NCBI RefSeq assembly: GCF_001592945.1
Contig: NZ_LRPB01000012.1
Location: 1 to 64,000, forward strand
Length of the DNA stretch: 64,000 nt
DNA from: Roseivirga seohaensis
Lineage (GTDB): Bacteria; Bacteroidota; Bacteroidia; Cytophagales; Cyclobacteriaceae
Direction: 5' to 3'
Shown here: positions 1-64,000 of the stretch, in pieces
Layout of the letters: every line of letters begins with the position of its first letter
How positions within the stretch are numbered: position 1 is the first letter of the stretch
Made by a program: the position numbers and the translations under genes
The notes under the pieces: model-generated
What the model was told of the DNA's origin: nothing
Database searches by the model: none
The model's input: the letters and a program-made list of their open reading frames with translations, nothing else

Positions 1-179
1 TTAATCTCTTGGGGTTTTTTTATGACCTTAGTCTTTAGGAAAGATGGTAAAGGACAGTTTTGAAAGCGCTTTTATATGAATTTTGTTTCAGGGAAGTGAG
101 AAATATTGTATTATAGTAAAGAATTTCTATTTGTATTAAGCAGTAGCAATTTCGACCTTGAACTGAACGCCTCAACTCG
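1..179. other. Upstream non-coding region, left edge
   Basis: No gene can be supported. Frame +1 is open from base 1 to a TGA at 61-63, so these bases could be the last 20 codons of a gene cut by the window edge, but the peptide has no recognisable features. A short AAAGCGCTTT palindrome at 63-72 could be part of a weak hairpin. The rest is the AT-rich leader of the regulator gene starting at 180. I see no exact TAnnTTTG box. Confidence 0.4.
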
Positions 180-1925
180 ATGATCCAGATACGTATATGT
201 CACTATACGACAAAAATATTTTTTACATTATTATTTTGTTTCATATTTTTCCTCGTTACAAGTTCTCCATTACATTCTCAATCTGAGAAAATTTCTGACT
301 TAATAGAACTGTCTAAACGAAATTCACGGTATCCAGATAGTTTAGCACTTTATGGAAGGGAACTCATTTCATATAATGATTCTCTTGCATTGACAGAAGG
401 TCATTTCGCCATTGGTTATGCTTTTTACCAAAGAGGAATAATGGAAGCTGCTGGTTTACATTATGATAGTGCGTTAAACTTCATTGATTCTTCAAAAGAT
501 TACTTAACCTATAGTAGAATTAAAAGAAATAGGGGGATAGTTTACCAGAGGCAGGGTGAGTTCACAAGGGCAAAAGAAGTTTTTGAGACATTATTTCAGG
601 AGGCTCAAGATCAAAAGAATGAGTTGGGTCAGGCTTTGATGTACAATCAATTAGGGATTATTGCACAGTCACAAGGTAATTATAATGAAGCTGCGGACGA
701 CTTCAATAAGGCTATTGAGATATATTCAAAGAAGGATTCTGCCAATATAGCCAATACATTAATGAATTTAGGCACCCTATATGGGAGAATGAACTTGATT
801 GGCCAATCTAACCAGAAATTACTGATTGCTGCTGAGATTGCTGGAAACTTCAAACAGTGGGTAATACAGGCTAGATGTTATAATAATATTTCTGTCAATT
901 ATAGAAAAGTATCTAACCTAGATTCTAGTAATTATTATCTTAGTTTAAATGAGCAACTGTACAAAAAGTTGAATAATAGATTAGCCTTAATTGAGGTCTA
1001 TCAAAACAAAACCAGTAATTTTTTAATTGCTAAAAACGCAGATAGTGCTTATTATTTTTTAGAGAATGCACTTTCGTTAATTACACCAAATCAGGATTTA
1101 TATAGGGAGTCGCAACTAGATTTTTTAAGAGCTAGGGTTGAGTTGGAGTTTGGAGATGCGAATTTAGCCATACAATATGTGAACGATGCTATTACTAAGG
1201 CATTAGCTCAGAATAGGGTTGATGATCTCAATGATCATTATGTTTTACTATCTGAGGCATATGAAAAGGAAGGTGATACAAAGGCGGCCTTGGCTATTAT
1301 GAAGAAGTGGAAAATTTTGGATGATAGTCTTGAGATATATAAAAGCATTAAAACTATTCATGAGATAACTTCTGCTTATGATTTGGCAAGATCAGAAGAG
1401 GTAATTAAACAGAGCCAAGAACAGGCTACTTTTTTTCAGAAATTAAGTACTCGTTTGGCTATTGGCGCTATTTTATTTGCTGCTTTAAGTGCCTTACTCT
1501 ATTTTAAATTTAGGAAAAAGAGTAATGAAGCAGAGCTCATAGAGAGTGAGGTAAATGAATTGAAGTCGAAAATATCAGAATTACAACAGAAAGTTAAAAA
1601 GTCAACCGAGAACTTTATTACCCTTAAAAGCAAAGCAGTAATACCTCTAAACAAGTTGATGTTCGTTCAATCCGATGGCCCTTATCTAGAATTTTTTCTA
1701 GAAAATAAAGAGAGACCCGAGATTGATAGAGGAACCTTAAGGGATTTGAAAACCGATTTGCCAATCAATACCTTTATTCAGGTTCACAGATCATATATAA
1801 TCAATATACATTTTATACGTGAAGTGTATGCCAATAGAGTGGTGTTACAAAACGGCCATGAATTGAATATTTCTAGGAGTTTTAAGACGAATATGGATGA
1901 GATTTTTCAAGCAAAAGCTTCTTAG
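180..1925 (+). CDS. TPR sensor protein with C-terminal LytTR DNA-binding domain
   Basis: A 581-residue one-component regulator. Seen: an N-terminal hydrophobic segment (about residues 12-30) ending in a signal-peptide-like SPLHSQS; a long helical region (about 40-400) with TPR-type repeats such as GNYNEAADDFNKAIEIY; a membrane helix at about 423-443 (IGAILFAALSALLYF); a short coiled coil (about 448-475); and a LytTR domain to the end, with the typical FIQVHRSYIIN segment and closing ISRSF. In this Bacteroidota family the TPR part is thought to lie in the periplasm and the LytTR part to bind direct repeats in DNA. It is encoded just upstream of a surface-protein operon preceded by phased direct repeats, so it probably regulates that operon (inference). 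The ligand is unknown. Confidence 0.9.
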   Translation: MIQIRICHYTTKIFFTLLFCFIFFLVTSSPLHSQSEKISDLIELSKRNSRYPDSLALYGRELISYNDSLALTEGHFAIGYAFYQRGIMEAAGLHYDSALNFIDSSKDYLTYSRIKRNRGIVYQRQGEFTRAKEVFETLFQEAQDQKNELGQALMYNQLGIIAQSQGNYNEAADDFNKAIEIYSKKDSANIANTLMNLGTLYGRMNLIGQSNQKLLIAAEIAGNFKQWVIQARCYNNISVNYRKVSNLDSSNYYLSLNEQLYKKLNNRLALIEVYQNKTSNFLIAKNADSAYYFLENALSLITPNQDLYRESQLDFLRARVELEFGDANLAIQYVNDAITKALAQNRVDDLNDHYVLLSEAYEKEGDTKAALAIMKKWKILDDSLEIYKSIKTIHEITSAYDLARSEEVIKQSQEQATFFQKLSTRLAIGAILFAALSALLYFKFRKKSNEAELIESEVNELKSKISELQQKVKKSTENFITLKSKAVIPLNKLMFVQSDGPYLEFFLENKERPEIDRGTLRDLKTDLPINTFIQVHRSYIINIHFIREVYANRVVLQNGHELNISRSFKTNMDEIFQAKAS

Positions 1926-1986
1926 CTAACATTTGTGCTAAACCCAAACTCAAAAAAGGAGTGTCAATCATTTTAGGTTTTTGGTG

Positions 1987-2070
1987 ATTCATGACAAAAT
2001 CTTTCAATTTTACTTTTTTTGGGTATTGAAAGCATTTCCATTCGTGCTGAGACTACTGTCATTCGTGACA
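1987..2070 (+). promoter_or_regulatory. Three phased direct repeats, candidate LytTR operator
   Basis: ATTCATGACA (1987-1996), ATTCGTGCTG (2040-2049) and ATTCGTGACA (2061-2070). Start-to-start distances are 53 and 21 bp, close to five and two helical turns, so all three face the same side of the DNA. A 21-bp period between short direct repeats is what LytTR proteins such as AgrA use. A LytTR protein is encoded directly upstream. The last copy lies in GTCATTCGTGAC, which also has inverted GTCA/TGAC arms, so a dimeric HTH protein is an alternative binder. Confidence 0.5.
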
Positions 2071-2122
2071 TTTTTTTTGAATAACCCATATTCCTTTCGA
2101 CCTTTTCCTAACAACAACTAGT

Positions 2123-2136
2123 ACCCGAATTCGGGT
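2123..2136. promoter_or_regulatory. 14-bp perfect palindrome before the operon
   Basis: ACCCGAATTCGGGT is a perfect inverted repeat ending 16 bases before the ATG at 2153. It is too short and lacks a T tract for a terminator. It could be an operator, perhaps for the LuxR-type HTH protein encoded next, or part of the 5' leader structure. Confidence 0.35.
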
Positions 2137-2152
2137 GTGATTTCAGACGCTT

Positions 2153-2419
2153 ATGACTATTGTAAGATTTCGAGAAACTCGAAAATCTATTATTGAAATA
2201 CTTTCTAATCGAGAAATGGAGGTTCTACTCAGGCTTGCAAAAGGAGAAAGTAGAAAAGGCATTTCGGAACAGCTTGGTATTTCAGTTCTTACTTATGATG
2301 AACATCGAAAAAATATAAAACAGAAGCTACGGTTGAGAACGCAAGCCGATTGGGCTTCTGCTATTGTGCTTTTTAGAAATTCCGGTTCAATAACTGTAAA
2401 AAAGAAAATTGATAAATAA
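2153..2419 (+). CDS. Small LuxR-type HTH protein
   Basis: 88 residues, almost entirely a LuxR/GerE winged helix-turn-helix (about residues 15-75): LSNREMEVLLRLAKGES, then the recognition helix region ISEQLGISVLTYDEHRKNI and KQKLRLRTQADW. There is no receiver or sensor domain, so it is an orphan DNA-binding protein whose activity probably depends on its amount or on a partner. It is first in a + strand operon: its stop lies 25 bases before the next start. It probably autoregulates or controls the downstream surface proteins (inference). The usual G-x-S-x-x-E-I-A pattern is altered to GESRKGISE, so target recognition may differ. Confidence 0.8.
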   Translation: MTIVRFRETRKSIIEILSNREMEVLLRLAKGESRKGISEQLGISVLTYDEHRKNIKQKLRLRTQADWASAIVLFRNSGSITVKKKIDK

Positions 2420-2444
2420 ACATCAAACACATAATAACCCACTC

Positions 2445-5033
2445 ATGAAAAAACATTTACTACTCTTAACATTGTTTAGCGCCTTTATGCTTTTTAACGG
2501 CCTCAACAGTTATGCAAGTCCCTTTCAGGAGACAACGGTACCAGCAAATGCTGGTATGAAAATGAACTTTCAAGGAACACTTTATGAAAATGGTGAACCT
2601 GTGAATGGCGATAGAAGTATGACTTTCAGTATTGATATTGAAGGTACAGCATGGACTGAAACCCAAACGGTTCAAGTAATTGAAGGTTTGTATTCGGTTA
2701 CTTTGGGAGCTGAGAACCCACTTCCTGAGAGTCTATTTTATGATGTAGCTGAGAGGAGTCTTACAGTAAGTGTAGGAAGCAACACTCTTGGTACTGTTCA
2801 ACTTTTGGCTCCTTTTTCACCTAAAGAAATTGGCCCAGCTAATGATTTGCCTAGGAGGATTGAAATTGACAATGAAAAAGCCAATTCAGATACCATTTTT
2901 CACTTTGTAATGAGTTCTGATAATCTGAATAATGGAGCTCAAAGAGGTCTTCAGATTGACATGACCGGTATAGGCTTCAAAATGGCGGTTAGAGGAAATA
3001 TTGCTTCTCAAGCTGAAGACGCTACTACTAAAATTGGTTTAATAGGTAGTACGATAGGTCAAGGTACTGGAAATCATTATGGTGTTTTTGGCCAAGCATT
3101 TGGAGCCGGTAAAACTAATGCTGCTATTTACGGTTTAGCAGGTGGTCCTGGAAACGGGGATGAAGGTTACGAAAACGGTTCTTACAACAATGGTGTGCTT
3201 GCGTATGCTCAGTCTAACCCTTGGGGGAACGTTGGAGTTACTGGTTTTGCAACGGGTACTGTTGGAGTTGATAATATAGGTGTGTCAGGTATTTCTTGGG
3301 TTGGTCAAGCTGGAAATACAGAAATTGAGAACAAAGGTGTTTTAGGTAGGGCTGAAGGGCCAGGAATAAACAAAGCTGTTTGGGCAAGGGCCATGAATGG
3401 TGTAGAAAACTGGGCTGGTTGGTTCGAAGGCGACATAGCGATAAGAGGTGGCAAAAATTTGAAAATTTTTGGGCCAGAAGAAAATCTAAAGGCAGATTTA
3501 AATTATTACGAACCAAATAATGCAGGTTCTTTGGTTTTGTACGGGCATAATAACACTAGACGAGTAATTCTTGGTAGTAATTCTGGTGGTCAGGCTGGAT
3601 TTTTAGGACTATATGATTCGTTAGATGTTAGTCGTGCGGTATTAAGGGCTTACCCATCTGGAAATGGATTTTTTAGTTTGGCAGGTAAGAACTCAACAAA
3701 TATTGAGGCTGGGGCTAAATTTTGGGAAGAAAATTCAGGTTTAGATTTAGGCTACTTCAAAATTCAAGGCTCAACCCAAGTAGACGATGGAAATGGAGGA
3801 ACTTATTTTCCGGATTTAGTTTGGATGGACGCTCAGAGATGGGAAGATGGTACCGAACTGGGTTCAATAGAATTTAGATCTACTGATGGTGCGCATTTTG
3901 GAATGAATGCTTACGGTTTAACAGGGAATAGACCTATTGAAATACATGATAATGAAGGTGCTGTTAAGTCTGCGCTTAGGTTTGATGAGGGTTATAACTC
4001 AGGTATTCTAGAGCTATTTGGTGCCACAAGTGAGCCAGATATAAAAATGGGATCTTTCGGTAGTAGCCCAGGAGGCCGTTTGCAAATGTACAGAAGAAGC
4101 GATGATAATAGTTTTGTAAGAAGCGCTATTGCTGCGGCTGCATATGGTGAAGGGATGTCTTATTTAAACTTATATGCTGAAAACTTTACGGCAGATAATA
4201 ATGCAAGATTAGTCGATTTATACACTTACAATAGAGATATTAATAACAACCCATACTCTGATAATTATAAGCGATCAGGCATTGATTTTTATGATAACCA
4301 AGGAACGAGGCTGGTTGCTGTTGGTTCAGATAGAGAAGAAGGAGGAGCAGACCCAACGGGTAGGTCTGGCTTTATTTACTTATCTGGAACAAACTCTCCG
4401 AACGTAGAAATGTCAGGAAAAAGAGGTGAAAATAATGATTTGGGAGCCATTAGAGTTTATGGGAATACCTCAGATGGAGGCGCTTGGTATCATGCGAATG
4501 CTTCTATGGAAGTAAATACTGATGGAACCAACCAATGGGGAAGATTAAGCTTAAATAAGACAGAAATTGCGAACAGTACATCTAGCGAAAATATTGTTCT
4601 AGATGCCAATTCAGGAGATATTGTAATATCAGGCTCTTTATCTCAATCATCAGATGTACGTCTTAAAAAGAATATTTCAACTTTAACTTCTGGCCTAGCC
4701 ACAGTAAATAGATTGAGAGGAGTACGCTATAACTGGAAAGATTTATCTCAACCAGAAAACAAAATAGGCTTCATTGCACAAGAGGTAGAAAACATACTTC
4801 CAGAACTGGTAAACACAAAATCAGATGGATTTAAAACAGTGAATTATGCTGAAATGACAGCCGTTTTAGTAGAAGCAGTGAAAGAACTTAGTCAGCAAAT
4901 TGAAGACTTAAAAAAGGAAAACACTTCTTTAAAAGCTGAGCTAACAGGCGTAAAAGAGATGGAAGATCGATTGGCCAGAATTGAGGCTTTATTGGGCGCA
5001 CAAAACACAACTCAAAAAACTGATCAGAAATAA
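2445..5033 (+). CDS. Secreted fibre-like protein with C-terminal S74 chaperone domain
   Basis: The start is placed at the ATG at 2445, because it gives a proper signal peptide (MKKHLLLLTLFSAFMLFNG, then YASPFQ); the open frame extends 12 codons upstream without that feature. The mature part (about 840 residues) is beta-rich and Gly/Asn-rich, like phage tail-fibre and repeat proteins. At about residues 736-830 is a Peptidase_S74 / intramolecular chaperone domain: SDVRLKKNI, then RGVRYNWKD, GFIAQEVENILPELV and VNYAEMTAVLVEAVKEL, followed by a short coiled coil. In phage endosialidases this domain drives trimer folding and then cleaves itself off through a Ser-Lys dyad. The product is therefore probably a trimeric exported fibre. 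It is followed after 2 bases by the adhesin gene. Confidence 0.8.
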   Translation: MKKHLLLLTLFSAFMLFNGLNSYASPFQETTVPANAGMKMNFQGTLYENGEPVNGDRSMTFSIDIEGTAWTETQTVQVIEGLYSVTLGAENPLPESLFYDVAERSLTVSVGSNTLGTVQLLAPFSPKEIGPANDLPRRIEIDNEKANSDTIFHFVMSSDNLNNGAQRGLQIDMTGIGFKMAVRGNIASQAEDATTKIGLIGSTIGQGTGNHYGVFGQAFGAGKTNAAIYGLAGGPGNGDEGYENGSYNNGVLAYAQSNPWGNVGVTGFATGTVGVDNIGVSGISWVGQAGNTEIENKGVLGRAEGPGINKAVWARAMNGVENWAGWFEGDIAIRGGKNLKIFGPEENLKADLNYYEPNNAGSLVLYGHNNTRRVILGSNSGGQAGFLGLYDSLDVSRAVLRAYPSGNGFFSLAGKNSTNIEAGAKFWEENSGLDLGYFKIQGSTQVDDGNGGTYFPDLVWMDAQRWEDGTELGSIEFRSTDGAHFGMNAYGLTGNRPIEIHDNEGAVKSALRFDEGYNSGILELFGATSEPDIKMGSFGSSPGGRLQMYRRSDDNSFVRSAIAAAAYGEGMSYLNLYAENFTADNNARLVDLYTYNRDINNNPYSDNYKRSGIDFYDNQGTRLVAVGSDREEGGADPTGRSGFIYLSGTNSPNVEMSGKRGENNDLGAIRVYGNTSDGGAWYHANASMEVNTDGTNQWGRLSLNKTEIANSTSSENIVLDANSGDIVISGSLSQSSDVRLKKNISTLTSGLATVNRLRGVRYNWKDLSQPENKIGFIAQEVENILPELVNTKSDGFKTVNYAEMTAVLVEAVKELSQQIEDLKKENTSLKAELTGVKEMEDRLARIEALLGAQNTTQKTDQK

Positions 5034-5035
5034 TC

Positions 5036-8000
5036 ATGGTGGATTTAAAAGGAATATTTAATGTGTTCCTGAAATCCATATGCTGCCTATCTCTATTGCT
5101 TTTGACACATCAAGTAGAAAGTCAAGAAGTTAATAAAGATGATTTGCGAAACCGTAGGGTGACCAACGCAAGGGGTGGAGAATGGATTTCAGGAGGAATA
5201 TACACCGGTTATACTTCGGTGGGTCAATATGGTTCTTCTAGTGTGTTAACAGTTACCGATGGACAAACAGAGCTCAAGGGTTCTTTTGGTTTCGTTATAC
5301 CGTTATTTAATCTTGAAGAAAACAATGCGCCTATTGCCATTGTACCCAGTTCAGAGGTGTTTTATAATTTGGGTAGTAGTATTGAACTGAACGGATTCGA
5401 TCCTGATGATGACGAAATTACTTTTGAAATAACGGGTAATCCAATGTTGGGGGATTTGACAGCTGTTGAAGGTTCTGATTATGAATTTCAATTCTCGCCT
5501 TCATCAAGTTTGGCCGCTGGGTCAGGTTATAAGGATACCATCAGGTTTAAAGTGAATGAAGTTGAGGGTGAGCTTTCTTCAGAGGTTGCCACTTTCCCTT
5601 TTACATTCAATGTTGAAGATAAACCTCATGCAATTACAGATTTTCAGGTAATTACGGCTTTAGCCGATAGCAAAACACTAGGGCTTAGTTTTGAAGATGA
5701 TCGATTCAACTCAAGCTACGATGTTAAGATTAGCTATATTGATTTGTCGCAACCAGGAGCTGTTACACTGGTAACTTTGGTTGATCAAACGTATAAATTA
5801 GCAGACCTAACAGCGTCAGGAAACAAGCTAACGGTAAATGTTAATGCTGCTAAAGCGCAGTTCCCATATCTTTTTTCAGCATCACAAGTATTTATTACGG
5901 CTGAAGTGAGTGTGAACAATGGCTATGAGGATGACGAGGCCTTTGTTCTTAGTAATTCGGCCGATGGTAGTTCGAGTGGAGCCATAGCAAATTCGGAAAA
6001 TACATCAGGTTTGTTTGATATTTCTTCGGCAACCGCTGCCACGGGTGTAGATACACAAACCTCTGCTGATGGACAGTTTTTCACTTTTGCTACCAGAAAA
6101 TCGACTCCTGAGAACCAATCTGTGGAATTGAATTTGTATGCAGTAGAATTAGGTGCTTTTGATTTAACGAAGGCTTCAATTGAAATTCCAACACTTCCTA
6201 AAACAGGGAGCAATGAAAGCCCTGTGAAAGTAAAAAGCACGGCTAATTTGGTTCAATGGTCTGTAAAGTATAAGCCTAAAGGAGAAAAAGGCTATTTAGA
6301 TTCTTTACAGTTCGCGGTGAATAATACGGGAAGAGGTTTTACTTCGAAATCATATGCTGTGGTGCAGGTAGTGGATGTTAACGATCCGCCAACGATGAGT
6401 GATATTCCAAACCAACAATTGGATGAGGATGGAAGTCTTACACTTACCTTGGCTTTTGCCGATGTAGATAGTGACTTGACCGTAACGGCCAAATCATCAG
6501 ATAACACTAAGGTGGGCACTACAGTTAATGGAAACCAGTTAACAATAACTCCAGCAGCAAACTTCAATGGCAATGCGAATATTTCGGTTCAGGTGTCCGA
6601 GACGGGTACAACCGAAGCGTATTCTGTTATAAAAAGCTTCACTGTAAATGTTCTACCAGTGAATGATGCACCTATCATTGCTGATATTAATGATGTTACT
6701 ATTGATGAAGACAACTCGGGAACAATTAACATTTTAACCACAGATGTAGATTCTAAGATTTCCGTTTTCAACTATACTGTAACACCTGACAAATTAGGTG
6801 TGGTTGACGTTTCATTTTCGGGAAATACAATGAAGGTGACACCTAAACCTAATTATAATGGTACGGTGAGTTTTAGTGTAAAGGCCGATGATCGACTAGG
6901 CACAGACCAATCTATTTCTCAGCCTAAAACCTTTAACTTAGTAATTAACCCAGTAAACGATGTGCCAATTGTTGAACAGGTTATTCCTACTCAGAAGGTA
7001 TTGAAAAGCTTTCCTACTTATACCTTAGAGTTAGGGCGCTTTTTTCAGGATGTTGAGACAACGGACGCTAACCTTACATACAGCTTGAGTAATAGCTCAT
7101 TATTTACCTTAACCGAGGCTAATGGTGTGTTAAGCATAAGTCCTAATAATGTGGCTGCCGGAAATGAGTCGGTTACAATTACGGCAAGTGATGGCACTGC
7201 GAGTGTAAGCCAAAGTGTATCTTTCGTATTAGAAGAACTGGCAGCCGATATTCAAGTGGCGAATCCTATTTCTAACCGAAATGAAAATGAAGACTTCGGT
7301 CAGGTGAGTTTTGATATTAGTAATGTGTTTACCGATGTGAATGATGCGAATGCAGTTTTCACCTATGAAGTTACAGGTAATTCCTCCATTGGTGCCAGTA
7401 TTTCAGCAGACGGTAAATCCATAGTTCTTACTTCGCCTCAGAACTATTCAGGAACAGAAAAAGTATTTTTGGTTGGGAAGACTGGGGCAAAGTCTGGATT
7501 CGTATCTTTTGACATCACCGTCAGCCCAGTAAACGATGCTCCAACTTTAGGAACTGTCTCAAATCAGACGGTTCAAGAAGATTTTGCATTGAACGGACTG
7601 TTTGTATCATATGAAGATATAGATAACAGCTTAAGCGAAATGAGCTTTACGGCTTCATCTTCTAACCAGAATTTGATTAAAGACGGGGCAATTACGTTGA
7701 CCCCGAGCGAAACAGGAGTGTTGGTTTCTTTAAATCCAGAAGTCAATAAAAATGGAGTTGCAGCCATCACGTTAAACGCCTCTGATGGAAATTTAAGTGC
7801 AAGCCGTACTTTTGATGTAACGGTTCAATCTGTCAACGACATCCCAACCGTAGTTTCAACAACTATGGCTGATGCAACCGAGGATGTAGCCTATACGGTA
7901 GACCTATCAACACTCTTCAACGATGTAGATAACGATAAGCTTACATTCACTTTTGAAAACAAACCTACATGGTTAACCTTTAGCGGAAACCAATTGGCAG

Positions 8001-9871
8001 GAACACCTTCTAATGAGAATGTAGGGACAGCGACCTTCTTTGTAACAGCCGATGACGGAAGTGGCGGAAAGGTGCGTCAACCCTATAGTTTGAATACTAT
8101 TAATGTAAACGATGCACCAACATTGGTTACTGCGTTGCCAACTATTAATGCTACCGAAGATGTATTGTTGAGTGTAGCGTTGAATGAAGCTTCTTTCCTC
8201 GATGTGGATGGAGATAACCTTACTTATTCAGCTACTTTTAGTGGAAATAGTTGGTTAAGCTTTGATGCGGCTACAAAACGCTTTACGGGAACGCCAAGTA
8301 ATGATAATGTTGGAGATGTTACCGTTACTGTAACGGCTACCGATGGTTCGAATGAAAGTGTTAGTGCTACATTCCAGTTGAAAGTTATCAATGTAAATGA
8401 TGCACCAACGGACATCACTATACCAACTTTAACTATTGCAGAGAACGCAAGTTTAGGCGCTGTTTTAAGTGCGCTTTCAACAGCCGATGTGGATGCTGGT
8501 GATGTACATACTTACACTTTGGTTTCTGGAGAAGGCTCAGACGATAACAGTGTGTTCAGCATAAACAACAGTAATTTGCTAACAGCTTCTGCTATCGACT
8601 TTGAAAGTAAATCATCATTAAAAATCAGGTTGAAATCTGCCGATGGAAGCGGAGCAAGCATCGAGAAGGCCTTTGTTGTTACGGTAACAAACGTAAATGA
8701 GAGCCCAGAAGCAATAGTTTTAAGTGCTAGCAGCATCGAGGAGAACAAAGCTTCTGGAACAGTGATTGGCGCATTAACCACAACTGACCCAGATAACGGT
8801 GATAGTCACACCTATTCGTTCGTGGCTGGAGCCGGAGATACAGATAATGCTTTGTTCGAAATTTCTGAAGGCAATTTGGTTAACAAGTCCGCCTTTAATT
8901 ATGAGGCAAAAACGGCTTATTCGGTACGTATTAAAACCACAGATGCTGATGGATTGAATTTTATACAAAATTTCACAGTGAGTGTTCAAGATGTGAATGA
9001 AGCCCCAAGTGCTGTGGCTTTGAGTAACCTGTCTGTTTTGGAAAATGAAGATGCAGGAACTTTAGTAGGTAATTTAAGCACTACCGACCAAGATGCGGCT
9101 GATAGCCATACCTATGCTTTTGTGAGTGGTGAAGGAGATGGTGATAACAGTGACTTTATTATTAATGGAAATCAATTGGTAACAGCTCAGACTTTCGATA
9201 GAGAAGCCAAGGGTGCGTATACCGTGCGGGTGTCAACTACTGATGGAGGCGGGTTGAGTATTGAAAAAAGTTTTACCATTGAAATTTCGAATGTGGCAGA
9301 ACCTAATTTGAAAGTAGAAGGCGATCTGAGCTTTAACCAAACGGATATTGGTATGAGTAGTGAGTTGACTTTCACCATTACCAATAATGGAGATGGAGAC
9401 GGTTTGGAGGTCACTAATATTCAAGTGCCGGAAGGCTTTAGTGTAGATAAGAGTACCGTTAGTCTTTCAGCAGGAGCTTCTGAAGAAGTGAAGGTTACAT
9501 TCAGTCCTACTGAAGGTAAAACCTATAATGGTCAAATCTCTATAAGCTCTAATGCTGGAACTGAAAGTTTGAATGTTTTAGGTGAAGGGGCAGTAGTAAC
9601 AGATATTGATGATGATTTAATAGATCAGGATGAAGTTCAACTCTATCCGAATCCTTCTAGAGATATTGTTACAATTGACTTAAGTCTTGCTCCTGTAGTA
9701 ACTCCAGATGTTGCCATTGTAGACATAAACGGAAATACGGTTTGGTCACTGAGTAAGGTGAAGGAACGAAAGGTTCAAGTGACTGTGAGTCAGTATCCGG
9801 CAGGCACCTATTTGGTGAGAATATCTTCAGAAAAGGGTTCCGTAATTAAAAAGCTAATGATAATTAAATAG
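5036..9871 (+). CDS. Giant cadherin/Ig-like surface protein with T9SS sorting domain
   Basis: 1611 residues. An N-terminal signal peptide (LSLLLLTHQVESQE) leads to about nine tandem cadherin/Ig-like beta-sandwich repeats, each introduced by VN(D/E)xP (VNDPP, VNDAP, VNDVP, VNDIP, VNESP, VNEAP) and containing DxD or DED calcium-ligand-like motifs. About residues 1425-1525 form a choice-of-anchor-D/ASPM-like module (LTFTITNNGDGDGLEV). The last about 80 residues are a type A T9SS C-terminal domain starting LYPNPSRDIVTI and ending in basic KKLMIIK. It should be exported across the outer membrane by T9SS and anchored or released, serving in adhesion or the extracellular matrix. It is transcribed with its neighbours (gaps of 2 bases on each side). 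Confidence 0.9.
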   Translation: MVDLKGIFNVFLKSICCLSLLLLTHQVESQEVNKDDLRNRRVTNARGGEWISGGIYTGYTSVGQYGSSSVLTVTDGQTELKGSFGFVIPLFNLEENNAPIAIVPSSEVFYNLGSSIELNGFDPDDDEITFEITGNPMLGDLTAVEGSDYEFQFSPSSSLAAGSGYKDTIRFKVNEVEGELSSEVATFPFTFNVEDKPHAITDFQVITALADSKTLGLSFEDDRFNSSYDVKISYIDLSQPGAVTLVTLVDQTYKLADLTASGNKLTVNVNAAKAQFPYLFSASQVFITAEVSVNNGYEDDEAFVLSNSADGSSSGAIANSENTSGLFDISSATAATGVDTQTSADGQFFTFATRKSTPENQSVELNLYAVELGAFDLTKASIEIPTLPKTGSNESPVKVKSTANLVQWSVKYKPKGEKGYLDSLQFAVNNTGRGFTSKSYAVVQVVDVNDPPTMSDIPNQQLDEDGSLTLTLAFADVDSDLTVTAKSSDNTKVGTTVNGNQLTITPAANFNGNANISVQVSETGTTEAYSVIKSFTVNVLPVNDAPIIADINDVTIDEDNSGTINILTTDVDSKISVFNYTVTPDKLGVVDVSFSGNTMKVTPKPNYNGTVSFSVKADDRLGTDQSISQPKTFNLVINPVNDVPIVEQVIPTQKVLKSFPTYTLELGRFFQDVETTDANLTYSLSNSSLFTLTEANGVLSISPNNVAAGNESVTITASDGTASVSQSVSFVLEELAADIQVANPISNRNENEDFGQVSFDISNVFTDVNDANAVFTYEVTGNSSIGASISADGKSIVLTSPQNYSGTEKVFLVGKTGAKSGFVSFDITVSPVNDAPTLGTVSNQTVQEDFALNGLFVSYEDIDNSLSEMSFTASSSNQNLIKDGAITLTPSETGVLVSLNPEVNKNGVAAITLNASDGNLSASRTFDVTVQSVNDIPTVVSTTMADATEDVAYTVDLSTLFNDVDNDKLTFTFENKPTWLTFSGNQLAGTPSNENVGTATFFVTADDGSGGKVRQPYSLNTINVNDAPTLVTALPTINATEDVLLSVALNEASFLDVDGDNLTYSATFSGNSWLSFDAATKRFTGTPSNDNVGDVTVTVTATDGSNESVSATFQLKVINVNDAPTDITIPTLTIAENASLGAVLSALSTADVDAGDVHTYTLVSGEGSDDNSVFSINNSNLLTASAIDFESKSSLKIRLKSADGSGASIEKAFVVTVTNVNESPEAIVLSASSIEENKASGTVIGALTTTDPDNGDSHTYSFVAGAGDTDNALFEISEGNLVNKSAFNYEAKTAYSVRIKTTDADGLNFIQNFTVSVQDVNEAPSAVALSNLSVLENEDAGTLVGNLSTTDQDAADSHTYAFVSGEGDGDNSDFIINGNQLVTAQTFDREAKGAYTVRVSTTDGGGLSIEKSFTIEISNVAEPNLKVEGDLSFNQTDIGMSSELTFTITNNGDGDGLEVTNIQVPEGFSVDKSTVSLSAGASEEVKVTFSPTEGKTYNGQISISSNAGTESLNVLGEGAVVTDIDDDLIDQDEVQLYPNPSRDIVTIDLSLAPVVTPDVAIVDINGNTVWSLSKVKERKVQVTVSQYPAGTYLVRISSEKGSVIKKLMIIK

Positions 9872-9873
9872 TC

Positions 9874-10335
9874 ATGTATACTTTCAAAAATAAAATATCG
9901 AGACACTTTGAATTACTATTGTTAGCTATTGTAATTCTGTTAATTACCGCCTCCTGTGGGGGAGGCGGTGGTGGTGATGATAACCCAGGCCCTTCCGAAC
10001 AAGAGTTGGCCTTTGACAAGCTTAAGGGAGATTGGGGAATTACCAATAATGGTAAAATTGAACTGGATGGAGGCAATGTAGCCGCTAATTATGTTGGTTT
10101 TACACTTTCCTTTACAAATGGCGCATTCACAACTACTAATGCTGGCGATCTTTTTCCAGCAACTGGAACATGGGAGTGGGTTGGAGAAGGAACCAATCAA
10201 ATTCGTACAGGAAGAGGGAAGCTTGTTACAATTACATCCCTTACCACAACAAATTTTGAATTCTCTTTTACAAAAACGGCAAGTAATTCTGTAGCCGGAG
10301 TAAGTGGAAATTATGTAATTAAGGTAACCAAATAA
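9874..10335 (+). CDS. Small lipoprotein, lipocalin-like size
   Basis: 153 residues. The N-terminus is a lipoprotein signal (ILLITASC) with the lipobox Cys followed by a glycine run (GGGGGG) and acidic residues, a common arrangement in Bacteroidota surface lipoproteins. The remainder (DKLKGDWGITNNGKIELDG ... FSFTKTASNSVAGVSGNYVI) is beta-rich and resembles lipocalin-like or DUF5004-type domains, but I cannot assign a family. It starts 2 bases after the adhesin stop and is the last gene before a strong terminator, so it belongs to the same operon and may be an outer-membrane partner of the adhesin or fibre (inference). Confidence 0.8.
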   Translation: MYTFKNKISRHFELLLLAIVILLITASCGGGGGGDDNPGPSEQELAFDKLKGDWGITNNGKIELDGGNVAANYVGFTLSFTNGAFTTTNAGDLFPATGTWEWVGEGTNQIRTGRGKLVTITSLTTTNFEFSFTKTASNSVAGVSGNYVIKVTK

Positions 10336-10350
10336 ACTTCTATTATTATG

Positions 10351-10379
10351 ATGGAGAGGCCAATGGTCTCTCCATTTTT
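10351..10379 (+). terminator. Rho-independent terminator of the surface operon
   Basis: ATGGAGAG (10351-10358) pairs with CTCTCCAT (10368-10375), and the stem can be extended inward by three pairs including one G-T. A run of T follows (10375-10379). It lies 15 bases after the lipoprotein stop codon. Confidence 0.75.
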
Positions 10380-10395
10380 AATTGAAAAAAGTAAA

Positions 10396-10535
10396 AATAC
10401 CCTAAACTGGGTATTGATACTGGAAGCCAAAAAACTCAATTTTGAATTACTAGTTGGGATTAACACTTCATATAGTAGTCTGATTTTAGTTGAGTCTCTT
10501 AGGGTATTGCGTACGGCAGTACCCTTTCTTTTTGC
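10396..10535 (+). other. Two further hairpins, possible small transcript
   Basis: AATACCC/GGGTATT (10396-10402, 10409-10415), then a 10-bp stem AGGGTATTGC/GCAGTACCCT (10501-10510, 10516-10525, one wobble pair) followed by TTCTTTTT. The second has the form of a complete + strand terminator, yet no + strand gene lies between it and the operon terminator at 10351. Either it backs up that terminator or it ends a short RNA of about 130 bases. Confidence 0.4.
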
Positions 10536-10552
10536 CCTATCATTAATAGGCA

Positions 10553-10583
10553 TAAAAAAAGGCATCACCGATGATGCCTTTTT
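10553..10583. terminator. Bidirectional terminator
   Basis: A perfect 7-bp stem GGCATCA/TGATGCC (10561-10567, 10572-10578) with loop CCGA, flanked by an A run on the left and a T run on the right, so it can work in both directions. On the minus strand it lies directly after the stop of the Na+/phosphate cotransporter gene (10607). Confidence 0.85.
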
Positions 10584-10606
10584 CATTTTGATGAGCTTTT
10601 TATTAT

Positions 10607-12295
10607 TTACATGTCTTCATCATCCTTACCAAAGTCTCCGCGAACAGCCTCGCTTACATTGATAACGTGATCCCCAATCTTTTCGGCAGCAAAGAATAAA
10701 TCTCGGTAGATGATTCCACTTTGAACATCATATTCTTTTTTCTCAGTGCTCTTTAAATGCTGCTTTCTCATTTTCGTTTTAAGGGCATTAATGGCCATTT
10801 CTGTTTCAATAGCTCCAGAAATATCTACTTTACCATAAACACCATTTAAATTGGTAATCATTTGTTCAATAGAAAGGTCAACCAATCCGAATATTTCCTT
10901 AATATTTTTGTTTTGCTTTTCTGAGAAAACAGACTTTTGTTTATTCCCTCGCTCAATATCCTTCGACATCCTAAGAATAATATCGGCAATTCTTTCTAAG
11001 TCATGAGCAATGCTCAGTATGGACCTCACTTTAACGGAGGATTCAATACTCAATTGTTGTTCAGAAACCCTTACTAGATAGTCGGCAATTCTTTCTTCAA
11101 TTTCATCTGTACGAACTTCCAGTTTAGATATTTTGGCTTTTAGTTTATCTCTTGTGTCCTGTTTTTGCTCATTTAGAAGTTCTTTGAGGTTAGTAAACAT
11201 GAGCTTAGTAATTTCAGCAAACTTAATGCTCTCCTTTTGTGCGCTTAAAATAGATACCTCTGCAGTTAATGGTGCATCATAATTGATGTTTGTAAGAGAG
11301 AACTCTTCGTCTTCATCTCCTTTAGATTTCACCAATCTTGTAGCCAGCTTCACAATTGAAGGCACAAACCAAATCAAGAGCATTACATTCATAAAGTTGA
11401 ATGTAGTGTGGAATAATGCCAAGGTAAATTTGTTTGGATCGCCAGTTTCTGGTGCAGGCCAAATGTAGTGTAGAAGATCTAGCACATACGGTAGCATAAT
11501 CACCATCCATGTTACCCCAATAATATTAAAGAGAGAGTGGATTTTAGCCGACCTTTTTGCGTGAACGTTTCCAACTAAAGCGGCTAATTCTGCAGTAATC
11601 GTTGTTCCAATGTTTTCTCCCAAAATCATTGCTGTTCCAATTTCAATTGGCAAACCCTGTGCACAAAGCACAATAGTAACCGCCATAGCAGCACTAGACG
11701 ATTGAACAACGATAGTAAGTATAGTACCAACACCCACAAACAATAACCTTGTTAATATGCCTGGGTCATTAAACTGAGTAAGGAAGGAGAGTAGTTCTGG
11801 GCTTTTTTGTATTTCTGGAACGGCCTCTTTTAGAGCTTCTAAACCCAAGAAAAGAAGGGCAAATCCGATCATAAACTCTGACCAGTTTTTAAGGTTTGGC
11901 TTTTTAGAGAACATTAGAGGCATTGCAACTGCAATTAGAGGCAGCGCATAAGCCGAAATTTTCATTTTAAAGCCAATCAAAGAAACTAGCCAGCCTGTAA
12001 TGGTGGTTCCAATGTTCGCTCCCATCATTACACCAGCTGATTCCACCAATGAAATTAAACCCGCATTAACAAAGCTTACCGTCATTACTGTGGTGGCAGA
12101 TGATGACTGAACTATAGCAGTGATTAAAAAGCCCGTAAGTACTCCCGTATATCTATTGGAAGTCATGGTGCCTAAAATGCTTCTGAGGTTATCTCCTGCA
12201 GCTTTTTGAATGCCTTCGCTCATGACTTTCATGCCGTAAATGAAGAAGCCAAGAGCGCCTAAAAGTTCTATTACATTCCAGATGCCGTAATCCAT
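10607..12295 (-). CDS. Na+/phosphate cotransporter with PhoU-like domain
   Basis: 562 residues. The membrane part (about 1-330) has the two inverted Na/Pi-cotransporter repeats of the NptA/SLC34 family, each with the QSSS signature (IVQSSSATTVMTV near residue 63 and VVQSSSAAMAVTI near residue 198) and the matching GANIGTT / GENIGTT motifs. A cytoplasmic helical PhoU-like domain (about 345-550, EERIADYLVRVSEQQLS, SIAHDLERIADI) follows, as in E. coli YjbB. It should take up or export inorganic phosphate coupled to Na+. A paralogue without the PhoU domain is divergently encoded next door, and a porin gene follows that one. Confidence 0.92.
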   Translation of the reverse strand: MDYGIWNVIELLGALGFFIYGMKVMSEGIQKAAGDNLRSILGTMTSNRYTGVLTGFLITAIVQSSSATTVMTVSFVNAGLISLVESAGVMMGANIGTTITGWLVSLIGFKMKISAYALPLIAVAMPLMFSKKPNLKNWSEFMIGFALLFLGLEALKEAVPEIQKSPELLSFLTQFNDPGILTRLLFVGVGTILTIVVQSSSAAMAVTIVLCAQGLPIEIGTAMILGENIGTTITAELAALVGNVHAKRSAKIHSLFNIIGVTWMVIMLPYVLDLLHYIWPAPETGDPNKFTLALFHTTFNFMNVMLLIWFVPSIVKLATRLVKSKGDEDEEFSLTNINYDAPLTAEVSILSAQKESIKFAEITKLMFTNLKELLNEQKQDTRDKLKAKISKLEVRTDEIEERIADYLVRVSEQQLSIESSVKVRSILSIAHDLERIADIILRMSKDIERGNKQKSVFSEKQNKNIKEIFGLVDLSIEQMITNLNGVYGKVDISGAIETEMAINALKTKMRKQHLKSTEKKEYDVQSGIIYRDLFFAAEKIGDHVINVSEAVRGDFGKDDEDM

Positions 12296-12345
12296 TGTGT
12301 TATTTTACTGTGATGACGATATTATGAAAATTCGTTTTTCAGCCG

Positions 12346-12353
12346 TAAAAGTA
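12346..12353 (-). promoter_or_regulatory. Possible -7 box of the minus-strand phosphate transporter
   Basis: Read on the minus strand this is TACTTTTA, 7 of 8 positions of the TAnnTTTG consensus, 50 bases upstream of the ATG at 12295. I see no clear TTG at the -33 distance. Confidence 0.35.
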
Positions 12354-12467
12354 GAAATACTTTTTTTAAGGCTAATGTTAAATAATCATTACCAAGCTGC
12401 GTAATCTTGTCAAGCATACTTAACAATAGGTTCATGTTGCCTAAAAGTCTTTGAGTCAATTAATAAT

Positions 12468-12475
12468 TACCTTTG
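12468..12475 (+). promoter_or_regulatory. Bacteroidota -7 box (TACCTTTG) of the second transporter
   Basis: An exact match to TAnnTTTG, 42 bases before the ATG at 12518. The nearest TTG upstream (12451-12453) is about 14 bases away, shorter than the usual spacing. This box also argues against the TTG at 12473 as a start codon, because that codon lies inside it. Confidence 0.6.
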
Positions 12476-12517
12476 CGACTTTCTAATGACTTTAAAGAAA
12501 CGGGAATTTTAAACAAT

Positions 12518-13681
12518 ATGAAAGAAGTTACCTTTGAAGAGAGCGTATTCTCTAGCATAGTTGCGAAGGTGACCCTTATTATATTGGCCGTTCTATTTTT
12601 TCTAGTATCCATTGATCTAGTGATTACCGCTCTTTCGGGCTCTCTCAATTTTATAAATGAGAACTTACTCTCAAATGCTCTGAATCCTTTTGTAGGGTTG
12701 TTCTTAGGGTTATTGGTTACCGCCATCATTCAGAGTAGCTCTACTACCAGCACTATGGTTGTAGCGCTTGTAGCTTCTGGTACTCTTTCACTCGAAGAAG
12801 CCGTTCCTATTATAATGGGAGCAAATGTGGGTACAACACTTACCAGTACAATTGTAGCTTTAGGCTTTATTTCCAATAAAAGAGCATTTAGGAGAGCTGT
12901 AGCAGTAGGTACTATTCATGATTTTTATAACATCATTTTAGTGTTGATTTTATTTCCACTCGAGCACTACTATGGGTTTCTTTCGGGCGTTTCTTTTTAC
13001 TTTAGTGAACTTTTATATGGTAGCGGTATTTCAGAGGCCTTACCACATACTGATAACGTTTTAGGAAGCGGCTTAACAAACCAGTTTGTACTTTGGGTAA
13101 ATAATAGTGTTCTGATTTTAATCATCTCTTTTGGTTTTTTATTCGCCTCGATTAAGCTTCTAACCTGGATCATTAAAAAAACTATTATTGGGGAGTCGAA
13201 AAATAGGTTGCAATCTTTTGTTTTTGGTAAGCCTATACAATCCTTTAGTTGGGGTGTTTTACTTACAGCGGCAATTCAATCAAGTTCTGTAACTACCTCT
13301 ATTTTAGTCCCCTTAGCTGCCGCAGATAAAATTAAGTTAAGAAATGCCTTTACTTTTATTATTGGAGCAAATGTTGGCACTACCTTAACAGCACTTATAG
13401 CAGCTGGCTTTAGGTCTGAAGCTGCAGCTACTATAGCCATAGCCCATTTACTGTTTAATTTAACAGGGGTAATTATTTTTATGTCATTACCTATACTCAG
13501 AAAATTGTTGGTTCATTTTGTTAAGGAATTTAGCTATGCTATCGCTAAATATAGAATTATAGGTTTGGCTTATATAATTGTTATGTTTTTCTTATTGCCC
13601 TTCTTGCTAATTTCATTGAACAGAAATATGGACAAGCCAGTTGATAAGGTACATGATACAAGTGTGGGTCAGCACTTTTAA
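12518..13681 (+). CDS. Na+/phosphate symporter (short form)
   Basis: 387 residues from the ATG at 12518 (MKEVTFEESVF). The open frame reaches back to a TTG at 12473, but that overlaps a promoter box. It has the two cotransporter repeats with IIQSSSTTSTMVV and AIQSSSVTTSILV, and two GANVGTTLT motifs. There is no C-terminal PhoU-like domain, unlike the divergent neighbour, so the pair may differ in regulation or direction of transport. It is followed by a 15-bp inverted repeat and a porin gene, giving a plausible phosphate-uptake block: outer-membrane porin plus inner-membrane Na+ symporter. Confidence 0.9.
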   Translation: MKEVTFEESVFSSIVAKVTLIILAVLFFLVSIDLVITALSGSLNFINENLLSNALNPFVGLFLGLLVTAIIQSSSTTSTMVVALVASGTLSLEEAVPIIMGANVGTTLTSTIVALGFISNKRAFRRAVAVGTIHDFYNIILVLILFPLEHYYGFLSGVSFYFSELLYGSGISEALPHTDNVLGSGLTNQFVLWVNNSVLILIISFGFLFASIKLLTWIIKKTIIGESKNRLQSFVFGKPIQSFSWGVLLTAAIQSSSVTTSILVPLAAADKIKLRNAFTFIIGANVGTTLTALIAAGFRSEAAATIAIAHLLFNLTGVIIFMSLPILRKLLVHFVKEFSYAIAKYRIIGLAYIIVMFFLLPFLLISLNRNMDKPVDKVHDTSVGQHF

Positions 13682-13695
13682 CTTAAAAAAATTTA

Positions 13696-13729
13696 CTCAT
13701 TAATGTAAAGTTAGCTTTACATTAATGAG
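13696..13729. promoter_or_regulatory. 15-bp perfect inverted repeat between symporter and porin
   Basis: Arms 13696-13710 and 13715-13729 (CTCATTAATGTAAAG and its exact complement) with centre TTAG. It starts 14 bases after the symporter stop and ends 24 bases before the porin ATG. No T tract follows, so it is a poor intrinsic terminator. It could be an operator for a dimeric regulator, or an RNA hairpin that tunes expression between the two genes. Confidence 0.55.
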
Positions 13730-13753
13730 ATATTTGTAATTAAAAATAGATTA

Positions 13754-14980
13754 ATGCTGAAATTAGACGATCCTATAACGGGTGCAATATGCAGAATTTT
13801 TTTTATGGCTGTGTTATTTTCCGCTCTGACTTTACCCCTAAATGGGCAAGATAAGAGTAGCAACAGTTTTGGTAAGGGACTTCAGGTTGTAGCCTCAGAC
13901 TCATCGTTTTCGATGAAGTTTGGATTGAGATTTCAAAGCCTGTATCAAGGGTCTCTTAATGTAGTTTCAGAAAAATGGAGTGATCAATTTTTAATTAGAA
14001 GAGCTCGGATGAAATTTGATGGTTTTGCATACCATCCTAGCCTTACTTATAAAGTTGAATTAGGCCTTTCTAGTAGAGATATTAGTGGAGGTGATGTAGA
14101 TGAACATAGTAATACTTCTCGTATAATTTATGATGCCGTTTTGAAATGGCAGTTTAAAGAAAATTGGAGTCTTTGGGCAGGTCAAACAAAATTACCTGGA
14201 AATAGAGAGCGTGTAATTTCGTCTCAAAAAATGCAATTTGTAGATCGTAGCCTTTTAAACGCTAGGTTTAATATAGACAGAGACATAGGAATTCAATTAC
14301 ACCATTCAGCTAACCTTGGTAAAAGGGCTGTGATCAAAAATATTTTGGCGATTTCAATTGGTGAAGGACGTAATCTTACCACTGATAATATTGGTGGGTA
14401 CGATTACACTTACAGGCTAGAGTATCTGCCATTTGGAGAATTTTCTGGAAAAGGTGATTATTTTGGATCTGATTTGAAGCGAGAAACCGCCCCAAAACTA
14501 GCCATAGGTGCTACTTTTGATTACAATGACGGTGCTGCTAGGCAAAGAGGGCAGCTCGGAAGTTTTGTGCAAGGTTCAAACGGGTATCAACTTTCAACCG
14601 ATCTTTCTACCTTATTTATTGATACTCACTTTAAATATAGAGGGTTTTCATTGATGGGGGAGTACGCCAATAAACGATCATCTAAGCAAGTGTTTGTTGT
14701 ATTAGACGATTTCTCAACACTAAAGTATACTACAGGAAATGCTATTAATCTTCAAGCGGGTTATTTAATTGATAAGTCTGAATGGGCTGTTCGCTATACG
14801 CAGGTAAAGCCTGATGACTTGGAGTATTCAAGTTTGAAAGAAGAAACGCAGTATACCCTTGGGTACTCTAGGTATATTGTTGGTCATAGTTTAAAACTAC
14901 AAAGTGACTTATCTTATACTAACAAGGCACTTGGAGATAACTTGGTGTCATTCAGGGTCCAATTTGAAATTTCGTTTTAA
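13754..14980 (+). CDS. OprP/OprO-like outer-membrane porin
   Basis: 408 residues. The signal peptide (FFMAVLFSALTLPLNGQ) is followed by a beta-barrel protein with alternating hydrophobic and polar strands, the FGLRFQSLYQGS start, RRARMKFDGFAYHP and the LWAGQTKLPGNRER segment typical of phosphate-selective porins O/P, and a C-terminal strand ending in Phe (VSFRVQFEISF) for barrel assembly. It should form an anion channel for phosphate or polyphosphate. The position directly after a Na+/phosphate symporter supports phosphate as substrate, although many Bacteroidota members of this family have unknown specificity. Confidence 0.85.
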   Translation: MLKLDDPITGAICRIFFMAVLFSALTLPLNGQDKSSNSFGKGLQVVASDSSFSMKFGLRFQSLYQGSLNVVSEKWSDQFLIRRARMKFDGFAYHPSLTYKVELGLSSRDISGGDVDEHSNTSRIIYDAVLKWQFKENWSLWAGQTKLPGNRERVISSQKMQFVDRSLLNARFNIDRDIGIQLHHSANLGKRAVIKNILAISIGEGRNLTTDNIGGYDYTYRLEYLPFGEFSGKGDYFGSDLKRETAPKLAIGATFDYNDGAARQRGQLGSFVQGSNGYQLSTDLSTLFIDTHFKYRGFSLMGEYANKRSSKQVFVVLDDFSTLKYTTGNAINLQAGYLIDKSEWAVRYTQVKPDDLEYSSLKEETQYTLGYSRYIVGHSLKLQSDLSYTNKALGDNLVSFRVQFEISF

Positions 14981-15177
14981 CGAAGTAACCAACCTTACTA
15001 ATTGTTAACCCCCTAATCATAAAGCGCCTAATATTAATATGAAGGTAATAGCGTTTACATTCAAACAAAGTTGCCTGAAAAGGGATTGTTTATTAAGAGC
15101 GTTACTGGAGCTATTTTAAGCCGAATTGCCTGATAGTTCCTTTCTTCTTCTTAAATTGAAAACTTAAATCAGGGAGT

Positions 15178-15522
15178 TTGAAACTATTCGATTTTCATAA
15201 ATTAATTGAGGCCCTTACTGGCTTTATTGAAACCAAAGTTGAACTTTGGAAGCTCGAAGCTAAAGAAGAGATTGGTGCGCTTATCGCTAAAACACTAGTG
15301 GTAATTTTGCTGGCTTTGGGGGCTGTAATGGTCTTATTGTTTTTTACTTTGGGCTTGGCCTTTCTTTTGAATAATGTACTTGAAAGTAAAATATGGGGCT
15401 TTGTTATTGTAGGAAGTCTTTATGGCATTGTTACCACTGGCCTTTACCTCAAAAGAAGGGCTATTGTCGATATTATTATTAAAAGGCAGAATAACGAAAT
15501 TGAAGGAGTAAGTGAAGAATAA
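15178..15522 (+). CDS. DUF1469/YqjE-like phage-holin-family membrane protein
   Basis: 114 residues with a TTG start. A TGA lies in frame at 15157-15159 and no ATG occurs before the first membrane helix, so TTG at 15178 is the best choice. An amphipathic N-terminal helix (ALTGFIETKVELWKLEAKE) is followed by two membrane helices (about 40-65 and 72-92) and a basic tail. This fits the Holin-X/YqjE family, whose function is poorly defined and often linked to envelope stress. Its stop overlaps the next start by one base. Confidence 0.75.
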   Translation: MKLFDFHKLIEALTGFIETKVELWKLEAKEEIGALIAKTLVVILLALGAVMVLLFFTLGLAFLLNNVLESKIWGFVIVGSLYGIVTTGLYLKRRAIVDIIIKRQNNEIEGVSEE

Positions 15523-15935
15523 TGCTTATGAAATCTAGAAAAGAAGAGTTGGAACAATCTAACGCTAGCTACAAAGAGTTATTGGAAGATCAGTTTGAGT
15601 TGATAAAAAACAATTTTCAAGATACAGGAAAGAAAGCTTTGTGGATTGGCGGTTCACTTTTATTGGCTTATGGACTGACCAGATTAATTACATCTGGTAC
15701 TTCTGAAGAAGGTGAGGAAACGGAAGAAGGTCAAATTATTGAAATTATACCAGAACCTTCATCAAGCAAAAAGATGAAAGTGAGAAAGTTAGTTCAAAAT
15801 GAACATACTGAAGAATCAGCTGTTGTAAGTGCCCTAAAACACCAAGCTATTGTTTTTGTGTTAGGCTTGGCTGCTAAAAAACTTGGAAGCTTTCTAAACG
15901 AACTCGGAGAAAAAGAAGAAAATAGTGGTTCTTAA
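15522..15935 (+). CDS. Small membrane-associated protein, YqjD-like partner
   Basis: 137 residues, not assigned to a family with certainty. The first part is charged and helical (SRKEELEQSNASYKELLEDQ); one membrane helix lies at about 43-60 (ALWIGGSLLLAYGLTRLI); then comes a very acidic linker (GEETEEGQ) and a second hydrophobic segment (HQAIVFVLGLAAKKLGSFL). It overlaps the upstream YqjE-like gene by one base and the downstream GGGP synthase by 11 bases, so the three are translationally coupled. A second ATG at 15528 is an equally good start. Confidence 0.7.
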   Translation: MLMKSRKEELEQSNASYKELLEDQFELIKNNFQDTGKKALWIGGSLLLAYGLTRLITSGTSEEGEETEEGQIIEIIPEPSSSKKMKVRKLVQNEHTEESAVVSALKHQAIVFVLGLAAKKLGSFLNELGEKEENSGS

Positions 15936-16680
15936 TTTATTCAAACAAAGAGTACGAGAAGGTAAAAAATCCCTTGCCTTGCTTATCGACCCTGACGACA
16001 TAAATAAAAGTGGTTTAGGCGCTGTTATTAATGCTGCCATTGAAAACAGAGTTGATTATTTTTTTGTAGGAGGTAGTTTAATTACAACCAATAATCTTTC
16101 ATCTGTTATAGAATGTATAAAATCCCAAAGTAGTATTCCTTGTGTATTGTTTCCTGGCAATGCCATCCATATTCATTCAGATGCAGATGCTATTCTTTTT
16201 CTGTCTTTAATCTCTGGAAGAAATCCCGAATTGCTTATTGGGCAACACGTGGTAGCTGCGCCAGTTATAAAAAGGAGTAGGCTGGAAGTTATACCAACGG
16301 GCTATATGCTAATCCATTCCGGAAAACCTACGAGTGTTTCATACATGAGTAATACTCAGCCTATTCCAAACGACAAACCAAGTTTAGCGGTAAGTACAGC
16401 CATGGCGGGCGAAATGCTTGGTTTGCAGTGTATTTATTTAGATGCGGGAAGTGGGGCCATTGAGCCCGTGCCTCCAAAAATGATCAAGGCAGTTAAACGA
16501 AATATTGACTCAACTTTAATTGTAGGAGGAGGAATAAATACCACTAGAAAGGCAAAGGAAGCGCTCGAGGCTGGAGCTGATATTATTGTTATAGGAAATG
16601 CTGCACAAAAAAACCTCAGCGTTTTGGCTGAGGTTTCTGATGTAGTCGAATGTTTTAATCAAGAGTTAAACGTTAATTAA
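15925..16680 (+). CDS. Geranylgeranyl/heptaprenylglyceryl phosphate synthase
   Basis: 251 residues with a GTG start inside the end of the upstream gene. A TIM-barrel prenyltransferase of the GGGPS/PcrB family: LALLIDPDD (Mg2+/G1P region), DYFFVGGS, VLFPGNAIHIHSDADA, the GYMLIHSGK and TGYM motif, YLDAGSGA, and the phosphate-binding IVGGGINTTRKA and ADIIVIGNA. It joins a polyprenyl diphosphate to sn-glycerol-1-phosphate, an ether-lipid reaction best known from archaea but present in many Bacteroidota. The final 15 bases overlap the convergent AraC gene, so antisense interference between the two ends is possible. Confidence 0.92.
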   Translation: MVLNLFKQRVREGKKSLALLIDPDDINKSGLGAVINAAIENRVDYFFVGGSLITTNNLSSVIECIKSQSSIPCVLFPGNAIHIHSDADAILFLSLISGRNPELLIGQHVVAAPVIKRSRLEVIPTGYMLIHSGKPTSVSYMSNTQPIPNDKPSLAVSTAMAGEMLGLQCIYLDAGSGAIEPVPPKMIKAVKRNIDSTLIVGGGINTTRKAKEALEAGADIIVIGNAAQKNLSVLAEVSDVVECFNQELNVN

Positions 16681-17589
16681 ACTCTCTCTTCTTCTCATTT
16701 TTCCTGCAGGAATACCGAACATCATTTTAAATCTACGGCAGAAGTAGGCAGTATCTTTATAACCCACTTCGCGTCCGATATCGCGAATGCTCTTTTTAGT
16801 AGTACGAAGTAAATCAACCGCTGCTTCCATTCTTTGGTATTCTATGTAATCCTGAGGGTTGATTCCAGTAAGCATTTTGAAATACTGACCCACGTAATCT
16901 TCAGAAACACCAGCAACACCAGCCAATACTTTGTTGGAAAGATCTCCACCAAGGTTGTTTTTGATGTAAGCAAAAATATCGATAAGTCTTGGATCCTTAA
17001 AGTAAGTGCTGTTAGTTACCAATTGCTCAACAAAAAGACGTTTGTCAAGAATGTATCTAATGATTTCTACACAAAGATATTCTGTATTTACCTTAATAAT
17101 TCTGTTTTTACCAGGCTTGGTAGAGTTGGTCTCTTCAATAATTACACGGATTAATTGTGCAATTGTATCGTTACCTCGAATGGCAAAAGGTGTGATGTTT
17201 AGCGAAGCAAAGAAGTTTACAGAATCAAAAACTTTAGCTTCAAACATTACTTGACTAAATCCATCAACATCATAATCATTAATGTCAGAATCAGTAGCGT
17301 TTTGAAGGTACTTCTTTTTATTAGCAATAAAATCTTCGCTAGAAACAACTGGTGCAGTTAAGGAGCTATATGAAATTGCAGTCGACTTTCCACCAGGGAT
17401 GAAAAGCATATCTCCTTCAGAAACTTTTTCTTGGTCGGGGCCAAAAAATATATCTCCATTATTTACTATGAAAATCGTGTTCTCTACATCGTAGTGATTT
17501 TCGATAGTTACGGGCTTCGCTATTTTCATGTTTCGGCTCTTAATATAGCGTACTCCTAGCGACTCAATGATTTTGTTGTAGTCTTCCAT
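16666..17589 (-). CDS. AraC-family transcriptional regulator
   Basis: 307 residues. The N-terminal part is a cupin-like sensor (about 25-80, NGDIFFGPDQEKVSEGDMLF then IPGG). The C-terminal 100 residues are a double HTH: LSNKVLAGVAGVSEDYVGQY, then SIRDIGREVGYKDTAYFCRR and FKMMFGIPAGKMRR. Many Cytophagales encode one close homologue next to housekeeping genes; the effector and targets are unknown to me. It is encoded alone, converging on and overlapping the GGGP synthase end by 15 bases. Confidence 0.9.
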   Translation of the reverse strand: MEDYNKIIESLGVRYIKSRNMKIAKPVTIENHYDVENTIFIVNNGDIFFGPDQEKVSEGDMLFIPGGKSTAISYSSLTAPVVSSEDFIANKKKYLQNATDSDINDYDVDGFSQVMFEAKVFDSVNFFASLNITPFAIRGNDTIAQLIRVIIEETNSTKPGKNRIIKVNTEYLCVEIIRYILDKRLFVEQLVTNSTYFKDPRLIDIFAYIKNNLGGDLSNKVLAGVAGVSEDYVGQYFKMLTGINPQDYIEYQRMEAAVDLLRTTKKSIRDIGREVGYKDTAYFCRRFKMMFGIPAGKMRRRESLINV

Positions 17590-17661
17590 TTACGTTCTTG
17601 TTAAAATTAATTATACACTTACACACTGTAAAAGTAAAACAGAATTAACGAGAAACAAAAA

Positions 17662-17703
17662 AAAATGACCATTGGCAATATTTATTATTCCAATGGTCAT
17701 TTT
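17662..17703 (-). terminator. Terminator of the acyl-CoA dehydrogenase gene
   Basis: Perfect 14-bp arms 17662-17675 and 17690-17703 (AAAATGACCATTGG) with a 14-base AT-rich loop. On the minus strand it lies 17 bases past the acyl-CoA dehydrogenase stop and runs into a T tract (complement of the A run at 17657-17665). Confidence 0.85.
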
Positions 17704-17719
17704 AATAGGATAATTCTAA

Positions 17720-18859
17720 CTATTTGAGTAGCTCTCTAGAGATTACAATCTTCTGAATCTCTGATGTGCCCTCATATATCTGAGTGATCTTTGCATCCCT
17801 CATCAATCTTTCTACATGATATTCTTTAACATATCCATAGCCGCCATGAATTTGTACTGCCTCAACAGTAGTGTCCATTGCAACTTTAGACGCAAATAAT
17901 TTTGCCATTGCACCTGCTTTACCGAAGTCCTTCTTCTGGTCTTTTAAGTAGGCAGCTTTAAGGCATAATAATCTCGCTGCGTCAATTTCAGTGGCCATAT
18001 CGGCTAATTTAAACTGAATGGCTTGGTGTTGGCTGATTGGTTTGCCAAATGCTTTTCTTTCTTTTGAATAAGCCAGGGCCAATTCGTAAGCTCCTGAAGC
18101 AATTCCTAAGGCCTGAGATGCGATTCCGATTCTACCACCATTTAATGTTGACATGGCGAATTTGAATCCAAAACCATCTTCTCCTATGCGGTTTTCTTTT
18201 GGAACTTTAACATCGGTGAACATTAAAGAATGAGTGTCTGAACCTCTAATTCCAAGTTTGTTTTCCTTTTTCCCAACAACAAATCCGTCCATTCCTCTTT
18301 CTACAATGAGGCAATTAATGCCCTTGTGACCTTTTTCACGGTCGGTTTGGGCAATTACCAAATAAATTGAAGCGGTATTCCCGTTTGTGATCCAGTTTTT
18401 GGTTCCGTTTAAAAGGTAGTAATCACCTTTGTCTTCTGCGGTTGTTCTTTGCGAAGTTGCATCAGAACCTGCTTCTGGCTCAGAAAGGCAAAAAGCACCT
18501 ATCTTTTCTCCAGTAGCTAAAGGCTTAAGGTATTTTTCTTTTTGTTCTTCAGTTCCGTATTTTTCAATTCCCCAGCATACAAGGCTGTTGTTAACCGACA
18601 TACAAACAGAAGCTGATGCGTCAATTTTAGAAATCTCTTCCATGGCGAGTACATAAGAAATGGTGTCCATACCACCTCCGTTATACTTAGGGTCTACCAT
18701 CATTCCTAAAAAGCCGAGTTCTCCCATTTTCTTTACCTGCTCTAATGGGAAAGTTTGGGTTTCGTCTCTTTCAATGACTCCTGGAAGAAGTTCTGTTTGT
18801 GCAAATTCTCTTGCGGCTTGTTGAACCGCTAATTGTTCTTCGGTTAATTGAAAATTCAT
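17720..18859 (-). CDS. Acyl-CoA dehydrogenase (short-chain type)
   Basis: 379 residues, the full length of the family. FAD-binding and substrate motifs are in order: an N-terminal helical domain, GAFCLSEPEAGSDATSQRTT (FAD contact), WITNG, the beta-domain with LGIRGSDTHSLMFTDVKVP, and the C-terminal domain GRIGIASQALGIASGAYELA, then QIHGGYGYVKEYHVERLMRD and the IYEGTSEIQ motif. It oxidises acyl-CoA to trans-2-enoyl-CoA with electrons to ETF. Length and motifs fit short- or branched-chain substrates. Monocistronic, with its own terminator. Confidence 0.95.
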   Translation of the reverse strand: MNFQLTEEQLAVQQAAREFAQTELLPGVIERDETQTFPLEQVKKMGELGFLGMMVDPKYNGGGMDTISYVLAMEEISKIDASASVCMSVNNSLVCWGIEKYGTEEQKEKYLKPLATGEKIGAFCLSEPEAGSDATSQRTTAEDKGDYYLLNGTKNWITNGNTASIYLVIAQTDREKGHKGINCLIVERGMDGFVVGKKENKLGIRGSDTHSLMFTDVKVPKENRIGEDGFGFKFAMSTLNGGRIGIASQALGIASGAYELALAYSKERKAFGKPISQHQAIQFKLADMATEIDAARLLCLKAAYLKDQKKDFGKAGAMAKLFASKVAMDTTVEAVQIHGGYGYVKEYHVERLMRDAKITQIYEGTSEIQKIVISRELLK

Positions 18860-18913
18860 GCTTTAATATTTACCTAACGTTTGTTAGCAAATGTAATAAA
18901 TTCAGCTTAATGT

Positions 18914-19603
18914 TTAGTCGCGATTCATGAACATTAACACGTAATATAGCAACATGGCTAATGAACCTAATGCGGCAACTAAATATGTTCTTGCTGCTGC
19001 GTTTAATGCGTCTTCGGCCATGCCGTGTTCACCCGAGGTAACAATATTGCGTTCATCAATCCAAGCTAAGGCTCTTTTTGTAGCATCATATTCTACTGGT
19101 AGGGTAATGAAAGCAAATAGGGTGAAAATGAAGTAACAGCCAATTACTATTGGTAACCCTACCGTGAATAAGTCTAGGCCAGTCATCAAAAATGAACCGA
19201 AAAGCATAATCATAAAAATGGTATTGATGATTCTGCCACTTGCGTTTTGAATTGGCACCAAGGCAGACCTCATTTCTAAGGGGCCATAAGCCGTAGCGTG
19301 TTGTACAGCGTGGCCACATTCGTGGGCGGCAACTGCAGCAGCCATTACTGAGCGACCCTCGTATATTTCTGGGCTAAGGTTTACAGTTTTGTCTGCCGGA
19401 TTATAATGGTCAGTTAACCTGCCTTGTACTGAAACTACTCTTACATCGTGAATGTGGTTGTCTCGAAGCATTAACTCAGCAATTTCTCGGCCCGTTAAGC
19501 CAATATTCAAGCCTACTTTCGAGTACTTTTTAAACTTCCTCTTTAAGTTGTTCTGAACCACCCAGCTGACTATTGCAATTACTATAATCAATATTAAAAA
19601 CAT
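18914..19603 (-). CDS. YugP-type membrane zinc metallopeptidase
   Basis: 229 residues of the Zn-dependent neutral protease family related to YugP. Seen: an N-terminal membrane helix (LILIIVIAIVSWVV), the HNPADKTVNLSPE-like region (DHYNPADKTVNLSPEIYEGR), the HExxH-type zinc motif AAHECGHAVQHA, then three membrane helices and a second-shell acid in PVEYDATKRAL. It probably cleaves membrane-associated proteins; targets are unknown. It is followed 10 bases downstream on the upstream side by rfaE2, so genes 18914-21081 may be one minus-strand operon. Confidence 0.88.
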   Translation of the reverse strand: MFLILIIVIAIVSWVVQNNLKRKFKKYSKVGLNIGLTGREIAELMLRDNHIHDVRVVSVQGRLTDHYNPADKTVNLSPEIYEGRSVMAAAVAAHECGHAVQHATAYGPLEMRSALVPIQNASGRIINTIFMIMLFGSFLMTGLDLFTVGLPIVIGCYFIFTLFAFITLPVEYDATKRALAWIDERNIVTSGEHGMAEDALNAAARTYLVAALGSLAMLLYYVLMFMNRD

Positions 19604-19613
19604 GTTTTTTTAT

Positions 19614-20090
19614 TTATTTAAGTTTTTGAATCAAATTTGTTGTGGAGTATCCGTCCACTAAATCGATGGTTTTTACTTCTCCACCGTTCGCCAATACGAT
19701 ATCTGCCCCAACAATGTTGCTTAAATCGTAGTCGCTTCCTTTTACTAAAATATCTGGAAGCAAATAGGTAATCAATTCCTTTGGTGTGTCTTCCGAAAAT
19801 AGTGTCACACCATCAACAAAAGCCAATGCCGCAAGCATTCTCGCTCTGGCATTTTCATCGTTTATTGGTCTTTCTTCCCCCTTAAGTCTTTTTACAGAAG
19901 GATTATCATTGAGCCCCACTACTAGCTTGGAGCCTAAAGTTTTGGCTTTTTCCAAATAGTCGATATGGCCTAAGTGAAGAATGTCGAAACAGCCGTTGGT
20001 AAAAACCACTTTTTCTCCTTGGCTTTTCCATTTCAGCATGAGCGCTTTTAAGGCCTTTGGGCTATAAATTTTATTTTTCGTTGGTGTCAA
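19614..20090 (-). CDS. rfaE2: D-glycero-beta-D-manno-heptose-1-phosphate adenylyltransferase
   Basis: 158 residues with a TTG start, chosen because it gives the usual RfaE2 N-terminus; the next ATG would remove residues ahead of the nucleotide fold. Cytidylyltransferase-type motifs are clear: [14 protein letters not shown] (HxGH), [14 protein letters not shown] and the C-terminal [18 protein letters not shown] with the ST-T-ligand. The enzyme makes ADP-heptose for LPS core. The domain is free-standing, without the RfaE1 kinase. The gene overlaps the end of the membrane-protein gene at 20071 by 20 bases. Confidence 0.93.
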
Positions 20091-21081
20091 TTCGCTTTTT
20101 CTTTTTTCTAAAGTTAAGAATCAGAAGACTCAAAAATCCAAATAAGATAACTGAAACTACTTGTGATCCGTGTGATACCACTGCAAAAACATAACCATCG
20201 TTATAAGTTATGCCATAAACGACTAAAATGCTTGCTACTAAAGCTTGATAGGCCCCAATTCCGTTGTTTACTGGTGCGGCCATGCCAAGACTTCCCATTA
20301 CTAGTACTGCAACGCCTGCTATTAATGACAGTTCGGCAGTAGGGGCATAGCCAAAGGAAATAACATAGAGCATAGCAAAATATAATACCCAAATCCCTAA
20401 GGTAGATACCCAAAAACCAAGTGGGTTTTCTACTTTTTTGATGGCTTTGATTCCTGAAACAAGCTCTTGGACTTTTTGATTTATCTTGTAGTAAATTGAT
20501 TTTGGATTACGCTCTTCCTTAGATTTTCTCACGAAGAATAAAATGGCTAATAAACCCAATACTCCGGCTAGTGCTAAAAACGGCCAAATTGTGATTAAAA
20601 AAGGTAGCTTATCATCTATAAATTGGCTGAAATATGATTTGAGCAAATCAAACTGCATTGCGAGTAAAAACATAGCCAGCAGCATAAGCATAAATAAATC
20701 CAAAAGTCGATCTGTAATTACGGTGCCTAGTGAGAATGTTACTGGAATATCTTTCTCCTCTTTCATGATGGTACAGCGAGCGACTTCGCCTAACCTGGGA
20801 ATGGCCATATTCCCTAAGTAACATGCCATTACAGCCAAAAATGCCGTCCATGTACTTGGGCGAGGGCCTTGGGTACCCAATAGCATAGCCCACCTGTAAG
20901 CTCTCAGGCCATGGCTTAAAAGGGATAGTATAACACTTACTGCAATCCATTCATATTTGAAGCTTTTTAGAGCTTCCCAGATTTGATTCCAGTCGGTAGT
21001 TTTTGTGCTATTATATAAGATATACCCTGTAATCCCAAGGGACAGAATAAGTTTGAGGATATCTTTAGAACTGACTTTCAA
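20071..21081 (-). CDS. Lysylphosphatidylglycerol-synthase-like flippase domain protein (UPF0104)
   Basis: 336 residues with a likely TTG start. About eight membrane helices and the conserved features of the LPG_synthase_TM family: an N-terminal [11 protein letters not shown] stretch, [20 protein letters not shown] with the Arg-Glu-Arg pocket, [16 protein letters not shown], and the late [18 protein letters not shown]. In MprF this domain flips aminoacylated lipids; stand-alone Bacteroidota members have unknown substrates. It lies between panD and rfaE2 with tight spacing. Confidence 0.88.
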
Positions 21082-21088
21082 AATAGCG

Positions 21089-21436
21089 TTAAGCTAGCTT
21101 GTTGTTCTTATCAGGGAAAACGATTTTAGGCTTGAAGGTTTTGGCTTCTTCATAATCCATTATGCCATATGAAACTATAATGATGATATCACCCACTTGT
21201 ACTCTTCGAGCTGCCGGGCCATTTAAGCAAACTGTGCCGCTGCCTTTTTCGCCTTTAATAACATAAGTTTCAAATCGTTCTCCGTTGTTTACGTTTACGA
21301 TTTGTACTTTTTCATTTTCAATGATTCCAGAGGCCTCCATTAAGCTTTCATCCAGCGTGATACTGCCTACATAATGCAGTTCTGCCTGTGTTACTTTTGC
21401 CCTGTGAATTTTTGATTTAAAAACTTCTATCTGCAT
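21089..21436 (-). CDS. panD: Aspartate 1-decarboxylase
   Basis: 115 residues. PanD is made as a proenzyme that cleaves itself between Gly24 and Ser25 (HYVGSITLD here) to form the pyruvoyl cofactor. The Asn/Gly-rich [17 protein letters not shown] segment and the IIIVSYG strand match the family, and the length is normal. It produces beta-alanine for pantothenate. It sits 25 bases downstream of panC in the same direction, so the two pantothenate genes form an operon. Confidence 0.96.
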
Positions 21437-21461
21437 ACCTTCTTAAAATGCGACCGCAAAG

Positions 21462-22310
21462 CTAATAATTTAATAGTAAGTTGTCTATTAACCTTACTTT
21501 TCCAATTTCAGCGGCTATACAAAGCGCTGTGGTCTTTGGGTCCGAAACCGTAGAAATTCCTGTGAAATTCTCGGTTTCAACTACTTCGAAATATTCAAGT
21601 GTCAAACGCTCGTTTTTCGCGAATAGTTCGTTGGCTTGATCAATTACATGATGAATTGATCTTCCTTCGAGGATTGCCTCAGCAGATAGCTTAAGTGTTT
21701 GGTAAATCAGCCCAGCTTCGAATTTTTCTTCTTGAGTAAGTCGTTCATTTCGAGAAGACATTGCCAAGCCGTTGTCTTCTCTTTTGGTCGGAATCATGTG
21801 TAGCTCAATTGGAAAACAAAGCTGATTTATTAGTTTTTTAATTATGAAAAACTGTTGCAAGTCTTTCTGGCCAAAGAAAGCGCTATGAGGTTGGAAAATA
21901 TTGAAAAGCTTAGAGACAACTTGACCAACACCACTAAAATGACCAGGCCTAAATTTCCCCTCTAATGAATTTTCAAGGGTTCCAAAGCTGATTTTTAAAT
22001 CATGGCTTCCAGCGTACATTTCTGTTACTTCAGGTGTGAAAACTATATCGCAGCCTGCTTTTTTCAGTAAGTCTAAATCGCGCTCAATATTTCTAGGGTA
22101 CTTTTCTAAGTCTTCAGGGTTGTTGAATTGTGTGGGATTAACAAAAATTGAAACCGCCACCACATCAGATTTCTCTTTGGCTTTTTCCACCAGTGAAATA
22201 TGGCCGTGATGTAAGGCTCCCATGGTTGGAACGAGTCCAATTTTCTTGTTTTCAAGTCGATATTTGAGTAGCTCAGCACGGAGTTCCTCTATTTTTTTGA
22301 AGGTGTTCAT
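21462..22310 (-). CDS. panC: Pantothenate synthetase
   Basis: 282 residues, full length. Motifs: GLVPTMGALHHGHISLV (HxGH nucleotide binding), SIFVNPTQFN, the FRPGHFSGVGQVVSKLF stretch, FFGQKDLQQ, and the KMSKS-like IPTKREDNGLAMSSRN. It ligates pantoate and beta-alanine with ATP. First gene of panC-panD and perhaps of the longer minus-strand run down to the YugP-type protease. Divergent from the GT5 gene at 22442. Confidence 0.96.
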   Translation of the reverse strand: MNTFKKIEELRAELLKYRLENKKIGLVPTMGALHHGHISLVEKAKEKSDVVAVSIFVNPTQFNNPEDLEKYPRNIERDLDLLKKAGCDIVFTPEVTEMYAGSHDLKISFGTLENSLEGKFRPGHFSGVGQVVSKLFNIFQPHSAFFGQKDLQQFFIIKKLINQLCFPIELHMIPTKREDNGLAMSSRNERLTQEEKFEAGLIYQTLKLSAEAILEGRSIHHVIDQANELFAKNERLTLEYFEVVETENFTGISTVSDPKTTALCIAAEIGKVRLIDNLLLNY

Positions 22311-22390
22311 TTGATCGCGAAGGATAGTCTAATTAACGCTTATTAACAACGCTTTTTTAGATAAATCAAGGTTTTTTCGGGAAAATGGAG

Positions 22391-22398
22391 TAATTTTG
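22391..22398 (+). promoter_or_regulatory. -7 box (TAATTTTG) of the GT5 gene
   Basis: An exact TAnnTTTG match 43 bases before the ATG at 22442, in the 131-base divergent region shared with panC. I see no TTG at the expected -33 distance. Confidence 0.55.
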
Positions 22399-22441
22399 TG
22401 CTCATTTTCTAAATGAAGGTGTCATTAAATTTCCAATAATT

Positions 22442-23254
22442 ATGTCAAAATTTCGAATTCTTTACGTTGCGAGTGAGATCAATCCGTTCCTAGAAACTTC
22501 CGCTGTTGCCGATTTTGTGAGAAAACTTCCACAAGCGATGCAGGAGAGAGGTATGGAGATTAGGATTTTAGTTCCTCGTTTCGGACTTATTAACGAAAGA
22601 AAAAACAGGCTACACGAAGTGGTCAGACTTTCAGGTATCAACATTTCTGTGGGTGACGAAGAAAAACCTTTAGTAATTAAGGTGGCGTCTATCCCAAATG
22701 CTAAACTACAAGTCTACTTTATTGACAATGAAGACTATTTTCATAGAAAATCGGTATTCGTTGATAAGGAGAATAACTTTTATGCAGATAATGACGAAAG
22801 GGCAATATTCTTCTGTAAAGGCGTTCTTGAAACAGTGAAGAAGTTAGGTTGGGCTCCAGATATTGTTCATTGTAATGACTGGATGACTAGTTTGATTCCA
22901 TTGTACCTGAAGACTACCTATAAAAACGACCCTATATTTCAGAATACTAAGTCAATCTTTACAATCTATAACAATGCATTCTCACATCAGTTTGATGCAG
23001 ATTTATTAGATAAGGTGAAAATGATGGACATTGATGATAGTATGCTTGAAAATTTAAAAACCGCGGATTTCGCTGGTTTTATTAAAACAGGTGCTGAATA
23101 TGCCGATGCTGTTATTAGGGCCGAAGAAGAAGGTCATGAGGGTTTAAATGATTTAGTGACTGAAATCGAAAAACTTAAAAAAGTAGATACAATAGAGAAA
23201 GACGATAATTTCTTAGACTCTTATTATAACTTATATAATGAACTTGTTGGGTAA
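22442..23254 (+). CDS. Stand-alone glycogen/starch synthase N-terminal (GT5) domain
   Basis: 270 residues. It matches only the N-terminal Rossmann half of GT5 glycogen synthases: FRILYVASEINPF, the MQERGMEIRILVPRFG stretch, NDERAIFFCKGVLE, the PDIVHCNDWMTSLIPLYL motif and SIFTIYNNAFSHQ. The usual N-terminal KxGGLADV glucosyl-donor motif is altered to ETSAVADF, and the whole C-terminal nucleotide-binding domain is absent. Such half-length proteins recur in Bacteroidota, usually just before a DUF4270 gene as here (17-base overlap), so this is a conserved gene rather than a fresh truncation. Glycogen synthase activity is unlikely. Confidence 0.8.
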   Translation: MSKFRILYVASEINPFLETSAVADFVRKLPQAMQERGMEIRILVPRFGLINERKNRLHEVVRLSGINISVGDEEKPLVIKVASIPNAKLQVYFIDNEDYFHRKSVFVDKENNFYADNDERAIFFCKGVLETVKKLGWAPDIVHCNDWMTSLIPLYLKTTYKNDPIFQNTKSIFTIYNNAFSHQFDADLLDKVKMMDIDDSMLENLKTADFAGFIKTGAEYADAVIRAEEEGHEGLNDLVTEIEKLKKVDTIEKDDNFLDSYYNLYNELVG

Positions 23255-24539
23255 GATTAAAAGTATTGGGGCCTTAATGTTAGGCCTCACTCTTTTGTTT
23301 TCTTGTGAGAAGAACGGAGATTTTGGGTTTGGGTCAGATGATGTCTCACCTGTAGAGTTTTCAGTAGAAACGGTGGGCACTAGCTCGTCAGTTGTTCTAT
23401 TGGATTCCATATCATCTACAAACTTAGGAGTAGGCTTTATTGGTAATATTGATGACCCTGATGTAGGGAAAGTTAAAGCTACCACATACGCCAAAATGGA
23501 GTTGAATGAAGATGATTTAAACAGTATATCTGAAGAGGCTATTCTTGATAGTGTTAAACTGAGTATTAAGTTTGGTTACTTATACAAGGACTTCGCAAAA
23601 ACAGTGCGTCTTAAAGTAAGCTTGCTATCTGAACAAATAGAAGACACACTACATATCACAACTAATAGTACTGCCATTTCGAACGAATTGGTTGCTGCGG
23701 GTAACATTTTAATCGATGAACTTGATTCGGTTTATACCATAGATTTAGATATGGCTTTTGCCAACAGGTTATTCGAAATCATGAGAGATGAAGGGCCTGA
23801 AGTGGCTTCTCAAGAAGCTTTTGAAGCAGCTTTTCCTGGTTTAGCTTTTCAAACAGAGGATAATTCATCGAATGCTTATGGAATAGTTTTAGATCCAGAA
23901 TCTTCGATGATTGACTTTTACTATAGTGAAGTGTCGAGCACAGGGGCGGTTAACGTTCCTTCTACACACAAAATAACGCTAGGAGACCTCACACATTATT
24001 TCGGGCTTGAACTCGATCGCTCAGGCACAGCGTTAGAGGGATTGACTAACACAAACGAAGAGTATTCACCAAGTTCTGGTTTACGATACATTCAAGCCGG
24101 TGCGGGAATTGTAACAAAAATTGATCTTTCTGAATTGGAAACATTTGCCAATTTAAAGCCCGAAGCAATTGTGAATACAGCTCAAGTCTCAATTGGGCCT
24201 ATAGAAGAGCCTGTAGACGGAGTTACTCCTCCGACAAGGTTATTACTTTTACTTACCGACTCTGGAAACAGATTGATTCGTGATGGACAGAACTTTAGAG
24301 CCATACAGCAAGATGGTTCGAATCCAATTGGAAGTGAAACTCCGCTGATACTTTTATATGATGAGGATTCAAAAACTTATATTGGATCGATTACGTCATT
24401 TGTAGGCTATTATTTTTCTGATGTTTTTAGAAGAAACCAATTTTTCATTGCTCCCCCATCTGTAAATGGAGAGTTAGGAAATGTAGTATTTCGACCAGAA
24501 GATTTTAAACTAAAAGTTTTCTACTCCGAACTTAAATAG
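23238..24539 (+). CDS. DUF4270 lipoprotein
   Basis: 433 residues. A lipoprotein signal (LMLGLTLLFSC, lipobox Cys about residue 22) followed by the DUF4270 pattern: acidic FGSDDVSPVEFSVETV, SVVLLDSISSTN, GFIGNIDDPDVGKVKATTYA, and a C-terminal beta-rich region with IGSITSFVGYYFSDVFR. The family is exported and found almost only in Bacteroidota; its function is unknown. The start overlaps the GT5 gene by 17 bases, implying coupled translation, and glmS follows after 44 bases, hinting at a cell-envelope or sugar role (inference). Confidence 0.88.
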   Translation: MNLLGKIKSIGALMLGLTLLFSCEKNGDFGFGSDDVSPVEFSVETVGTSSSVVLLDSISSTNLGVGFIGNIDDPDVGKVKATTYAKMELNEDDLNSISEEAILDSVKLSIKFGYLYKDFAKTVRLKVSLLSEQIEDTLHITTNSTAISNELVAAGNILIDELDSVYTIDLDMAFANRLFEIMRDEGPEVASQEAFEAAFPGLAFQTEDNSSNAYGIVLDPESSMIDFYYSEVSSTGAVNVPSTHKITLGDLTHYFGLELDRSGTALEGLTNTNEEYSPSSGLRYIQAGAGIVTKIDLSELETFANLKPEAIVNTAQVSIGPIEEPVDGVTPPTRLLLLLTDSGNRLIRDGQNFRAIQQDGSNPIGSETPLILLYDEDSKTYIGSITSFVGYYFSDVFRRNQFFIAPPSVNGELGNVVFRPEDFKLKVFYSELK

Positions 24540-24583
24540 AGTAACCCATCTTCTTATATTTATCCAATAAAAAAAAAAATCGT

Positions 24584-26419
24584 ATGTGCGGAATAGTTGG
24601 CTATTTAGGTCATAGAGAAGCTTATTCAGTAATTATCAAGGGTTTACAGCGCTTGGAGTATAGAGGCTACGATAGTGCCGGTGTGGCTTTGTTGAATGGC
24701 GACCTTAATGTTTACAAGAAAAAAGGAAAGGTAGCAGATCTCCATGATTTTGCTAAAGGAGAAAACTTAAAGAGTAATATTGGTATTGGGCATACGCGTT
24801 GGGCAACCCACGGAGAACCTAACGATGTAAATGCTCACCCACATTTATCAAACTCAGGTAAATTGGCAATGATTCATAATGGGATTATTGAAAACTATTC
24901 CTCTCTTAAAACCGACCTGATTAAAAAAGGCTATGATTTTAAGAGCGATACGGATTCGGAGGTGTTTATAAATTTTATTGAAGACATATATTTAAACTCT
25001 GAAGTTAGTCTTGCTGAAGCTGTTCGCTTAGCATTAAATAAAGTAGTTGGGGCATATGCTATCGCTATTATTTCTTTGGAAGATCCAAATTTAATGATTG
25101 CCGCGCGTAAGGGCAGTCCATTAGTTGTAGGCTTGGGTAAAGATGAGTTCTTTCTTGCTTCAGATGCTACTCCAATTATAGAGTATACCAACGAAGTGGT
25201 GTACCTAGATGATCAAGAAATTGCCATTATTAAAGATGGGCAACTTACCATAAAGAATGTTTCTGACGTTGAAATGACTCCTTATGTTCAAACTATTGAT
25301 ATTCAACTAGAAGCGATAGAAAAAGGTGGTTACGACCACTTTATGTTGAAGGAGATTTTTGAGCAACCAAAATCAATAGGTGACTGCCTCAGAGGCCGAC
25401 TTCAAGCAAAAGAGGGCAAATTGGTGCTAGGTGGTATTTTTGACTACGTGACCAAAATGGTTAATGCCGATAGAATCCTGATTATTGCTTGCGGAACCTC
25501 TTGGCATGCTGGCTTAGTGGCTGAATACATATTTGAGGAGTTCTGTCGAATTCCGGTAGAAGTAGAGTACGCTTCTGAATTTAGGTATAGAAACCCTATC
25601 GTAAATGAAAAGGATGTAGTAATTGCTATTTCGCAATCAGGCGAAACGGCTGATACATTGGCTGCCATTGAGTTGGCCAAGTCGAAAGGTGCTACCATTA
25701 TAGGGGTTTGTAACGTTGTGGGTTCTTCGATTGCACGAGCTACACATGCTGGTTCGTATACGCATGCAGGGCCAGAAATTGGTGTAGCAAGTACCAAGGC
25801 ATTCACTGCTCAAATTTCGGTACTCACCATGATGGCCTTGATGATTGCTGAGAAGAAAGGCTCTCTTTCTGAAAGCAAATACAGAGCATTATTATTTGAG
25901 CTGGAATCAGTACCAGAGAAAGTGGCTAAGGCTTTGCTGCTAAATGATCAACTTGAGGAGATTGCTAAAGTATTTAAAGATGCTAGAAACTTCCTTTATT
26001 TAGGTAGAGGTTTCAATTTCCCTGTAGCCCTAGAAGGAGCCCTGAAACTGAAGGAGATTTCTTACATACATGCAGAAGGTTACCCTGCAGCAGAAATGAA
26101 ACACGGCCCTATTGCTTTGATAGACGAAGAAATGCCAGTTGTAGTAATTGCTACTAAGGACAGTAGTTATGAGAAAATTGTTTCTAACGTTCAAGAAGTA
26201 AAGGCGAGAAAAGGTAAAGTAATCGCAGTCGTTTCTGAAGGTGATACTGAAATTCCTAAAATGGCTGATTATGTGATTGAAGTACCTCACATTAGTGATG
26301 CATTGATGCCACTTATTGCTGTAATTCCATTACAACTGTTATCATACCATATTGCGGTAATGAGAGGTTGTAATGTAGATCAGCCTAGAAACTTGGCCAA
26401 ATCGGTTACTGTTGAATAA
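24584..26419 (+). CDS. glmS: Glutamine-fructose-6-phosphate aminotransferase (isomerizing)
   Basis: 611 residues. The class II glutaminase domain begins with catalytic Cys2 (MCGIVGYLG), then YRGYDSAGV, GHTRWATHGEPNDVNAHPH and HNGIIENY. Two SIS isomerase domains follow (ILIIACGTSWHAGLVA, AISQSGETADT and GRGFNFPVALEGALKLKEIS), ending in PRNLAKSVTVE with the usual Lys near the end. It makes glucosamine-6-phosphate for peptidoglycan and LPS. A weak -7-like TATATTTA lies at 24555-24562. A strong terminator follows. Confidence 0.97.
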   Translation: MCGIVGYLGHREAYSVIIKGLQRLEYRGYDSAGVALLNGDLNVYKKKGKVADLHDFAKGENLKSNIGIGHTRWATHGEPNDVNAHPHLSNSGKLAMIHNGIIENYSSLKTDLIKKGYDFKSDTDSEVFINFIEDIYLNSEVSLAEAVRLALNKVVGAYAIAIISLEDPNLMIAARKGSPLVVGLGKDEFFLASDATPIIEYTNEVVYLDDQEIAIIKDGQLTIKNVSDVEMTPYVQTIDIQLEAIEKGGYDHFMLKEIFEQPKSIGDCLRGRLQAKEGKLVLGGIFDYVTKMVNADRILIIACGTSWHAGLVAEYIFEEFCRIPVEVEYASEFRYRNPIVNEKDVVIAISQSGETADTLAAIELAKSKGATIIGVCNVVGSSIARATHAGSYTHAGPEIGVASTKAFTAQISVLTMMALMIAEKKGSLSESKYRALLFELESVPEKVAKALLLNDQLEEIAKVFKDARNFLYLGRGFNFPVALEGALKLKEISYIHAEGYPAAEMKHGPIALIDEEMPVVVIATKDSSYEKIVSNVQEVKARKGKVIAVVSEGDTEIPKMADYVIEVPHISDALMPLIAVIPLQLLSYHIAVMRGCNVDQPRNLAKSVTVE

Positions 26420-26444
26420 TAGAAATTAAAAATATACTTAAATG

Positions 26445-26473
26445 AAAAGGGAGCTCAATAGGCTCCCTTTTTT
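26445..26473. terminator. Bidirectional terminator after glmS
   Basis: AAAAGGGAGC (26445-26454) pairs with GCTCCCTTTT (26462-26471), loop of 7, then more T. The stop codon of the convergent minus-strand gene (26472-26474) lies in the T tract, so its own transcripts read through the same hairpin. Confidence 0.9.
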
Positions 26474-27140
26474 AATGCGAAACTTGGCTTAAGTATTCCT
26501 TTTTAAGCATTGGACATATTTTATATCGTTCTTCTTTAGTATCGTCATACAAGGCTTCAAGAACTTCATAAACATTGTTGATTCCTATTTTTTTGCACCA
26601 TTCAAAAGGACCAAAAGGGTAGTTGGTTCCTAACTTCATGCCTGTGTCTATAGCCTCTTTTGAGGCTGTGCCTTCCTGAAGCGTATAAAAGGCCTCATTA
26701 ATAATCATGAAGATGATTCTAGGAGTTACCATCCCAACACGATCTACAACCATTTCAAAGTCAGTGTTTAGCTTTTTGCATAGGTCCGCCAAACCCGACT
26801 GGGCCTTATCATTCAAGGCTGAAACTTCTAGAATATCTCGATTCAGGAAAGTCGGTAAACCGTTAAACCCATAAAGGTTACAGTTCAGTTCTTCTTGGTA
26901 ATAAGCCAGTTCTGCGAGTGATATTTTAGGAGCGTTTACGAATAGGTTAAGCCCTTCATATGCGCTAAATATCTCGAATTGCTCAGGGCTATCACCAATG
27001 AAAAAATCAAAAACACAATCAAATGAGGAGAGGTCTTCTTCGAAATCATAGTCCGTTTCGAAGCGGCATTCATGCCCCGTATTAAATTTTAATTTAAACT
27101 CTTCAATATTCTGTTCGGAACCGATGACTAGAATTTTCAT
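26472..27140 (-). CDS. 3-hydroxyacyl-CoA-dehydrogenase-like protein with degenerate NAD domain
   Basis: 222 residues from the ATG at 27140; the open frame extends 17 codons further but the family start MKILVIG fits here. The N-terminal Rossmann-like half (about 1-110) is degenerate: GSEQNIE replaces the GxGxxG NAD motif. The C-terminal half matches 3HCDH C-terminal domains closely (DRVGMVTPRIIFMIINEAFY, ASKEAIDTGMKLGTNYPFGP, FEWCKKIGINNVY). It is therefore probably a non-catalytic or altered dehydrogenase homologue. Divergent from ridA; the -7 box for this gene lies at 27158-27165. Confidence 0.75.
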   Translation of the reverse strand: MKILVIGSEQNIEEFKLKFNTGHECRFETDYDFEEDLSSFDCVFDFFIGDSPEQFEIFSAYEGLNLFVNAPKISLAELAYYQEELNCNLYGFNGLPTFLNRDILEVSALNDKAQSGLADLCKKLNTDFEMVVDRVGMVTPRIIFMIINEAFYTLQEGTASKEAIDTGMKLGTNYPFGPFEWCKKIGINNVYEVLEALYDDTKEERYKICPMLKKEYLSQVSH

Positions 27141-27157
27141 AAATGTGTAATTTGCCC

Positions 27158-27165
27158 CAAAATTA
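27158..27165 (-). promoter_or_regulatory. -7 box (TAATTTTG on minus) of the 3HCDH-like gene
   Basis: An exact TAnnTTTG on the minus strand, ending 17 bases upstream of the ATG at 27140. That predicts a transcript with only about a 10-base leader and supports the shorter start, because the longer open frame would begin upstream of the box. Confidence 0.6.
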
Positions 27166-27189
27166 TTCATTAAATCAAACAATCCGAAC

Positions 27190-27573
27190 ATGTCGAAAAT
27201 AATCGTTAATAGTCCAGATGCCCCAGCACCAATAGGGCCTTATAGCCAAGCCGTTAAAGCAGGTAATACATTATACATTTCAGGTCAGATTCCTTTTGAT
27301 CAAGCTACTGGCGAAATGATCAATGAGAACATTACAGAAGAAACGCATCAAGTAATGAAGAACCTTGAGGCCATTCTTTCCGAAGCTGGAATGACATTCA
27401 ATAACATTGTGAAATGTTCAATTTTTATTAAAGACATGAACCAGTTTTCTACCATCAATGAAGCTTATGGTGTTTATTTCAAAGAGAACCCTCCAGCAAG
27501 AGAATGCGTTGAGGTGGCCAGGCTACCTAAAGATGTGAACGTTGAAATTTCGTGCATTGCGGTAGATCTTTAA
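27190..27573 (+). CDS. ridA: RidA family reactive imine deaminase
   Basis: 127 residues, the full family length. Motifs: PAPIGPYSQAVKAGNTLYIS (Tyr and Ser of the active site), GQIPFDQATGEM, VKCSIFIKDMNQF, and the conserved C-terminal ENPPARECVEVARLPKDVNV with the Arg that binds the substrate carboxylate. It hydrolyses reactive enamines/imines such as 2-aminoacrylate made by PLP enzymes. It is followed by gltX after a promoter region. Confidence 0.95.
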   Translation: MSKIIVNSPDAPAPIGPYSQAVKAGNTLYISGQIPFDQATGEMINENITEETHQVMKNLEAILSEAGMTFNNIVKCSIFIKDMNQFSTINEAYGVYFKENPPARECVEVARLPKDVNVEISCIAVDL

Positions 27574-27638
27574 TCCAAATAAATTTTAATTCATTGTAAA
27601 TCACCAAGTCATTCTTAGCGATGGACTTGACTTTTGCG

Positions 27639-27646
27639 TATTTTTG
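27639..27646 (+). promoter_or_regulatory. -7 box (TATTTTTG) of gltX
   Basis: An exact TAnnTTTG match ending 17 bases before the gltX ATG at 27664. The box lies inside the longest open frame, which supports the later ATG as the real start. The transcript leader would be about 10 bases long. Confidence 0.65.
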
Positions 27647-27663
27647 CGCCCAAATTAAATTTC

Positions 27664-29178
27664 ATGAGTGTTAGAGTAAGATTTGCCCCTAGCCCAACAG
27701 GAGCTTTACATATTGGAGGAGTTAGAACGGCTCTTTATAATTATTTATTTGCCAAGAAAAACGAAGGTAAATTCATTATTAGAATTGAAGACACCGACCA
27801 AAACCGCTATGTAGAAGGGGCTGAAGACTATATTCTCAAATCATTGGAATGGTGTGGTATTATACCAGATGAAGGCCCGCAAACTGGAGGCGATTTTGGC
27901 CCTTATCGCCAGTCTGATCGTAAATCTCTATACAAAGAATATGCTGACAGACTGATTGCTGAAGGAAAAGCATACTACGCTTTTGACACCCCAGAAGAAC
28001 TTGATGAAATGCGTGAACGACTTAAAGAAGCACGCATGGCAAACCCACAATACAATGCCATCAGCAGAAATCAAATGAAAAATTCGTTGACAATGTCTGC
28101 CGAGGAGGTTGAGCAGAGGCTGGCGTCTGATGAACCTTATGTGATTCGCTTTAATATGCCTAAGAATGATGATGTCCGGTTTAAAGATGTAGTTAGGGAT
28201 TGGGTTGTAGTAAATACCACCACGCTAGATGACAAGGTGCTGATGAAGTCAGACGGAATGCCAACCTATCATTTGGCGAATATCGTGGATGACCACTTGA
28301 TGGAAATCACGCATGTAATTCGTGGTGAAGAATGGTTGCCTTCGGCTCCTTTACATGTTTTATTGTATGAAGCCTTTGGTTGGGAAGCGCCACAATTTGC
28401 CCACTTGCCACTGTTGCTCAAGCCCGATGGTAACGGTAAGTTAAGTAAGCGAGCCGCAGACCAATTGGGCTTTCCTATATTCCCAATGAATTGGTCTGAC
28501 CCAGTTACAGGAGAGTTGTCAAAAGGCTTTAAGGAATCTGGTTACCTGCCAGAAGCTTGTATGAACTTCTTGGCTTTGTTGGGATGGAATCCAGGTACAG
28601 AGCAAGAAATGTTCACTATGGATCAGTTAATTTCTGAATTTTCGTTGGAGCGAATCAATAAATCGGGAGCCAAATTCGACATTGAAAAAGCGAAATGGTT
28701 CAATCAGCAATATTTGAAGAACAAGTCGAATGATGAGTTGGCTCAAATGCTGAAAGCAGAAAGCGATATAGATGCAGATTTAAAGCTATTGAGTACTATT
28801 GCTGGCTCAATGAAAGAGCGTATTACTTTCGTTTCCGATATTTTGGAAAACGGAGAGTTCTTCTTTTCTGCACCAAGCACTTACGATGAGAAAACGGTAA
28901 ATAAAAAATGGACGGCAGAAGCGGTTAAGAAATTGGCTGAGTTTGCAAAGGAAATAGCTAAGCTTGAAAAGGTTAGCCCAGAAGAAGCAAAAGAGAAGTT
29001 TGTAGCCGTACTAGCAACAGACGATACTCCGCTTGGAAAAGTAATGCCCGCATTGCGTTTGGCTTTAACGGGAGCAGGAGGTGGCCCAGACCTCATGGAG
29101 ATAATCTCTATTTTGGGAACAGCAGAAACAGTTAGCCGAATTAATACAGCTATTGAATCCTTAAAAACATCAAACTAA
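27664..29178 (+). CDS. gltX: Glutamyl-tRNA synthetase
   Basis: 504 residues starting MSVRVRFAPSPTG. The longer frame from 27634 adds 10 residues but overlaps the promoter box. Class I synthetase motifs: HIGH-type PTGALHIGGVRTALYN and KMSKS-type GKLSKR, with the FIIRIEDTDQNR and LPSAPLHVLLYEAFGW segments of GluRS. Length and the C-terminal anticodon-binding helical domain are normal. It charges tRNA-Glu, and possibly tRNA-Gln if the genome uses the GatCAB route (not visible here). Confidence 0.96.
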   Translation: MSVRVRFAPSPTGALHIGGVRTALYNYLFAKKNEGKFIIRIEDTDQNRYVEGAEDYILKSLEWCGIIPDEGPQTGGDFGPYRQSDRKSLYKEYADRLIAEGKAYYAFDTPEELDEMRERLKEARMANPQYNAISRNQMKNSLTMSAEEVEQRLASDEPYVIRFNMPKNDDVRFKDVVRDWVVVNTTTLDDKVLMKSDGMPTYHLANIVDDHLMEITHVIRGEEWLPSAPLHVLLYEAFGWEAPQFAHLPLLLKPDGNGKLSKRAADQLGFPIFPMNWSDPVTGELSKGFKESGYLPEACMNFLALLGWNPGTEQEMFTMDQLISEFSLERINKSGAKFDIEKAKWFNQQYLKNKSNDELAQMLKAESDIDADLKLLSTIAGSMKERITFVSDILENGEFFFSAPSTYDEKTVNKKWTAEAVKKLAEFAKEIAKLEKVSPEEAKEKFVAVLATDDTPLGKVMPALRLALTGAGGGPDLMEIISILGTAETVSRINTAIESLKTSN

Positions 29179-29220
29179 GTCATTCCGTTACTGACTAGGA
29201 CTGATATAAATAATAATAAC

Positions 29221-29442
29221 ATGGCAAGGAAAAAGGAGAGTAAACAAAAGGATCAGAAGCCAAAGGTGAATAAAGAGCTTGAAGGAATGGAAATCAAGAT
29301 CGACTCTTTTGGAGAAATTCGTAACTCCTTGTCAATTGATAAAATCAATGAGTTCTTGAACAAGAATGTTGATGATAAGAAGCTCCGAGATCGAGATGAT
29401 CTGGATGAAATTAAGAGTAAAGAAAGTGATGAAGAGGAATAA
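29221..29442 (+). CDS. Small conserved charged protein
   Basis: 73 residues, highly charged: a basic Lys-rich start (MARKKESKQKDQKPK), a middle part with hydrophobic spacing (GMEIKIDSFGEIRNSLSIDK, then INEFLNKNV) and an acidic end (KSKESDEEE). No known fold is evident to me, but short proteins of this shape follow gltX or similar genes in related genomes. It starts 42 bases after gltX and its last codons form the left arm of a terminator, so it ends the gltX transcript. Confidence 0.7.
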   Translation: MARKKESKQKDQKPKVNKELEGMEIKIDSFGEIRNSLSIDKINEFLNKNVDDKKLRDRDDLDEIKSKESDEEE

Positions 29443-29466
29443 AAATTCCTCTTCTCAAATTTTTTG
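29431..29466 (+). terminator. Terminator overlapping the end of the small charged-protein gene
   Basis: GAAGAGGAAT (29431-29440) pairs perfectly with ATTCCTCTTC (29445-29454), loop AAAA, followed by a T run at 29460-29466. The left arm contains the last three codons and the first base of the TAA stop. Confidence 0.8.
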
Positions 29467-29469
29467 AAA

Positions 29470-30465
29470 TCAATTAAATCTTCTCTTTAATACCTGAATA
29501 AAGGCGTCCATTTCATCACCTTCAATATCCCATTTTTTATTGTATGGCTGGGTTTTTGCCAAAGCTTCATCCATGCTGTTCGCTGTATCAAGCTCTTCAA
29601 GCACCTTCGTCATTAATTCTTGATTGCCCTCAAAAAGTGTTTTAGTAAACATGATCCGCTCATTCAAGGTAAGTGTTTTTTCAAGCGGCTGTCTATTACT
29701 TTTCTGCAGCTTTTCTGCTAGTGTTGGTGCGGTTGTATTTCCGTTGAACCGATCATTAATGGTTTCTTTACCATTCTCATGCTTGTTAACAACAGTGTTT
29801 ATTACCTCTGGTGTTTCTTCTATTTCTGGTGTGTGAATTGGTGCTGGGGCTGGCTCAATTACTACTTCTTTCTCGAAAAGGAGATCAAGTTTGTTTTCAG
29901 CTTTTAACTTTTGTAGAAACTCAATAGGTTCGGGAATTTCAAAATGAGAACTCATTGAATCGAATAAATTACCCAAATAAGCAGGGTTAATCGGTGTTTT
30001 TGCGGTTTCAAAAATTAATTTAAATCCTTCTGTATGCGTTTTGATGTACCTTAGCTTGCCTTTTGGAAGGTTTTCTCTGTTCATATCTAACAAATAGCTT
30101 AAGAGAAATTTCTTTGGAGCGAAAGTCAATAGTATTGTGGCCTCAATTGCCTTACTCAAAAGTGGCTCTAAATGCCCTCGGCCAATACTAATGTGGTTTG
30201 AAAGGGTATTCATAAACTCTTTAAGCGCTATTTGAACCTCTTCTGCTTCGTAATTAAAATAAGGACTTCTCAGGCGGGCCATTTCGGCTTGCCATTGGGT
30301 AAATAATGCTTCAATAATAAATGAATTCACTTGTCTGACATCGGTGAGACTCATAATGGACTCTCCGCTGATCTTATTTTTTCCAGCAAAAAACTCAGTA
30401 CATATGTTTGCAGCAGTGGCAGTAGAAAAACTCGAGATTGATTCTTGCTTTAGCTTGTAGCTCAT
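29470..30465 (-). CDS. Hypothetical protein, 331 residues
   Basis: I do not recognise this protein. It has no signal peptide. Residues about 50-190 are helical with moderate hydrophobicity (LSNHISIGRGHLEPLLSKAI, KFLLSYLLDMN). A Pro/Glu/Thr/Asn-rich linker (about 205-245, EPAPAPIHTPEIEETPEV) leads to a helical C-terminal module (about 262-331) with LNERIMFTKTLFEGNQE, MDEALAKTQPYNKKW and FIQVLKRRF. The C-terminal module recurs in Cytophagales hypothetical proteins that I recall as conserved. It is divergent from the ferredoxin gene with only 33 bases between starts, so the two promoters must overlap. Confidence 0.75.
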   Translation of the reverse strand: MSYKLKQESISSFSTATAANICTEFFAGKNKISGESIMSLTDVRQVNSFIIEALFTQWQAEMARLRSPYFNYEAEEVQIALKEFMNTLSNHISIGRGHLEPLLSKAIEATILLTFAPKKFLLSYLLDMNRENLPKGKLRYIKTHTEGFKLIFETAKTPINPAYLGNLFDSMSSHFEIPEPIEFLQKLKAENKLDLLFEKEVVIEPAPAPIHTPEIEETPEVINTVVNKHENGKETINDRFNGNTTAPTLAEKLQKSNRQPLEKTLTLNERIMFTKTLFEGNQELMTKVLEELDTANSMDEALAKTQPYNKKWDIEGDEMDAFIQVLKRRFN

Positions 30466-30498
30466 GGCTTATTTCTTTTGTTTTGTAAATTAAAAATT

Positions 30499-30822
30499 AT
30501 GGGACAGATCACTATTGAAAACCTGAACAATAAAGAGATTTCTAACACAGATAACTCTAAATCGGTACTGGATATTATTCACGAAAGCGGAATCGACTGG
30601 ATGCACGCTTGCGGTAAAAAAGGCCGTTGTACCACATGTAAAATTATAGTAGTAGAAGGAGCAGACCAACTGAGCCCGATTGAAGAAACAGAGCAACTGC
30701 TTTTCGATGCTGGTAAGCTTCAACCTGGAGAACGTGTGGCTTGCCAGGCAAAGTTACTGGGTGATGTGAAAGTTCGCGTAGCTGACAAAAATAAATTTCC
30801 TCATATGACCTATACCGCATAG
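30499..30822 (+). CDS. 2Fe-2S ferredoxin
   Basis: 107 residues from the ATG at 30499 (MGQITIENLNN); the open frame adds 7 residues upstream. A beta-grasp ferredoxin with cluster ligands in ACGKKGRCTTCKI (C-x5-C-x2-C) and the fourth Cys in RVACQAKL. The C-x5-C spacing is that of adrenodoxin/Isc-type and some Bacteroidota ferredoxins rather than the plant C-x4-C form. It carries electrons to an unknown partner. The tdk gene starts 1 base after its stop, so it heads a tight operon (ferredoxin-tdk-porZ-recO). Confidence 0.9.
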   Translation: MGQITIENLNNKEISNTDNSKSVLDIIHESGIDWMHACGKKGRCTTCKIIVVEGADQLSPIEETEQLLFDAGKLQPGERVACQAKLLGDVKVRVADKNKFPHMTYTA

Positions 30823-30823
30823 T

Positions 30824-31429
30824 ATGTTTATCGAACCACAAGGTAAAATAGCAGGAGAACATGCGTCAGGATCCATCGAGGTGGTTTGTGGCTGTATGTT
30901 TTCTGGAAAAACGGAGGAGCTAATTAGGCGCCTCCGAAGGGCTACTATTGCCAAACAGAATGTGGAAATCTTTAAACCAGCTATCGATACGCGTTACGAT
31001 GTAGAGAACGTAGTTTCACACAATAATACCGTGATTCGGTCTACGCCAGTGCAGTTCGCGTCCGATATTTTGCTTTTATGCGGTGAAAGCGATGTGGTAG
31101 GAATTGACGAAGCACAATTCTTCGATGATCAAATCATAGATGTGTGCCGAACCATGGCCAATAACGGGAAGAGGGTAATTGTTGCTGGTTTAGATATGGA
31201 CGCCCAAGGAAATCCTTTCGGCCCCATGCCTCAGTTACTTGCAATTGCAGAATTTGTAACCAAATTACATGCTATTTGTACAGTGAGCGGTAGCTTAGCT
31301 TCGTTCTCATACAAACTTTCCGACTCTGAAAGGACAGTGGAATTGGGTGAAAAGGATATTTACGAAGCTCGAAACCGCAAATACTTCTACAAGGGACTCG
31401 AAGAAAAAAAGAGAAATAAGAAAAAGTGA
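30824..31429 (+). CDS. tdk: Thymidine kinase lacking most zinc ligands
   Basis: 201 residues of the TK1 type: P-loop GCMFSGKTEELIRRL (about 23-37), catalytic DEAQFFDD (Glu of DEAQF), GLDMDAQGNPFGPMPQLLA and the lasso-loop region with SFSYKL. In TK1 enzymes four cysteines bind a structural zinc. Here only C152 remains: position 155 is Ser (CTVSG), and the C-terminal pair in YEARNRKYFY is Asn184 and Tyr187. Catalytic residues are intact, so the enzyme is probably active but structurally zinc-free. It phosphorylates thymidine for salvage. Its stop overlaps the GTG start of porZ. Confidence 0.93.
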   Translation: MFIEPQGKIAGEHASGSIEVVCGCMFSGKTEELIRRLRRATIAKQNVEIFKPAIDTRYDVENVVSHNNTVIRSTPVQFASDILLLCGESDVVGIDEAQFFDDQIIDVCRTMANNGKRVIVAGLDMDAQGNPFGPMPQLLAIAEFVTKLHAICTVSGSLASFSYKLSDSERTVELGEKDIYEARNRKYFYKGLEEKKRNKKK

Positions 31430-33678
31430 TCAAACGCCTGCTTAGTCTGACTTTAGGAGCCGTCATGCTCCTTGCAGTGCAAACCAGCTTTGCACAAGGT
31501 CAGATTCCAGTTTTTAATTGGCGGTCGCACATCAGCTATAATAATGTGATTGACATTGCTGCGGCAGGCGAGTTGATTTATGCCGCTTCCCCCAACGGAC
31601 TTTTCTTTGTCGATCTATCCGAAAACTCTGTCAACAGACTTACAAAAAGTAACGGACTTTCCGATGTGAGTATTGGCGCTATTGGCTACGATTCTGACTC
31701 CAAAACACTGGTGATTGGTTATGCAAATGGAAATATAGATTTGCTTTCAGCTAATGGTATACACAACATTAGAACAGTACTCGAAGCACCAACAACTACC
31801 AATAAATCATTTAAGGATATCGCCTTCAATGATGGAAAGGCCTACTTGTCCGGAGATTTAGGTATTATCGTTTTAGACCTTTCCTCCGAAGAAATTATCG
31901 AATCGTACCAGAGTATAGGTGTGAATGGCGAAAGTGTAAGTGTTTTAGAGATCGTATTTTCGAATGACCGCATTTATGCTGCTACCGAAAGCGGAATTCT
32001 TTCAGTCAGCTTAAAGAACGGAGTTAATCGCCAAGATTACAATAATTGGGAAAGAGATTTTGTTGGGATTCCTTTTTCGAATATTCATGAAGTAGAGTCG
32101 AAACTTTACGCTAGTTCAACTACGGATTTGTTTGCCTTCAATGGAAGCAGTTGGTCGTATCAAACTTCATCTGATGCATCGATTACGGCAATTACTTCCG
32201 ATTCAGACTTACCATTGATTTTAACCAATTCCGGTATTTTTTCTTTCGACAATAATCAGTTTAACCTTCAATATAGCTTTCCAAAACAAGGAATTTCCCG
32301 AAATGAATTATTGCGCTATCAGAATTATTGGTGGGTGGGCGATGGCTTTGATGGCTTGCTCAAGGTAGAGTCTAATGGTCAACAATCCTTCAAACCTTCT
32401 GGCCCAGCCTACGACAATACTTGGTTGATAGGGAAGAATAAAGAACAAACGGTTAAGCTTTCAGGCGGATTTGACGATAATCTTTCGGCTTTAAATAGAG
32501 CCTCATTTTTCTCTTCTTTTTCGTTTGACGAGGGTTGGAAAAGCTTGGCTGTCGTGAATAGTCAAGGAGATAGCATTCAAGATTTGTTGGATTTTGAATC
32601 CATTTCTTTTTCAGGAGAGAACAAGTTGGTTTTAGCTTCATTTAATGAAGGCCTCTTCTTGTATTCAGAAGGAAACATTCGCTCGGTTAATGAAATTTCA
32701 CCTAATACCACTTTGAATACAAGTGGGAATGTTAAAATCACTGGCTTGGCTAAGAGCGAGAATTCGCTATGGGTTACTGATTATGGAACATTGAATGTTC
32801 TTCACGAATGGAATTTTGAAGAGGATAGTTGGCGCTCTTATTCTCTGACCAACTCTCGAGCAAGATATGCGGTTTCGCTTTTCATTGCACCCAATGGCGA
32901 TAAATGGCTTCCTATAGACGATAGTCGCGGAGGCGGAATTTTGGTGTTCAATGAAACCAGTAACACCGAACGATACTTGAACACCAATGGTGGGCAGGGC
33001 GGTTTGCCAGGAAGTAAAATCACTGCTTTGGTATTGGATAAAAACCAATTTTTATGGGTGGGAACTGACGAAGGGATCGCTTTTTTTCCTAACCTGAATG
33101 CCGTTCTTCAAGGCCAAGCGTTAACAGCCAGTATTCCTATTTATGAAAATCGCCTTTTGCTTCGCGATGAAAATATTACTGCCGTGGCAATCGACCCAGC
33201 TAATCGTAAATGGTTCGGAACGAAGAATAATGGGCTTTGGCTGTTTAGCGAAACGGGTGAGGAGTTGGTGCAAAGGTTTACTACTCAAAATAGCCCGCTC
33301 ATTTCCAATACCATCACTTCGGTTTATGTTGAAGAAACTTCGGGAGAAGTGTTTGTTGGAACAGACAAAGGCTTGGTGTCTTTTAAAGGCGATGCTACTC
33401 AAGGTACTTTCGAACATCAAAATGTAAAGATTTATCCTAACCCAGTACCACCAAATTTCGATGGGCAAATTGTAATTAATGGACTGGTGAATAATGCTTC
33501 GGTAAAGTTTACTGACATTTCGGGTAAGCTGGTAAAAGAAACCAAAGCCAATGGCAGCACAGCCATTTGGAACGGCCGCGATAACAACGGTGCAAAAGTG
33601 AAAACCGGTGTGTATTTGGTGTTTAGCTCGAATGCCGATGGTACAGAAACCTTTGTTGGTAAAATAGTGGTTATCTAA
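31426..33678 (+). CDS. porZ: PorZ-like beta-propeller protein with T9SS C-terminal domain
   Basis: 750 residues with a GTG start overlapping the tdk stop. Signal peptide (LLAVQTSFAQG), then two beta-propellers: an N-terminal one (about 30-330, YAASPNGLFFVDL, ISVGAIGYD-type blades) and a C-terminal one with two-component-regulator-propeller blades (FLWVGTDEGIAFFP, KWFGTKNNGLWLF, VFVGTDKGLVSF). It ends in a CTD-like module (VKIYPNPVPPNFDGQI, VFSSNADGTETFVGKIVVI). Length, architecture and the invariant neighbourhood with recO point to PorZ, which delivers anionic LPS to the T9SS sortase complex on the cell surface. It would be needed to anchor cargo such as the adhesin at 5036. Confidence 0.82.
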   Translation: MIKRLLSLTLGAVMLLAVQTSFAQGQIPVFNWRSHISYNNVIDIAAAGELIYAASPNGLFFVDLSENSVNRLTKSNGLSDVSIGAIGYDSDSKTLVIGYANGNIDLLSANGIHNIRTVLEAPTTTNKSFKDIAFNDGKAYLSGDLGIIVLDLSSEEIIESYQSIGVNGESVSVLEIVFSNDRIYAATESGILSVSLKNGVNRQDYNNWERDFVGIPFSNIHEVESKLYASSTTDLFAFNGSSWSYQTSSDASITAITSDSDLPLILTNSGIFSFDNNQFNLQYSFPKQGISRNELLRYQNYWWVGDGFDGLLKVESNGQQSFKPSGPAYDNTWLIGKNKEQTVKLSGGFDDNLSALNRASFFSSFSFDEGWKSLAVVNSQGDSIQDLLDFESISFSGENKLVLASFNEGLFLYSEGNIRSVNEISPNTTLNTSGNVKITGLAKSENSLWVTDYGTLNVLHEWNFEEDSWRSYSLTNSRARYAVSLFIAPNGDKWLPIDDSRGGGILVFNETSNTERYLNTNGGQGGLPGSKITALVLDKNQFLWVGTDEGIAFFPNLNAVLQGQALTASIPIYENRLLLRDENITAVAIDPANRKWFGTKNNGLWLFSETGEELVQRFTTQNSPLISNTITSVYVEETSGEVFVGTDKGLVSFKGDATQGTFEHQNVKIYPNPVPPNFDGQIVINGLVNNASVKFTDISGKLVKETKANGSTAIWNGRDNNGAKVKTGVYLVFSSNADGTETFVGKIVVI

Positions 33679-34367
33679 TGCTACATCGTACCCGAGGCAT
33701 AGTTTTGAGCTATATAAAATATAGAGAAACCTCCGTCATAGTACGGGTGTTTACTGAAGCCTTTGGTATGCAAAGCTATATTGTGAACAGCGTTCGGAGT
33801 GCAAAATCAAGAGGAAAAATGGCGCTTTACCAGCCATTGAGCTTACTCGATTTGGTAGTGTATCATAAGAGCGGTAAAGACTTACAGCGGATTTCTGAAG
33901 CCAGATTTGCTTATGGTTATAGCTCTATTCCTTTTAATCCAGTAAAAACCGGAATAGGGATTTTCCTTACCGAAATGCTCAGCAAAACATTGCGAGAAGA
34001 ATCGGAAAACGAAGGCCTTTATGATTTTGTGCATCAGGCCATGGTTATTTTCGATCATTTGGAAACGAACATAAGCAACTTTCATTTACAGTTTTTAATG
34101 AAATGCAGCGGTTACTTGGGCTTCGAACCCCAATCTGCCGAAGGGTTTATTGAAGAGCTAGGTGAGCATGGTGTTCACTTTTCTACTTTAGAAGCTGAAA
34201 GAGCAATTATTTCTGATTTAATGAACAAGCCTTTGGGAGACGAAATAACGTTGAGTAGTCAGCTCAGACGTGATGTGCTCTCACATATTATTAAGTTTTA
34301 TCAGATTCACGTTTCAGGATTAAATGAAATAAAATCGTTAGAAGTACTGAAAGAGGTGTTGAGATAG
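33678..34367 (+). CDS. recO: DNA repair protein RecO
   Basis: 229 residues. An N-terminal OB fold (TRGIVLSYIKYRETSVIVRV then FTEAFGMQSYIVNSVRSAKS) and a helical C-terminal domain (LFYHQ-type FLMKCSGYLGFEPQ). It works with RecR to load RecA on SSB-coated single-stranded DNA. The Cys4 zinc finger found in many bacterial RecO proteins is missing, as in other Bacteroidota members. Its ATG overlaps the porZ stop by one base. Confidence 0.92.
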   Translation: MLHRTRGIVLSYIKYRETSVIVRVFTEAFGMQSYIVNSVRSAKSRGKMALYQPLSLLDLVVYHKSGKDLQRISEARFAYGYSSIPFNPVKTGIGIFLTEMLSKTLREESENEGLYDFVHQAMVIFDHLETNISNFHLQFLMKCSGYLGFEPQSAEGFIEELGEHGVHFSTLEAERAIISDLMNKPLGDEITLSSQLRRDVLSHIIKFYQIHVSGLNEIKSLEVLKEVLR

Positions 34368-34420
34368 TGAACTCTATAACGAATATTTAATAAATTAGAC
34401 TGTTTTTAACCATTTGAGCC

Positions 34421-35395
34421 ATGAGCGAAAAATTATACGATGAGGTTCCCTCACTAGATTTAGCCGATTTCACTTCGGGTGACCCAGCCAAAAAACAAGC
34501 ATTTGTAGATGCACTAGGCCAAGCTTATAATAATATTGGATTTGTTGCCATTAAAAATCACGGACTTTCCGATGCCCAAACGCAAAAGCTTTATGCCATT
34601 ATTCAGAAGTTCTTTATGTTGCCCGACAACATTAAGCAAAAATACGAAGTGCCAGAATTAGCAGGGCAGCGTGGCTATATAGGCAAAGGTAAAGAACACG
34701 CCAAAGGTCGTAAAACTGGCGACTTGAAAGAGTTTTATCATGTTGGCCAAGAGGTAACCGATGGCGACCCGATAAAAAACGAATACCCAGATAATATTTG
34801 GCCAGAAGAACTTCCAGAAATGGAAGAGATTGCGCTAGAAGTATATAAAACCATTGAGGCAGCAGGTATAAAAATGTTACAAGCCATTGCGCTTTATTTA
34901 GGTTTACCTGAGAATTATTTTGATGATAAAGTAAAGAATGGGAATAGCATTTTGCGTCCTATACATTACTTTCCAATAGAAAACCCAGACGAAGTACCTG
35001 ATGATGCGGTTCGTGCAGCTGAGCATGGCGACATTAACCTGATTACGCTTTTAATGGGAGCCAGTGCCGATGGTCTTCAAGTGTTGAGAAATGACGGCAA
35101 ATGGATTCCGATCACTGCTTTGCCAGAGCAATTGGTAGTAAATGTGGGCGATATGCTTTCGCGTCATACCAACAATAAGCTGAAATCAACAATCCATAGG
35201 GTGGTAAATCCGCCAAGAGAGCTAATGAAGAATTCACGTTTTTCAATTCCGTTCTTCATGCATCCGCGTTCCGACATGGATTTGACTTGCCTAGAAAGCT
35301 GTATTGATGCGGATCATCCAAAGCTGTATGACGACATTACGGCTGGCGAGTTTCTGAATGAAAGGCTTATTGAGTTAGGCTTGAAAAAGAAGTAA
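34421..35395 (+). CDS. 2-oxoglutarate/Fe(II)-dependent oxygenase (isopenicillin-N-synthase-like)
   Basis: 324 residues. N-terminal DIOX_N domain (IGFVAIKNHGLSDAQTQKLY, EKYEVPE-type linker). The 2OG-FeII fold supplies the iron ligands His202 and Asp204 (EHGDINLITLL) and His259 (STIHRV), and the 2-oxoglutarate-binding RxS is Arg273-x-Ser275 (NSRFSIPFF). All catalytic residues are present. The substrate is unknown; bacterial relatives act on small molecules. It lies 53 bases after recO and 13 bases before chrA. Confidence 0.88.
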   Translation: MSEKLYDEVPSLDLADFTSGDPAKKQAFVDALGQAYNNIGFVAIKNHGLSDAQTQKLYAIIQKFFMLPDNIKQKYEVPELAGQRGYIGKGKEHAKGRKTGDLKEFYHVGQEVTDGDPIKNEYPDNIWPEELPEMEEIALEVYKTIEAAGIKMLQAIALYLGLPENYFDDKVKNGNSILRPIHYFPIENPDEVPDDAVRAAEHGDINLITLLMGASADGLQVLRNDGKWIPITALPEQLVVNVGDMLSRHTNNKLKSTIHRVVNPPRELMKNSRFSIPFFMHPRSDMDLTCLESCIDADHPKLYDDITAGEFLNERLIELGLKKK

Positions 35396-35408
35396 AGCAC
35401 TTCGAGCT

Positions 35409-36593
35409 TTGATCAAGCGTATTCGATACTATATTTTTCTGCGTGATGTTTTACTCATGGCGGTAAGTGCCTTTGGTGGTGCCCAAGCTCATTTTGCCAT
35501 GCTCATTAAAATCATGGTGAAGAAAAGAGGCTACCTCACCGAAGAAGAATTAATAGAATTGAATGCGCTTTGCCAAATTTTACCTGGTCCAACTTCTACC
35601 CAAACCATAACTGCCATTGGTTTTAGAATTGGTGGAGCAAATCTAGCCTACCTTACTTTATTGGTTTGGATGCTGCCGGCAGTTGCTGTTATGACCACGG
35701 CCGCCATTTTGGTAGACTCTTACCAAACCAAAAACCTGAGCTTAGAGTTTACGCGATTTATTCAGCCCATGGCTGTAGGCTTTGTAAGCTATGGCGCCTA
35801 TATAATTGCTTCAAAAGTTGTCACAACCCGAACGGCTGGTGGATTGATGGCGCTTTCGGCCATTGTTACCTACTTTATTTCTAAACCGATAGCCTTGCCT
35901 TTGGTTCTGATTTTTGCTGGTACACTTACAGCATTCAAATACAAAAAACAGGTTCCCGAAGAGAAACAAAAGATAAAAATCAAATGGGGAAACTTTACGC
36001 TTTGGGCATTGGTGCTTTTAACAGCCGCTGGATTAGGTGCTGTTACTCAAGATAGGTTTGTATTACTTTTTGAGAATTTTTATCGAAACGGAAGTTTGAT
36101 TTTTGGCGGAGGGCAAGTATTGATTCCCTTCTTACACACAGAGTTTGTAGAGTTTAAAGGCTTTCTTACCTCAGAAGAATTTCTTTCAGGTTTTGCGATG
36201 GTACAAGCTGTTCCTGGCCCAGTGTTTTCAGTAAGCTCATTTGTTGGAGCTTTGTCTGTTCGTGAGATGGGATTGGGTGCACAAATCTTGGGTGGTTTTG
36301 TTGCCGCCTGCGGAATTTTTCTACCCGGTACCTTCTTGATTTTCTTTGTTATTCGCTTTTGGGATGACCTAAAACGCTACCGTGTTGTAAGGGCTTCGTT
36401 GGAAGGAATTAACGCGGCCAGTGCAGGCATGGTGGCAGCTGCCGCTTTCGTTCTTTTTCAACCCATCGAAAACAATGTATTGAATGTAAGTGTGATTATC
36501 GGCACTTTCTTAATGCTTACTTACACCAAAATACCACCCCCATTTATCATTTTGGCTGGGCTACTGGCAGGAATTTTTATACCGAATATTTAG
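35409..36593 (+). CDS. chrA: Chromate transporter
   Basis: 394 residues, TTG start. Two homologous CHR domains: the first with VSAFGGAQAHFAML and CQILPGPTSTQTITAIGFRI (PGPTxTQ), the second with FGGGQVLIPFLHTEF and FAMVQAVPGPVFSVSSFVGA (PGPxF-S). About 10-11 membrane helices. The family exports chromate, apparently in exchange for other anions; many members have not been tested. The gene follows an oxygenase gene closely and ends 15 bases before a long palindrome. Confidence 0.9.
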   Translation: MIKRIRYYIFLRDVLLMAVSAFGGAQAHFAMLIKIMVKKRGYLTEEELIELNALCQILPGPTSTQTITAIGFRIGGANLAYLTLLVWMLPAVAVMTTAAILVDSYQTKNLSLEFTRFIQPMAVGFVSYGAYIIASKVVTTRTAGGLMALSAIVTYFISKPIALPLVLIFAGTLTAFKYKKQVPEEKQKIKIKWGNFTLWALVLLTAAGLGAVTQDRFVLLFENFYRNGSLIFGGGQVLIPFLHTEFVEFKGFLTSEEFLSGFAMVQAVPGPVFSVSSFVGALSVREMGLGAQILGGFVAACGIFLPGTFLIFFVIRFWDDLKRYRVVRASLEGINAASAGMVAAAAFVLFQPIENNVLNVSVIIGTFLMLTYTKIPPPFIILAGLLAGIFIPNI

Positions 36594-36608
36594 TAGTAGC
36601 AAACCTCC

Positions 36609-36641
36609 AACTTTCCAAAAGTTTCAAACTTTTGGAAAGTT
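36609..36641. terminator. 33-bp near-perfect palindrome between convergent chrA and ldcA
   Basis: Arms 36609-36624 and 36626-36641 are exact 16-base complements (AACTTTCCAAAAGTTT) around a single C. As RNA it gives a stem of about 13 bp with a small loop. A downstream T run is weak on both strands. The site between two convergent stops suggests a bidirectional terminator. Confidence 0.65.
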
Positions 36642-36656
36642 AATTCTACTAAAAGC

Positions 36657-37559
36657 CTACAAACTTGTTATATCGAAGTTTAGGCTCACGCCTGTCTCAC
36701 TAACATCGAAAGTTGCAGGAACCCCACAATAAACAGGTAAGTTTTTTTTCTCATGACCTAAAGGAAAGCTATAGGCGATTGGGATATTCAAGCCAGTTAG
36801 GTTACGAGAAATGACTTCCAATGCTTCTGCTCCAAAGCTATCCTTGTGGTCTTTCATGGAAGAAAAATCTCCGATGATTACGCCTGCCAAATCATCAAGT
36901 TTTCCAGCTCTTTTTAACTGCACAAGCATTCGGTCTAAATGATAAATATATTCCCCTACTTCTTCCAAAAAGAGGATTTTACCTTTGCTTTGGATTTCTG
37001 AAGAAGTACCTATGGAATTGCAAATGATGGATAAATTCCCTCCAATAAGTTCGGCATTGGCTTGACCGAGTTGATTTAACGGGTGAGGAGTGATGTTGTA
37101 ATTTACCCTTCCTTCAAAAAGTATAGATTTTAAGCTTTCTGTAGTCAATTCATCCCAATCGAGAGTAACCGCCAATGGACCATGAATGCAGGCTACTGAA
37201 CGATTGTTGAGTTCGGTAATGAGTGATGTAATGTCGCTAAAACCGCAAATCCATTTTGGGTTTTTGAGGAAATTGCTCCAATTGATTTGCTCCAAAATCC
37301 TTGTAGTGCCATAGCCGCCACGAGCAATTAGAATGGCTTTGATTTCGGGATTGTCTAGTGCTTCTTGTAAATCCTGAAGTCTTTGGCTGTCTGTTCCTGC
37401 AAAATAATGGTCTGTTGCTAGAACGTGCTCGCCCAAAACGGGTTTTAAGCCCCATTCGGTTAAGGTGTTCACCGCAAAAGTCAAGTCGGATTGAATTTTC
37501 TTGGCAGGAGCTACGATGGCAATTTTATCGCCTTTACTTAATAATGGAGGGGTGAACAT
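36657..37559 (-). CDS. ldcA: LD-carboxypeptidase (murein tetrapeptide carboxypeptidase)
   Basis: 300 residues, peptidase family S66. Motifs: an N-terminal GDKIAIVAPA, ARGGYGTTRIL, the nucleophile region ICGFSDITSL with catalytic Ser, GGNLSIICNSIGT, the acid in ILFLEEVGEYIYHLDRML, and the His in AYSFPLGHEKKNLPV. It removes the terminal D-Ala from murein tetrapeptides in the cytoplasm during peptidoglycan recycling. No signal peptide, as expected. Confidence 0.93.
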   Translation of the reverse strand: MFTPPLLSKGDKIAIVAPAKKIQSDLTFAVNTLTEWGLKPVLGEHVLATDHYFAGTDSQRLQDLQEALDNPEIKAILIARGGYGTTRILEQINWSNFLKNPKWICGFSDITSLITELNNRSVACIHGPLAVTLDWDELTTESLKSILFEGRVNYNITPHPLNQLGQANAELIGGNLSIICNSIGTSSEIQSKGKILFLEEVGEYIYHLDRMLVQLKRAGKLDDLAGVIIGDFSSMKDHKDSFGAEALEVISRNLTGLNIPIAYSFPLGHEKKNLPVYCGVPATFDVSETGVSLNFDITSL

Positions 37560-37570
37560 GCCCCTAAAGT

Positions 37571-37603
37571 AAAAAGAAGACGCCTGATTAAGACGTCTTC
37601 TTT
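37571..37603 (-). terminator. Terminator of clpB
   Basis: AAAGAAGACG (37573-37582) pairs with CGTCTTCTTT (37594-37603), loop of 11. On the minus strand the hairpin begins 30 bases after the clpB stop and is followed by a T tract. Confidence 0.8.
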
Positions 37604-37633
37604 CAATTTTTATGTTGCTACAGCTTTGAAAAG

Positions 37634-40255
37634 CTACAACTCTTCTACTTTTTCAATATTCACGAATTCGATTTCCTTCTCAGGAGTAAGTTCAATACTT
37701 ACAACGGAATCTTTATCCACTTTGCCAGATAAAATTTGCTTAGAAAGCTCGTTCAACACTTTGCGTTGAATCACTCTTTTAAGCGGACGAGCACCGTATT
37801 GCGGATCCCAGCCTAATTCTCCAAGGTAATCGAGCACTTCGTCAGTCGCTTCGATTTCAATTCCGTTTTCACTCAATTGGTTCTGAATTAAGCCAAACTG
37901 AATTCGAACAATCTGCCTGATATTATCGCGGTTGAGCGGCATAAACATGATCGTTTCGTCAATCCTATTTAAGAACTCTGGCCTCACCGATTTCTTCAGC
38001 TGATCCATCACTTCCATTTTCGTTTCCTCTATCACATCCAATACATTTTCTTCGTTAATAGTAGCGAAGTTGTCTTGAATTATGGTCGAGCCAATGTTGG
38101 TCGTCATAATGATGATGGTGTTTTTGAAGTTGGCGACTCGGCCTTTATTATCTGTTAATCGTCCATCATCTAAAACCTGTAAAAGAATGTTGAAAGCATC
38201 TGGGTGTGCCTTTTCAATCTCATCCAATAAAATTACCGAATAAGGTTTTCTACGCACTGCTTCTGTCAATTGACCGCCTTCATCGTAACCGACATAGCCC
38301 GGAGGTGCTCCAATCAATCTACTCACCGCATGACGCTCTTGATATTCTGACATATCGATACGTACCATATTGTTTTCGTCATTGAAGAGGTATTCCGCCA
38401 AGGCTTTTGCCAATTCGGTTTTTCCTACCCCAGTTGTTCCTAAGAAAATGAAAGAACCAATCGGGCGTTTAGGGTCTTGCAAGCCTGCTCTGCTTCTTCG
38501 AACTGCATCCGATAAAGCTGTAATCGCTTCTTTTTGTCCCGCCACGCGTTTACCCAATTCTTCCTCTAGATGAAGAAGTTTTTCACGATCAGACTGAAGC
38601 ATTTTGGAGAGGGGAATTCCCGTCCATTTTGCTACTACTTCCGCAATATCTTCTGCATCCACTTCTTCTTTTAGCAAGGTTTTTTCGCCCTGCATTTGCT
38701 TCATGTTAGCTTTTTGTTCTTCTAGCTTGCGCTCGGCTTCTACGATTTTACCATAACGTATTTCCGCTACTTTACCGAAATCGCCTTCTCTTTCAGCTTT
38801 TTCAGCTTCAGATTTATAGCGGTCTATGTTTTCTTTGGCTTCGCGAATACTGGTGATCACCGATTTCTCGTTTTCCCACTTCGCTTTAAGCCCATCGCGC
38901 TTCTCGGAAATTTCTGCAATCTCTTTCGAAAGCACGGTTTCCTTGTCTTTGTTCTTTTCTCTACGGATGGCTTCGCGCTCAATTTCCAATTGCATGATCT
39001 TACGGTTCATCTCATCCAATTCTTGAGGAAGCGAGTCCATTTCAATACGCATTTTGGCGGCAGCCTCATCCATTAAGTCAATCGCTTTATCCGGTAAGAA
39101 GCGATCAGAGATGTATCGGCTTGAAAGCTCTACCGCAGCAATTACCGCGTCATCTTTTATTCGTACTCCGTGGTGCACCTCGTATTTTTCTTTGATTCCT
39201 CTTAGAATTGAAATGGCATCATCACGATCAGGCTCGTCAACAACAACTGCCTGAAACCTTCTTTCCAAAGCCTTATCTTTTTCGATATACTTCTGATACT
39301 CTTTTAGTGTTGTTGCTCCAATGGCATGCAGCTCACCACGGGCCAAAGCGGGTTTTAAGAGGTTGGCTGCATCCATTGCGCCTTCGCCTCCACCACCTGC
39401 TCCAATCAGAGTATGAATTTCATCAATGAAGAGAATGATTTCTCCAGCCGCATCTTGTACTTCTTTGATTACGGCTTTCAAACGCTCTTCAAATTCACCT
39501 TTGTATTTGGCACCAGCCACCAAAAGCCCCATATCCAAAGAGATAATGGTTTTCGATTTCAGGTTCTCAGGTACATCACCATCAATAATGCGTTGCGCCA
39601 TACCTTCTACAATGGCGGTTTTTCCTACACCTGGTTCGCCCAAAAGAATTGGGTTGTTCTTCGTTCTTCTTGAAAGAATTTGAAGCACCCTTCTAATTTC
39701 TTCATCGCGACCAATTACGGGGTCGATTTTACCTTGTCTAGCGAGCTCATTTAAGTTTTTTGAATACTTGCTAAGCGACTGGTATTTGGATTCTGCGTTG
39801 GCGTCTGTTACGCTATTTCCTCCGCGTAACTCTTTAATAGCAGCAATCAACTCTTTCTTGCCAAAGCCCACTTCCTTCATCAGGTTGGCTACCTTGTCTT
39901 TTCCCGCCAAAAGGCCTAAAACAATATGTTCAATAGCTACGAATTCGTCTTTAAACTCCTTTAGGTAGTCTAAGCCTTTGGTGAGCGCTGCATGAGCATC
40001 GTTCGATAAATAGGGCTGCGAACTACTTCCGCTTACTTTTGGGTATCCGTTTACTATATCTTCCAGTTTTGTTTCAAACTGTACCTTGTTCACACTCAAT
40101 TTTTTTATCAGGAAAGAAAGCACATTCTCATCCGATAAAAGGATCGCCTTTAAAAGGTGTCCTGGCTCAATGGCTTGTTGCTGATTTCCAGCGGCAAGCT
40201 CGGCCGCCTTTTGAATGGCTTCCTGCGATTTGATGGTATATTTTTTAAAATCCAT
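37634..40255 (-). CDS. clpB: ClpB disaggregase
   Basis: 873 residues, full length. Clp_N domain (about 1-145), AAA1 with [24 protein letters not shown] and the pore loop [10 protein letters not shown], a long coiled-coil middle domain (about 405-525, [18 protein letters not shown]), AAA2 with [22 protein letters not shown]-type DMSEYQE and pore loop [11 protein letters not shown], and the C-terminal D2-small domain. It resolves protein aggregates with DnaK. Monocistronic. I see no CIRCE-type element in the 164 bases before it; the region shared with the thioesterase gene is short. Confidence 0.97.
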
Positions 40256-40391
40256 GATTGTTGTTTTCCTTTTAATATTCTCAAGCTTTTAAGCTGACAT
40301 CGCTACCATTACAAACTATAATCCATAGTTGATGTTCGGAAAATTTGGCCGAAAAATATGGCTTCATTGCTTTTATTCGGACATTATGTCT

Positions 40392-40399
40392 TAGATTTG
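40392..40399 (+). promoter_or_regulatory. Promoter (TTG and TAGATTTG) of the thioesterase gene
   Basis: TAGATTTG at 40392-40399 matches the -7 consensus exactly, with TTG at 40367-40369, 22 bases upstream, inside the accepted spacing range. It ends 20 bases before the ATG at 40420, which supports that start over the longer open frame from 40345. Confidence 0.7.
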
Positions 40400-40419
40400 C
40401 ACAAAATTCCTTTAGAAAT

Positions 40420-40842
40420 ATGCCAAGAGTGAAGATAGAGTTACCTGATGTTTTTTTGTATGAAACTGAAATCAAAGTGCGCATTTCGGACATTAATTAT
40501 GGAGGGCATTTGGGCAACGATAGCGTGCTGAGTATGATTCACGAATCGCGCTACCGTTTCTTTAATTCTTTGGGTTATAAAGACGAGCTTTCCATTGATG
40601 GCTGTGGTACAATCCAAGCCGATGTAGCCATTGCCTACAAGGGCGAAGCCTTTCACGGAGATTTAATTAAAGTAGAAATTGCCGTTGCTGAGATTAGTAA
40701 GAAGAGCTTTGAATTAGTGTACCGATTAAGCTGCGGTACTAAAGAAATTGCTCGGGCGAAAACTGGCATTGCCATGTTCGATTACAAAGAGAATAAAGTA
40801 GTGAATATCCCTGCATCATTCCTTTCAAAGATTCAAGCTTAG
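40420..40842 (+). CDS. Hotdog-fold acyl-CoA thioesterase
   Basis: 140 residues from the ATG at 40420. The 4HBT-type motif lies in VRISDINYGGHLGNDSVLSM (Asp and GHLxND), followed by IHESRYRFFNSLG and the central helix; ADVAIAYKGEAFHGD and FELVYRLSCGTKEIARAKTG form the later strands. It hydrolyses an unknown acyl-CoA thioester. The start is set by the promoter at 40392. rlmN follows after 17 bases, so the two may be co-transcribed. Confidence 0.85.
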   Translation: MPRVKIELPDVFLYETEIKVRISDINYGGHLGNDSVLSMIHESRYRFFNSLGYKDELSIDGCGTIQADVAIAYKGEAFHGDLIKVEIAVAEISKKSFELVYRLSCGTKEIARAKTGIAMFDYKENKVVNIPASFLSKIQA

Positions 40843-40847
40843 ATCGT

Positions 40848-40855
40848 TACCTTTG
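40848..40855 (+). promoter_or_regulatory. TACCTTTG box just before rlmN
   Basis: An exact TAnnTTTG match that ends only 4 bases before the rlmN ATG. If used, transcription would start at or just inside the start codon, giving a leaderless mRNA. There is no TTG at the right distance, so chance is a real alternative. Confidence 0.4.
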
Positions 40856-40859
40856 CAAA

Positions 40860-41900
40860 ATGGTAGAGGCAAAACGCGACATTAGACAACTCTCGCTCGA
40901 AGAAATTCAGGAGTTTTTTGTGAGCATTGGAGACAAGGCTTTTAGAGCAAAACAGGTGTATGAATGGCTTTGGAAGAAATCGGCAAAGGATTTTGACCAA
41001 ATGACCAATATTTCGCTTTCTACCCGTGAACTTCTTAAAGAGAAATTTAGCATCAACCATATTAAGGTGGATGAGATGCAGCGCAGTTCGGACGGGACTA
41101 TAAAAAATGCTGTGCGCCTGCATGACGGTATGACGGTGGAATCGGTATTGATTCCTACAGAAACACGAATTACCGCCTGTATTTCATCGCAAGTGGGTTG
41201 TAGTTTAGATTGCCACTTTTGCGCCACGGCCCGCCTTAAGCGTATGCGGAATTTAAATCCTGATGAAATCTACGATCAGGTAGTCGCCATTAAGGAAGAA
41301 GGAGAGCTTTACTTTGGTCGCTCGCTTACTAATATTGTGTACATGGGAATGGGCGAACCTTTGCTCAATTACCAAAACGTGATGGAGTCCATTCGAAAAA
41401 TCACTTCGCCAGAAGGTTTGGGCATGTCGCCTAAGAGAATAACGCTTTCTACCGTGGGCATTCCGAAAATGATTATGCGCATGGCCGATGAGGACATGAA
41501 GTTTAATTTGGCTGTTTCACTGCATTCTGCTATTGACGAAACGCGCTCGAAGGTAATGCCAATCAACGAAAAAAGTGATTTGAATGAACTGGCAGAATCG
41601 TTGAACTATTGGTATCAGAAAACGAATCGAAAAATTACTTTTGAATATGTGGTTTGGAAGGGCATTAACGATGATGAAAGACACGCGCATGCTTTAGCCA
41701 AATACTGTGGCCGTGTAGCTTCAAAAGTTAATTTGATTGAATACAACCCAATTGACGATGGCATGTTTCAACAAGCCGATCCCGAAAAAATCGATATGTA
41801 TGAAAGGATTTTAGGCGACAAGGGCATTATTGTAAATGTGCGCAGAAGCCGAGGAAAAGATATAGATGCGGCATGTGGTCAATTGGCCAATAAGTTATAA
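40860..41900 (+). CDS. rlmN: 23S rRNA (adenine2503-C2)-methyltransferase
   Basis: 346 residues. Radical-SAM enzyme: N-terminal SLEEIQEFFVSIGDKAFRAK (then QVYEWLWKK), the cluster motif CSLDCHFCATARLKRMRN (C-x3-C-x2-C), YMGMGEPLLNYQNV and VGIPKMI, and the C-terminal VRRSRGKDIDAACGQL with the methyl-carrying Cys. It methylates A2503 of 23S rRNA and A37 of some tRNAs. The start MVEAKRDIRQLS is the only ATG that keeps the conserved N-terminus. Confidence 0.96.
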   Translation: MVEAKRDIRQLSLEEIQEFFVSIGDKAFRAKQVYEWLWKKSAKDFDQMTNISLSTRELLKEKFSINHIKVDEMQRSSDGTIKNAVRLHDGMTVESVLIPTETRITACISSQVGCSLDCHFCATARLKRMRNLNPDEIYDQVVAIKEEGELYFGRSLTNIVYMGMGEPLLNYQNVMESIRKITSPEGLGMSPKRITLSTVGIPKMIMRMADEDMKFNLAVSLHSAIDETRSKVMPINEKSDLNELAESLNYWYQKTNRKITFEYVVWKGINDDERHAHALAKYCGRVASKVNLIEYNPIDDGMFQQADPEKIDMYERILGDKGIIVNVRRSRGKDIDAACGQLANKL

Positions 41901-41964
41901 ACCTTTTGGTTTTCAGGCCGTCTATAAATTATCTTGTTAATTCCCATGTATTTACGCTGATTTC

Positions 41965-44412
41965 ATGACCAAAAAAATAGTTCTAGTATTGTTGCTTGCG
42001 TTGGTATTTAATGCCGGCTATGGTCAGAAAAACACTACAATACAAGAGAAACTGAAATTCTATAATAAGGAGTACCCTCAGGAAAAAGTTTACATCCACA
42101 CCGATAGAAAGTATTATGCACCGGGCGAACCCATTTGGTTTCAGTCGTATATAACGGCTGGTTACCTTCATGAACCTTCTCCGTTTAGCGCTAATGTTTA
42201 TATAGAGCTCTATTCAGCAAGTGATAGTTTGGTGGCCGAAAAACTAATTTTTTCCGATGATGGCTTCGGTCAGGGGGTAATTGATATTCCCCAGAAATTG
42301 GCAGAAGGTAACTATATATTACGGGCCTACACCAACTGGATGCGCAATTTTGATCAAGGCTTCTTTTTTGAAAAACCCATAGTAGTAGTCACCGGTAGCG
42401 AGTTAGAGAAGGGTGCTTCGGCTGTTGGTAGCGAAATTGATCTTCAATTTTTCCCTGAAGGAGGACATTTAGTAAGTGGAATTCCTACAAAAGTGGGCTT
42501 CAAAGCAATCAATAGATCAGGCAAAGGTGCCTATGTTGAAGGAGAAGTATATAATAGTGCAGGAGTGAAAGTTACCAGCTTTAGTGCCCAGCACGATGGA
42601 ATGGGTTTGTTTACGCTGCTTCCGTTGGCTGGCGAGTCTTATAGCGTTAGATTAACAGGAAAGGATGAGGTTTACAGTCTTCCTGAATTAAAAAAAGAAG
42701 GCTATGGAATGGAGGCTATACTTCGTCCAAACCAATTAAGGTTGATTTTTAGGGCTAACATAAATAATCCTTCAAAAGATAAATTCAAAGCACTTATCCA
42801 TACGCGTGGCTTGGTGTCGCATATTATAGAGGTTGATTTATCTAAGGGCGAGGCCTTGGGAGTGATTTCCACAGATGAAATACCAGCGGGCATTTCCCAT
42901 ATTACCCTTTTTAATGAGAATGATAGGCCTTTGCTTGAACGCTTGGTTTTTATTGATCGCCCGATCGAAACAAGCTTGTCTTTAGATAAGAATAACTATA
43001 AGCCCAGAGAGAAGCTTACCACCAAAATTAAACTGACCGACTTGAACGGAGACCCTTTCACAGGGATGATGTCGATGAGTGTTCTGGACATGGATAAAGT
43101 AATTGACGGCAGTCCAGAGCAGACCATTTATTCTGAATTATTGTTGACTTCCGACCTGAAGGGCTATGTTGACAACCCAATGTACTACTTCAATGGTGAA
43201 AATACCGAAGCTAAAAAACACCTTGATTTGGTAATGATGACTCATGGTTGGAGTCGGTTTGTATGGGATGACTTAATGAGTGATAATTATCCCAGCTTCG
43301 GTTTTCCTGTAGAGCTAGGAGTTTCTTTGGAAGGTACACTCTACAAAGAATCGAGCAATAAAATAGAATCGTCTGGTAAGGTGACTCTGGTAAATAATCG
43401 TTCTTTTCCTCCACTTATTTTAGAAGCCGAAACCGATAAAAACGGGCGTTTTTCTTTTCAAAACTTAATGGTTTACAAGTCGGACAACCTTCTGCTGAAA
43501 GGTAAAAGTTCTAAAAGTAAAGACAACGTTCGCTTTGAAGTTGATACTTTGAAGGAAAGCGTGAGTCTTCCGTTACCTGAGTTTAAGTCAATTTTGAGTG
43601 AAGAACTGAAATTTGAGAAAGAAGACTTCTTGCAGTTCAAAAAGGAGAGAGATATGATTGAAAGGGCTTTCAATCCAGACTCTTTATTTACCGATTTAGG
43701 AACGGTAATGGTAGAAGGCGACAAATTACAAGTAGAACGAGAAGACAAACAGCTGAAGGAGAAAACGGCTTATGGCAGAGGAACTGCCGCTTTTGATTTT
43801 ACAGAATGGTCTGCCACAGGCGCCTACACCAATATTTTTTCTGCTTTGGTTGGCAAGTTTCCAGGGGTTACGGTACGGATGGGGCCAACAGGAGAACCCA
43901 CTGTGGTGATTCGTGCGGGAGGCTTTACTTACCCAGCACTTTTTTTATTAGACGATGTTCCAACAGATGCAGCTTTAATTTCGGGTTTATCTCCTGTGAA
44001 TTTTTCGAGAGTAGTTTTATTTAAAGGACTGGCAGCCACCGCAATTTTTGGAGATGCAGGAAAGGGAGGTGTGATGGCTTTCTATACAAAATCTGCCGAT
44101 GGCATATCGCTAAGCCCAGAAGAATTGAAAAATAGTAGCACGGTAACAGTAGAATTGCCTTATACCTATGATCAGCCTAGAGAATTCTACGCACCTAAGT
44201 ATGACGTTCAAAAACCAGAAGATGCCAAGCCCGATAAACGTGTTGTATTACACTGGCAAACCATGATTTCGTTAGACGAAAATGGAGAAGCTACTATCGA
44301 ATTTTATAATTCAGATGACGCAAAGCAGATTATGTTTGATGTGCAAGGGTTGACCAATTCTGGTATTCCGTTTTTCATCAACAAAATTTATACTATAGAA
44401 GGAAAGAACTAA
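41965..44412 (+). CDS. MG2-like / TonB-plug-like exported protein
   Basis: 815 residues. Signal peptide (VLLLALVFNAGYGQ). Residues about 38-140 form an MG2 (macroglobulin) domain with the characteristic KVYIHTDRKYYAPGEPIWFQ start and LRAYTNWMRNF. More beta-sandwich modules follow (to about 520). Near residues 615-710 is a TonB-receptor-plug-like domain (TNIFSALVGKFPGVTVRMGP, LFLLDDVPTDAAL, GGVMAFYTK), without any beta-barrel. Many Bacteroidota encode such barrel-less proteins; they are exported and of unknown function, perhaps capture or scaffold proteins at the outer membrane. Its stop overlaps the convergent rhomboid gene end by 4 bases. Confidence 0.8.
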   Translation: MTKKIVLVLLLALVFNAGYGQKNTTIQEKLKFYNKEYPQEKVYIHTDRKYYAPGEPIWFQSYITAGYLHEPSPFSANVYIELYSASDSLVAEKLIFSDDGFGQGVIDIPQKLAEGNYILRAYTNWMRNFDQGFFFEKPIVVVTGSELEKGASAVGSEIDLQFFPEGGHLVSGIPTKVGFKAINRSGKGAYVEGEVYNSAGVKVTSFSAQHDGMGLFTLLPLAGESYSVRLTGKDEVYSLPELKKEGYGMEAILRPNQLRLIFRANINNPSKDKFKALIHTRGLVSHIIEVDLSKGEALGVISTDEIPAGISHITLFNENDRPLLERLVFIDRPIETSLSLDKNNYKPREKLTTKIKLTDLNGDPFTGMMSMSVLDMDKVIDGSPEQTIYSELLLTSDLKGYVDNPMYYFNGENTEAKKHLDLVMMTHGWSRFVWDDLMSDNYPSFGFPVELGVSLEGTLYKESSNKIESSGKVTLVNNRSFPPLILEAETDKNGRFSFQNLMVYKSDNLLLKGKSSKSKDNVRFEVDTLKESVSLPLPEFKSILSEELKFEKEDFLQFKKERDMIERAFNPDSLFTDLGTVMVEGDKLQVEREDKQLKEKTAYGRGTAAFDFTEWSATGAYTNIFSALVGKFPGVTVRMGPTGEPTVVIRAGGFTYPALFLLDDVPTDAALISGLSPVNFSRVVLFKGLAATAIFGDAGKGGVMAFYTKSADGISLSPEELKNSSTVTVELPYTYDQPREFYAPKYDVQKPEDAKPDKRVVLHWQTMISLDENGEATIEFYNSDDAKQIMFDVQGLTNSGIPFFINKIYTIEGKN

Positions 44413-45323
44413 TCCTTACTAGCGTTAAACAGCTTCTGCTTTTCTTCTTTGGTTAGGGCATCGTAGCCTCTTTCTGAAATTTTATCCAGAATAGCGTCAA
44501 TTTCACTTTGCGAGGTTTCTGACTTCTTCTTTTCAGGGGTTTTAGCACTCTTGGTTGACTTAGCACTGCTACTCGATTTTGCACTTCTGTAGCTTACCTT
44601 AATTTTTGGCTGCGGCTTAAAAAGGCTTTTCACCCAAGTGATAAACTGAACGACAGGAATACTCCAGTCTGAACCACCTTGTAGCTGTTTCATACTTAAG
44701 TAACCAATTAAAGCTCCTCCTAAGTGGGCAAATTCTCCTCCAGCATTAATACCAGTTGTGTTTAGCAATGAACTTACTACAAAAAAGGCTGCAATGTATT
44801 TTAATTTTACAAGGCCAATAAAAATTAAGCGGACATTATAGTCAGGTAGAAAAGTAGCTGCACCTACTACAATAGCATTAACAGCAGCAGATGCCCCAAG
44901 AGCTTCCGCTACATTAACTTCATTTCCAAATAAAGGGATTAAGTTATACGCCAGAATAAATGTTAGGGCTCCACCAATTCCCCCCCAAACATATAGTCCT
45001 AACAACTTATTCTGCCCGATATATTCCACTATTATTTTTCCAAACCAATACATAAATAGCATATTCCAAAATATATGTCCTATACTGGCATGCATAAACA
45101 TATGAGTTATCAGAGACCATGGCCTATATAGTAGTCTACTAGCATTAGATGGTAATGAAAAGAAACTCTCTACCTTTTGATAAACCTCTGTACTCTGACC
45201 GAAATCAAAGAATAACTTTAATAAGCCAAACATCACAAAAACCACCACATTGATAACAATCAACTGGTTTAAGATATTTCCCGTTTTAAACGCGAGTTTA
45301 AAATCGTCTAGAATACTATTCAT
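44409..45323 (-). CDS. Rhomboid-family intramembrane serine protease
   Basis: 304 residues, six membrane helices. The catalytic dyad is Ser145 in ALGASAAVNA and His200 in EFAHLGGALIGYL; the loop HxxxN-type HMFMHASIGHIFWNMLFMYW is present. A cytoplasmic tail (about 225-304) rich in Ser/Lys (SSSAKSTKSAKTPEKKKSE) ends in a short helical module like SHOCT-type tails (ISERGYDALTKEEKQKLFNA). It cuts transmembrane proteins; substrates are unknown. It lies 6 bases downstream of a second rhomboid gene. Confidence 0.9.
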   Translation of the reverse strand: MNSILDDFKLAFKTGNILNQLIVINVVVFVMFGLLKLFFDFGQSTEVYQKVESFFSLPSNASRLLYRPWSLITHMFMHASIGHIFWNMLFMYWFGKIIVEYIGQNKLLGLYVWGGIGGALTFILAYNLIPLFGNEVNVAEALGASAAVNAIVVGAATFLPDYNVRLIFIGLVKLKYIAAFFVVSSLLNTTGINAGGEFAHLGGALIGYLSMKQLQGGSDWSIPVVQFITWVKSLFKPQPKIKVSYRSAKSSSSAKSTKSAKTPEKKKSETSQSEIDAILDKISERGYDALTKEEKQKLFNASKD

Positions 45324-45329
45324 GTGTTT

Positions 45330-46127
45330 TTAGTAAAATTCCCTTCTGCTTTTCTTCCAAAAAGTAACCAAGAAAAAGGCAATGATTGCACCCCCGATAT
45401 GCGCCAAATGGGCCACGTTATCTCCTTGTGCTCTTTGAAATTCAGCGAACAGCTCATAAAGAATGTACACCGTAACTAAATATTTTGCCTTGATTGGGAA
45501 AGGAAGAAAGAGTAAGAAAAGTTCGGTATTGGGGAATAAAAGGGCAAAAGCCGCTAAAATTCCAAAAATTGCGCCCGAAGCTCCAACCATTGGGTAATCA
45601 CCAAAGAAAGCGTATAGACCACGTGCATATTGAATAGACTCTTGTCTTAACTGTGGGCTGTCTTCGTTTCTGGAATATTGCTCAATGAAAGGATAAATAT
45701 ACTCTGGCTTGTACACATTGTGCTTTGCAATCAGGCGATTAAAATCTTCAGAATTAGGATTGTCTAAGTAGCTTTCAACATCATTTTTAATGGCACTCAC
45801 CTCTAAGTAGTTTGCTCCTGTGTAGAAAAGTCCAGCTCCCACGCCTGTAACCATATACAGGATAATGAATTTCTTAGGTCCTAAAAACTGTTCTAAAAGC
45901 GGTCCGAAAATAAAGAGGGCAAACATGTTTCCGAAAATGTGCATTGGACTCAACGTGTCGTGCAGAAACATATAAGTAATAAACTGCACCGGATTGAAAT
46001 TATCAGAGGCAATGAAATACAAGCCAAAGCGGCTACCCAAATCCATTTTCAGTAAAAACTGAACCAACCAAATTCCGATATTGATATATAGGAGGTTTTT
46101 TACAAGGGGAGTAAGTCGTCCAAACAT
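45330..46127 (-). CDS. Rhomboid-family intramembrane serine protease (second copy)
   Basis: 265 residues, six membrane helices with Ser184 in VGASGAIFGIL and His243 in HLAHIGGAII, and the HxxxN-type MHIFGNMFALFIFG segment. An insert between helices 3 and 4 (about 110-175, DVESYLDNPNSEDFNRLIAK) is larger than in typical bacterial rhomboids. It is between mutL (5-base gap) and the other rhomboid gene, so mutL-rhomboid-rhomboid form one minus-strand operon. Confidence 0.9.
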   Translation of the reverse strand: MFGRLTPLVKNLLYINIGIWLVQFLLKMDLGSRFGLYFIASDNFNPVQFITYMFLHDTLSPMHIFGNMFALFIFGPLLEQFLGPKKFIILYMVTGVGAGLFYTGANYLEVSAIKNDVESYLDNPNSEDFNRLIAKHNVYKPEYIYPFIEQYSRNEDSPQLRQESIQYARGLYAFFGDYPMVGASGAIFGILAAFALLFPNTELFLLFLPFPIKAKYLVTVYILYELFAEFQRAQGDNVAHLAHIGGAIIAFFLVTFWKKSRREFY

Positions 46128-46132
46128 AGGTG

Positions 46133-47995
46133 TTAGTTAAAAAACTGGTCTATTTTTTCCAATTCCATTACGAAAGATGTTTTTCTTCCATTAGGTGAAT
46201 AATTCGGGTTTTTGCATGCAAAAAGTTGGTCGATCAATGAAGCCATTTCTTCTGGTGACAAAGTTGTTCCCGTTTTTAAAGAAGAACGTTTTGCGATTGA
46301 TCTAGCAATGTTTTCATCGGCACTGATAGACAGCTCCGATTGATTTTGCTTGAACTGTTCAACAAAGCCCTCAAACAATTGTTTTTCGTTTGCCGCTTTT
46401 AAGTCTGCTGGTACTCCATTAATCACCACCGTATTTTTTCCAAATTCTGAAAACTCAAAACCAATGGCACTGATTTCGTCTTTCATACCCATAACGAGGG
46501 CAAAGTCGGCAGGGTTGAGTTCTAAACTTTGCGGAAACAACGACTGCTGAGAGGCTCCTGATCGGTTCTGGATCATCTGAAAAAAGCGTTCATATAAAAT
46601 ACGTTCATGTGCCTCTTGTTGTGCCACTAAAAGCAAACCAGATTTTACATGGGTTGCAATATACTTTTTATGAATCTGAAAATACTTTGCCGATGGTAAA
46701 ACCGCTTCATGATTCGGTTTATAAGCCTCAGCTGTGTTGGCTGCGCTGCCCATGGTTACAGTGCTTTGTGCTTCTGGGTGAATGTCCAGCTGAGCGTTTT
46801 GTCTTTCTTCCTTTTCTATGTCCTTCTGTAGGCCGTCATACAATTTCTCCCAATGCGAAGTAGATTCGCGTTTTTTGTCCAAGTCTCGGAACTGCCCATA
46901 ATTTCTATCTGATTGGCTTGAGATGGTTCCCGTGCTTGAGCCTTGAGATTGTGGCCGGAAAGAAGCAAAGTTGACATCGGCACCAAAGTCTAGGGCTGGA
47001 GTAATATTGTGCGTTCCTAAAGCTTGTCTTACGGCAGCCTTTACTATGGCATAAACCGTACGTTCATCATCAAACTTTATTTCAGTTTTGGTGGGGTGAA
47101 CGTTGATATCGATGTGCTTTGGATCAAGCTCTAAAAAGAGGGTGTAGAAAGGAAAGTTTCCATCAGGAATAAGTCCAGTAAAAGCAGTGGTTACGGCATG
47201 GTTCAGGTAATTGCTTTTAATGAAACGGTTGTTCACAAAAAAGAACTGCTCCCCACGGGTTTTCTTAGCAAACTCAGGTTTTCCTACATAGCCGTAAACT
47301 TTCAGCATGTCGGTTTCTTCTAAACAAGAAGCCATTTGCGCTTGGTATTTTTTACCAAAAATGCCCACAATTCTATTGCTCAACTTACCCGAGGTAAGGT
47401 GATACATTTCCAAATCGTTGTGGTACATGGTCATTTCCACTTGAGGATTCGATAGCGCCACACGCTGAAATTCGTCAACGATATGGCGCATTTCAACTGA
47501 ATTTGATTTTAAGAAATTCCGCCTTGCAGGAACATTGTAAAAAAGGTTTTTTACACAAAACGAAGTGCCAACTGGGGTAGAAGTGGGTTCTTGTTTTTTT
47601 ACTTCGGAAGCCTCAATTTGAAGCAAAACCCCAAGTTCTTCACTTTCTTTTCTAGTTTTGGCTTCTACTTGGCTTACCGCAGCAATTGAGGCCATTGCTT
47701 CACCTCGAAAGCCCATAGTTTTTATACTGAAAAGATCTTCTGTAGAACGGATTTTTGATGTGGCGTGTCGTTCAAAACACATACGAACGTCTGTTTCAGA
47801 CATTCCTGTTCCGTTGTCAATTACTTGAATTAAGGCTTTTCCTGCCTCTTTTATAATCAATTTAATGTTTGTAGCTCCTGCGTCAATGCCGTTTTCCAGT
47901 AGTTCTTTTACTACCGAAGCAGGACGCTGGACTACCTCGCCAGCGGCAATCTGATTGGCGATATTATCAGGAAGTAATCGTATTAAATCGGGCAT
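46133..47995 (-). CDS. mutL: DNA mismatch repair protein MutL, endonuclease motif degenerate
   Basis: 620 residues. The N-terminal GHKL ATPase is intact: NGIDAGATNIKL, IDNGTGM, FERHATSKI, MGFRGEAMASI, and the KFDDERTVY and HPTKTEIKF region of the transducer. After a variable linker, the C-terminal domain carries QQEAHERILYE (Gln459, Glu461) where endonuclease-type MutL has DQHAxxExxxxE, and CKNPNYSPNGRKT (594-606) where CPHGRPT is usual. The metal-binding Asp, His and Cys positions are thus replaced. It should still couple MutS to downstream steps but probably cannot nick DNA itself. Confidence 0.92.
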   Translation of the reverse strand: MPDLIRLLPDNIANQIAAGEVVQRPASVVKELLENGIDAGATNIKLIIKEAGKALIQVIDNGTGMSETDVRMCFERHATSKIRSTEDLFSIKTMGFRGEAMASIAAVSQVEAKTRKESEELGVLLQIEASEVKKQEPTSTPVGTSFCVKNLFYNVPARRNFLKSNSVEMRHIVDEFQRVALSNPQVEMTMYHNDLEMYHLTSGKLSNRIVGIFGKKYQAQMASCLEETDMLKVYGYVGKPEFAKKTRGEQFFFVNNRFIKSNYLNHAVTTAFTGLIPDGNFPFYTLFLELDPKHIDINVHPTKTEIKFDDERTVYAIVKAAVRQALGTHNITPALDFGADVNFASFRPQSQGSSTGTISSQSDRNYGQFRDLDKKRESTSHWEKLYDGLQKDIEKEERQNAQLDIHPEAQSTVTMGSAANTAEAYKPNHEAVLPSAKYFQIHKKYIATHVKSGLLLVAQQEAHERILYERFFQMIQNRSGASQQSLFPQSLELNPADFALVMGMKDEISAIGFEFSEFGKNTVVINGVPADLKAANEKQLFEGFVEQFKQNQSELSISADENIARSIAKRSSLKTGTTLSPEEMASLIDQLFACKNPNYSPNGRKTSFVMELEKIDQFFN

Positions 47996-48010
47996 GCAAG
48001 GTTGAAGAAA

Positions 48011-48364
48011 TTACTTTCGCATTTTCTTCCAAATTAAATAAGGAACATAAAGAAGGGCAAGGTAGAAAATATCTTTTCCGATGTAAACGAAACCACCTAC
48101 AAACAGCACCAAAATCACAAAAATGATTAGACGCAACATGATGGTTTGATCAACCCCATTTTTGGCGTGTTTCATGTTTTTTCTGAAAGAACCTTCTATT
48201 TGCGAACGATAACCTGCATCAAGTTTTGCATCGTCACTCAAACCCAACTCAGCTTTAATTCTGCTGGTGCGGTTCTCGATGTCTTCTTTTATAGGATCGT
48301 AGTACCGAGGCTTGATGTCGTATCGCTGATAATTGGGTTTCTTTACAAGACTTGGTAGCTTCAT
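48011..48364 (-). CDS. Small conserved membrane protein
   Basis: 117 residues from the ATG at 48364 (MKLPSLVKKPNYQRYDIKPR), chosen because the longer frame adds an unsupported basic extension. The first 70 residues are charged (YYDPIKEDIENRTSRIKAEL). Two membrane helices follow (about 75-95 LRLIIFVILVLFVGGFV; about 97-112 FYLALLYVPYLIW), ending KKMRK. Family not recognised; proteins of this form next to mutL occur in other Cytophagales to my memory. It lies 15 bases upstream of mutL. Confidence 0.75.
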   Translation of the reverse strand: MKLPSLVKKPNYQRYDIKPRYYDPIKEDIENRTSRIKAELGLSDDAKLDAGYRSQIEGSFRKNMKHAKNGVDQTIMLRLIIFVILVLFVGGFVYIGKDIFYLALLYVPYLIWKKMRK

Positions 48365-48431
48365 AATATAGTTTCTTATAATTTGACGTTCTTTATATCG
48401 CAAAGAATTTCGCTATAAACTACGTCATGAG

Positions 48432-48451
48432 CAAATTTATGGTTTATTTGC
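48432..48451. promoter_or_regulatory. Overlapping divergent promoter elements
   Basis: On the minus strand TAAATTTG (48439-48432) matches the -7 consensus exactly and would serve the membrane-protein/mutL operon. It is part of an inverted repeat GCAAAT (48431-48436) / ATTTGC (48446-48451). The right arm reads TTATTTG on the + strand, a partial match for the gene at 48474. Confidence 0.5.
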
Positions 48452-48473
48452 TATAACTAAAAATTACGGCATA

Positions 48474-51401
48474 ATGCTTAAAAAAGTTACTTACACCTTT
48501 CTTCTACTTTCTTGTTTCACTATCGTAGCTAGCGCGCAAAAAATCTATTCTAAAATAGACAGAGCAAGCCAAAAAGTATGGGTTGATAGTGTTTTCAACA
48601 GTATGACTCCTGAGGAAAGGCTGGGCCAACTTTTTATGGTGGCGGCTTATTCAAACAGAAATGAAGCGCACTATGCAGAAATAGACTCCCTCATTTCTAA
48701 GTATAATATTGGCGGTTTAATCTTCTTTCAAGGAGGCGCAGGCAGACAAGCCCATCTTACCAATCGTTATCAGGCAAAAGCTAAAGTACCATTGGCCATT
48801 GCCATGGATGCAGAATGGGGAATAGGTATGCGATTGGACAGCATAATGGACTTTCCTAAGCAAATGACTTTAGGCGCCATACAAGATAACCGACTGATTT
48901 ATGAAATGGGCAAGGAAGTGGCCAATCAGTTCAAGCAATTGAACATGCACATCAATTTTGCGCCAGTTGTCGATGTAAATGTGAATCCTAAAAACCCTGT
49001 GATTGGCTATAGGTCTTTTGGCGAAAATAAATTTAATGTGGCTGAAAAAGGTGTGGCTTATATGAAGGGCATGCAAGACTTTGGCATAATGGCTAATGCT
49101 AAGCATTTTCCTGGTCATGGCGATACCGATGTAGATTCTCACGCAGATTTGCCAGTGATTAACCACAGCAAAGAACGCATGAATGACATTGAACTTTATC
49201 CTTTTAAGGCCTTGATGAAAGATAGCTTGATGAGTGTAATGGTAGCGCATTTGCAAATTCCTGCTTATGATAACCGAGAGAAAACCCCAACTACGCTTTC
49301 ACAAAAAGTAGTAACCGACCTGCTAAAAAATGAACTTGGTTTTGATGGTTTGGCTTTTACCGATGCCATGAACATGCAAGGCGTAGCAAAATATTACGAG
49401 CCTGGCGAAGCCGATGTGCGTGCTTTGATGGCTGGGAATGATATTATTCTTTATCCTGTAGATGTAGCAAAAGGCATTGACCAAGTAAAGAAGGCCATTA
49501 AAAAAGGCGATTTGACTCAAGCCTCACTTGATTATCGAGTAAGAAGAATTTTGGAAGCTAAATACTGGTTGGGGCTTTCTAAGTATAAACCAATTTCAAC
49601 AGATAACCTTACAGAGCGCATTAACACCAGCTATGCAGAAATGCTCAATCGTATTCTTTACCAAAAGGCGATGACTGTGGTGGACAATACAGATGAGCTT
49701 TTACCAATCATTAGATTGGACAGTACCAAGTTTGCCTCACTGGACTTTGGTTCTGCAGATAATCTGGAGTTTCAGAGTACGCTAAGCAAGTATGCCAAGT
49801 TCGATCATTTTAGGGCAGGAACTACTTATCGGTCTTTGTTAGACTCGCTGGCTTCTTATAATACTGTAGTTGTGGGCTATGGTGGAATTACCAATTCAAC
49901 CAAAGATCAGCACGGAGTAAAGTCGGAAGAGGTGCAGTTTATTCGCGACTTACAGGCCAAAACCAATGTCATTGTTGTGGCATTTGGTAATGCCTATGGG
50001 CTTCAGTTTTTTGATGGGGTGAAGAATGTTATTTGCACTTATGAAGACAATGAAATTACAAGAAATATTGCTCCACAAATCATTTTTGGAGCCCTTCGTG
50101 CCGAAGGTAAATTACCAGTAACTACAGGTAATTTTAAAAGTGGAACAGGAATTAAGACAATGACCGCCTCTCGTTTAGGTTTTGGATTGCCAGAGGAAGT
50201 AGGAATGGATTCTGAAACATTGAAAGGCATAGATGATTTAATGAAAAAAGCGATTGACGGTAAAGCAACTCCTGGTGGTCAAGTGATGGTGGCCAGAAAG
50301 GGCAAAGTGATCTTCAGCAAGAATTATGGTTATCAAACTTATGACAGTCTCATCGCTGTAAATGACGAAACGATGTACGATTTGGCCTCAATTACCAAAG
50401 TGATGGCCAGTGTGCAGGTGCTGATGTACCTTAACGAAAACGGCCTCATCGACATGAATAAAACCTTGGGTGATTACTTGCCCGATGTGAAGGGAACAAA
50501 CAAAGAAAACTTGGTCATTCGAGATGTGCTTTTGCACCAAGCTGGCCTTCAGCCTTTTATTCCTTTTTGGAAAAGGACAGTAGAGAATGGAGTTTTGAAT
50601 GATGCTTATTATAGCGAAACCCCAGGCCCGAGTTACAATTCTACCATTGCCGATCATGTATACGGAAGCCCAGCTTTAGCAGATTCAGTTTGGAAATGGG
50701 TAATTGATGCGGATTTGAGAAAAATGCCTAAGGGCGAAGAAAAGTACGATTACCTCTATTCGGATATGGGTTATTATTTTTTCTACAAGTTGGCTGAAAA
50801 TATTCTAGACAAACCTTTTGATGCTTTTCTAAATGATAAACTTTATGCTCCGCTAGGTTTACAAACCATGGGATACCTACCTACGGAAAAAGGGTTTTTA
50901 GCAGAAATTGCTCCAACCGAAGACGATAACCTTTTCAGAAAAACTTTATTGAGAGGAACCGTACACGACCAAGGTGCTGCCATGTTTGGTGGAGTAGCAG
51001 GGCATGCGGGTTTGTTTTCCAATGCGCTCGATTTAGCTATTCTTATGCAAATGCATTTACAACTGGGCCAGTATGGCAATCAAAAATATTATAAACTGAA
51101 TACGATTCCTGCTTTTACTTCGCAACAAACGGAAGACAATCGAAGGGGGATGGGCTGGGACAAACCAATTGTGGGTAAAGATGAAGGGCCAACATCACGT
51201 TATGCCTCAGCATCTACTTTTGGGCATTCAGGGTTTACGGGTACTGCGGTTTGGGCCGATCCAGAGCAAGAGCTGGTTTATGTATTCCTTGCAAACCGCG
51301 TTTATCCGAATGCGGATAATACAAAACTGATTCAATGGAACATTCGTACCAAAATTCAAGATTTAATCTACGAGTCGATCTGGAACTTTAATAATGACTA
51401 A
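48474..51401 (+). CDS. GH3 beta-N-acetylglucosaminidase fused to class C beta-lactamase-like serine hydrolase
   Basis: 975 residues. Signal peptide (LLLSCFTIVASAQ). Residues about 30-370: GH3/NagZ domain with ANAKHFPGHGDTDVDSHADL (the HxxxGHGxTDxDSH loop carrying the acid/base His-Asp pair) and nucleophile Asp in FTDAMNMQGVAKYY. Residues about 390-570: a GH3 C-terminal-like domain. Residues about 590-975: a beta-lactamase/DD-peptidase domain with SITK (SxxK), YSDMGY (Y-x-N replaced by Y-S-D) and GHSGFTGT (HxG). The fusion, common in Bacteroidota, should act on muropeptides in the periplasm: GlcNAc removal plus amidase/esterase-type cleavage. bshA follows after 38 bases. Confidence 0.9.
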   Translation: MLKKVTYTFLLLSCFTIVASAQKIYSKIDRASQKVWVDSVFNSMTPEERLGQLFMVAAYSNRNEAHYAEIDSLISKYNIGGLIFFQGGAGRQAHLTNRYQAKAKVPLAIAMDAEWGIGMRLDSIMDFPKQMTLGAIQDNRLIYEMGKEVANQFKQLNMHINFAPVVDVNVNPKNPVIGYRSFGENKFNVAEKGVAYMKGMQDFGIMANAKHFPGHGDTDVDSHADLPVINHSKERMNDIELYPFKALMKDSLMSVMVAHLQIPAYDNREKTPTTLSQKVVTDLLKNELGFDGLAFTDAMNMQGVAKYYEPGEADVRALMAGNDIILYPVDVAKGIDQVKKAIKKGDLTQASLDYRVRRILEAKYWLGLSKYKPISTDNLTERINTSYAEMLNRILYQKAMTVVDNTDELLPIIRLDSTKFASLDFGSADNLEFQSTLSKYAKFDHFRAGTTYRSLLDSLASYNTVVVGYGGITNSTKDQHGVKSEEVQFIRDLQAKTNVIVVAFGNAYGLQFFDGVKNVICTYEDNEITRNIAPQIIFGALRAEGKLPVTTGNFKSGTGIKTMTASRLGFGLPEEVGMDSETLKGIDDLMKKAIDGKATPGGQVMVARKGKVIFSKNYGYQTYDSLIAVNDETMYDLASITKVMASVQVLMYLNENGLIDMNKTLGDYLPDVKGTNKENLVIRDVLLHQAGLQPFIPFWKRTVENGVLNDAYYSETPGPSYNSTIADHVYGSPALADSVWKWVIDADLRKMPKGEEKYDYLYSDMGYYFFYKLAENILDKPFDAFLNDKLYAPLGLQTMGYLPTEKGFLAEIAPTEDDNLFRKTLLRGTVHDQGAAMFGGVAGHAGLFSNALDLAILMQMHLQLGQYGNQKYYKLNTIPAFTSQQTEDNRRGMGWDKPIVGKDEGPTSRYASASTFGHSGFTGTAVWADPEQELVYVFLANRVYPNADNTKLIQWNIRTKIQDLIYESIWNFNND

Positions 51402-51439
51402 CCAGTTGAAAGAAAGTTGGCTTTAAAGCGCTAGAATTA

Positions 51440-52582
51440 ATGAATATTGGAATCGTGTGTTACCCAACCTTTGGTGGTTCGGGAGTTGTAGCTACAGAAC
51501 TAGGAATAGGGCTGGCTAAAAAGGGGTATAAAATTCATTTTATTACCTATTCTCAACCCACTAGATTGGACTTCTTTAACGAGAATCTTTTTTATCACGA
51601 AGTAAATATTCGTTCCTATCCGCTTTTCAAATTTCCTCCTTATGAACTCGCATTGGCCAGTAAAATGGTAGATGTGGTGAAATACGAAAAGCTTGATTTG
51701 CTGCATGTGCATTATGCAATCCCACATGCTTCGGCTGCGGTGTTGGCCAAGCAAATTCTGAAAGATCAAGGCATTGAAATCCCAGTAATTACCACTTTGC
51801 ACGGTACAGATATTACTTTGGTGGGGAAAGATCCATCGTATGAGCCTGTGGTAACTTATAGCATCAACCAGTCCGATGGTGTTACTTCGGTTTCTGAAGA
51901 TTTAAAGAAAGATACCTACAAGCATTTTAACATCAGACGTGAAATTGAGGTGATTCCCAATTTTATCGATCTGGAAAAATTCAAGAAACAACGTAAAGAA
52001 CACTTCAAAACCGCCATTTGCCCGAATGGGGAAAAGCTCATCGTTCACACATCAAACTTCAGAAAAGTAAAGCGTATTGACGATGTAGTGAAAGTGTTCC
52101 ATAAAATTCAAGAACAAATACCAGCTCGTTTGCTTTTGGTAGGCGATGGACCAGAAAGAAGTCATATAGAAACGCTTTGCCGTGAGTTAGGCATTTATGA
52201 CGAAGTAAGATTTTTAGGAAAATTAGAAGCGGTGCAAGAAGTGCTTTCGGTTGCCGATTTATTCTTAATGCCCTCTGAAAAGGAAAGCTTTGGTTTATCT
52301 GCTTTAGAGGCCATGGCTTGTGAAGTGCCATTAGTGACTTCGGATGCGGGTGGTATTCCCGAGTTAAACCTTCATGGTATAACTGGTTTTGTTTCTCCCA
52401 TTGGAGACGTAGAGGACATGACAAAAAATGCCTTACATATTCTGAAAGATGAGAACTTACCAACTTTTAAAATCAATGCACTTAAAAGGGCTCAAGATTT
52501 TGACATTGCGAATATTCTTCCTCTTTATGAAGCATATTACGACAGAGTAGTTGCTGAAATGAAAGCTCAGGCTGCGCTTTAA
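51440..52582 (+). CDS. bshA: N-acetyl-alpha-D-glucosaminyl L-malate synthase
   Basis: 380 residues, GT4 family. The BshA N-terminus MNIGIVCYPTFGGSGVVATE is diagnostic, with HVHYAIPHASAAVLAKQ, TTLHGTDITLVG, VIPNFIDLEKF, and the GT4 donor motif PSEKESFGLSALEAMACEVP. It joins UDP-GlcNAc and L-malate, the first step of bacillithiol synthesis. bshB and bshC are not in the window. Confidence 0.95.
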   Translation: MNIGIVCYPTFGGSGVVATELGIGLAKKGYKIHFITYSQPTRLDFFNENLFYHEVNIRSYPLFKFPPYELALASKMVDVVKYEKLDLLHVHYAIPHASAAVLAKQILKDQGIEIPVITTLHGTDITLVGKDPSYEPVVTYSINQSDGVTSVSEDLKKDTYKHFNIRREIEVIPNFIDLEKFKKQRKEHFKTAICPNGEKLIVHTSNFRKVKRIDDVVKVFHKIQEQIPARLLLVGDGPERSHIETLCRELGIYDEVRFLGKLEAVQEVLSVADLFLMPSEKESFGLSALEAMACEVPLVTSDAGGIPELNLHGITGFVSPIGDVEDMTKNALHILKDENLPTFKINALKRAQDFDIANILPLYEAYYDRVVAEMKAQAAL

Positions 52583-52592
52583 TTTAACTCGA

Positions 52593-53393
52593 ATGAAGGT
52601 AAGTATTGTTGGTTGCGGTTGGTTAGGCTTGGCTTTGGGTAGAAGATTAGCTGAGGAAGGTTTTGCTGTGATGGGCAGCACTACTTCAAAAGAGAAATGC
52701 GATTTACTTTCTGATGCAGGTATCAATCCGTTTTTACTCAAAATGGATCCGATGCCAACAGGCGAAAACTTCAATGCTCTTTTTCAAACCGATGTATTGG
52801 TCATCAATATTCCCCCCGGGAGAAAAAAAAATACACCTGAGTTTTATGGTGAACAAATCAAGTACTTGAAATATTTAGCAGATCAGCACAAAGTACCCAG
52901 AGTTATTTTTGTGAGCTCTACTTCTTACTACCCGAATACAGGCGATTGGGTAACCGAAACTACCAATTTCAACTTAGAAAATGGATCGACAAAAGCGGTG
53001 GTATTGGGTGAAAGGGAAATTCGACAATTGGAGGCTAAACTCACCGTTCTTCGTTGTGGAGGTTTAATGGGCGAAGACAGAGTTCCGGGAAAGTGGTTTG
53101 CAGGCAAGGTCACTTCAGGAGCTTCCACCCCAGTTAATTACATTCATCGTGATGACGTCATTAATATTATTCTCCAATTAATAAAGGGTGATTTGCCAGA
53201 AGAGGGTACACTCAATTTAGTTTGCCCCGAACACCCAACACGTAAAGAAGTACACGAAGCCATGGCGCATAAGTATAACTTCGACCAGCCCATTTGGGAG
53301 TCACCTGAACGTATTGATTCTAAAAAAGTGTCGGGGAAAAAGCTTACTGACCTAGGGTATAGCTTCTTAAAACCGACTCCTCTGGATTTCTAG
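52593..53393 (+). CDS. NAD(P)-binding SDR/YeeZ-like epimerase family protein
   Basis: 266 residues. N-terminal Rossmann motif SIVGCGWLGLALGRRLAEEG (GxGxxG), then TDVLVINIPPGRKKN, FVSSTSYYPNTG and RCGGLMGEDRVPGKW. This matches the YeeZ/atypical extended SDR group, which lacks a clear YxxxK. Substrate unknown. It starts 10 bases after bshA, so it is likely in the same transcript, and converges on a small minus-strand ORF. Confidence 0.85.
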   Translation: MKVSIVGCGWLGLALGRRLAEEGFAVMGSTTSKEKCDLLSDAGINPFLLKMDPMPTGENFNALFQTDVLVINIPPGRKKNTPEFYGEQIKYLKYLADQHKVPRVIFVSSTSYYPNTGDWVTETTNFNLENGSTKAVVLGEREIRQLEAKLTVLRCGGLMGEDRVPGKWFAGKVTSGASTPVNYIHRDDVINIILQLIKGDLPEEGTLNLVCPEHPTRKEVHEAMAHKYNFDQPIWESPERIDSKKVSGKKLTDLGYSFLKPTPLDF

Positions 53394-53405
53394 AGAACGT
53401 CTATT

Positions 53406-53573
53406 TTAACTTTCAATAACCTCTAAAAAAAGTTCACCACGCTTCAGCTTGTTGATGGCTTTAATGGATTTCAATCGATTATTAATTTGGGTGAACATTT
53501 CATCTTCTGCTTGAGCTATCTGCCAGCCTTGTTTATAAGTGACAGGTAGTGATTGTTGTTTTTGATTTTTCAT
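53406..53573 (-). CDS. Small protein, 55 residues
   Basis: ATG at 53573, TAA at 53408-53406. The product begins MKNQKQQSLPVTYKQGWQI and continues with AQAEDEMFTQINNRLKSI and KAINKLKRGELFLEVIES; it is charged and probably helical, with no signal. It is short, and the only support is an uninterrupted frame filling most of the space between convergent genes and a protein-like composition. I do not recognise it. Confidence 0.45.
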   Translation of the reverse strand: MKNQKQQSLPVTYKQGWQIAQAEDEMFTQINNRLKSIKAINKLKRGELFLEVIES

Positions 53574-53672
53574 GTCTGAGTTAATTGACCATTCCTAAAT
53601 AAAAAAATTGCTCAGTTAGTTCCCGAGACGACAATCGAGAACAATATTTTTTTAATTACACCCTAGACGATT

Positions 53673-53727
53673 AAAAGCCCATGTATGTTTAGGTGATGAC
53701 AAGCTAAACGCATGGGCTTTAATTTTT
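53673..53727. terminator. Long hairpin, probable bidirectional terminator
   Basis: AAAGCCCATG (53674-53683) pairs with CATGGGCTTT (53711-53720). Inside, GTTTAG (53687-53692) pairs with CTAAAC (53704-53709), leaving an 11-base loop. A run of A precedes and T follows (AATTTTT). It could end the minus-strand gene at 53762. A shorter imperfect inverted repeat, GTTCCCGAG...TCGAGAAC, lies at about 53618-53641. Confidence 0.6.
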
Positions 53728-53761
53728 GTTATTTACAACACTGTTTTTTAACATATGTTGG

Positions 53762-54178
53762 CTATTTCCATACGCCTAGAATAACTCCGATAATAGTAAA
53801 GGCGATGGTGTGGTAAAGTGAGTCAATCATAATCAGTCCAACTCCCTTTCTAGCGAAATTGTAATTAAGTGCGGTAGAAGGAATAATAAAAAATAAGCCT
53901 GTCATTAGTCCCATCATGCCACCCATTGTAGCATCCATATCGGGGTTTTCTCCAAAACCATAAAAGAACATGGCCATTCCAAAGCTCACTACAAAAGAGA
54001 GAATGAGTGCGCTACCGAATAGCTTTCCCATGTTTGCCTTCTTGAGTTCATCATCAGAGAGGCCAACGCCTCGCTGCCAAGCTTTACCGAAAAGAGGGCC
54101 ATACCATATAGCGCCCAGTGCAAAATAGGCCACTGTCGATACGACAACCGCCAACCAATTGATGTTTGAAATGTCCAT
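53762..54178 (-). CDS. DUF1761 membrane protein
   Basis: 138 residues from the ATG at 54178 (MDISNINWLAVVVSTVAYFA); the open frame reaches 23 codons further upstream into the preceding gene. Four membrane helices; FALGAIWYGPLFGKAW is the hallmark of DUF1761, followed by GSALILSFVVSFGMAMFFYG and a C-terminal TIAFTIIGVILGVWK. Function unknown. It lies directly downstream of a lipoprotein gene with a 22-base gap. Confidence 0.85.
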   Translation of the reverse strand: MDISNINWLAVVVSTVAYFALGAIWYGPLFGKAWQRGVGLSDDELKKANMGKLFGSALILSFVVSFGMAMFFYGFGENPDMDATMGGMMGLMTGLFFIIPSTALNYNFARKGVGLIMIDSLYHTIAFTIIGVILGVWK

Positions 54179-54200
54179 AGTTTTATGTTTGGTTAAAAAA

Positions 54201-54647
54201 TCATTTCTTGATTTGAATACCCGAATACAAATCATCGGGCAAACCATCGCTATCCCAATCTAAAAAACCCGTAAACTCTCCTTTACCATCCATCCAGACG
54301 AATTTATATGCGGTGGTAATGTCATTTTCTGTAAGGTAAAGACTGTCGCCTTTTACTTCCCATGTGCCCGAAGTTTCCATGGATACTTCTCCAGATAAAT
54401 CGGTGTACACAGAAGCGTACTTTCCATCTTCCGTATAAGTGGTCAGTATGGGTTTAATGCCAAGAATTTCTTCCCAACTGCCAATAGGGACTTTAAATGC
54501 TGTTTCCTCTGGCTTGCCGTGGTCTATAGTGACGATCATGGATTCATTATACCATTCACCAATAATGAACTCAGCATTGTTGGTTTTGGAGCAAGAAGAA
54601 ATTGCGCAAAGCACAAGTCCGAAAAAGTGCAGTTTAGTAAGTTTCAT
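54201..54647 (-). CDS. Lipoprotein
   Basis: 148 residues. Lipobox LVLCAISSC (acyl Cys about residue 19). The mature part has GEWYNESMIVTIDHG and SGTWEVKGDSLYLTEND, the pattern of lipocalin-like proteins (WxY start, strands alternating) also seen in DUF4488/DUF5004 types. It ends with an acidic DWDSDGLPDDLYSG. Function unknown. It is first in a two-gene minus-strand unit with the DUF1761 gene. Confidence 0.78.
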   Translation of the reverse strand: MKLTKLHFFGLVLCAISSCSKTNNAEFIIGEWYNESMIVTIDHGKPEETAFKVPIGSWEEILGIKPILTTYTEDGKYASVYTDLSGEVSMETSGTWEVKGDSLYLTENDITTAYKFVWMDGKGEFTGFLDWDSDGLPDDLYSGIQIKK

Positions 54648-55040
54648 TCAGTTTAATTTATAAAGTTAAGCCCGTTGGTCAAAATAGAATTAGTATGACC
54701 TAGGTACTTGATGTTTACATTAAAGTACTGATAGTCATTGTTTTAATAGTGGTGAAGACAAGTCAGTATCTATATCAAATATAGTTAAGAATTACCAGAA
54801 GATACTGTATGCGTTGAAACCTCTTTATTAAAGGATCGAACAACTCTCCAAATAATGAAGGAATCCAAAGCTGTTTTTAATAGAAACATCAACAACCGTA
54901 AAGTTCAAATTATTTAGTTTCCCAAACGGGTTTACTTAATTAGTTATTGTATATTTAATGGTTGAAAGTATGGCTGAAGGTTGTTATATACTCCATTATT
55001 TATTATTATTGTTTAGGGTAAAAAAGTAAATTTTTTTCAG
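54648..55040. other. AT-rich intergenic region before the lasso precursor
   Basis: 393 bases without a credible gene. It contains the left copy of a degenerate direct repeat (54879-54914, see the repeat entry) and, nearer the precursor, a very AT-rich stretch with candidate promoter elements but no exact TAnnTTTG box. Read on the minus strand, the repeat region is open and could be a fragment of an old gene. Confidence 0.6.
54879..54914 (+). repeat. Left copy of degenerate 36-bp direct repeat
   Basis: Begins AATAGAAACATCAACAACC and ends TTCAAATTATT. It matches 30 of 36 bases of the copy at 61878-61913, in the same orientation, and all six differences are transitions. The two copies bracket the lasso cluster. 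Read on the minus strand both encode a similar peptide (NNLNFTVVDVSI here), with two of the four codon changes synonymous, so both may derive from one coding sequence. Confidence 0.6.
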
Positions 55041-55181
55041 ATGAAGGAAAAATGCAAATTAAATTCACAAAAGATAAGAGGCCAGTGGAAAAAGCCTTCA
55101 ATTAAAAAAACAGTTAGGATTTCATCCATTACGAAAGGGACATTTGGCCCTTCAGTATTTGATGGTAGTTTTACGTCTTGA
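55041..55181 (+). CDS. Lasso peptide precursor (A peptide)
   Basis: 46 residues. Leader residues 1-32 (MKEKCKLNSQKIRGQW, then KKPSIKKTVRISSITK) and core 33-46 GTFGPSVFDGSFTS. Seen: Thr31 at -2, the residue lasso proteases need; Gly33 as core residue 1; Asp41 as core residue 9, able to close a nine-residue Gly1-Asp9 macrolactam ring; a five-residue tail GSFTS; and a C-terminal Ser. The leader has Trp16-x2-Pro19-x-Ile21 at -17, -14 and -12, the spacing of the YxxPxL leader motif bound by PqqD-like B1 proteins, with Trp for Tyr. The gene ends 32 bases before the cyclase gene on the same strand. The peptide is predicted, not known; Phe12 could be the steric lock. A 14-residue product would be at the short end for lasso peptides. 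Confidence 0.85.
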   Translation: MKEKCKLNSQKIRGQWKKPSIKKTVRISSITKGTFGPSVFDGSFTS

Positions 55182-55213
55182 TGACAATTTAGTATTCAGA
55201 TGAGTTTTTTTAA

Positions 55214-57094
55214 ATGAGTTTATTTTTTGGTTTGTTTGATTTGGAAAATGAAATAGTTCCAGATCAAGTTTATCAGAGTTTTTGTAAAACTCAAATTGAT
55301 ATTGAAAGTGAGTTCCATTCTTTGAGTGGGACTCACTTTTTTTTGGGGAGAAATGGCAAGCAGAAGGATAGTGGCCTCTTTGCGAGCGAAGATGGAAGAT
55401 ACTACGCTGTGATCGATGCGCGCCTAGATGGGGTAGGTAAACTTGTATCCGAATTGAAAAGTAGCTATCCAGAAGTAAGTCAGGATACTTGTCATAATTT
55501 ACTGGTTTTTAAAGCTTATTTGGTATGGGGAGAAGAGTGTACTTCGCATTTACAGGGTGATTTTGCAATAATGGTTTATGATAGTGAGCTTAATTCAGTT
55601 TGGGGTTCTCGAGACCACTTAGGCATAATGCCATTCTTTTATTGTATTAGAAGTTCTACAATGGTTTTTGCGCAATTGCCGTCTATAGTAGCTTCCGTAG
55701 TTAATAGCTCGATTAACTTTAATTATATAGCAAATTACTTGGCCTTTATGCCAACAGATGGAGAGTATACCTTTTTTGAAGATATCCATACTCTTAAGGC
55801 AGGTCAAAATATAAGGTTTCAAACCTCAGGTTTTAGTGTTTCAACATATTATACACTAGGGGCCACATTGGATAGGAGCTTAAAGCCTGATGAGACCGCT
55901 AGCAAATTGCTGGAATTGATGAGTCTTGCAGTGAAAGATCGCTTGGGAAATGCTCAGATACCGTCAAGTATGCTTAGTGGAGGTTTAGATTCTTCAACTG
56001 TTAGTTGCCTTGTTGCTCGTGAAATATCAAAGGAAGACAAAAAACTGCATGCTTATACCTATGTACCAATGGAAGGTGTCAAATATCCGAATCTTCCAGG
56101 ACTATTTGTAAATGAGGGACCATTTGCAAAAAAGGTTAAAGAGGCTTATACAAATATTGATCTCTCTTTAATTGATTTGAAAGGTGTGAGTATATTTACT
56201 CATTTGGAGAGATACCTAAAACTCTGCGGTGCGCTGGAGGTTCATAATTTTTATAATTGGCTATGGACGCAAGAATTTCTAATACGATGTAAAGATAAAG
56301 GAAGCACTGTATTATTCTCTGGCCAAATGGGAAATCTAAGTATTTCTTATAATGGTAGACTTTATGGTCTAGAGTTGGCAAAGAAAGGTAAATGGAAAGA
56401 ATTTGTTAACTATGAACTTAAAACAAAAAAACTAAAGGGCAGAAAAGTTATTACTCATTTGGCATACCAAATGTTTTGTGCTTTTGCTCCTTCTAAACTA
56501 AGGGTGTTTGTAGATACCTATATAAGCCAACTGGGGTCTCATAGTTACAATTGGATGGTCAAAGATTCTTTTTTGAAAAAAAATAATTTAGGGAAAAGGT
56601 CTTTTCTCAAAGCTAATAATACCTTTAAGAATGATAGAGCACTACGTGTCCAAATGGCATCTTATATCCAGAAGTTAGCAGTTAATAGTAAAACCTATGA
56701 GCAAATCTATGGAGTAAGAGAACTCGACCCAACTGCGGATAAGCGTTTACTTGAATTTTCTTTGTCAATACCATCTGAGTACTGGTCGTTACATGGTGAA
56801 AACAGATATATGGCAAGAGAAATGAGCAAGGGCTTGTTGCCAGATGAAATACGGCTAAACAAAAAAAAGGGTAGGCAGTTGATCGATAGTAATCTATTGA
56901 TATTGCAAGATCTAGATGAAATAAAAAGAAGGATTAGTGGCTGGAAAAACATGAAAGAGTTAAGTGATATTTTTGAATTTGATAAGGTGCTTAAACACTT
57001 GGATTCATATGACTTTAACAGCTATGACCCCGATTTTAGTACGTTTTTAAGTAGGCTGATTGCAGTATGTTTATTAGTTGAAATGAATAGTTGA
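55214..57094 (+). CDS. Lasso cyclase (C protein, asparagine-synthetase homologue)
   Basis: 626 residues. The N-terminal glutaminase-like domain (MSLFFGLFDLENE, then LQGDFAIMVYDSELNSVWGS, RDHLG) lacks the catalytic Cys2, as lasso cyclases do. The synthetase domain has the ATP pyrophosphatase loop LSGGLDSSTVS (Ser255-Ser261) and the C-terminal DPTADKRLLEFSLSIPSEYW and RYMAREMSKGLLPDEIR segments of the family. It should adenylate Asp41 of the precursor and form the amide with Gly33. It is directly downstream of the precursor gene, and its end lies 2 bases from the convergent HTTM gene stop. Confidence 0.9.
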   Translation: MSLFFGLFDLENEIVPDQVYQSFCKTQIDIESEFHSLSGTHFFLGRNGKQKDSGLFASEDGRYYAVIDARLDGVGKLVSELKSSYPEVSQDTCHNLLVFKAYLVWGEECTSHLQGDFAIMVYDSELNSVWGSRDHLGIMPFFYCIRSSTMVFAQLPSIVASVVNSSINFNYIANYLAFMPTDGEYTFFEDIHTLKAGQNIRFQTSGFSVSTYYTLGATLDRSLKPDETASKLLELMSLAVKDRLGNAQIPSSMLSGGLDSSTVSCLVAREISKEDKKLHAYTYVPMEGVKYPNLPGLFVNEGPFAKKVKEAYTNIDLSLIDLKGVSIFTHLERYLKLCGALEVHNFYNWLWTQEFLIRCKDKGSTVLFSGQMGNLSISYNGRLYGLELAKKGKWKEFVNYELKTKKLKGRKVITHLAYQMFCAFAPSKLRVFVDTYISQLGSHSYNWMVKDSFLKKNNLGKRSFLKANNTFKNDRALRVQMASYIQKLAVNSKTYEQIYGVRELDPTADKRLLEFSLSIPSEYWSLHGENRYMAREMSKGLLPDEIRLNKKKGRQLIDSNLLILQDLDEIKRRISGWKNMKELSDIFEFDKVLKHLDSYDFNSYDPDFSTFLSRLIAVCLLVEMNS

Positions 57095-57096
57095 TT

Positions 57097-57921
57097 TTAT
57101 AAATATTCAACCAACCACCTATTACAATAGATAATAGCGGGGTATGCGGCAATAAATACCCAGAAAAATGTGCCCAAACCAAGGGCCCAGCTATTTATTA
57201 AATGGAATGTAAATCCTAGGCTCAATAAAACTATCAAGCCAATATTGCCACCAAATAAAGCCAAGGGAAAGGTGAGTTCGAACATAATTACTGACCAAGA
57301 AAGTAATCTGTTGAATTTATGGTTTTTAAATACCGACCAATTTGATATTGAGGATATATAAATGGGATTGTTGAGAACACGTAAAATTGCTTTGCCATTT
57401 CTCCATTCGACTTCTTTAAGTTTTGTAATTCCATTTTCAAAATAAACAAGACAGCATTGTATGGCAATAGCCCATATGCAAAAAAGCTCGGTAAGTTCAC
57501 TATTTGGTACTAACCTTTGTAAACTAAGTGTTACAAAAATGGCCTGTAGGAAAACGGAATATCCAGTTCGTATAATTACTCTAATATTAAACAATAGTAA
57601 ACCCGATATATAAATCCACCAAATTGCCATACTGCTCAGCCAGTAGTTGTTGCTGAAGCAAAACAAAACAATGGCAGCTAGAATTCTAGCTATAATTAAC
57701 CATAGTACATTGGGGTAGTCAAGTAACTTGCTTAATAATGGAAAGATGAACTTTGCATGAGCTAAAGAAGAACGAAACCGACTTATGGTTGACCAAGAAA
57801 AAAGGTGGTTGCTCTGAAAGAATCTTCTTCTAGATAATTGTTCAATTGAATTTATAATTATACCAATTGAAGCAATTTTTGCAATGGCTAATAAAGTACT
57901 GTTTAGATCACTAAATAACAT
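57097..57921 (-). CDS. HTTM-domain membrane protein (SdpB-like)
   Basis: 274 residues, about seven membrane helices. Motifs of the HTTM family (vitamin-K-carboxylase-related, including SdpB): YFENGITKLKEVEWRNGKAI, RVLNNPIY, and the late HLINSWALGLGTFFWVFIAA followed by YPAIIYC. In Bacillus the SdpB/SdpA pair is needed to mature the SDP toxin. Its partner here (57911-58417) overlaps by 11 bases. In a lasso cluster without an ABC exporter it could process, export or protect against the peptide (inference). A carboxylase-like reaction cannot be claimed. Confidence 0.72.
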   Translation of the reverse strand: MLFSDLNSTLLAIAKIASIGIIINSIEQLSRRRFFQSNHLFSWSTISRFRSSLAHAKFIFPLLSKLLDYPNVLWLIIARILAAIVLFCFSNNYWLSSMAIWWIYISGLLLFNIRVIIRTGYSVFLQAIFVTLSLQRLVPNSELTELFCIWAIAIQCCLVYFENGITKLKEVEWRNGKAILRVLNNPIYISSISNWSVFKNHKFNRLLSWSVIMFELTFPLALFGGNIGLIVLLSLGFTFHLINSWALGLGTFFWVFIAAYPAIIYCNRWLVEYL

Positions 57922-58417
57922 TGCCTTTTAAAATTGATGATTTGAACAAAAAGTCAGTAGTTGTAGCCTGTTCATCAATTGTTATTGAAAGCTCAAAAGT
58001 TTCTTCATGAATAACTTTCTCTTGAATTAAATAATTCGCAATAAGTCTAGAAGTCAATTCCGACTTTCTTTTAATCTTCTCATCATTGGTGTCGTTTATC
58101 GAAGCCAGAATAATTTGCCAAAGCCCATTTGACTCATGGAATTTAGGGGTCCATAATGGTCCAAAGAAAGATATATGTGGACGTATGTCAAACTTTTTCC
58201 ATTCTAACCATGTCCCGTCCTGAGTTTTCTCTCTAATGAAGAGTTCTAAGCTTGGTAAGGGCTTAGAAAAAAGAGCCCATTGATTAATCGGGAATAGATA
58301 AGAAAAAATATTGAAGAACTTCGCCAAATCCCCATAATGGGCATTCGGAAATAGAATTCTTACTAAACTAAATGTAATCCAGAAAACCAGTATTGATAAA
58401 ATAAAGGTTTCAATCAT
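57911..58417 (-). CDS. Membrane-anchored partner of the HTTM protein (SdpA-like)
   Basis: 168 residues. One N-terminal membrane helix (about 3-24, FILSILVFWITFSLVRILF), then an extracytoplasmic beta-rich domain: FPINQWALFSKPLPSLELFI, then REKTQDGTWLEWKKFDI. The W-x-x-F-S-x-x-P and DG-W pattern resembles SdpA and the C-terminal domain of lipase-maturation-factor-type HTTM partners. The start overlaps nothing upstream; the end overlaps the SdpB-like gene by 11 bases, so the two are translationally coupled. Homology to SdpA is my reading of motif and context, not proved. Confidence 0.6.
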   Translation of the reverse strand: MIETFILSILVFWITFSLVRILFPNAHYGDLAKFFNIFSYLFPINQWALFSKPLPSLELFIREKTQDGTWLEWKKFDIRPHISFFGPLWTPKFHESNGLWQIILASINDTNDEKIKRKSELTSRLIANYLIQEKVIHEETFELSITIDEQATTTDFLFKSSILKGNVI

Positions 58418-58771
58418 AGTTGCTTAGGTCATTTAATGTTGTTGAAACTTAAAATTAACTTATTAGGCTTATTTTTAACTATTCCTTTTATCTGTTTTTT
58501 TTAATTTAAGGGTATTTGAATTTTAGTAGAAGTTAGCTGACATCCATTCTTAAGAATTGCCCGAGCTCTTTCTCTTATGCTACCAATGAGAACATCAAAC
58601 TAATATGCACTTTGGTCGTTCTCAACCTATTTTACGTGTTTGCATAGTCTCCGCTCATGTAGCCTGTGTTGCTTCATAATTTCTTGACACTTCTGTCTTA
58701 CTTGATTCCATACATAATAGTAATAGACACTGTCTATTATAAAATGGCATAGCTCATTTTGACGAAAGTGG
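58418..58771. other. Intergenic region inside the lasso cluster, possible decayed sequence
   Basis: 354 bases between the B2 protease stop and the SdpA-like start, all on the minus strand. No ORF above 35 codons fits. The minus strand has several short open stretches in different frames (for example LIGSIRERARAILKNGC at about 58600-58546), with a base composition more balanced than its surroundings, which suggests the remains of a gene or mobile element. A perfect palindrome lies at 58721-58739. I found no second lasso precursor here. Confidence 0.5.
58721..58739. promoter_or_regulatory. 19-bp palindrome after the B2 gene
   Basis: TAATAGACA (58721-58729), C, TGTCTATTA (58731-58739), perfect 9-bp arms with a single central base. 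It lies 33 bases past the B2 stop on the minus strand. It may be an operator, a weak terminator, or an end of a decayed mobile element. Confidence 0.45.
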
Positions 58772-59233
58772 CTAGTGTATGGCTTGTTTAAAATAGCCAA
58801 GTTTTCCTACTACGGAATACTCTTGGTGGTCTATTTCACCAGTAACAATTGTGTTTCCTGTTCTGACCCATGCGTGAGACTCTAGCAAATTCATTTTATT
58901 TAGTCTAACACCAATATAGGTTGTGTGTGCTATAGATTTTAATCGTAATAACCAATGTGCACAAAGTGCTTGGATTAGGCAACTACTTTCCCAAGGTGTA
59001 TTGTTGCTAACCCTAATTATTATTGTCTTTAGTCGGTTCACAAAGTTTATTTGATTACTTGATGAATCCAAAGGTGTTTCTTTATCAACTTGTCCAATCC
59101 AAGTAATGATTATTCGGAAAGGTATTATTAAAATACAAAGCCTACTAAAACCTAAGGTAATAAGAACAACTGCGTACAGTAATATGTCCTTTTTCCTTAT
59201 GGAAATAAGTTTATGAAGTGAGATGGGTATCAA
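58772..59233 (-). CDS. Lasso peptide biosynthesis B2 protease
   Basis: 153 residues with a TTG start (no ATG before the conserved domain; a TAG lies in frame 9 codons upstream). An N-terminal hydrophobic region (about 18-50) leads to the transglutaminase-like core: NTPWESSCLIQALCAHWLLR with catalytic Cys, then TTYIGVRLN and LESHAWVRTGNTIVTGE with catalytic His. It should cut the precursor after Lys32. Typical lasso systems split this function into B1 (leader binding) and B2; B1 here is the PqqD-like protein at 61487. It runs divergently from the nucleotidyltransferase gene. Confidence 0.88.
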   Translation of the reverse strand: MIPISLHKLISIRKKDILLYAVVLITLGFSRLCILIIPFRIIITWIGQVDKETPLDSSSNQINFVNRLKTIIIRVSNNTPWESSCLIQALCAHWLLRLKSIAHTTYIGVRLNKMNLLESHAWVRTGNTIVTGEIDHQEYSVVGKLGYFKQAIH

Positions 59234-59392
59234 GTATTTAAAATTTGTGTTATTTATCTAGGTGTCTACTTTGTTTTAAGATTTATCCTTTTCATGGAAG
59301 TAAGGAAAATCTCTTCGGTTTATTGATTTTTGAAGAACCTTTTAAAGACTATCAAAAGTAGTCAAATCTAAATTTTTACCTTATTATTATTT

Positions 59393-60502
59393 ATGAAGAA
59401 AACGGGTTTGTTTGCAGAATGTAGTTCTGAGTTGAAATTTTTTATCAGTTTGATAGAGCAACAAGAAAAAAAAAATACTGATGCAAAAATGGAAGGTATC
59501 AACTGTGATGACTTTATTAGCTTTTTATCTCGTCATCAGGTTATTAATTATATGTCGATCCTAATGCCAGTATTTAGGCCTAATATATCTGAGGCTGATT
59601 ATAACAAAGTTTCAAGGTTAGTAGAGGGAGAAGTATTTAGGCAACTTGAGCTAACACACACTCTGGTTAATATAGTCAAATTAATATATAAAAGTCAGAT
59701 AAACGTACTTTCTTTTAAAGGGCCTGTGCTATCATATGAACTATATGAATCCTATGGGTTAAAGTCATCTATTGACCTTGATTTATTAGTAAAGAAGGAG
59801 GATGTGGTAGCGGTTGAGGAATTACTTTTGAGTAGAGGTTATATGCCCGAGAAGCTGAGGCTTGGGAAGATGCCTCGGTTAGTTTGGAGACTTTTTAGGA
59901 TCTTCAACTACCATGGAGGATATATTAATCTCAAAAAACGGCAAAAGATCGAGTTACATTGGAAATTTTTTGCGTCAGAAAGGGCTTTTCCAAAGAGTAC
60001 TGAAGAGCAGTTTGAAACGCTAAAGCCTTGTGTGATTGCAGGGGAAACGATTTTTACTTTACCTAAAGAAGATCTTTTTATTTATTTGGCTATACATGGT
60101 TCGATACATCTTTGGGTAAGACTTAAGTGGCTACTGGATATAAGAGGGTTGCTTAATAAATATGGAAATGATATGGATTGGAAGTATGTTTTGAGAGAAA
60201 GCGACAGGGTAGATATGAGAAGAGCTATACTCCTTGCGGTCTATTTAAGCAATGTTTTTTTTGATACTATAATTCCTGTAGAGATGAAAGGGCAAAGCAA
60301 TGATAAGAATTTGGAAAAACTAGTAAAGAGGTCTGTTCGGAATATTACAGGAGATTTTAGCCCAGGGAGTAGACTAAAGTATACCCAAGTGATTATGCTT
60401 GTTAAGGGCAGACCATTGGAAAACTTAAAAGGGTATACCACACTGTTTTTTTACTATTTTACTAGACCTTTAGTTCTCGGCTACAAGAAGGTTTTTAATT
60501 AA
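59393..60502 (+). CDS. Lasso-cluster nucleotidyltransferase family protein
   Basis: 369 residues of the uncharacterised nucleotidyltransferase group (PF14907 type). The NT fold lies at about 95-150: VLSFKGPVLSYELYESYG and SIDLDLLVKKEDV, where GPxxS and DxD (Asp-x-Asp) are the metal/nucleotide site. The rest is helical (LHWKFFASERAFP, EDLFIYLAIHGSIHLWVRLK, WLLDIRGLL). In lasso clusters such enzymes occur with an HPr-kinase-like gene and are thought to add or modify nucleotide/phosphate groups. A -7-like TAAATTTT (7 of 8) is at 59369-59376. Confidence 0.82.
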   Translation: MKKTGLFAECSSELKFFISLIEQQEKKNTDAKMEGINCDDFISFLSRHQVINYMSILMPVFRPNISEADYNKVSRLVEGEVFRQLELTHTLVNIVKLIYKSQINVLSFKGPVLSYELYESYGLKSSIDLDLLVKKEDVVAVEELLLSRGYMPEKLRLGKMPRLVWRLFRIFNYHGGYINLKKRQKIELHWKFFASERAFPKSTEEQFETLKPCVIAGETIFTLPKEDLFIYLAIHGSIHLWVRLKWLLDIRGLLNKYGNDMDWKYVLRESDRVDMRRAILLAVYLSNVFFDTIIPVEMKGQSNDKNLEKLVKRSVRNITGDFSPGSRLKYTQVIMLVKGRPLENLKGYTTLFFYYFTRPLVLGYKKVFN

Positions 60503-60529
60503 TAACTCTTAAACTCTATCAAGGGGCGG

Positions 60530-61456
60530 TTAAACATTGAGAGTTTGTTCTATTATTTGTTTATAAAATAAGCCTTCGGTAGGGCGAGTGATAGAATTAA
60601 TGCTTGTGGACGAAGCTAACTTTGTGCAGAAATTGAAATGCTCCTTTTGAAGGTCTATAACATCAATCATGAAATGGCGATAAGTATTATTGAGTAGAGC
60701 GATAACTTTGTCTACCCCTGTCAAAGACTCTATTTTCAGTTTATGAATCCGCGAGTCGACTGATAGGCAGTAGATTGCTTTTAATGCGGTTTTCTCTGAA
60801 CAAAATTGATCACCAAGTTGAGCTTCAAATTTATTAACTATTGGTATATGGTTTAGTTTTGATTGATTCTTGTTTCCCACTATTCTTAATGTTTCAGGTG
60901 TTATTTTTATAATAGGAAATGATGGGACGACAAGAGGAGGCTGACTTGTTGATAATTCAATTAGAGATACATCATCGGATAAAATTGAATACCCTAAATC
61001 GTAACAAGCTGTCGCTATGGTAGACTTTCCAACTCCAGACACTCCAGCAAATATAATTGCTTCTTTGTCTTTTCTTATGGCACAACCATGAATAGCAAAC
61101 TTGCCTCTCATCAATAGCCAAAGCCCCAATACTCCTTGTAGTAAAATTTGTTTAGTTACTTTGAGATTTAAATCATTTCTAGTTTCAATAAGAATTTGAT
61201 TGTCCTGCTTAATCCATGCTTTAAGACCCACAGAATAATCCATTAATATGTTAGCTCTATTGCTCCATACCTTCAGTGTTTCATCGTGGTAAGAAAAGTA
61301 GCGGGTATTGTTGCCAAGCGAATCGGGTACTGAAAGGGTGTTAATTTCCACTTGTACATCTACTCTTTCTTTACATTGAGAGAGGTCAGGGATCGAAGGG
61401 AGTGCTTGGTTGGATTGTACTATGAACCCGTAAATTCTATAATGAAACTTGGTCAT
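60530..61456 (-). CDS. HPr-kinase-like lasso tailoring kinase
   Basis: 308 residues. P-loop at about 145-155: IFAGVSGVGKSTIATACYDL, then SILSDDVSLIEL with the Asp pair of HprK-type kinases, and VPSFPIIKITPETL. The N-terminal third (about 1-120) is an unrelated beta-rich domain that precedes the kinase in lasso-associated members. Related enzymes phosphorylate the C-terminal Ser of the paeninodin precursor; the precursor here also ends in Ser. It is downstream of the PqqD-like gene (30-base gap) and converges on the nucleotidyltransferase gene. Confidence 0.85.
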   Translation of the reverse strand: MTKFHYRIYGFIVQSNQALPSIPDLSQCKERVDVQVEINTLSVPDSLGNNTRYFSYHDETLKVWSNRANILMDYSVGLKAWIKQDNQILIETRNDLNLKVTKQILLQGVLGLWLLMRGKFAIHGCAIRKDKEAIIFAGVSGVGKSTIATACYDLGYSILSDDVSLIELSTSQPPLVVPSFPIIKITPETLRIVGNKNQSKLNHIPIVNKFEAQLGDQFCSEKTALKAIYCLSVDSRIHKLKIESLTGVDKVIALLNNTYRHFMIDVIDLQKEHFNFCTKLASSTSINSITRPTEGLFYKQIIEQTLNV

Positions 61457-61486
61457 TTTGATAAAAAAATCCCTCGAAGTGAGAGC

Positions 61487-61774
61487 CTAATTAATTTTTA
61501 TAAAGTTGTTTTCCCACATTTCAATTAAAAAGGAATTGACATGCTCAAAACACTCTTCCTCGCTGACATCATACTTAGCTTGTAATATTTTACATAAGTT
61601 TTCAATGCTGAGCTCTTCAGATAAAATATTCCAAATGTCACTAGCTATAGTGTCTAACTGAATATATCGATCAGTTTTTATGTCCATTATAATCACTTCA
61701 TTGTCTATTATACTAAAAATAATCTCTGGATTTCTAGAGACAAGTTCTGTTTTGCTAATATGGATGCGTTGCAT
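61487..61774 (-). CDS. PqqD-like lasso B1 leader-binding protein (RRE)
   Basis: 95 residues, the PqqD winged-helix RRE fold: VSRNPEIIFSIIDNEVIIMD, IKTDRYIQLDTIASDIWNIL, SEELSIENLCKILQAKYDVS and EEECFEHVNSFLIEMWENN. In lasso systems this domain binds the YxxP leader motif and presents it to B2. It is first of a minus-strand pair with the kinase; a -7 box lies 29 bases before its ATG. Confidence 0.92.
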   Translation of the reverse strand: MQRIHISKTELVSRNPEIIFSIIDNEVIIMDIKTDRYIQLDTIASDIWNILSEELSIENLCKILQAKYDVSEEECFEHVNSFLIEMWENNFIKIN

Positions 61775-61802
61775 TTTTTTAGACGTTTAGTAAGGTGATT
61801 CT

Positions 61803-61810
61803 CAAAAATA
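61803..61810 (-). promoter_or_regulatory. -7 box (TATTTTTG on minus) of the B1-kinase operon
   Basis: An exact TAnnTTTG on the minus strand, 29 bases upstream of the B1 ATG at 61774. It is the only exact box I see for the lasso genes. Confidence 0.6.
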
Positions 61811-61877
61811 TGTAATGCAACTTTAAAGTTTGTTTTAATTCGGATAATGTTTGTTGATGTATTCTACGATTGTCTTC

Positions 61878-61913
61878 AATAGAAACACTAACAACCACAA
61901 AATTCAGATTATT
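61878..61913 (+). repeat. Right copy of degenerate 36-bp direct repeat
   Basis: Begins AATAGAAACACTAACAACC and ends TTCAGATTATT; 30 of 36 bases match the copy at 54879-54914, same orientation, differences all transitions. The pair encloses about 7 kb holding all the lasso genes. Confidence 0.6.
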
Positions 61914-62150
61914 CGGTAAAGTTAAGTAAAATTAGATGTTCACTAAAGTGCTTTTTATTTGAACTGGTTGCTATATGTAAGAAATTACTTAAAAATTGAG
62001 GCTTTGAATGAGGGTTTTCTTGAGTTTAAGTAATTCGGTACGGAATGCTTTTAAAGAACTTTATTGGGTATTTTTAAAGTGGCTTATAGCTGCTGAAAGA
62101 AACAAGGTAAATTAAACCAATTCATTATCAATCGCGTTGTCAAGGCATTC

Positions 62151-63248
62151 ATGAAAGGATATCGATTTTCAAAATACATTCCGCAAAAAACGGCTGGGCA
62201 ATCTGCCTTTGACAACCTACTGAATATCTTCTTACAGTTGATTAGTATTACTGGAGGTGATGCTGGTGAGGCACTCAGTTGGTTGACTAATTTGGATAAG
62301 CAATACAACATCACCAATGGTAATTATGGCATCGGTGATTTTATTGAAGACTTGAAAGATAAAGGCTATCTGACCGAGCAAAACGGAGATGGTAAGTTTC
62401 AGGTGACCGATAAAACGGGGCAGGAAATTAGAAAATCTTCTTTGGAAGAGATTTTCGGAAAGCTGAAAAAATCCGGGAAAGGGCAGCACAAAACTTCCTT
62501 TTCAGGAATTGGAGATGAAACGGGCACCGACAGACGCCCTTTCGAATTTGGTGATGCGCTTCAGCAAATTTCCATGACGGATTCTATTCGCAACGCACAA
62601 ATCAACAACGGTTTCGGAGAGTTTAAGCTGACCGAAAATGATTTGGAGGTCATTGAGACAGAATACAAAACTCAGACCTCAACAGTGCTGATGATTGATA
62701 TTTCCCATTCCATGATTTTGTATGGGGAAGACAGAATTACTCCGGCTAAAAAAGTGGCCATGGCCTTGGCCGAACTTATCAAAACCAAATACCCAAAAGA
62801 CACACTTGATGTGATTGTATTTGGGAACGATGCTTGGCAGATTGAAATCAAGGATTTGCCTTACCTGCAAGTTGGGCCTTACCATACCAATACCATTGCT
62901 GGGCTAGAACTGGCCATGGATATTTTAAGAAGAAGGAAAAACGCCAACAAACAAATTTTTATGATTACAGACGGGAAACCCACCTGTATAAAAGTTGGAA
63001 TTAAATATTACAAAAACGCTTTTGGGCTCGATCCAAAGATTTTTAATAAAACACTGAACTTGGCGAGTCAGTGCAAGAGATTACAAATTCCTATTACCAC
63101 TTTTATGATTGCGTCAGATCCATATCTGAAGGAGTTTGTGAAGGAATTTACCGCAGCCAATAACGGCAATGCCTATTATAGTAGCCTTAAGGGCTTGGGG
63201 CACGTTATTTTTGAAGACTTTAAACGCAATCGAAGAAAACGATTTTAA
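62151..63248 (+). CDS. VWA-domain protein
   Basis: 365 residues. N-terminal helical region (about 1-170) with [20 protein letters not shown] and [21 protein letters not shown] von Willebrand factor A domain (about 175-355) carries the MIDAS metal site: [13 protein letters not shown] (DxSxS), Thr in [16 protein letters not shown] and Asp in FMITDGKPT. It is followed one base after its stop by a MoxR/Mg-chelatase-type ATPase gene. Such VWA-AAA+ pairs remodel or insert metals into target proteins; the target is unknown. Confidence 0.88.
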
Positions 63249-63249
63249 C

Positions 63250-64000
63250 ATGAGCTATTACAAATTGACCTCTGATCAATTATTGAAGATAAATACCCTT
63301 GGCGCTTTGAAAAAGGCGGGCTATCAAAGTAAGTCTGTAAAGGACGAGCTTCGTGATAACCTCATTAAAAAACTGGTGAACAAAGAACCTACTTTTGAAG
63401 GCATTTGGGGTTATGAAGATACCGTAATTCCTGATGTGGAGCGCGCCATTCTTTCTAAGCATAACATGAATTTGTTGGGTTTAAGGGGGCAAGCTAAAAC
63501 TAGAATTGCCCGCCAAATGACCTTGCTTTTGGATGAGTATGTTCCGGTAATCGAAGGTTCTGAATTGAATGATGATCCGTTGAACCCCATCACTAAATTT
63601 GGGCTAGAGAAAGTGCAGGAAATGGGAGATAAAACCCCTGTGACTTGGCTCCATCGCAGCGATCGTTATTCTGAAAAACTGGCTACGCCTGATGTGTCCA
63701 TTGCGGATTTAATTGGCGATGTGGATCCGATCAAGGCTGCTTCTTTAAAGTTGCCTTATTCAGATGAGCGTGTGATCCATTACGGCATGGTGCCGAGGTC
63801 GCATAGAGGCATTTTTGTTATCAATGAATTGCCTGATTTGCAGGCTAGAATTCAGGTGGCGCTTTTCAATATTTTGCAAGAAGGCGATATCCAAATCAGA
63901 GGTTTCAAACTGAGACTCCCTTTAGATATTCAATTTGTGTTTACCGCAAACCCTGAAGATTATACGAATCGAGGTAGTATTGTAACTCCGTTGAAAGACC
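63250..64000 (+). CDS. Magnesium-chelatase/MoxR-type AAA+ ATPase (3' end outside window)
   Basis: Incomplete: an open frame from the ATG at 63250 ([14 protein letters not shown]) to the window edge, 250 codons. After an N-terminal domain ([20 protein letters not shown]) come Walker A in [15 protein letters not shown] and Walker B in [16 protein letters not shown], with [14 protein letters not shown] (sensor I Asn) at the end. The sequence fits the ChlI/BchI-like group that works with VWA proteins such as its neighbour. Not a sigma-54 activator: no GAFTGA-like loop is visible, and GEDIQIRG-type GDIQIRGF is present instead. Confidence 0.88.

What the first reader, a model, noticed from the sequence alone, without database searches (positions are those of the whole stretch)
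55041..61774. Complete lasso-peptide gene cluster with an overlooked 46-residue precursor
A short gene directly before a lasso cyclase encodes a leader with W-x2-P-x-I and a core GTFGPSVFDGSFTS. Thr at -2, Gly1, Asp9 and a short tail fit lasso chemistry. PqqD-like B1, Cys/His B2 protease, kinase and nucleotidyltransferase are all within 7 kb. The gene is far below normal gene-calling length, so it may be missed in annotations. A 14-residue Gly1-Asp9 lasso peptide from a Cytophagales-type genome appears new to me.
Basis: partly seen in the sequence, partly recalled or inferred. Interest (0 to 1): 0.93.

Follow-up and report, generated by a model that had tools for sequence, protein, structure and literature searches.

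The report
Lasso-peptide cluster with SdpAB-like membrane pair
A Roseivirga-like bacterium carries what looks like a complete set of genes to make a small knotted peptide of 14 residues, and the set includes two extra membrane genes, resembling ones used by other secreted peptides, that may help to finish or release it.

Summary
The finding is real. Window 55041-55181 encodes a 46-aa lasso precursor (W-x2-P-x-I leader, Thr at -2, core GTFGPSVFDGSFTS) beside cyclase, B1, B2, HprK-like kinase and PF14907 nucleotidyltransferase. The one orthologous cluster found, in Roseivirga pacifica, keeps 14 of 14 core residues but 21 of 32 leader residues. The cluster is an insert of about 7.26 kb, missing at that place in sister genome G132. 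Its enzymes match the phosphorylated/hexosylated lasso type (PMC9266682, passages).

R. pacifica keeps both in a permuted gene order. Divergent pairs sit in two more lasso cluster types: G256/G391 (same genus) and G593 (another family). Most SdpB-like genes and most lasso loci sampled lack this pairing. Searches for SdpB or HTTM with 'lasso peptide' found no paper. The pair's role, finishing or releasing the peptide at the membrane, is inferred, not shown.

Verdict: a new lasso peptide of a known kind with a probably undescribed accessory module.

The parts
54671..61926 (.). Inserted unit of about 7.26 kb holding the cluster; G+C 33.9% against 36.4-41.6% in 94 equal-sized segments to its left
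   Evidence: Left and right flanks are contiguous in G132 (about 10 bases between) and G241 (none between). Right edge uncertain by about 15 bases (about 61911-61928). TAAAGTTAAG stands at both edges (54661, 61917), but the right copy also aligns partly to native sequence, so a target-site duplication is not shown.
54872..54914 (+). Left copy of a 43-base direct repeat (81% identical, spacing 6999), upstream of the precursor gene; meaning unknown
55041..55181 (+). Lasso precursor A, 46 aa; leader 55041-55136, core 55137-55178 GTFGPSVFDGSFTS
   Evidence: identical core in L032 9823-9960
55214..57094 (+). C, Asn-synthetase-like lasso cyclase, SGGLDSS motif, no Cys after Met1
   Evidence: PF00733/PF13537, NF033535 195 bits below its cut-off 525, 64% identity to L032, motif
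57097..57921 (-). SdpB-like/HTTM membrane protein, 274 aa
   Evidence: TIGR04033 E 8.8e-10, 38.7 bits, cut-off 178; no Pfam hit of its own; its homologue in L066 hits PF05090 HTTM, E 8.1e-6, 26.0 bits, cut-off 27.7; 55% identical in R. pacifica
57911..58417 (-). SdpA-like partner, 168 aa, one N-terminal hydrophobic helix, W-x2-F-x2-P motif; gene overlaps the SdpB-like gene
   Evidence: No Pfam/NCBIfam hit, no PF17418 hit; 46% identical in R. pacifica; aligns with small partners of other SdpB-like genes
58656..58726 (-). Remnant of a TetR gene that is intact next to the SdpA-like gene in R. pacifica
   Evidence: 83% over 71 bases to L032 13352-13419, E 5.8e-14; protein score 72, reached by 0 of 300 shuffles and 0 of 300 other window segments; L032 gene is TetR_C_37/TetR_N
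58772..59233 (-). B2 leader peptidase (Cys85, His in ESHAW; no clear third acid residue seen)
   Evidence: NF033537 69.7 bits, cut-off 33; PF13471 65.3 bits, cut-off 26
59393..60502 (+). PF14907 nucleotidyltransferase (possible PsmN-type hexose transfer)
   Evidence: 150 bits; 54% identical in L032
60530..61456 (-). HprK-like kinase with His123, P-loop Lys144, Asp161-Asp162
   Evidence: TIGR04352 E 4.7e-10, 39 bits, cut-off 200; motif; 53% identical in L032
61487..61774 (-). B1, PqqD-like leader-binding protein
   Evidence: PF05402 52.2 bits over cut-off; NF033536 64 bits, cut-off 80
61871..61913 (+). Right copy of the 43-base direct repeat, upstream of B1

Best explanation
This is a complete-looking, probably horizontally acquired lasso-peptide cluster of the kinase plus nucleotidyltransferase kind. 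Proposed order of events: B1 binds the W-x2-P-x-I leader; the kinase phosphorylates the C-terminal Ser14 of the precursor; the nucleotidyltransferase may add hexose to that phosphate; B2 cuts after T-K; the cyclase joins the Gly1 amine to the Asp9 side chain around the tail GSFTS. Predicted lasso mass 1386.609 Da; with one phosphate 1466.576; with phosphate and one hexose 1628.628. The SdpB-like/HTTM membrane protein and its SdpA-like partner act at the inner membrane on the finished or nearly finished peptide, helping to finish or release it, as SdpA and SdpB are needed for the SDP toxin (recalled) and as HTTM proteins are assumed to take part in linaridin maturation (PMC9927463, passage). 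Shown here: gene content, core conservation in one relative, insertion as one unit, recurrent co-location of SdpA/SdpB-like pairs with lasso genes. Inferred from known relatives: phosphorylation, hexosylation, cleavage, ring. Inferred with much less support: any action of the pair on the lasso peptide.
For: Family hits for C, B1, B2, kinase and nucleotidyltransferase. Core 14 of 14 and leader 21 of 32 residues kept in R. pacifica. All eight genes kept in R. pacifica in a permuted order; precursor 76% identical, the other seven proteins 46-64%. Flanks contiguous in two sister genomes, so the insert holds these eight genes, a TetR remnant and no other gene that I recognised. SdpA/SdpB-like pair among lasso genes in three cluster types (lasso cyclase as best NCBIfam model in G256, G391 and G593). 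C-terminal Ser in most candidate precursors of kinase-bearing lasso loci (by-eye count, see full report). Known chemistry for kinase and nucleotidyltransferase: PMC9266682 (passages). HTTM in linaridin clusters: PMC9927463 (passage).
Against: The cyclase, the kinase and the SdpB-like protein score well below the cut-offs of their best NCBIfam models. The SdpA-like protein has no direct family hit, and PF17418 found nothing in G000, G390, G256 or G366. The pairs of G256 and G593 have no NCBIfam hit either; they rest on profiles made here and on one HTTM match just below cut-off. Only one orthologous cluster is known. Most SdpB-like genes are not near lasso genes and most lasso loci lack the pair: 2 of 390 genomes in the order sample show both within 10 kb, though 61 have B2 and 27 an SdpB-like gene. 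The lasso locus of G396, same genus, shows no SdpB hit in the 19 kb held. Candidate precursors in three kinase-bearing loci (L070, L075, L077) do not end in Ser. A 9-residue ring with a 5-residue tail is a very short lasso. The TetR remnant and the permuted order leave open that the unit is decaying. Nothing was measured.
Confidence: 0.8

Rival explanations
1. The lasso cluster is as described, but the SdpA/SdpB-like pair is a passenger: the left-over of a separate SDP-like peptide system, or an immunity or general membrane function, with no action on the lasso peptide.
For: Related pairs occur without lasso genes in the stretches held: G366, G191, G623, G529, G716, G952 (two pairs) and, weaker, G925. 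In G191 and G623 a small gene (124 and 102 aa), in G366 a gene of 288 aa, stands upstream on the same strand, a possible peptide precursor. In the window the pair is antiparallel to A and C.
Against: The insert holds only cluster genes as far as recognised. The pair survives in R. pacifica through a permutation. It recurs in two other lasso cluster types, one in another family. No SdpC-like precursor was seen by eye among the ORFs of the insert.
Confidence: 0.4
2. The product is a branched cyclic (unthreaded) peptide, because five residues after a nine-residue ring are too few to hold a thread.
For: Ring of 9 and tail of 5 by the Gly1-Asp9 reading of the core.
Against: All lasso enzymes are present. 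Phe12 could act as plug, and a C-terminal phosphate or hexose-phosphate could bulk up the end (inference). Another locus of the order has a 14-residue candidate core with a 6-residue tail (L078).
Confidence: 0.15
3. The cluster is silent or decaying after horizontal transfer: the permutation broke regulation (TetR remnant, split of the divergent B1/A promoter region).
For: TetR remnant; permuted order against R. pacifica; low G+C insert.
Against: All eight reading frames are intact; the core is kept against silent change.
Confidence: 0.2

Closest known systems
Pseudomycoidin (psm) and paeninodin lasso clusters (kinase, with or without nucleotidyltransferase)
   Same: Cyclase, leader-processing proteins, HprK-like kinase with His-Lys-Asp-Asp residues, nucleotidyltransferase (psm), precursor ending in Ser (PMC9266682, passages seen)
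   Different: Roseivirga-like host, 14-residue core, genes on both strands, no ABC transporter found by a motif scan of the window, and the SdpA/SdpB-like pair. That PsmN belongs to PF14907 was not tested.
SdpABC / YitPOM peptide toxin systems of Bacillus subtilis
   Same: Small SdpA-type protein next to an SdpB-type membrane protein in a peptide cluster (PMC6818787, passages)
   Different: No SdpC-like precursor seen; SdpA-like protein not matched by PF17418; SdpB-like protein far below the TIGR04033 cut-off; on the other side of a supported branch (98/96) from SdpB genes beside PF17418-type SdpA (root only at the midpoint)
Linaridin clusters with an HTTM protein (crdG)
   Same: HTTM protein in a RiPP cluster, assumed to take part in maturation, mechanism unclear (PMC9927463, passage)
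   Different: Other precursor and core enzymes
Other lasso loci of the same order (for example G050, G223, G245)
   Same: C, B1, B2, kinase and in several the nucleotidyltransferase; leader W-x2-P in several candidate precursors
   Different: No SdpB-like hit at E<0.01; an ABC transporter motif in 3 of 8 (L075-L082)

Membership tests
Lasso peptide cluster | Precursor with leader motif, Thr at -2, core with Gly1 and acid at 7-9 | tested here: met
   W16-x2-P19-x-I21, Thr31, Gly33, Asp41, kept in R. pacifica. The defining motif itself is recalled.
Lasso peptide cluster | PqqD-like B1 | tested here: met
   PF05402 over cut-off; NF033536 64.1 bits, cut-off 80
Lasso peptide cluster | B2 transglutaminase-like peptidase | tested here: met
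   NF033537 69.7 bits, cut-off 33; Cys and His present, third acid not evident
Lasso peptide cluster | Asn-synthetase-like cyclase | tested here: inconclusive
   Best NCBIfam model is the lasso cyclase NF033535, E 2.3e-57, but 195 bits against a cut-off of 525; PF00733 over cut-off; SGGLDSS present
Lasso peptide cluster | Threaded isopeptide product | not testable with these tools
   needs MS and NMR
Phosphorylated lasso peptides (paeninodin/pseudomycoidin type) | HprK-like kinase with His-Lys-Asp-Asp residues, precursor ending in Ser | tested here: met
   His123, Lys144, Asp161, Asp162; Ser46 last residue; kinase family scores weak (39 bits, cut-off 200); motif from PMC9266682
Phosphorylated lasso peptides (paeninodin/pseudomycoidin type) | Phosphate or hexose-phosphate on the C-terminal Ser | not testable with these tools
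   needs MS
SdpABC toxin system | SdpB (TIGR04033) over cut-off | tested here: not met
   38.7 of 178.4 bits
SdpABC toxin system | SdpA (PF17418) | tested here: not met
   no match in G000 at E<=1; the same search is over cut-off in 13 of 29 genomes
SdpABC toxin system | Secreted SdpC-like precursor with hydrophobic C-terminal domain | tested here: inconclusive
   none seen in the ORF list of the insert, by eye only; no SdpC model was searched

The most novel reading that the evidence does not exclude
SdpA/SdpB-like (HTTM) pairs are a portable membrane module that finishes or releases peptide natural products across Bacteroidota, and one branch of it has been taken up by lasso clusters at least once, possibly twice, where it modifies or releases the threaded peptide: a lasso-peptide step not described so far.
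Probability: 0.35. Interest if true: 0.75.

Novelty: new variant of a known kind. Interest (0 to 1): 0.52.

Why it matters
The lasso peptide itself adds a short core kept unchanged between two species. The larger point is the pair of extra genes. SdpA and SdpB are needed to make the SDP toxin (recalled), and HTTM proteins are assumed to act in linaridin maturation with unclear mechanism (PMC9927463, passage), so what such proteins do is open. A lasso peptide is small, stable and easy to follow by mass spectrometry, so a lasso cluster that depends on such a pair would make their reaction directly testable. A related, larger cluster (two sulfotransferases, three oxygenase-type genes and a below-cut-off glycosyltransferase match beside G256's lasso genes) suggests heavily decorated lasso peptides.

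Tried and rejected
Chance ORF: rejected by the conserved core in R. pacifica. SdpA/SdpB-like pair in place of an ABC exporter: not supported. A motif scan found ABC transporters in 3 of 8 lasso loci without the pair (L075, L076, L077 of L075-L082; L082 is only 4.1 kb) and none in L070 or in the clusters with the pair, so lack of an ABC gene does not follow the pair; the scan also wrongly flagged the R. pacifica kinase and may miss some. The 43-base flanking repeat as a genome-wide mobile element: no other copy reported at E<=0.01 in 19 genus genomes (even the window's right copy was not reported, so weak copies would be missed), and not seen in the R. pacifica B1-A gap. Target-site duplication: ambiguous. 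Structure models: SdpB-like mean pLDDT 44, SdpA-like 58.5, two sequences each, too poor for fold search, so none was run. Solved structures by profile of 10 SdpB-like sequences: 0 hits at E<=10, so a link to vitamin K-dependent carboxylase structures was not shown. PHROGs: one weak hit of unknown function for the SdpA-like protein (E 0.19), nothing for the SdpB-like one. One origin against two for the lasso-linked pairs: not resolved, since the fork joining the two lasso branches with the five non-lasso rows is open. Paper searches that gave little.
Full report
Observation. The 46-codon ORF at 55041-55181(+) is present as described, 32 bases before a 626-aa cyclase. Its leader has W16-K-K-P19-S-I21, Thr31 at -2 and Lys32 at -1; the core Gly33-Ser46 is GTFGPSVFDGSFTS with Asp at core position 9. 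The neighbouring enzymes are confirmed by family models: B2 by NF033537 (69.7 bits, cut-off 33) and PF13471; B1 by PF05402; the nucleotidyltransferase by PF14907 (150 bits); the cyclase by PF00733 and PF13537, and by NF033535 as best NCBIfam model, though at 195 bits against a cut-off of 525; the kinase only weakly by HprK-related models (39 bits, cut-off 200). The kinase has His123, P-loop Lys144 and Asp161-Asp162, like the His-Lys-Asp-Asp motif described for lasso kinases (PMC9266682, passages).

Conservation. A scan of one genome for each of 84,980 species with the cyclase returned one relative, Roseivirga pacifica (L032; the method finds close relatives only and may leave out records very near the window's genome). 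There the precursor keeps 14 of 14 core residues with 5 silent codon changes and no amino-acid change; the leader keeps 21 of 32, of which 16 of 18 in its second part. In the genus 4 of 19 genomes have a cyclase match at E<=1e-30: G000, G390, G391 and G396. G256, with a match at 1.5e-21, is a fifth with lasso genes around it. The other 14 were not examined further for lasso genes beyond these searches.

57097-57921(-) encodes a 274-aa membrane protein that matches TIGR04033 (SdpB family) over residues 150-260, E 8.8e-10, but at 38.7 bits against a cut-off of 178. Its homologue in G256 matches PF05090 (HTTM) at 26.0 bits, just under the 27.7 cut-off. 57911-58417(-) overlaps it and encodes a 168-aa protein with one N-terminal hydrophobic helix and no Pfam or NCBIfam hit. 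I call it SdpA-like for three reasons: it stands directly before and overlaps the SdpB-like gene; it carries W-x2-F-x2-P and aligns with the small partners of other SdpB-like genes; and in 13 of 29 genomes with an SdpB-like gene PF17418 (SdpA) scores over its cut-off, in each of the 13 on the same contig and within about 1 kb of the SdpB match (coordinates). PF17418 does not match the window protein, so this is resemblance of arrangement and motif, not membership.

The pair belongs to the cluster. First, the unit is an insert. The sequence left of about 54671 and right of about 61927 is contiguous in G132 (about 10 bases between) and G241 (none between), while the window has about 7.26 kb there holding A, C, the pair, B2, nucleotidyltransferase, kinase, B1, a TetR remnant and no other gene that I recognised. 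Its G+C is 33.9%, outside the 36.4-41.6% range of 94 equal segments to its left. Second, R. pacifica has all eight genes in another order: B2, NT, K, B1, A, C, SdpB-like, SdpA-like, then an intact TetR gene. In the window the order is A, C, SdpB-like, SdpA-like, a TetR remnant (58656-58726, 83% over 71 bases, E 5.8e-14; protein score 72 against a maximum of 52 in 300 shuffles and 50 in 300 other window segments), then B2, NT, K, B1. The block was permuted, yet the pair stayed. Third, SdpA/SdpB-like pairs sit among other lasso genes: G256 (L066) and G391 (L069, the SdpB-like gene cut by the contig end) in the same genus, and G593 (L155) in another family of the class. The cyclases there have NF033535 as best NCBIfam model, at 268.5, 260.8 and 475.6 bits, each under the 525 cut-off. 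The pairs of G256 and G593 have no NCBIfam hit and rest on profiles made here; G593's was found at E 9.7e-34 with a six-row profile that already held the G256 and G391 rows. G593's B2 lies about 33 kb away beside a second set of lasso genes.

How unusual is this? In the order sample, B2 is in 61 of 390 genomes and an SdpB-like gene in 27 of 390 (at most 6 candidates scored per genome, so some may be missed). Both lie within 10 kb in 2 (G000 and G256) and far apart or on other contigs in 3 (G029, G216, G367), read from the coordinates. In the class sample 37 of 345 have an SdpB-like gene at E<=1e-8; of 36 genomes then tested for B2 (34 of those 37, plus G191 and G366), one had it, G593. In the phylum sample 5 of 335 match a 10-row profile at E<=1e-15. 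Leaving out the query genome, the three SdpB searches gave nine genomes with a close homologue (E<=1e-15: G256, G191, G366, G593, G623, G529, G716, G952, G925), of which two are among lasso genes. With about one genome in six having a B2 gene and some 20 kb of 4 Mb counting as near, chance would give about 0.001 per genome (my rough estimate). G390 and G391 came in through the cyclase and are not counted there. Against this, G396's lasso locus shows no SdpB hit in 19 kb, and most homologues are not lasso-linked.

Tree. On 19 SdpB-like proteins, 6 rows beside PF17418-type SdpA and 3 rows beside a third partner type lie apart from the ten rows of the window's kind (98/96). Among the ten, window and R. 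pacifica form one branch (100/99), G593, G256 and G391 another (100/99), and five non-lasso rows a third (86/92); the fork joining them is open. The root is only the midpoint and the program warns of long branches among the other nine rows. So uptake by lasso clusters happened once or twice; this is not resolved.

Mechanism. Kinase plus nucleotidyltransferase plus C-terminal Ser predicts phosphorylation of Ser14 and possibly hexose on that phosphate, as for paeninodin and pseudomycoidin (PMC9266682, passages; that PsmN is a PF14907 protein is not tested). Of 12 candidate precursors that I picked by eye in kinase-bearing lasso loci, 9 end in Ser (window, L032, L066, L069, L078, L079, L080, L082, L155) and 3 do not (L070 Thr, L075 Ala, L077 Asn); none was picked in L076 or L081. 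For the pair I rely on analogy. YitM, paralogue of SdpC, is suggested to be processed in a way that depends on YitP and YitO, the SdpA and SdpB paralogues (PMC6818787, passages), and an HTTM protein is assumed to act in linaridin maturation, mechanism unclear (PMC9927463, passage). Three non-lasso pairs (G623, G529, G716) are followed by a DCC-type thiol-disulfide gene (PF04134 shown for G623; the other two by eye). The residues invariant across ten SdpB-like proteins are Tyr160, Lys167, Trp173, Gly176 and His240, candidates for mutation.

Literature. Searches of the held open-access library for 'SdpB' with 'lasso peptide' and for 'HTTM' with 'lasso peptide' returned no paper. 'Lasso peptide' with 'Roseivirga' returned one listing with the lasso term once, not opened. 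'Lasso peptide', 'Bacteroidetes' and 'RODEO' returned 12 papers, 11 listed; one was opened, where the term stands only in references and glossary. Two subscription papers looked up, among them a large lasso genome-mining study, are not held. So 'not described' holds only for these searches.

Verdict. An ordinary lasso cluster in its core enzymes, a new short core, and an accessory SdpA/SdpB-like membrane pair that recurs among lasso genes and was not found described there.

Noticed in passing
L066 1-18100 (G256) and L069 1-13500 (G391): A second, larger lasso cluster type in the same genus: cyclase, B1, kinase, SdpA/SdpB-like pair, B2 (seen in L066 only), and in L066 two sulfotransferases (PF00685), Asp/Asn hydroxylase-like (PF05118), PhyH, JmjC_2 and a below-cut-off glycosyltransferase match; candidate cores VPGVSVNDGGNPFTDYNS and VPGVSVNDGGDPFSDYNS with an unusual Val1.
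   Followed up: partly
L164 8489-12984 (G952): Two SdpA/SdpB-like pairs in tandem beside a 412-aa protein (no Pfam hit) whose start looks, by eye, like a leader with a double glycine; may be another peptide system using the module.
   Followed up: partly
L154 7993-10144 (G623), L156 and L157: SdpA/SdpB-like pairs followed by a DCC-type thiol-disulfide gene (family hit for L154 only); in L154 preceded by a 102-aa small protein, a possible peptide precursor.
   Followed up: partly
L048, L052, L053, L054, L057, L064: A third type of HTTM-linked partner, open frames of 225-279 aa with a W-x-L-F-A-P-N-P motif, beside SdpB-like genes and without a PF17418 match there; possibly related to DUF5819 (name by resemblance; only a weak DUF5819 match, E 0.048, for another partner in L068).
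   Followed up: partly
window about 61996-62108; L116 4569-9865; L119 4379-9569: Between the VWA and lipocalin-like genes, G241 and R. pacifica carry an operon of a sigma-factor-like, a TonB-like, a large secreted and an OmpA-like gene (named by eye); the window and G132 lack it, so this site is variable in the genus.
   Followed up: partly
window 54872-54914 and 61871-61913: A 43-base direct repeat upstream of both A and B1, whose genes are divergent neighbours in R. pacifica; could be a split and duplicated control region. Not explained.
   Followed up: partly
L078 8513-8644 (G223): Another 14-residue candidate lasso core, GPRAGSSDSNMMSS (Gly1, Asp8), near cyclase, B1, B2, kinase and nucleotidyltransferase.
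   Followed up: no
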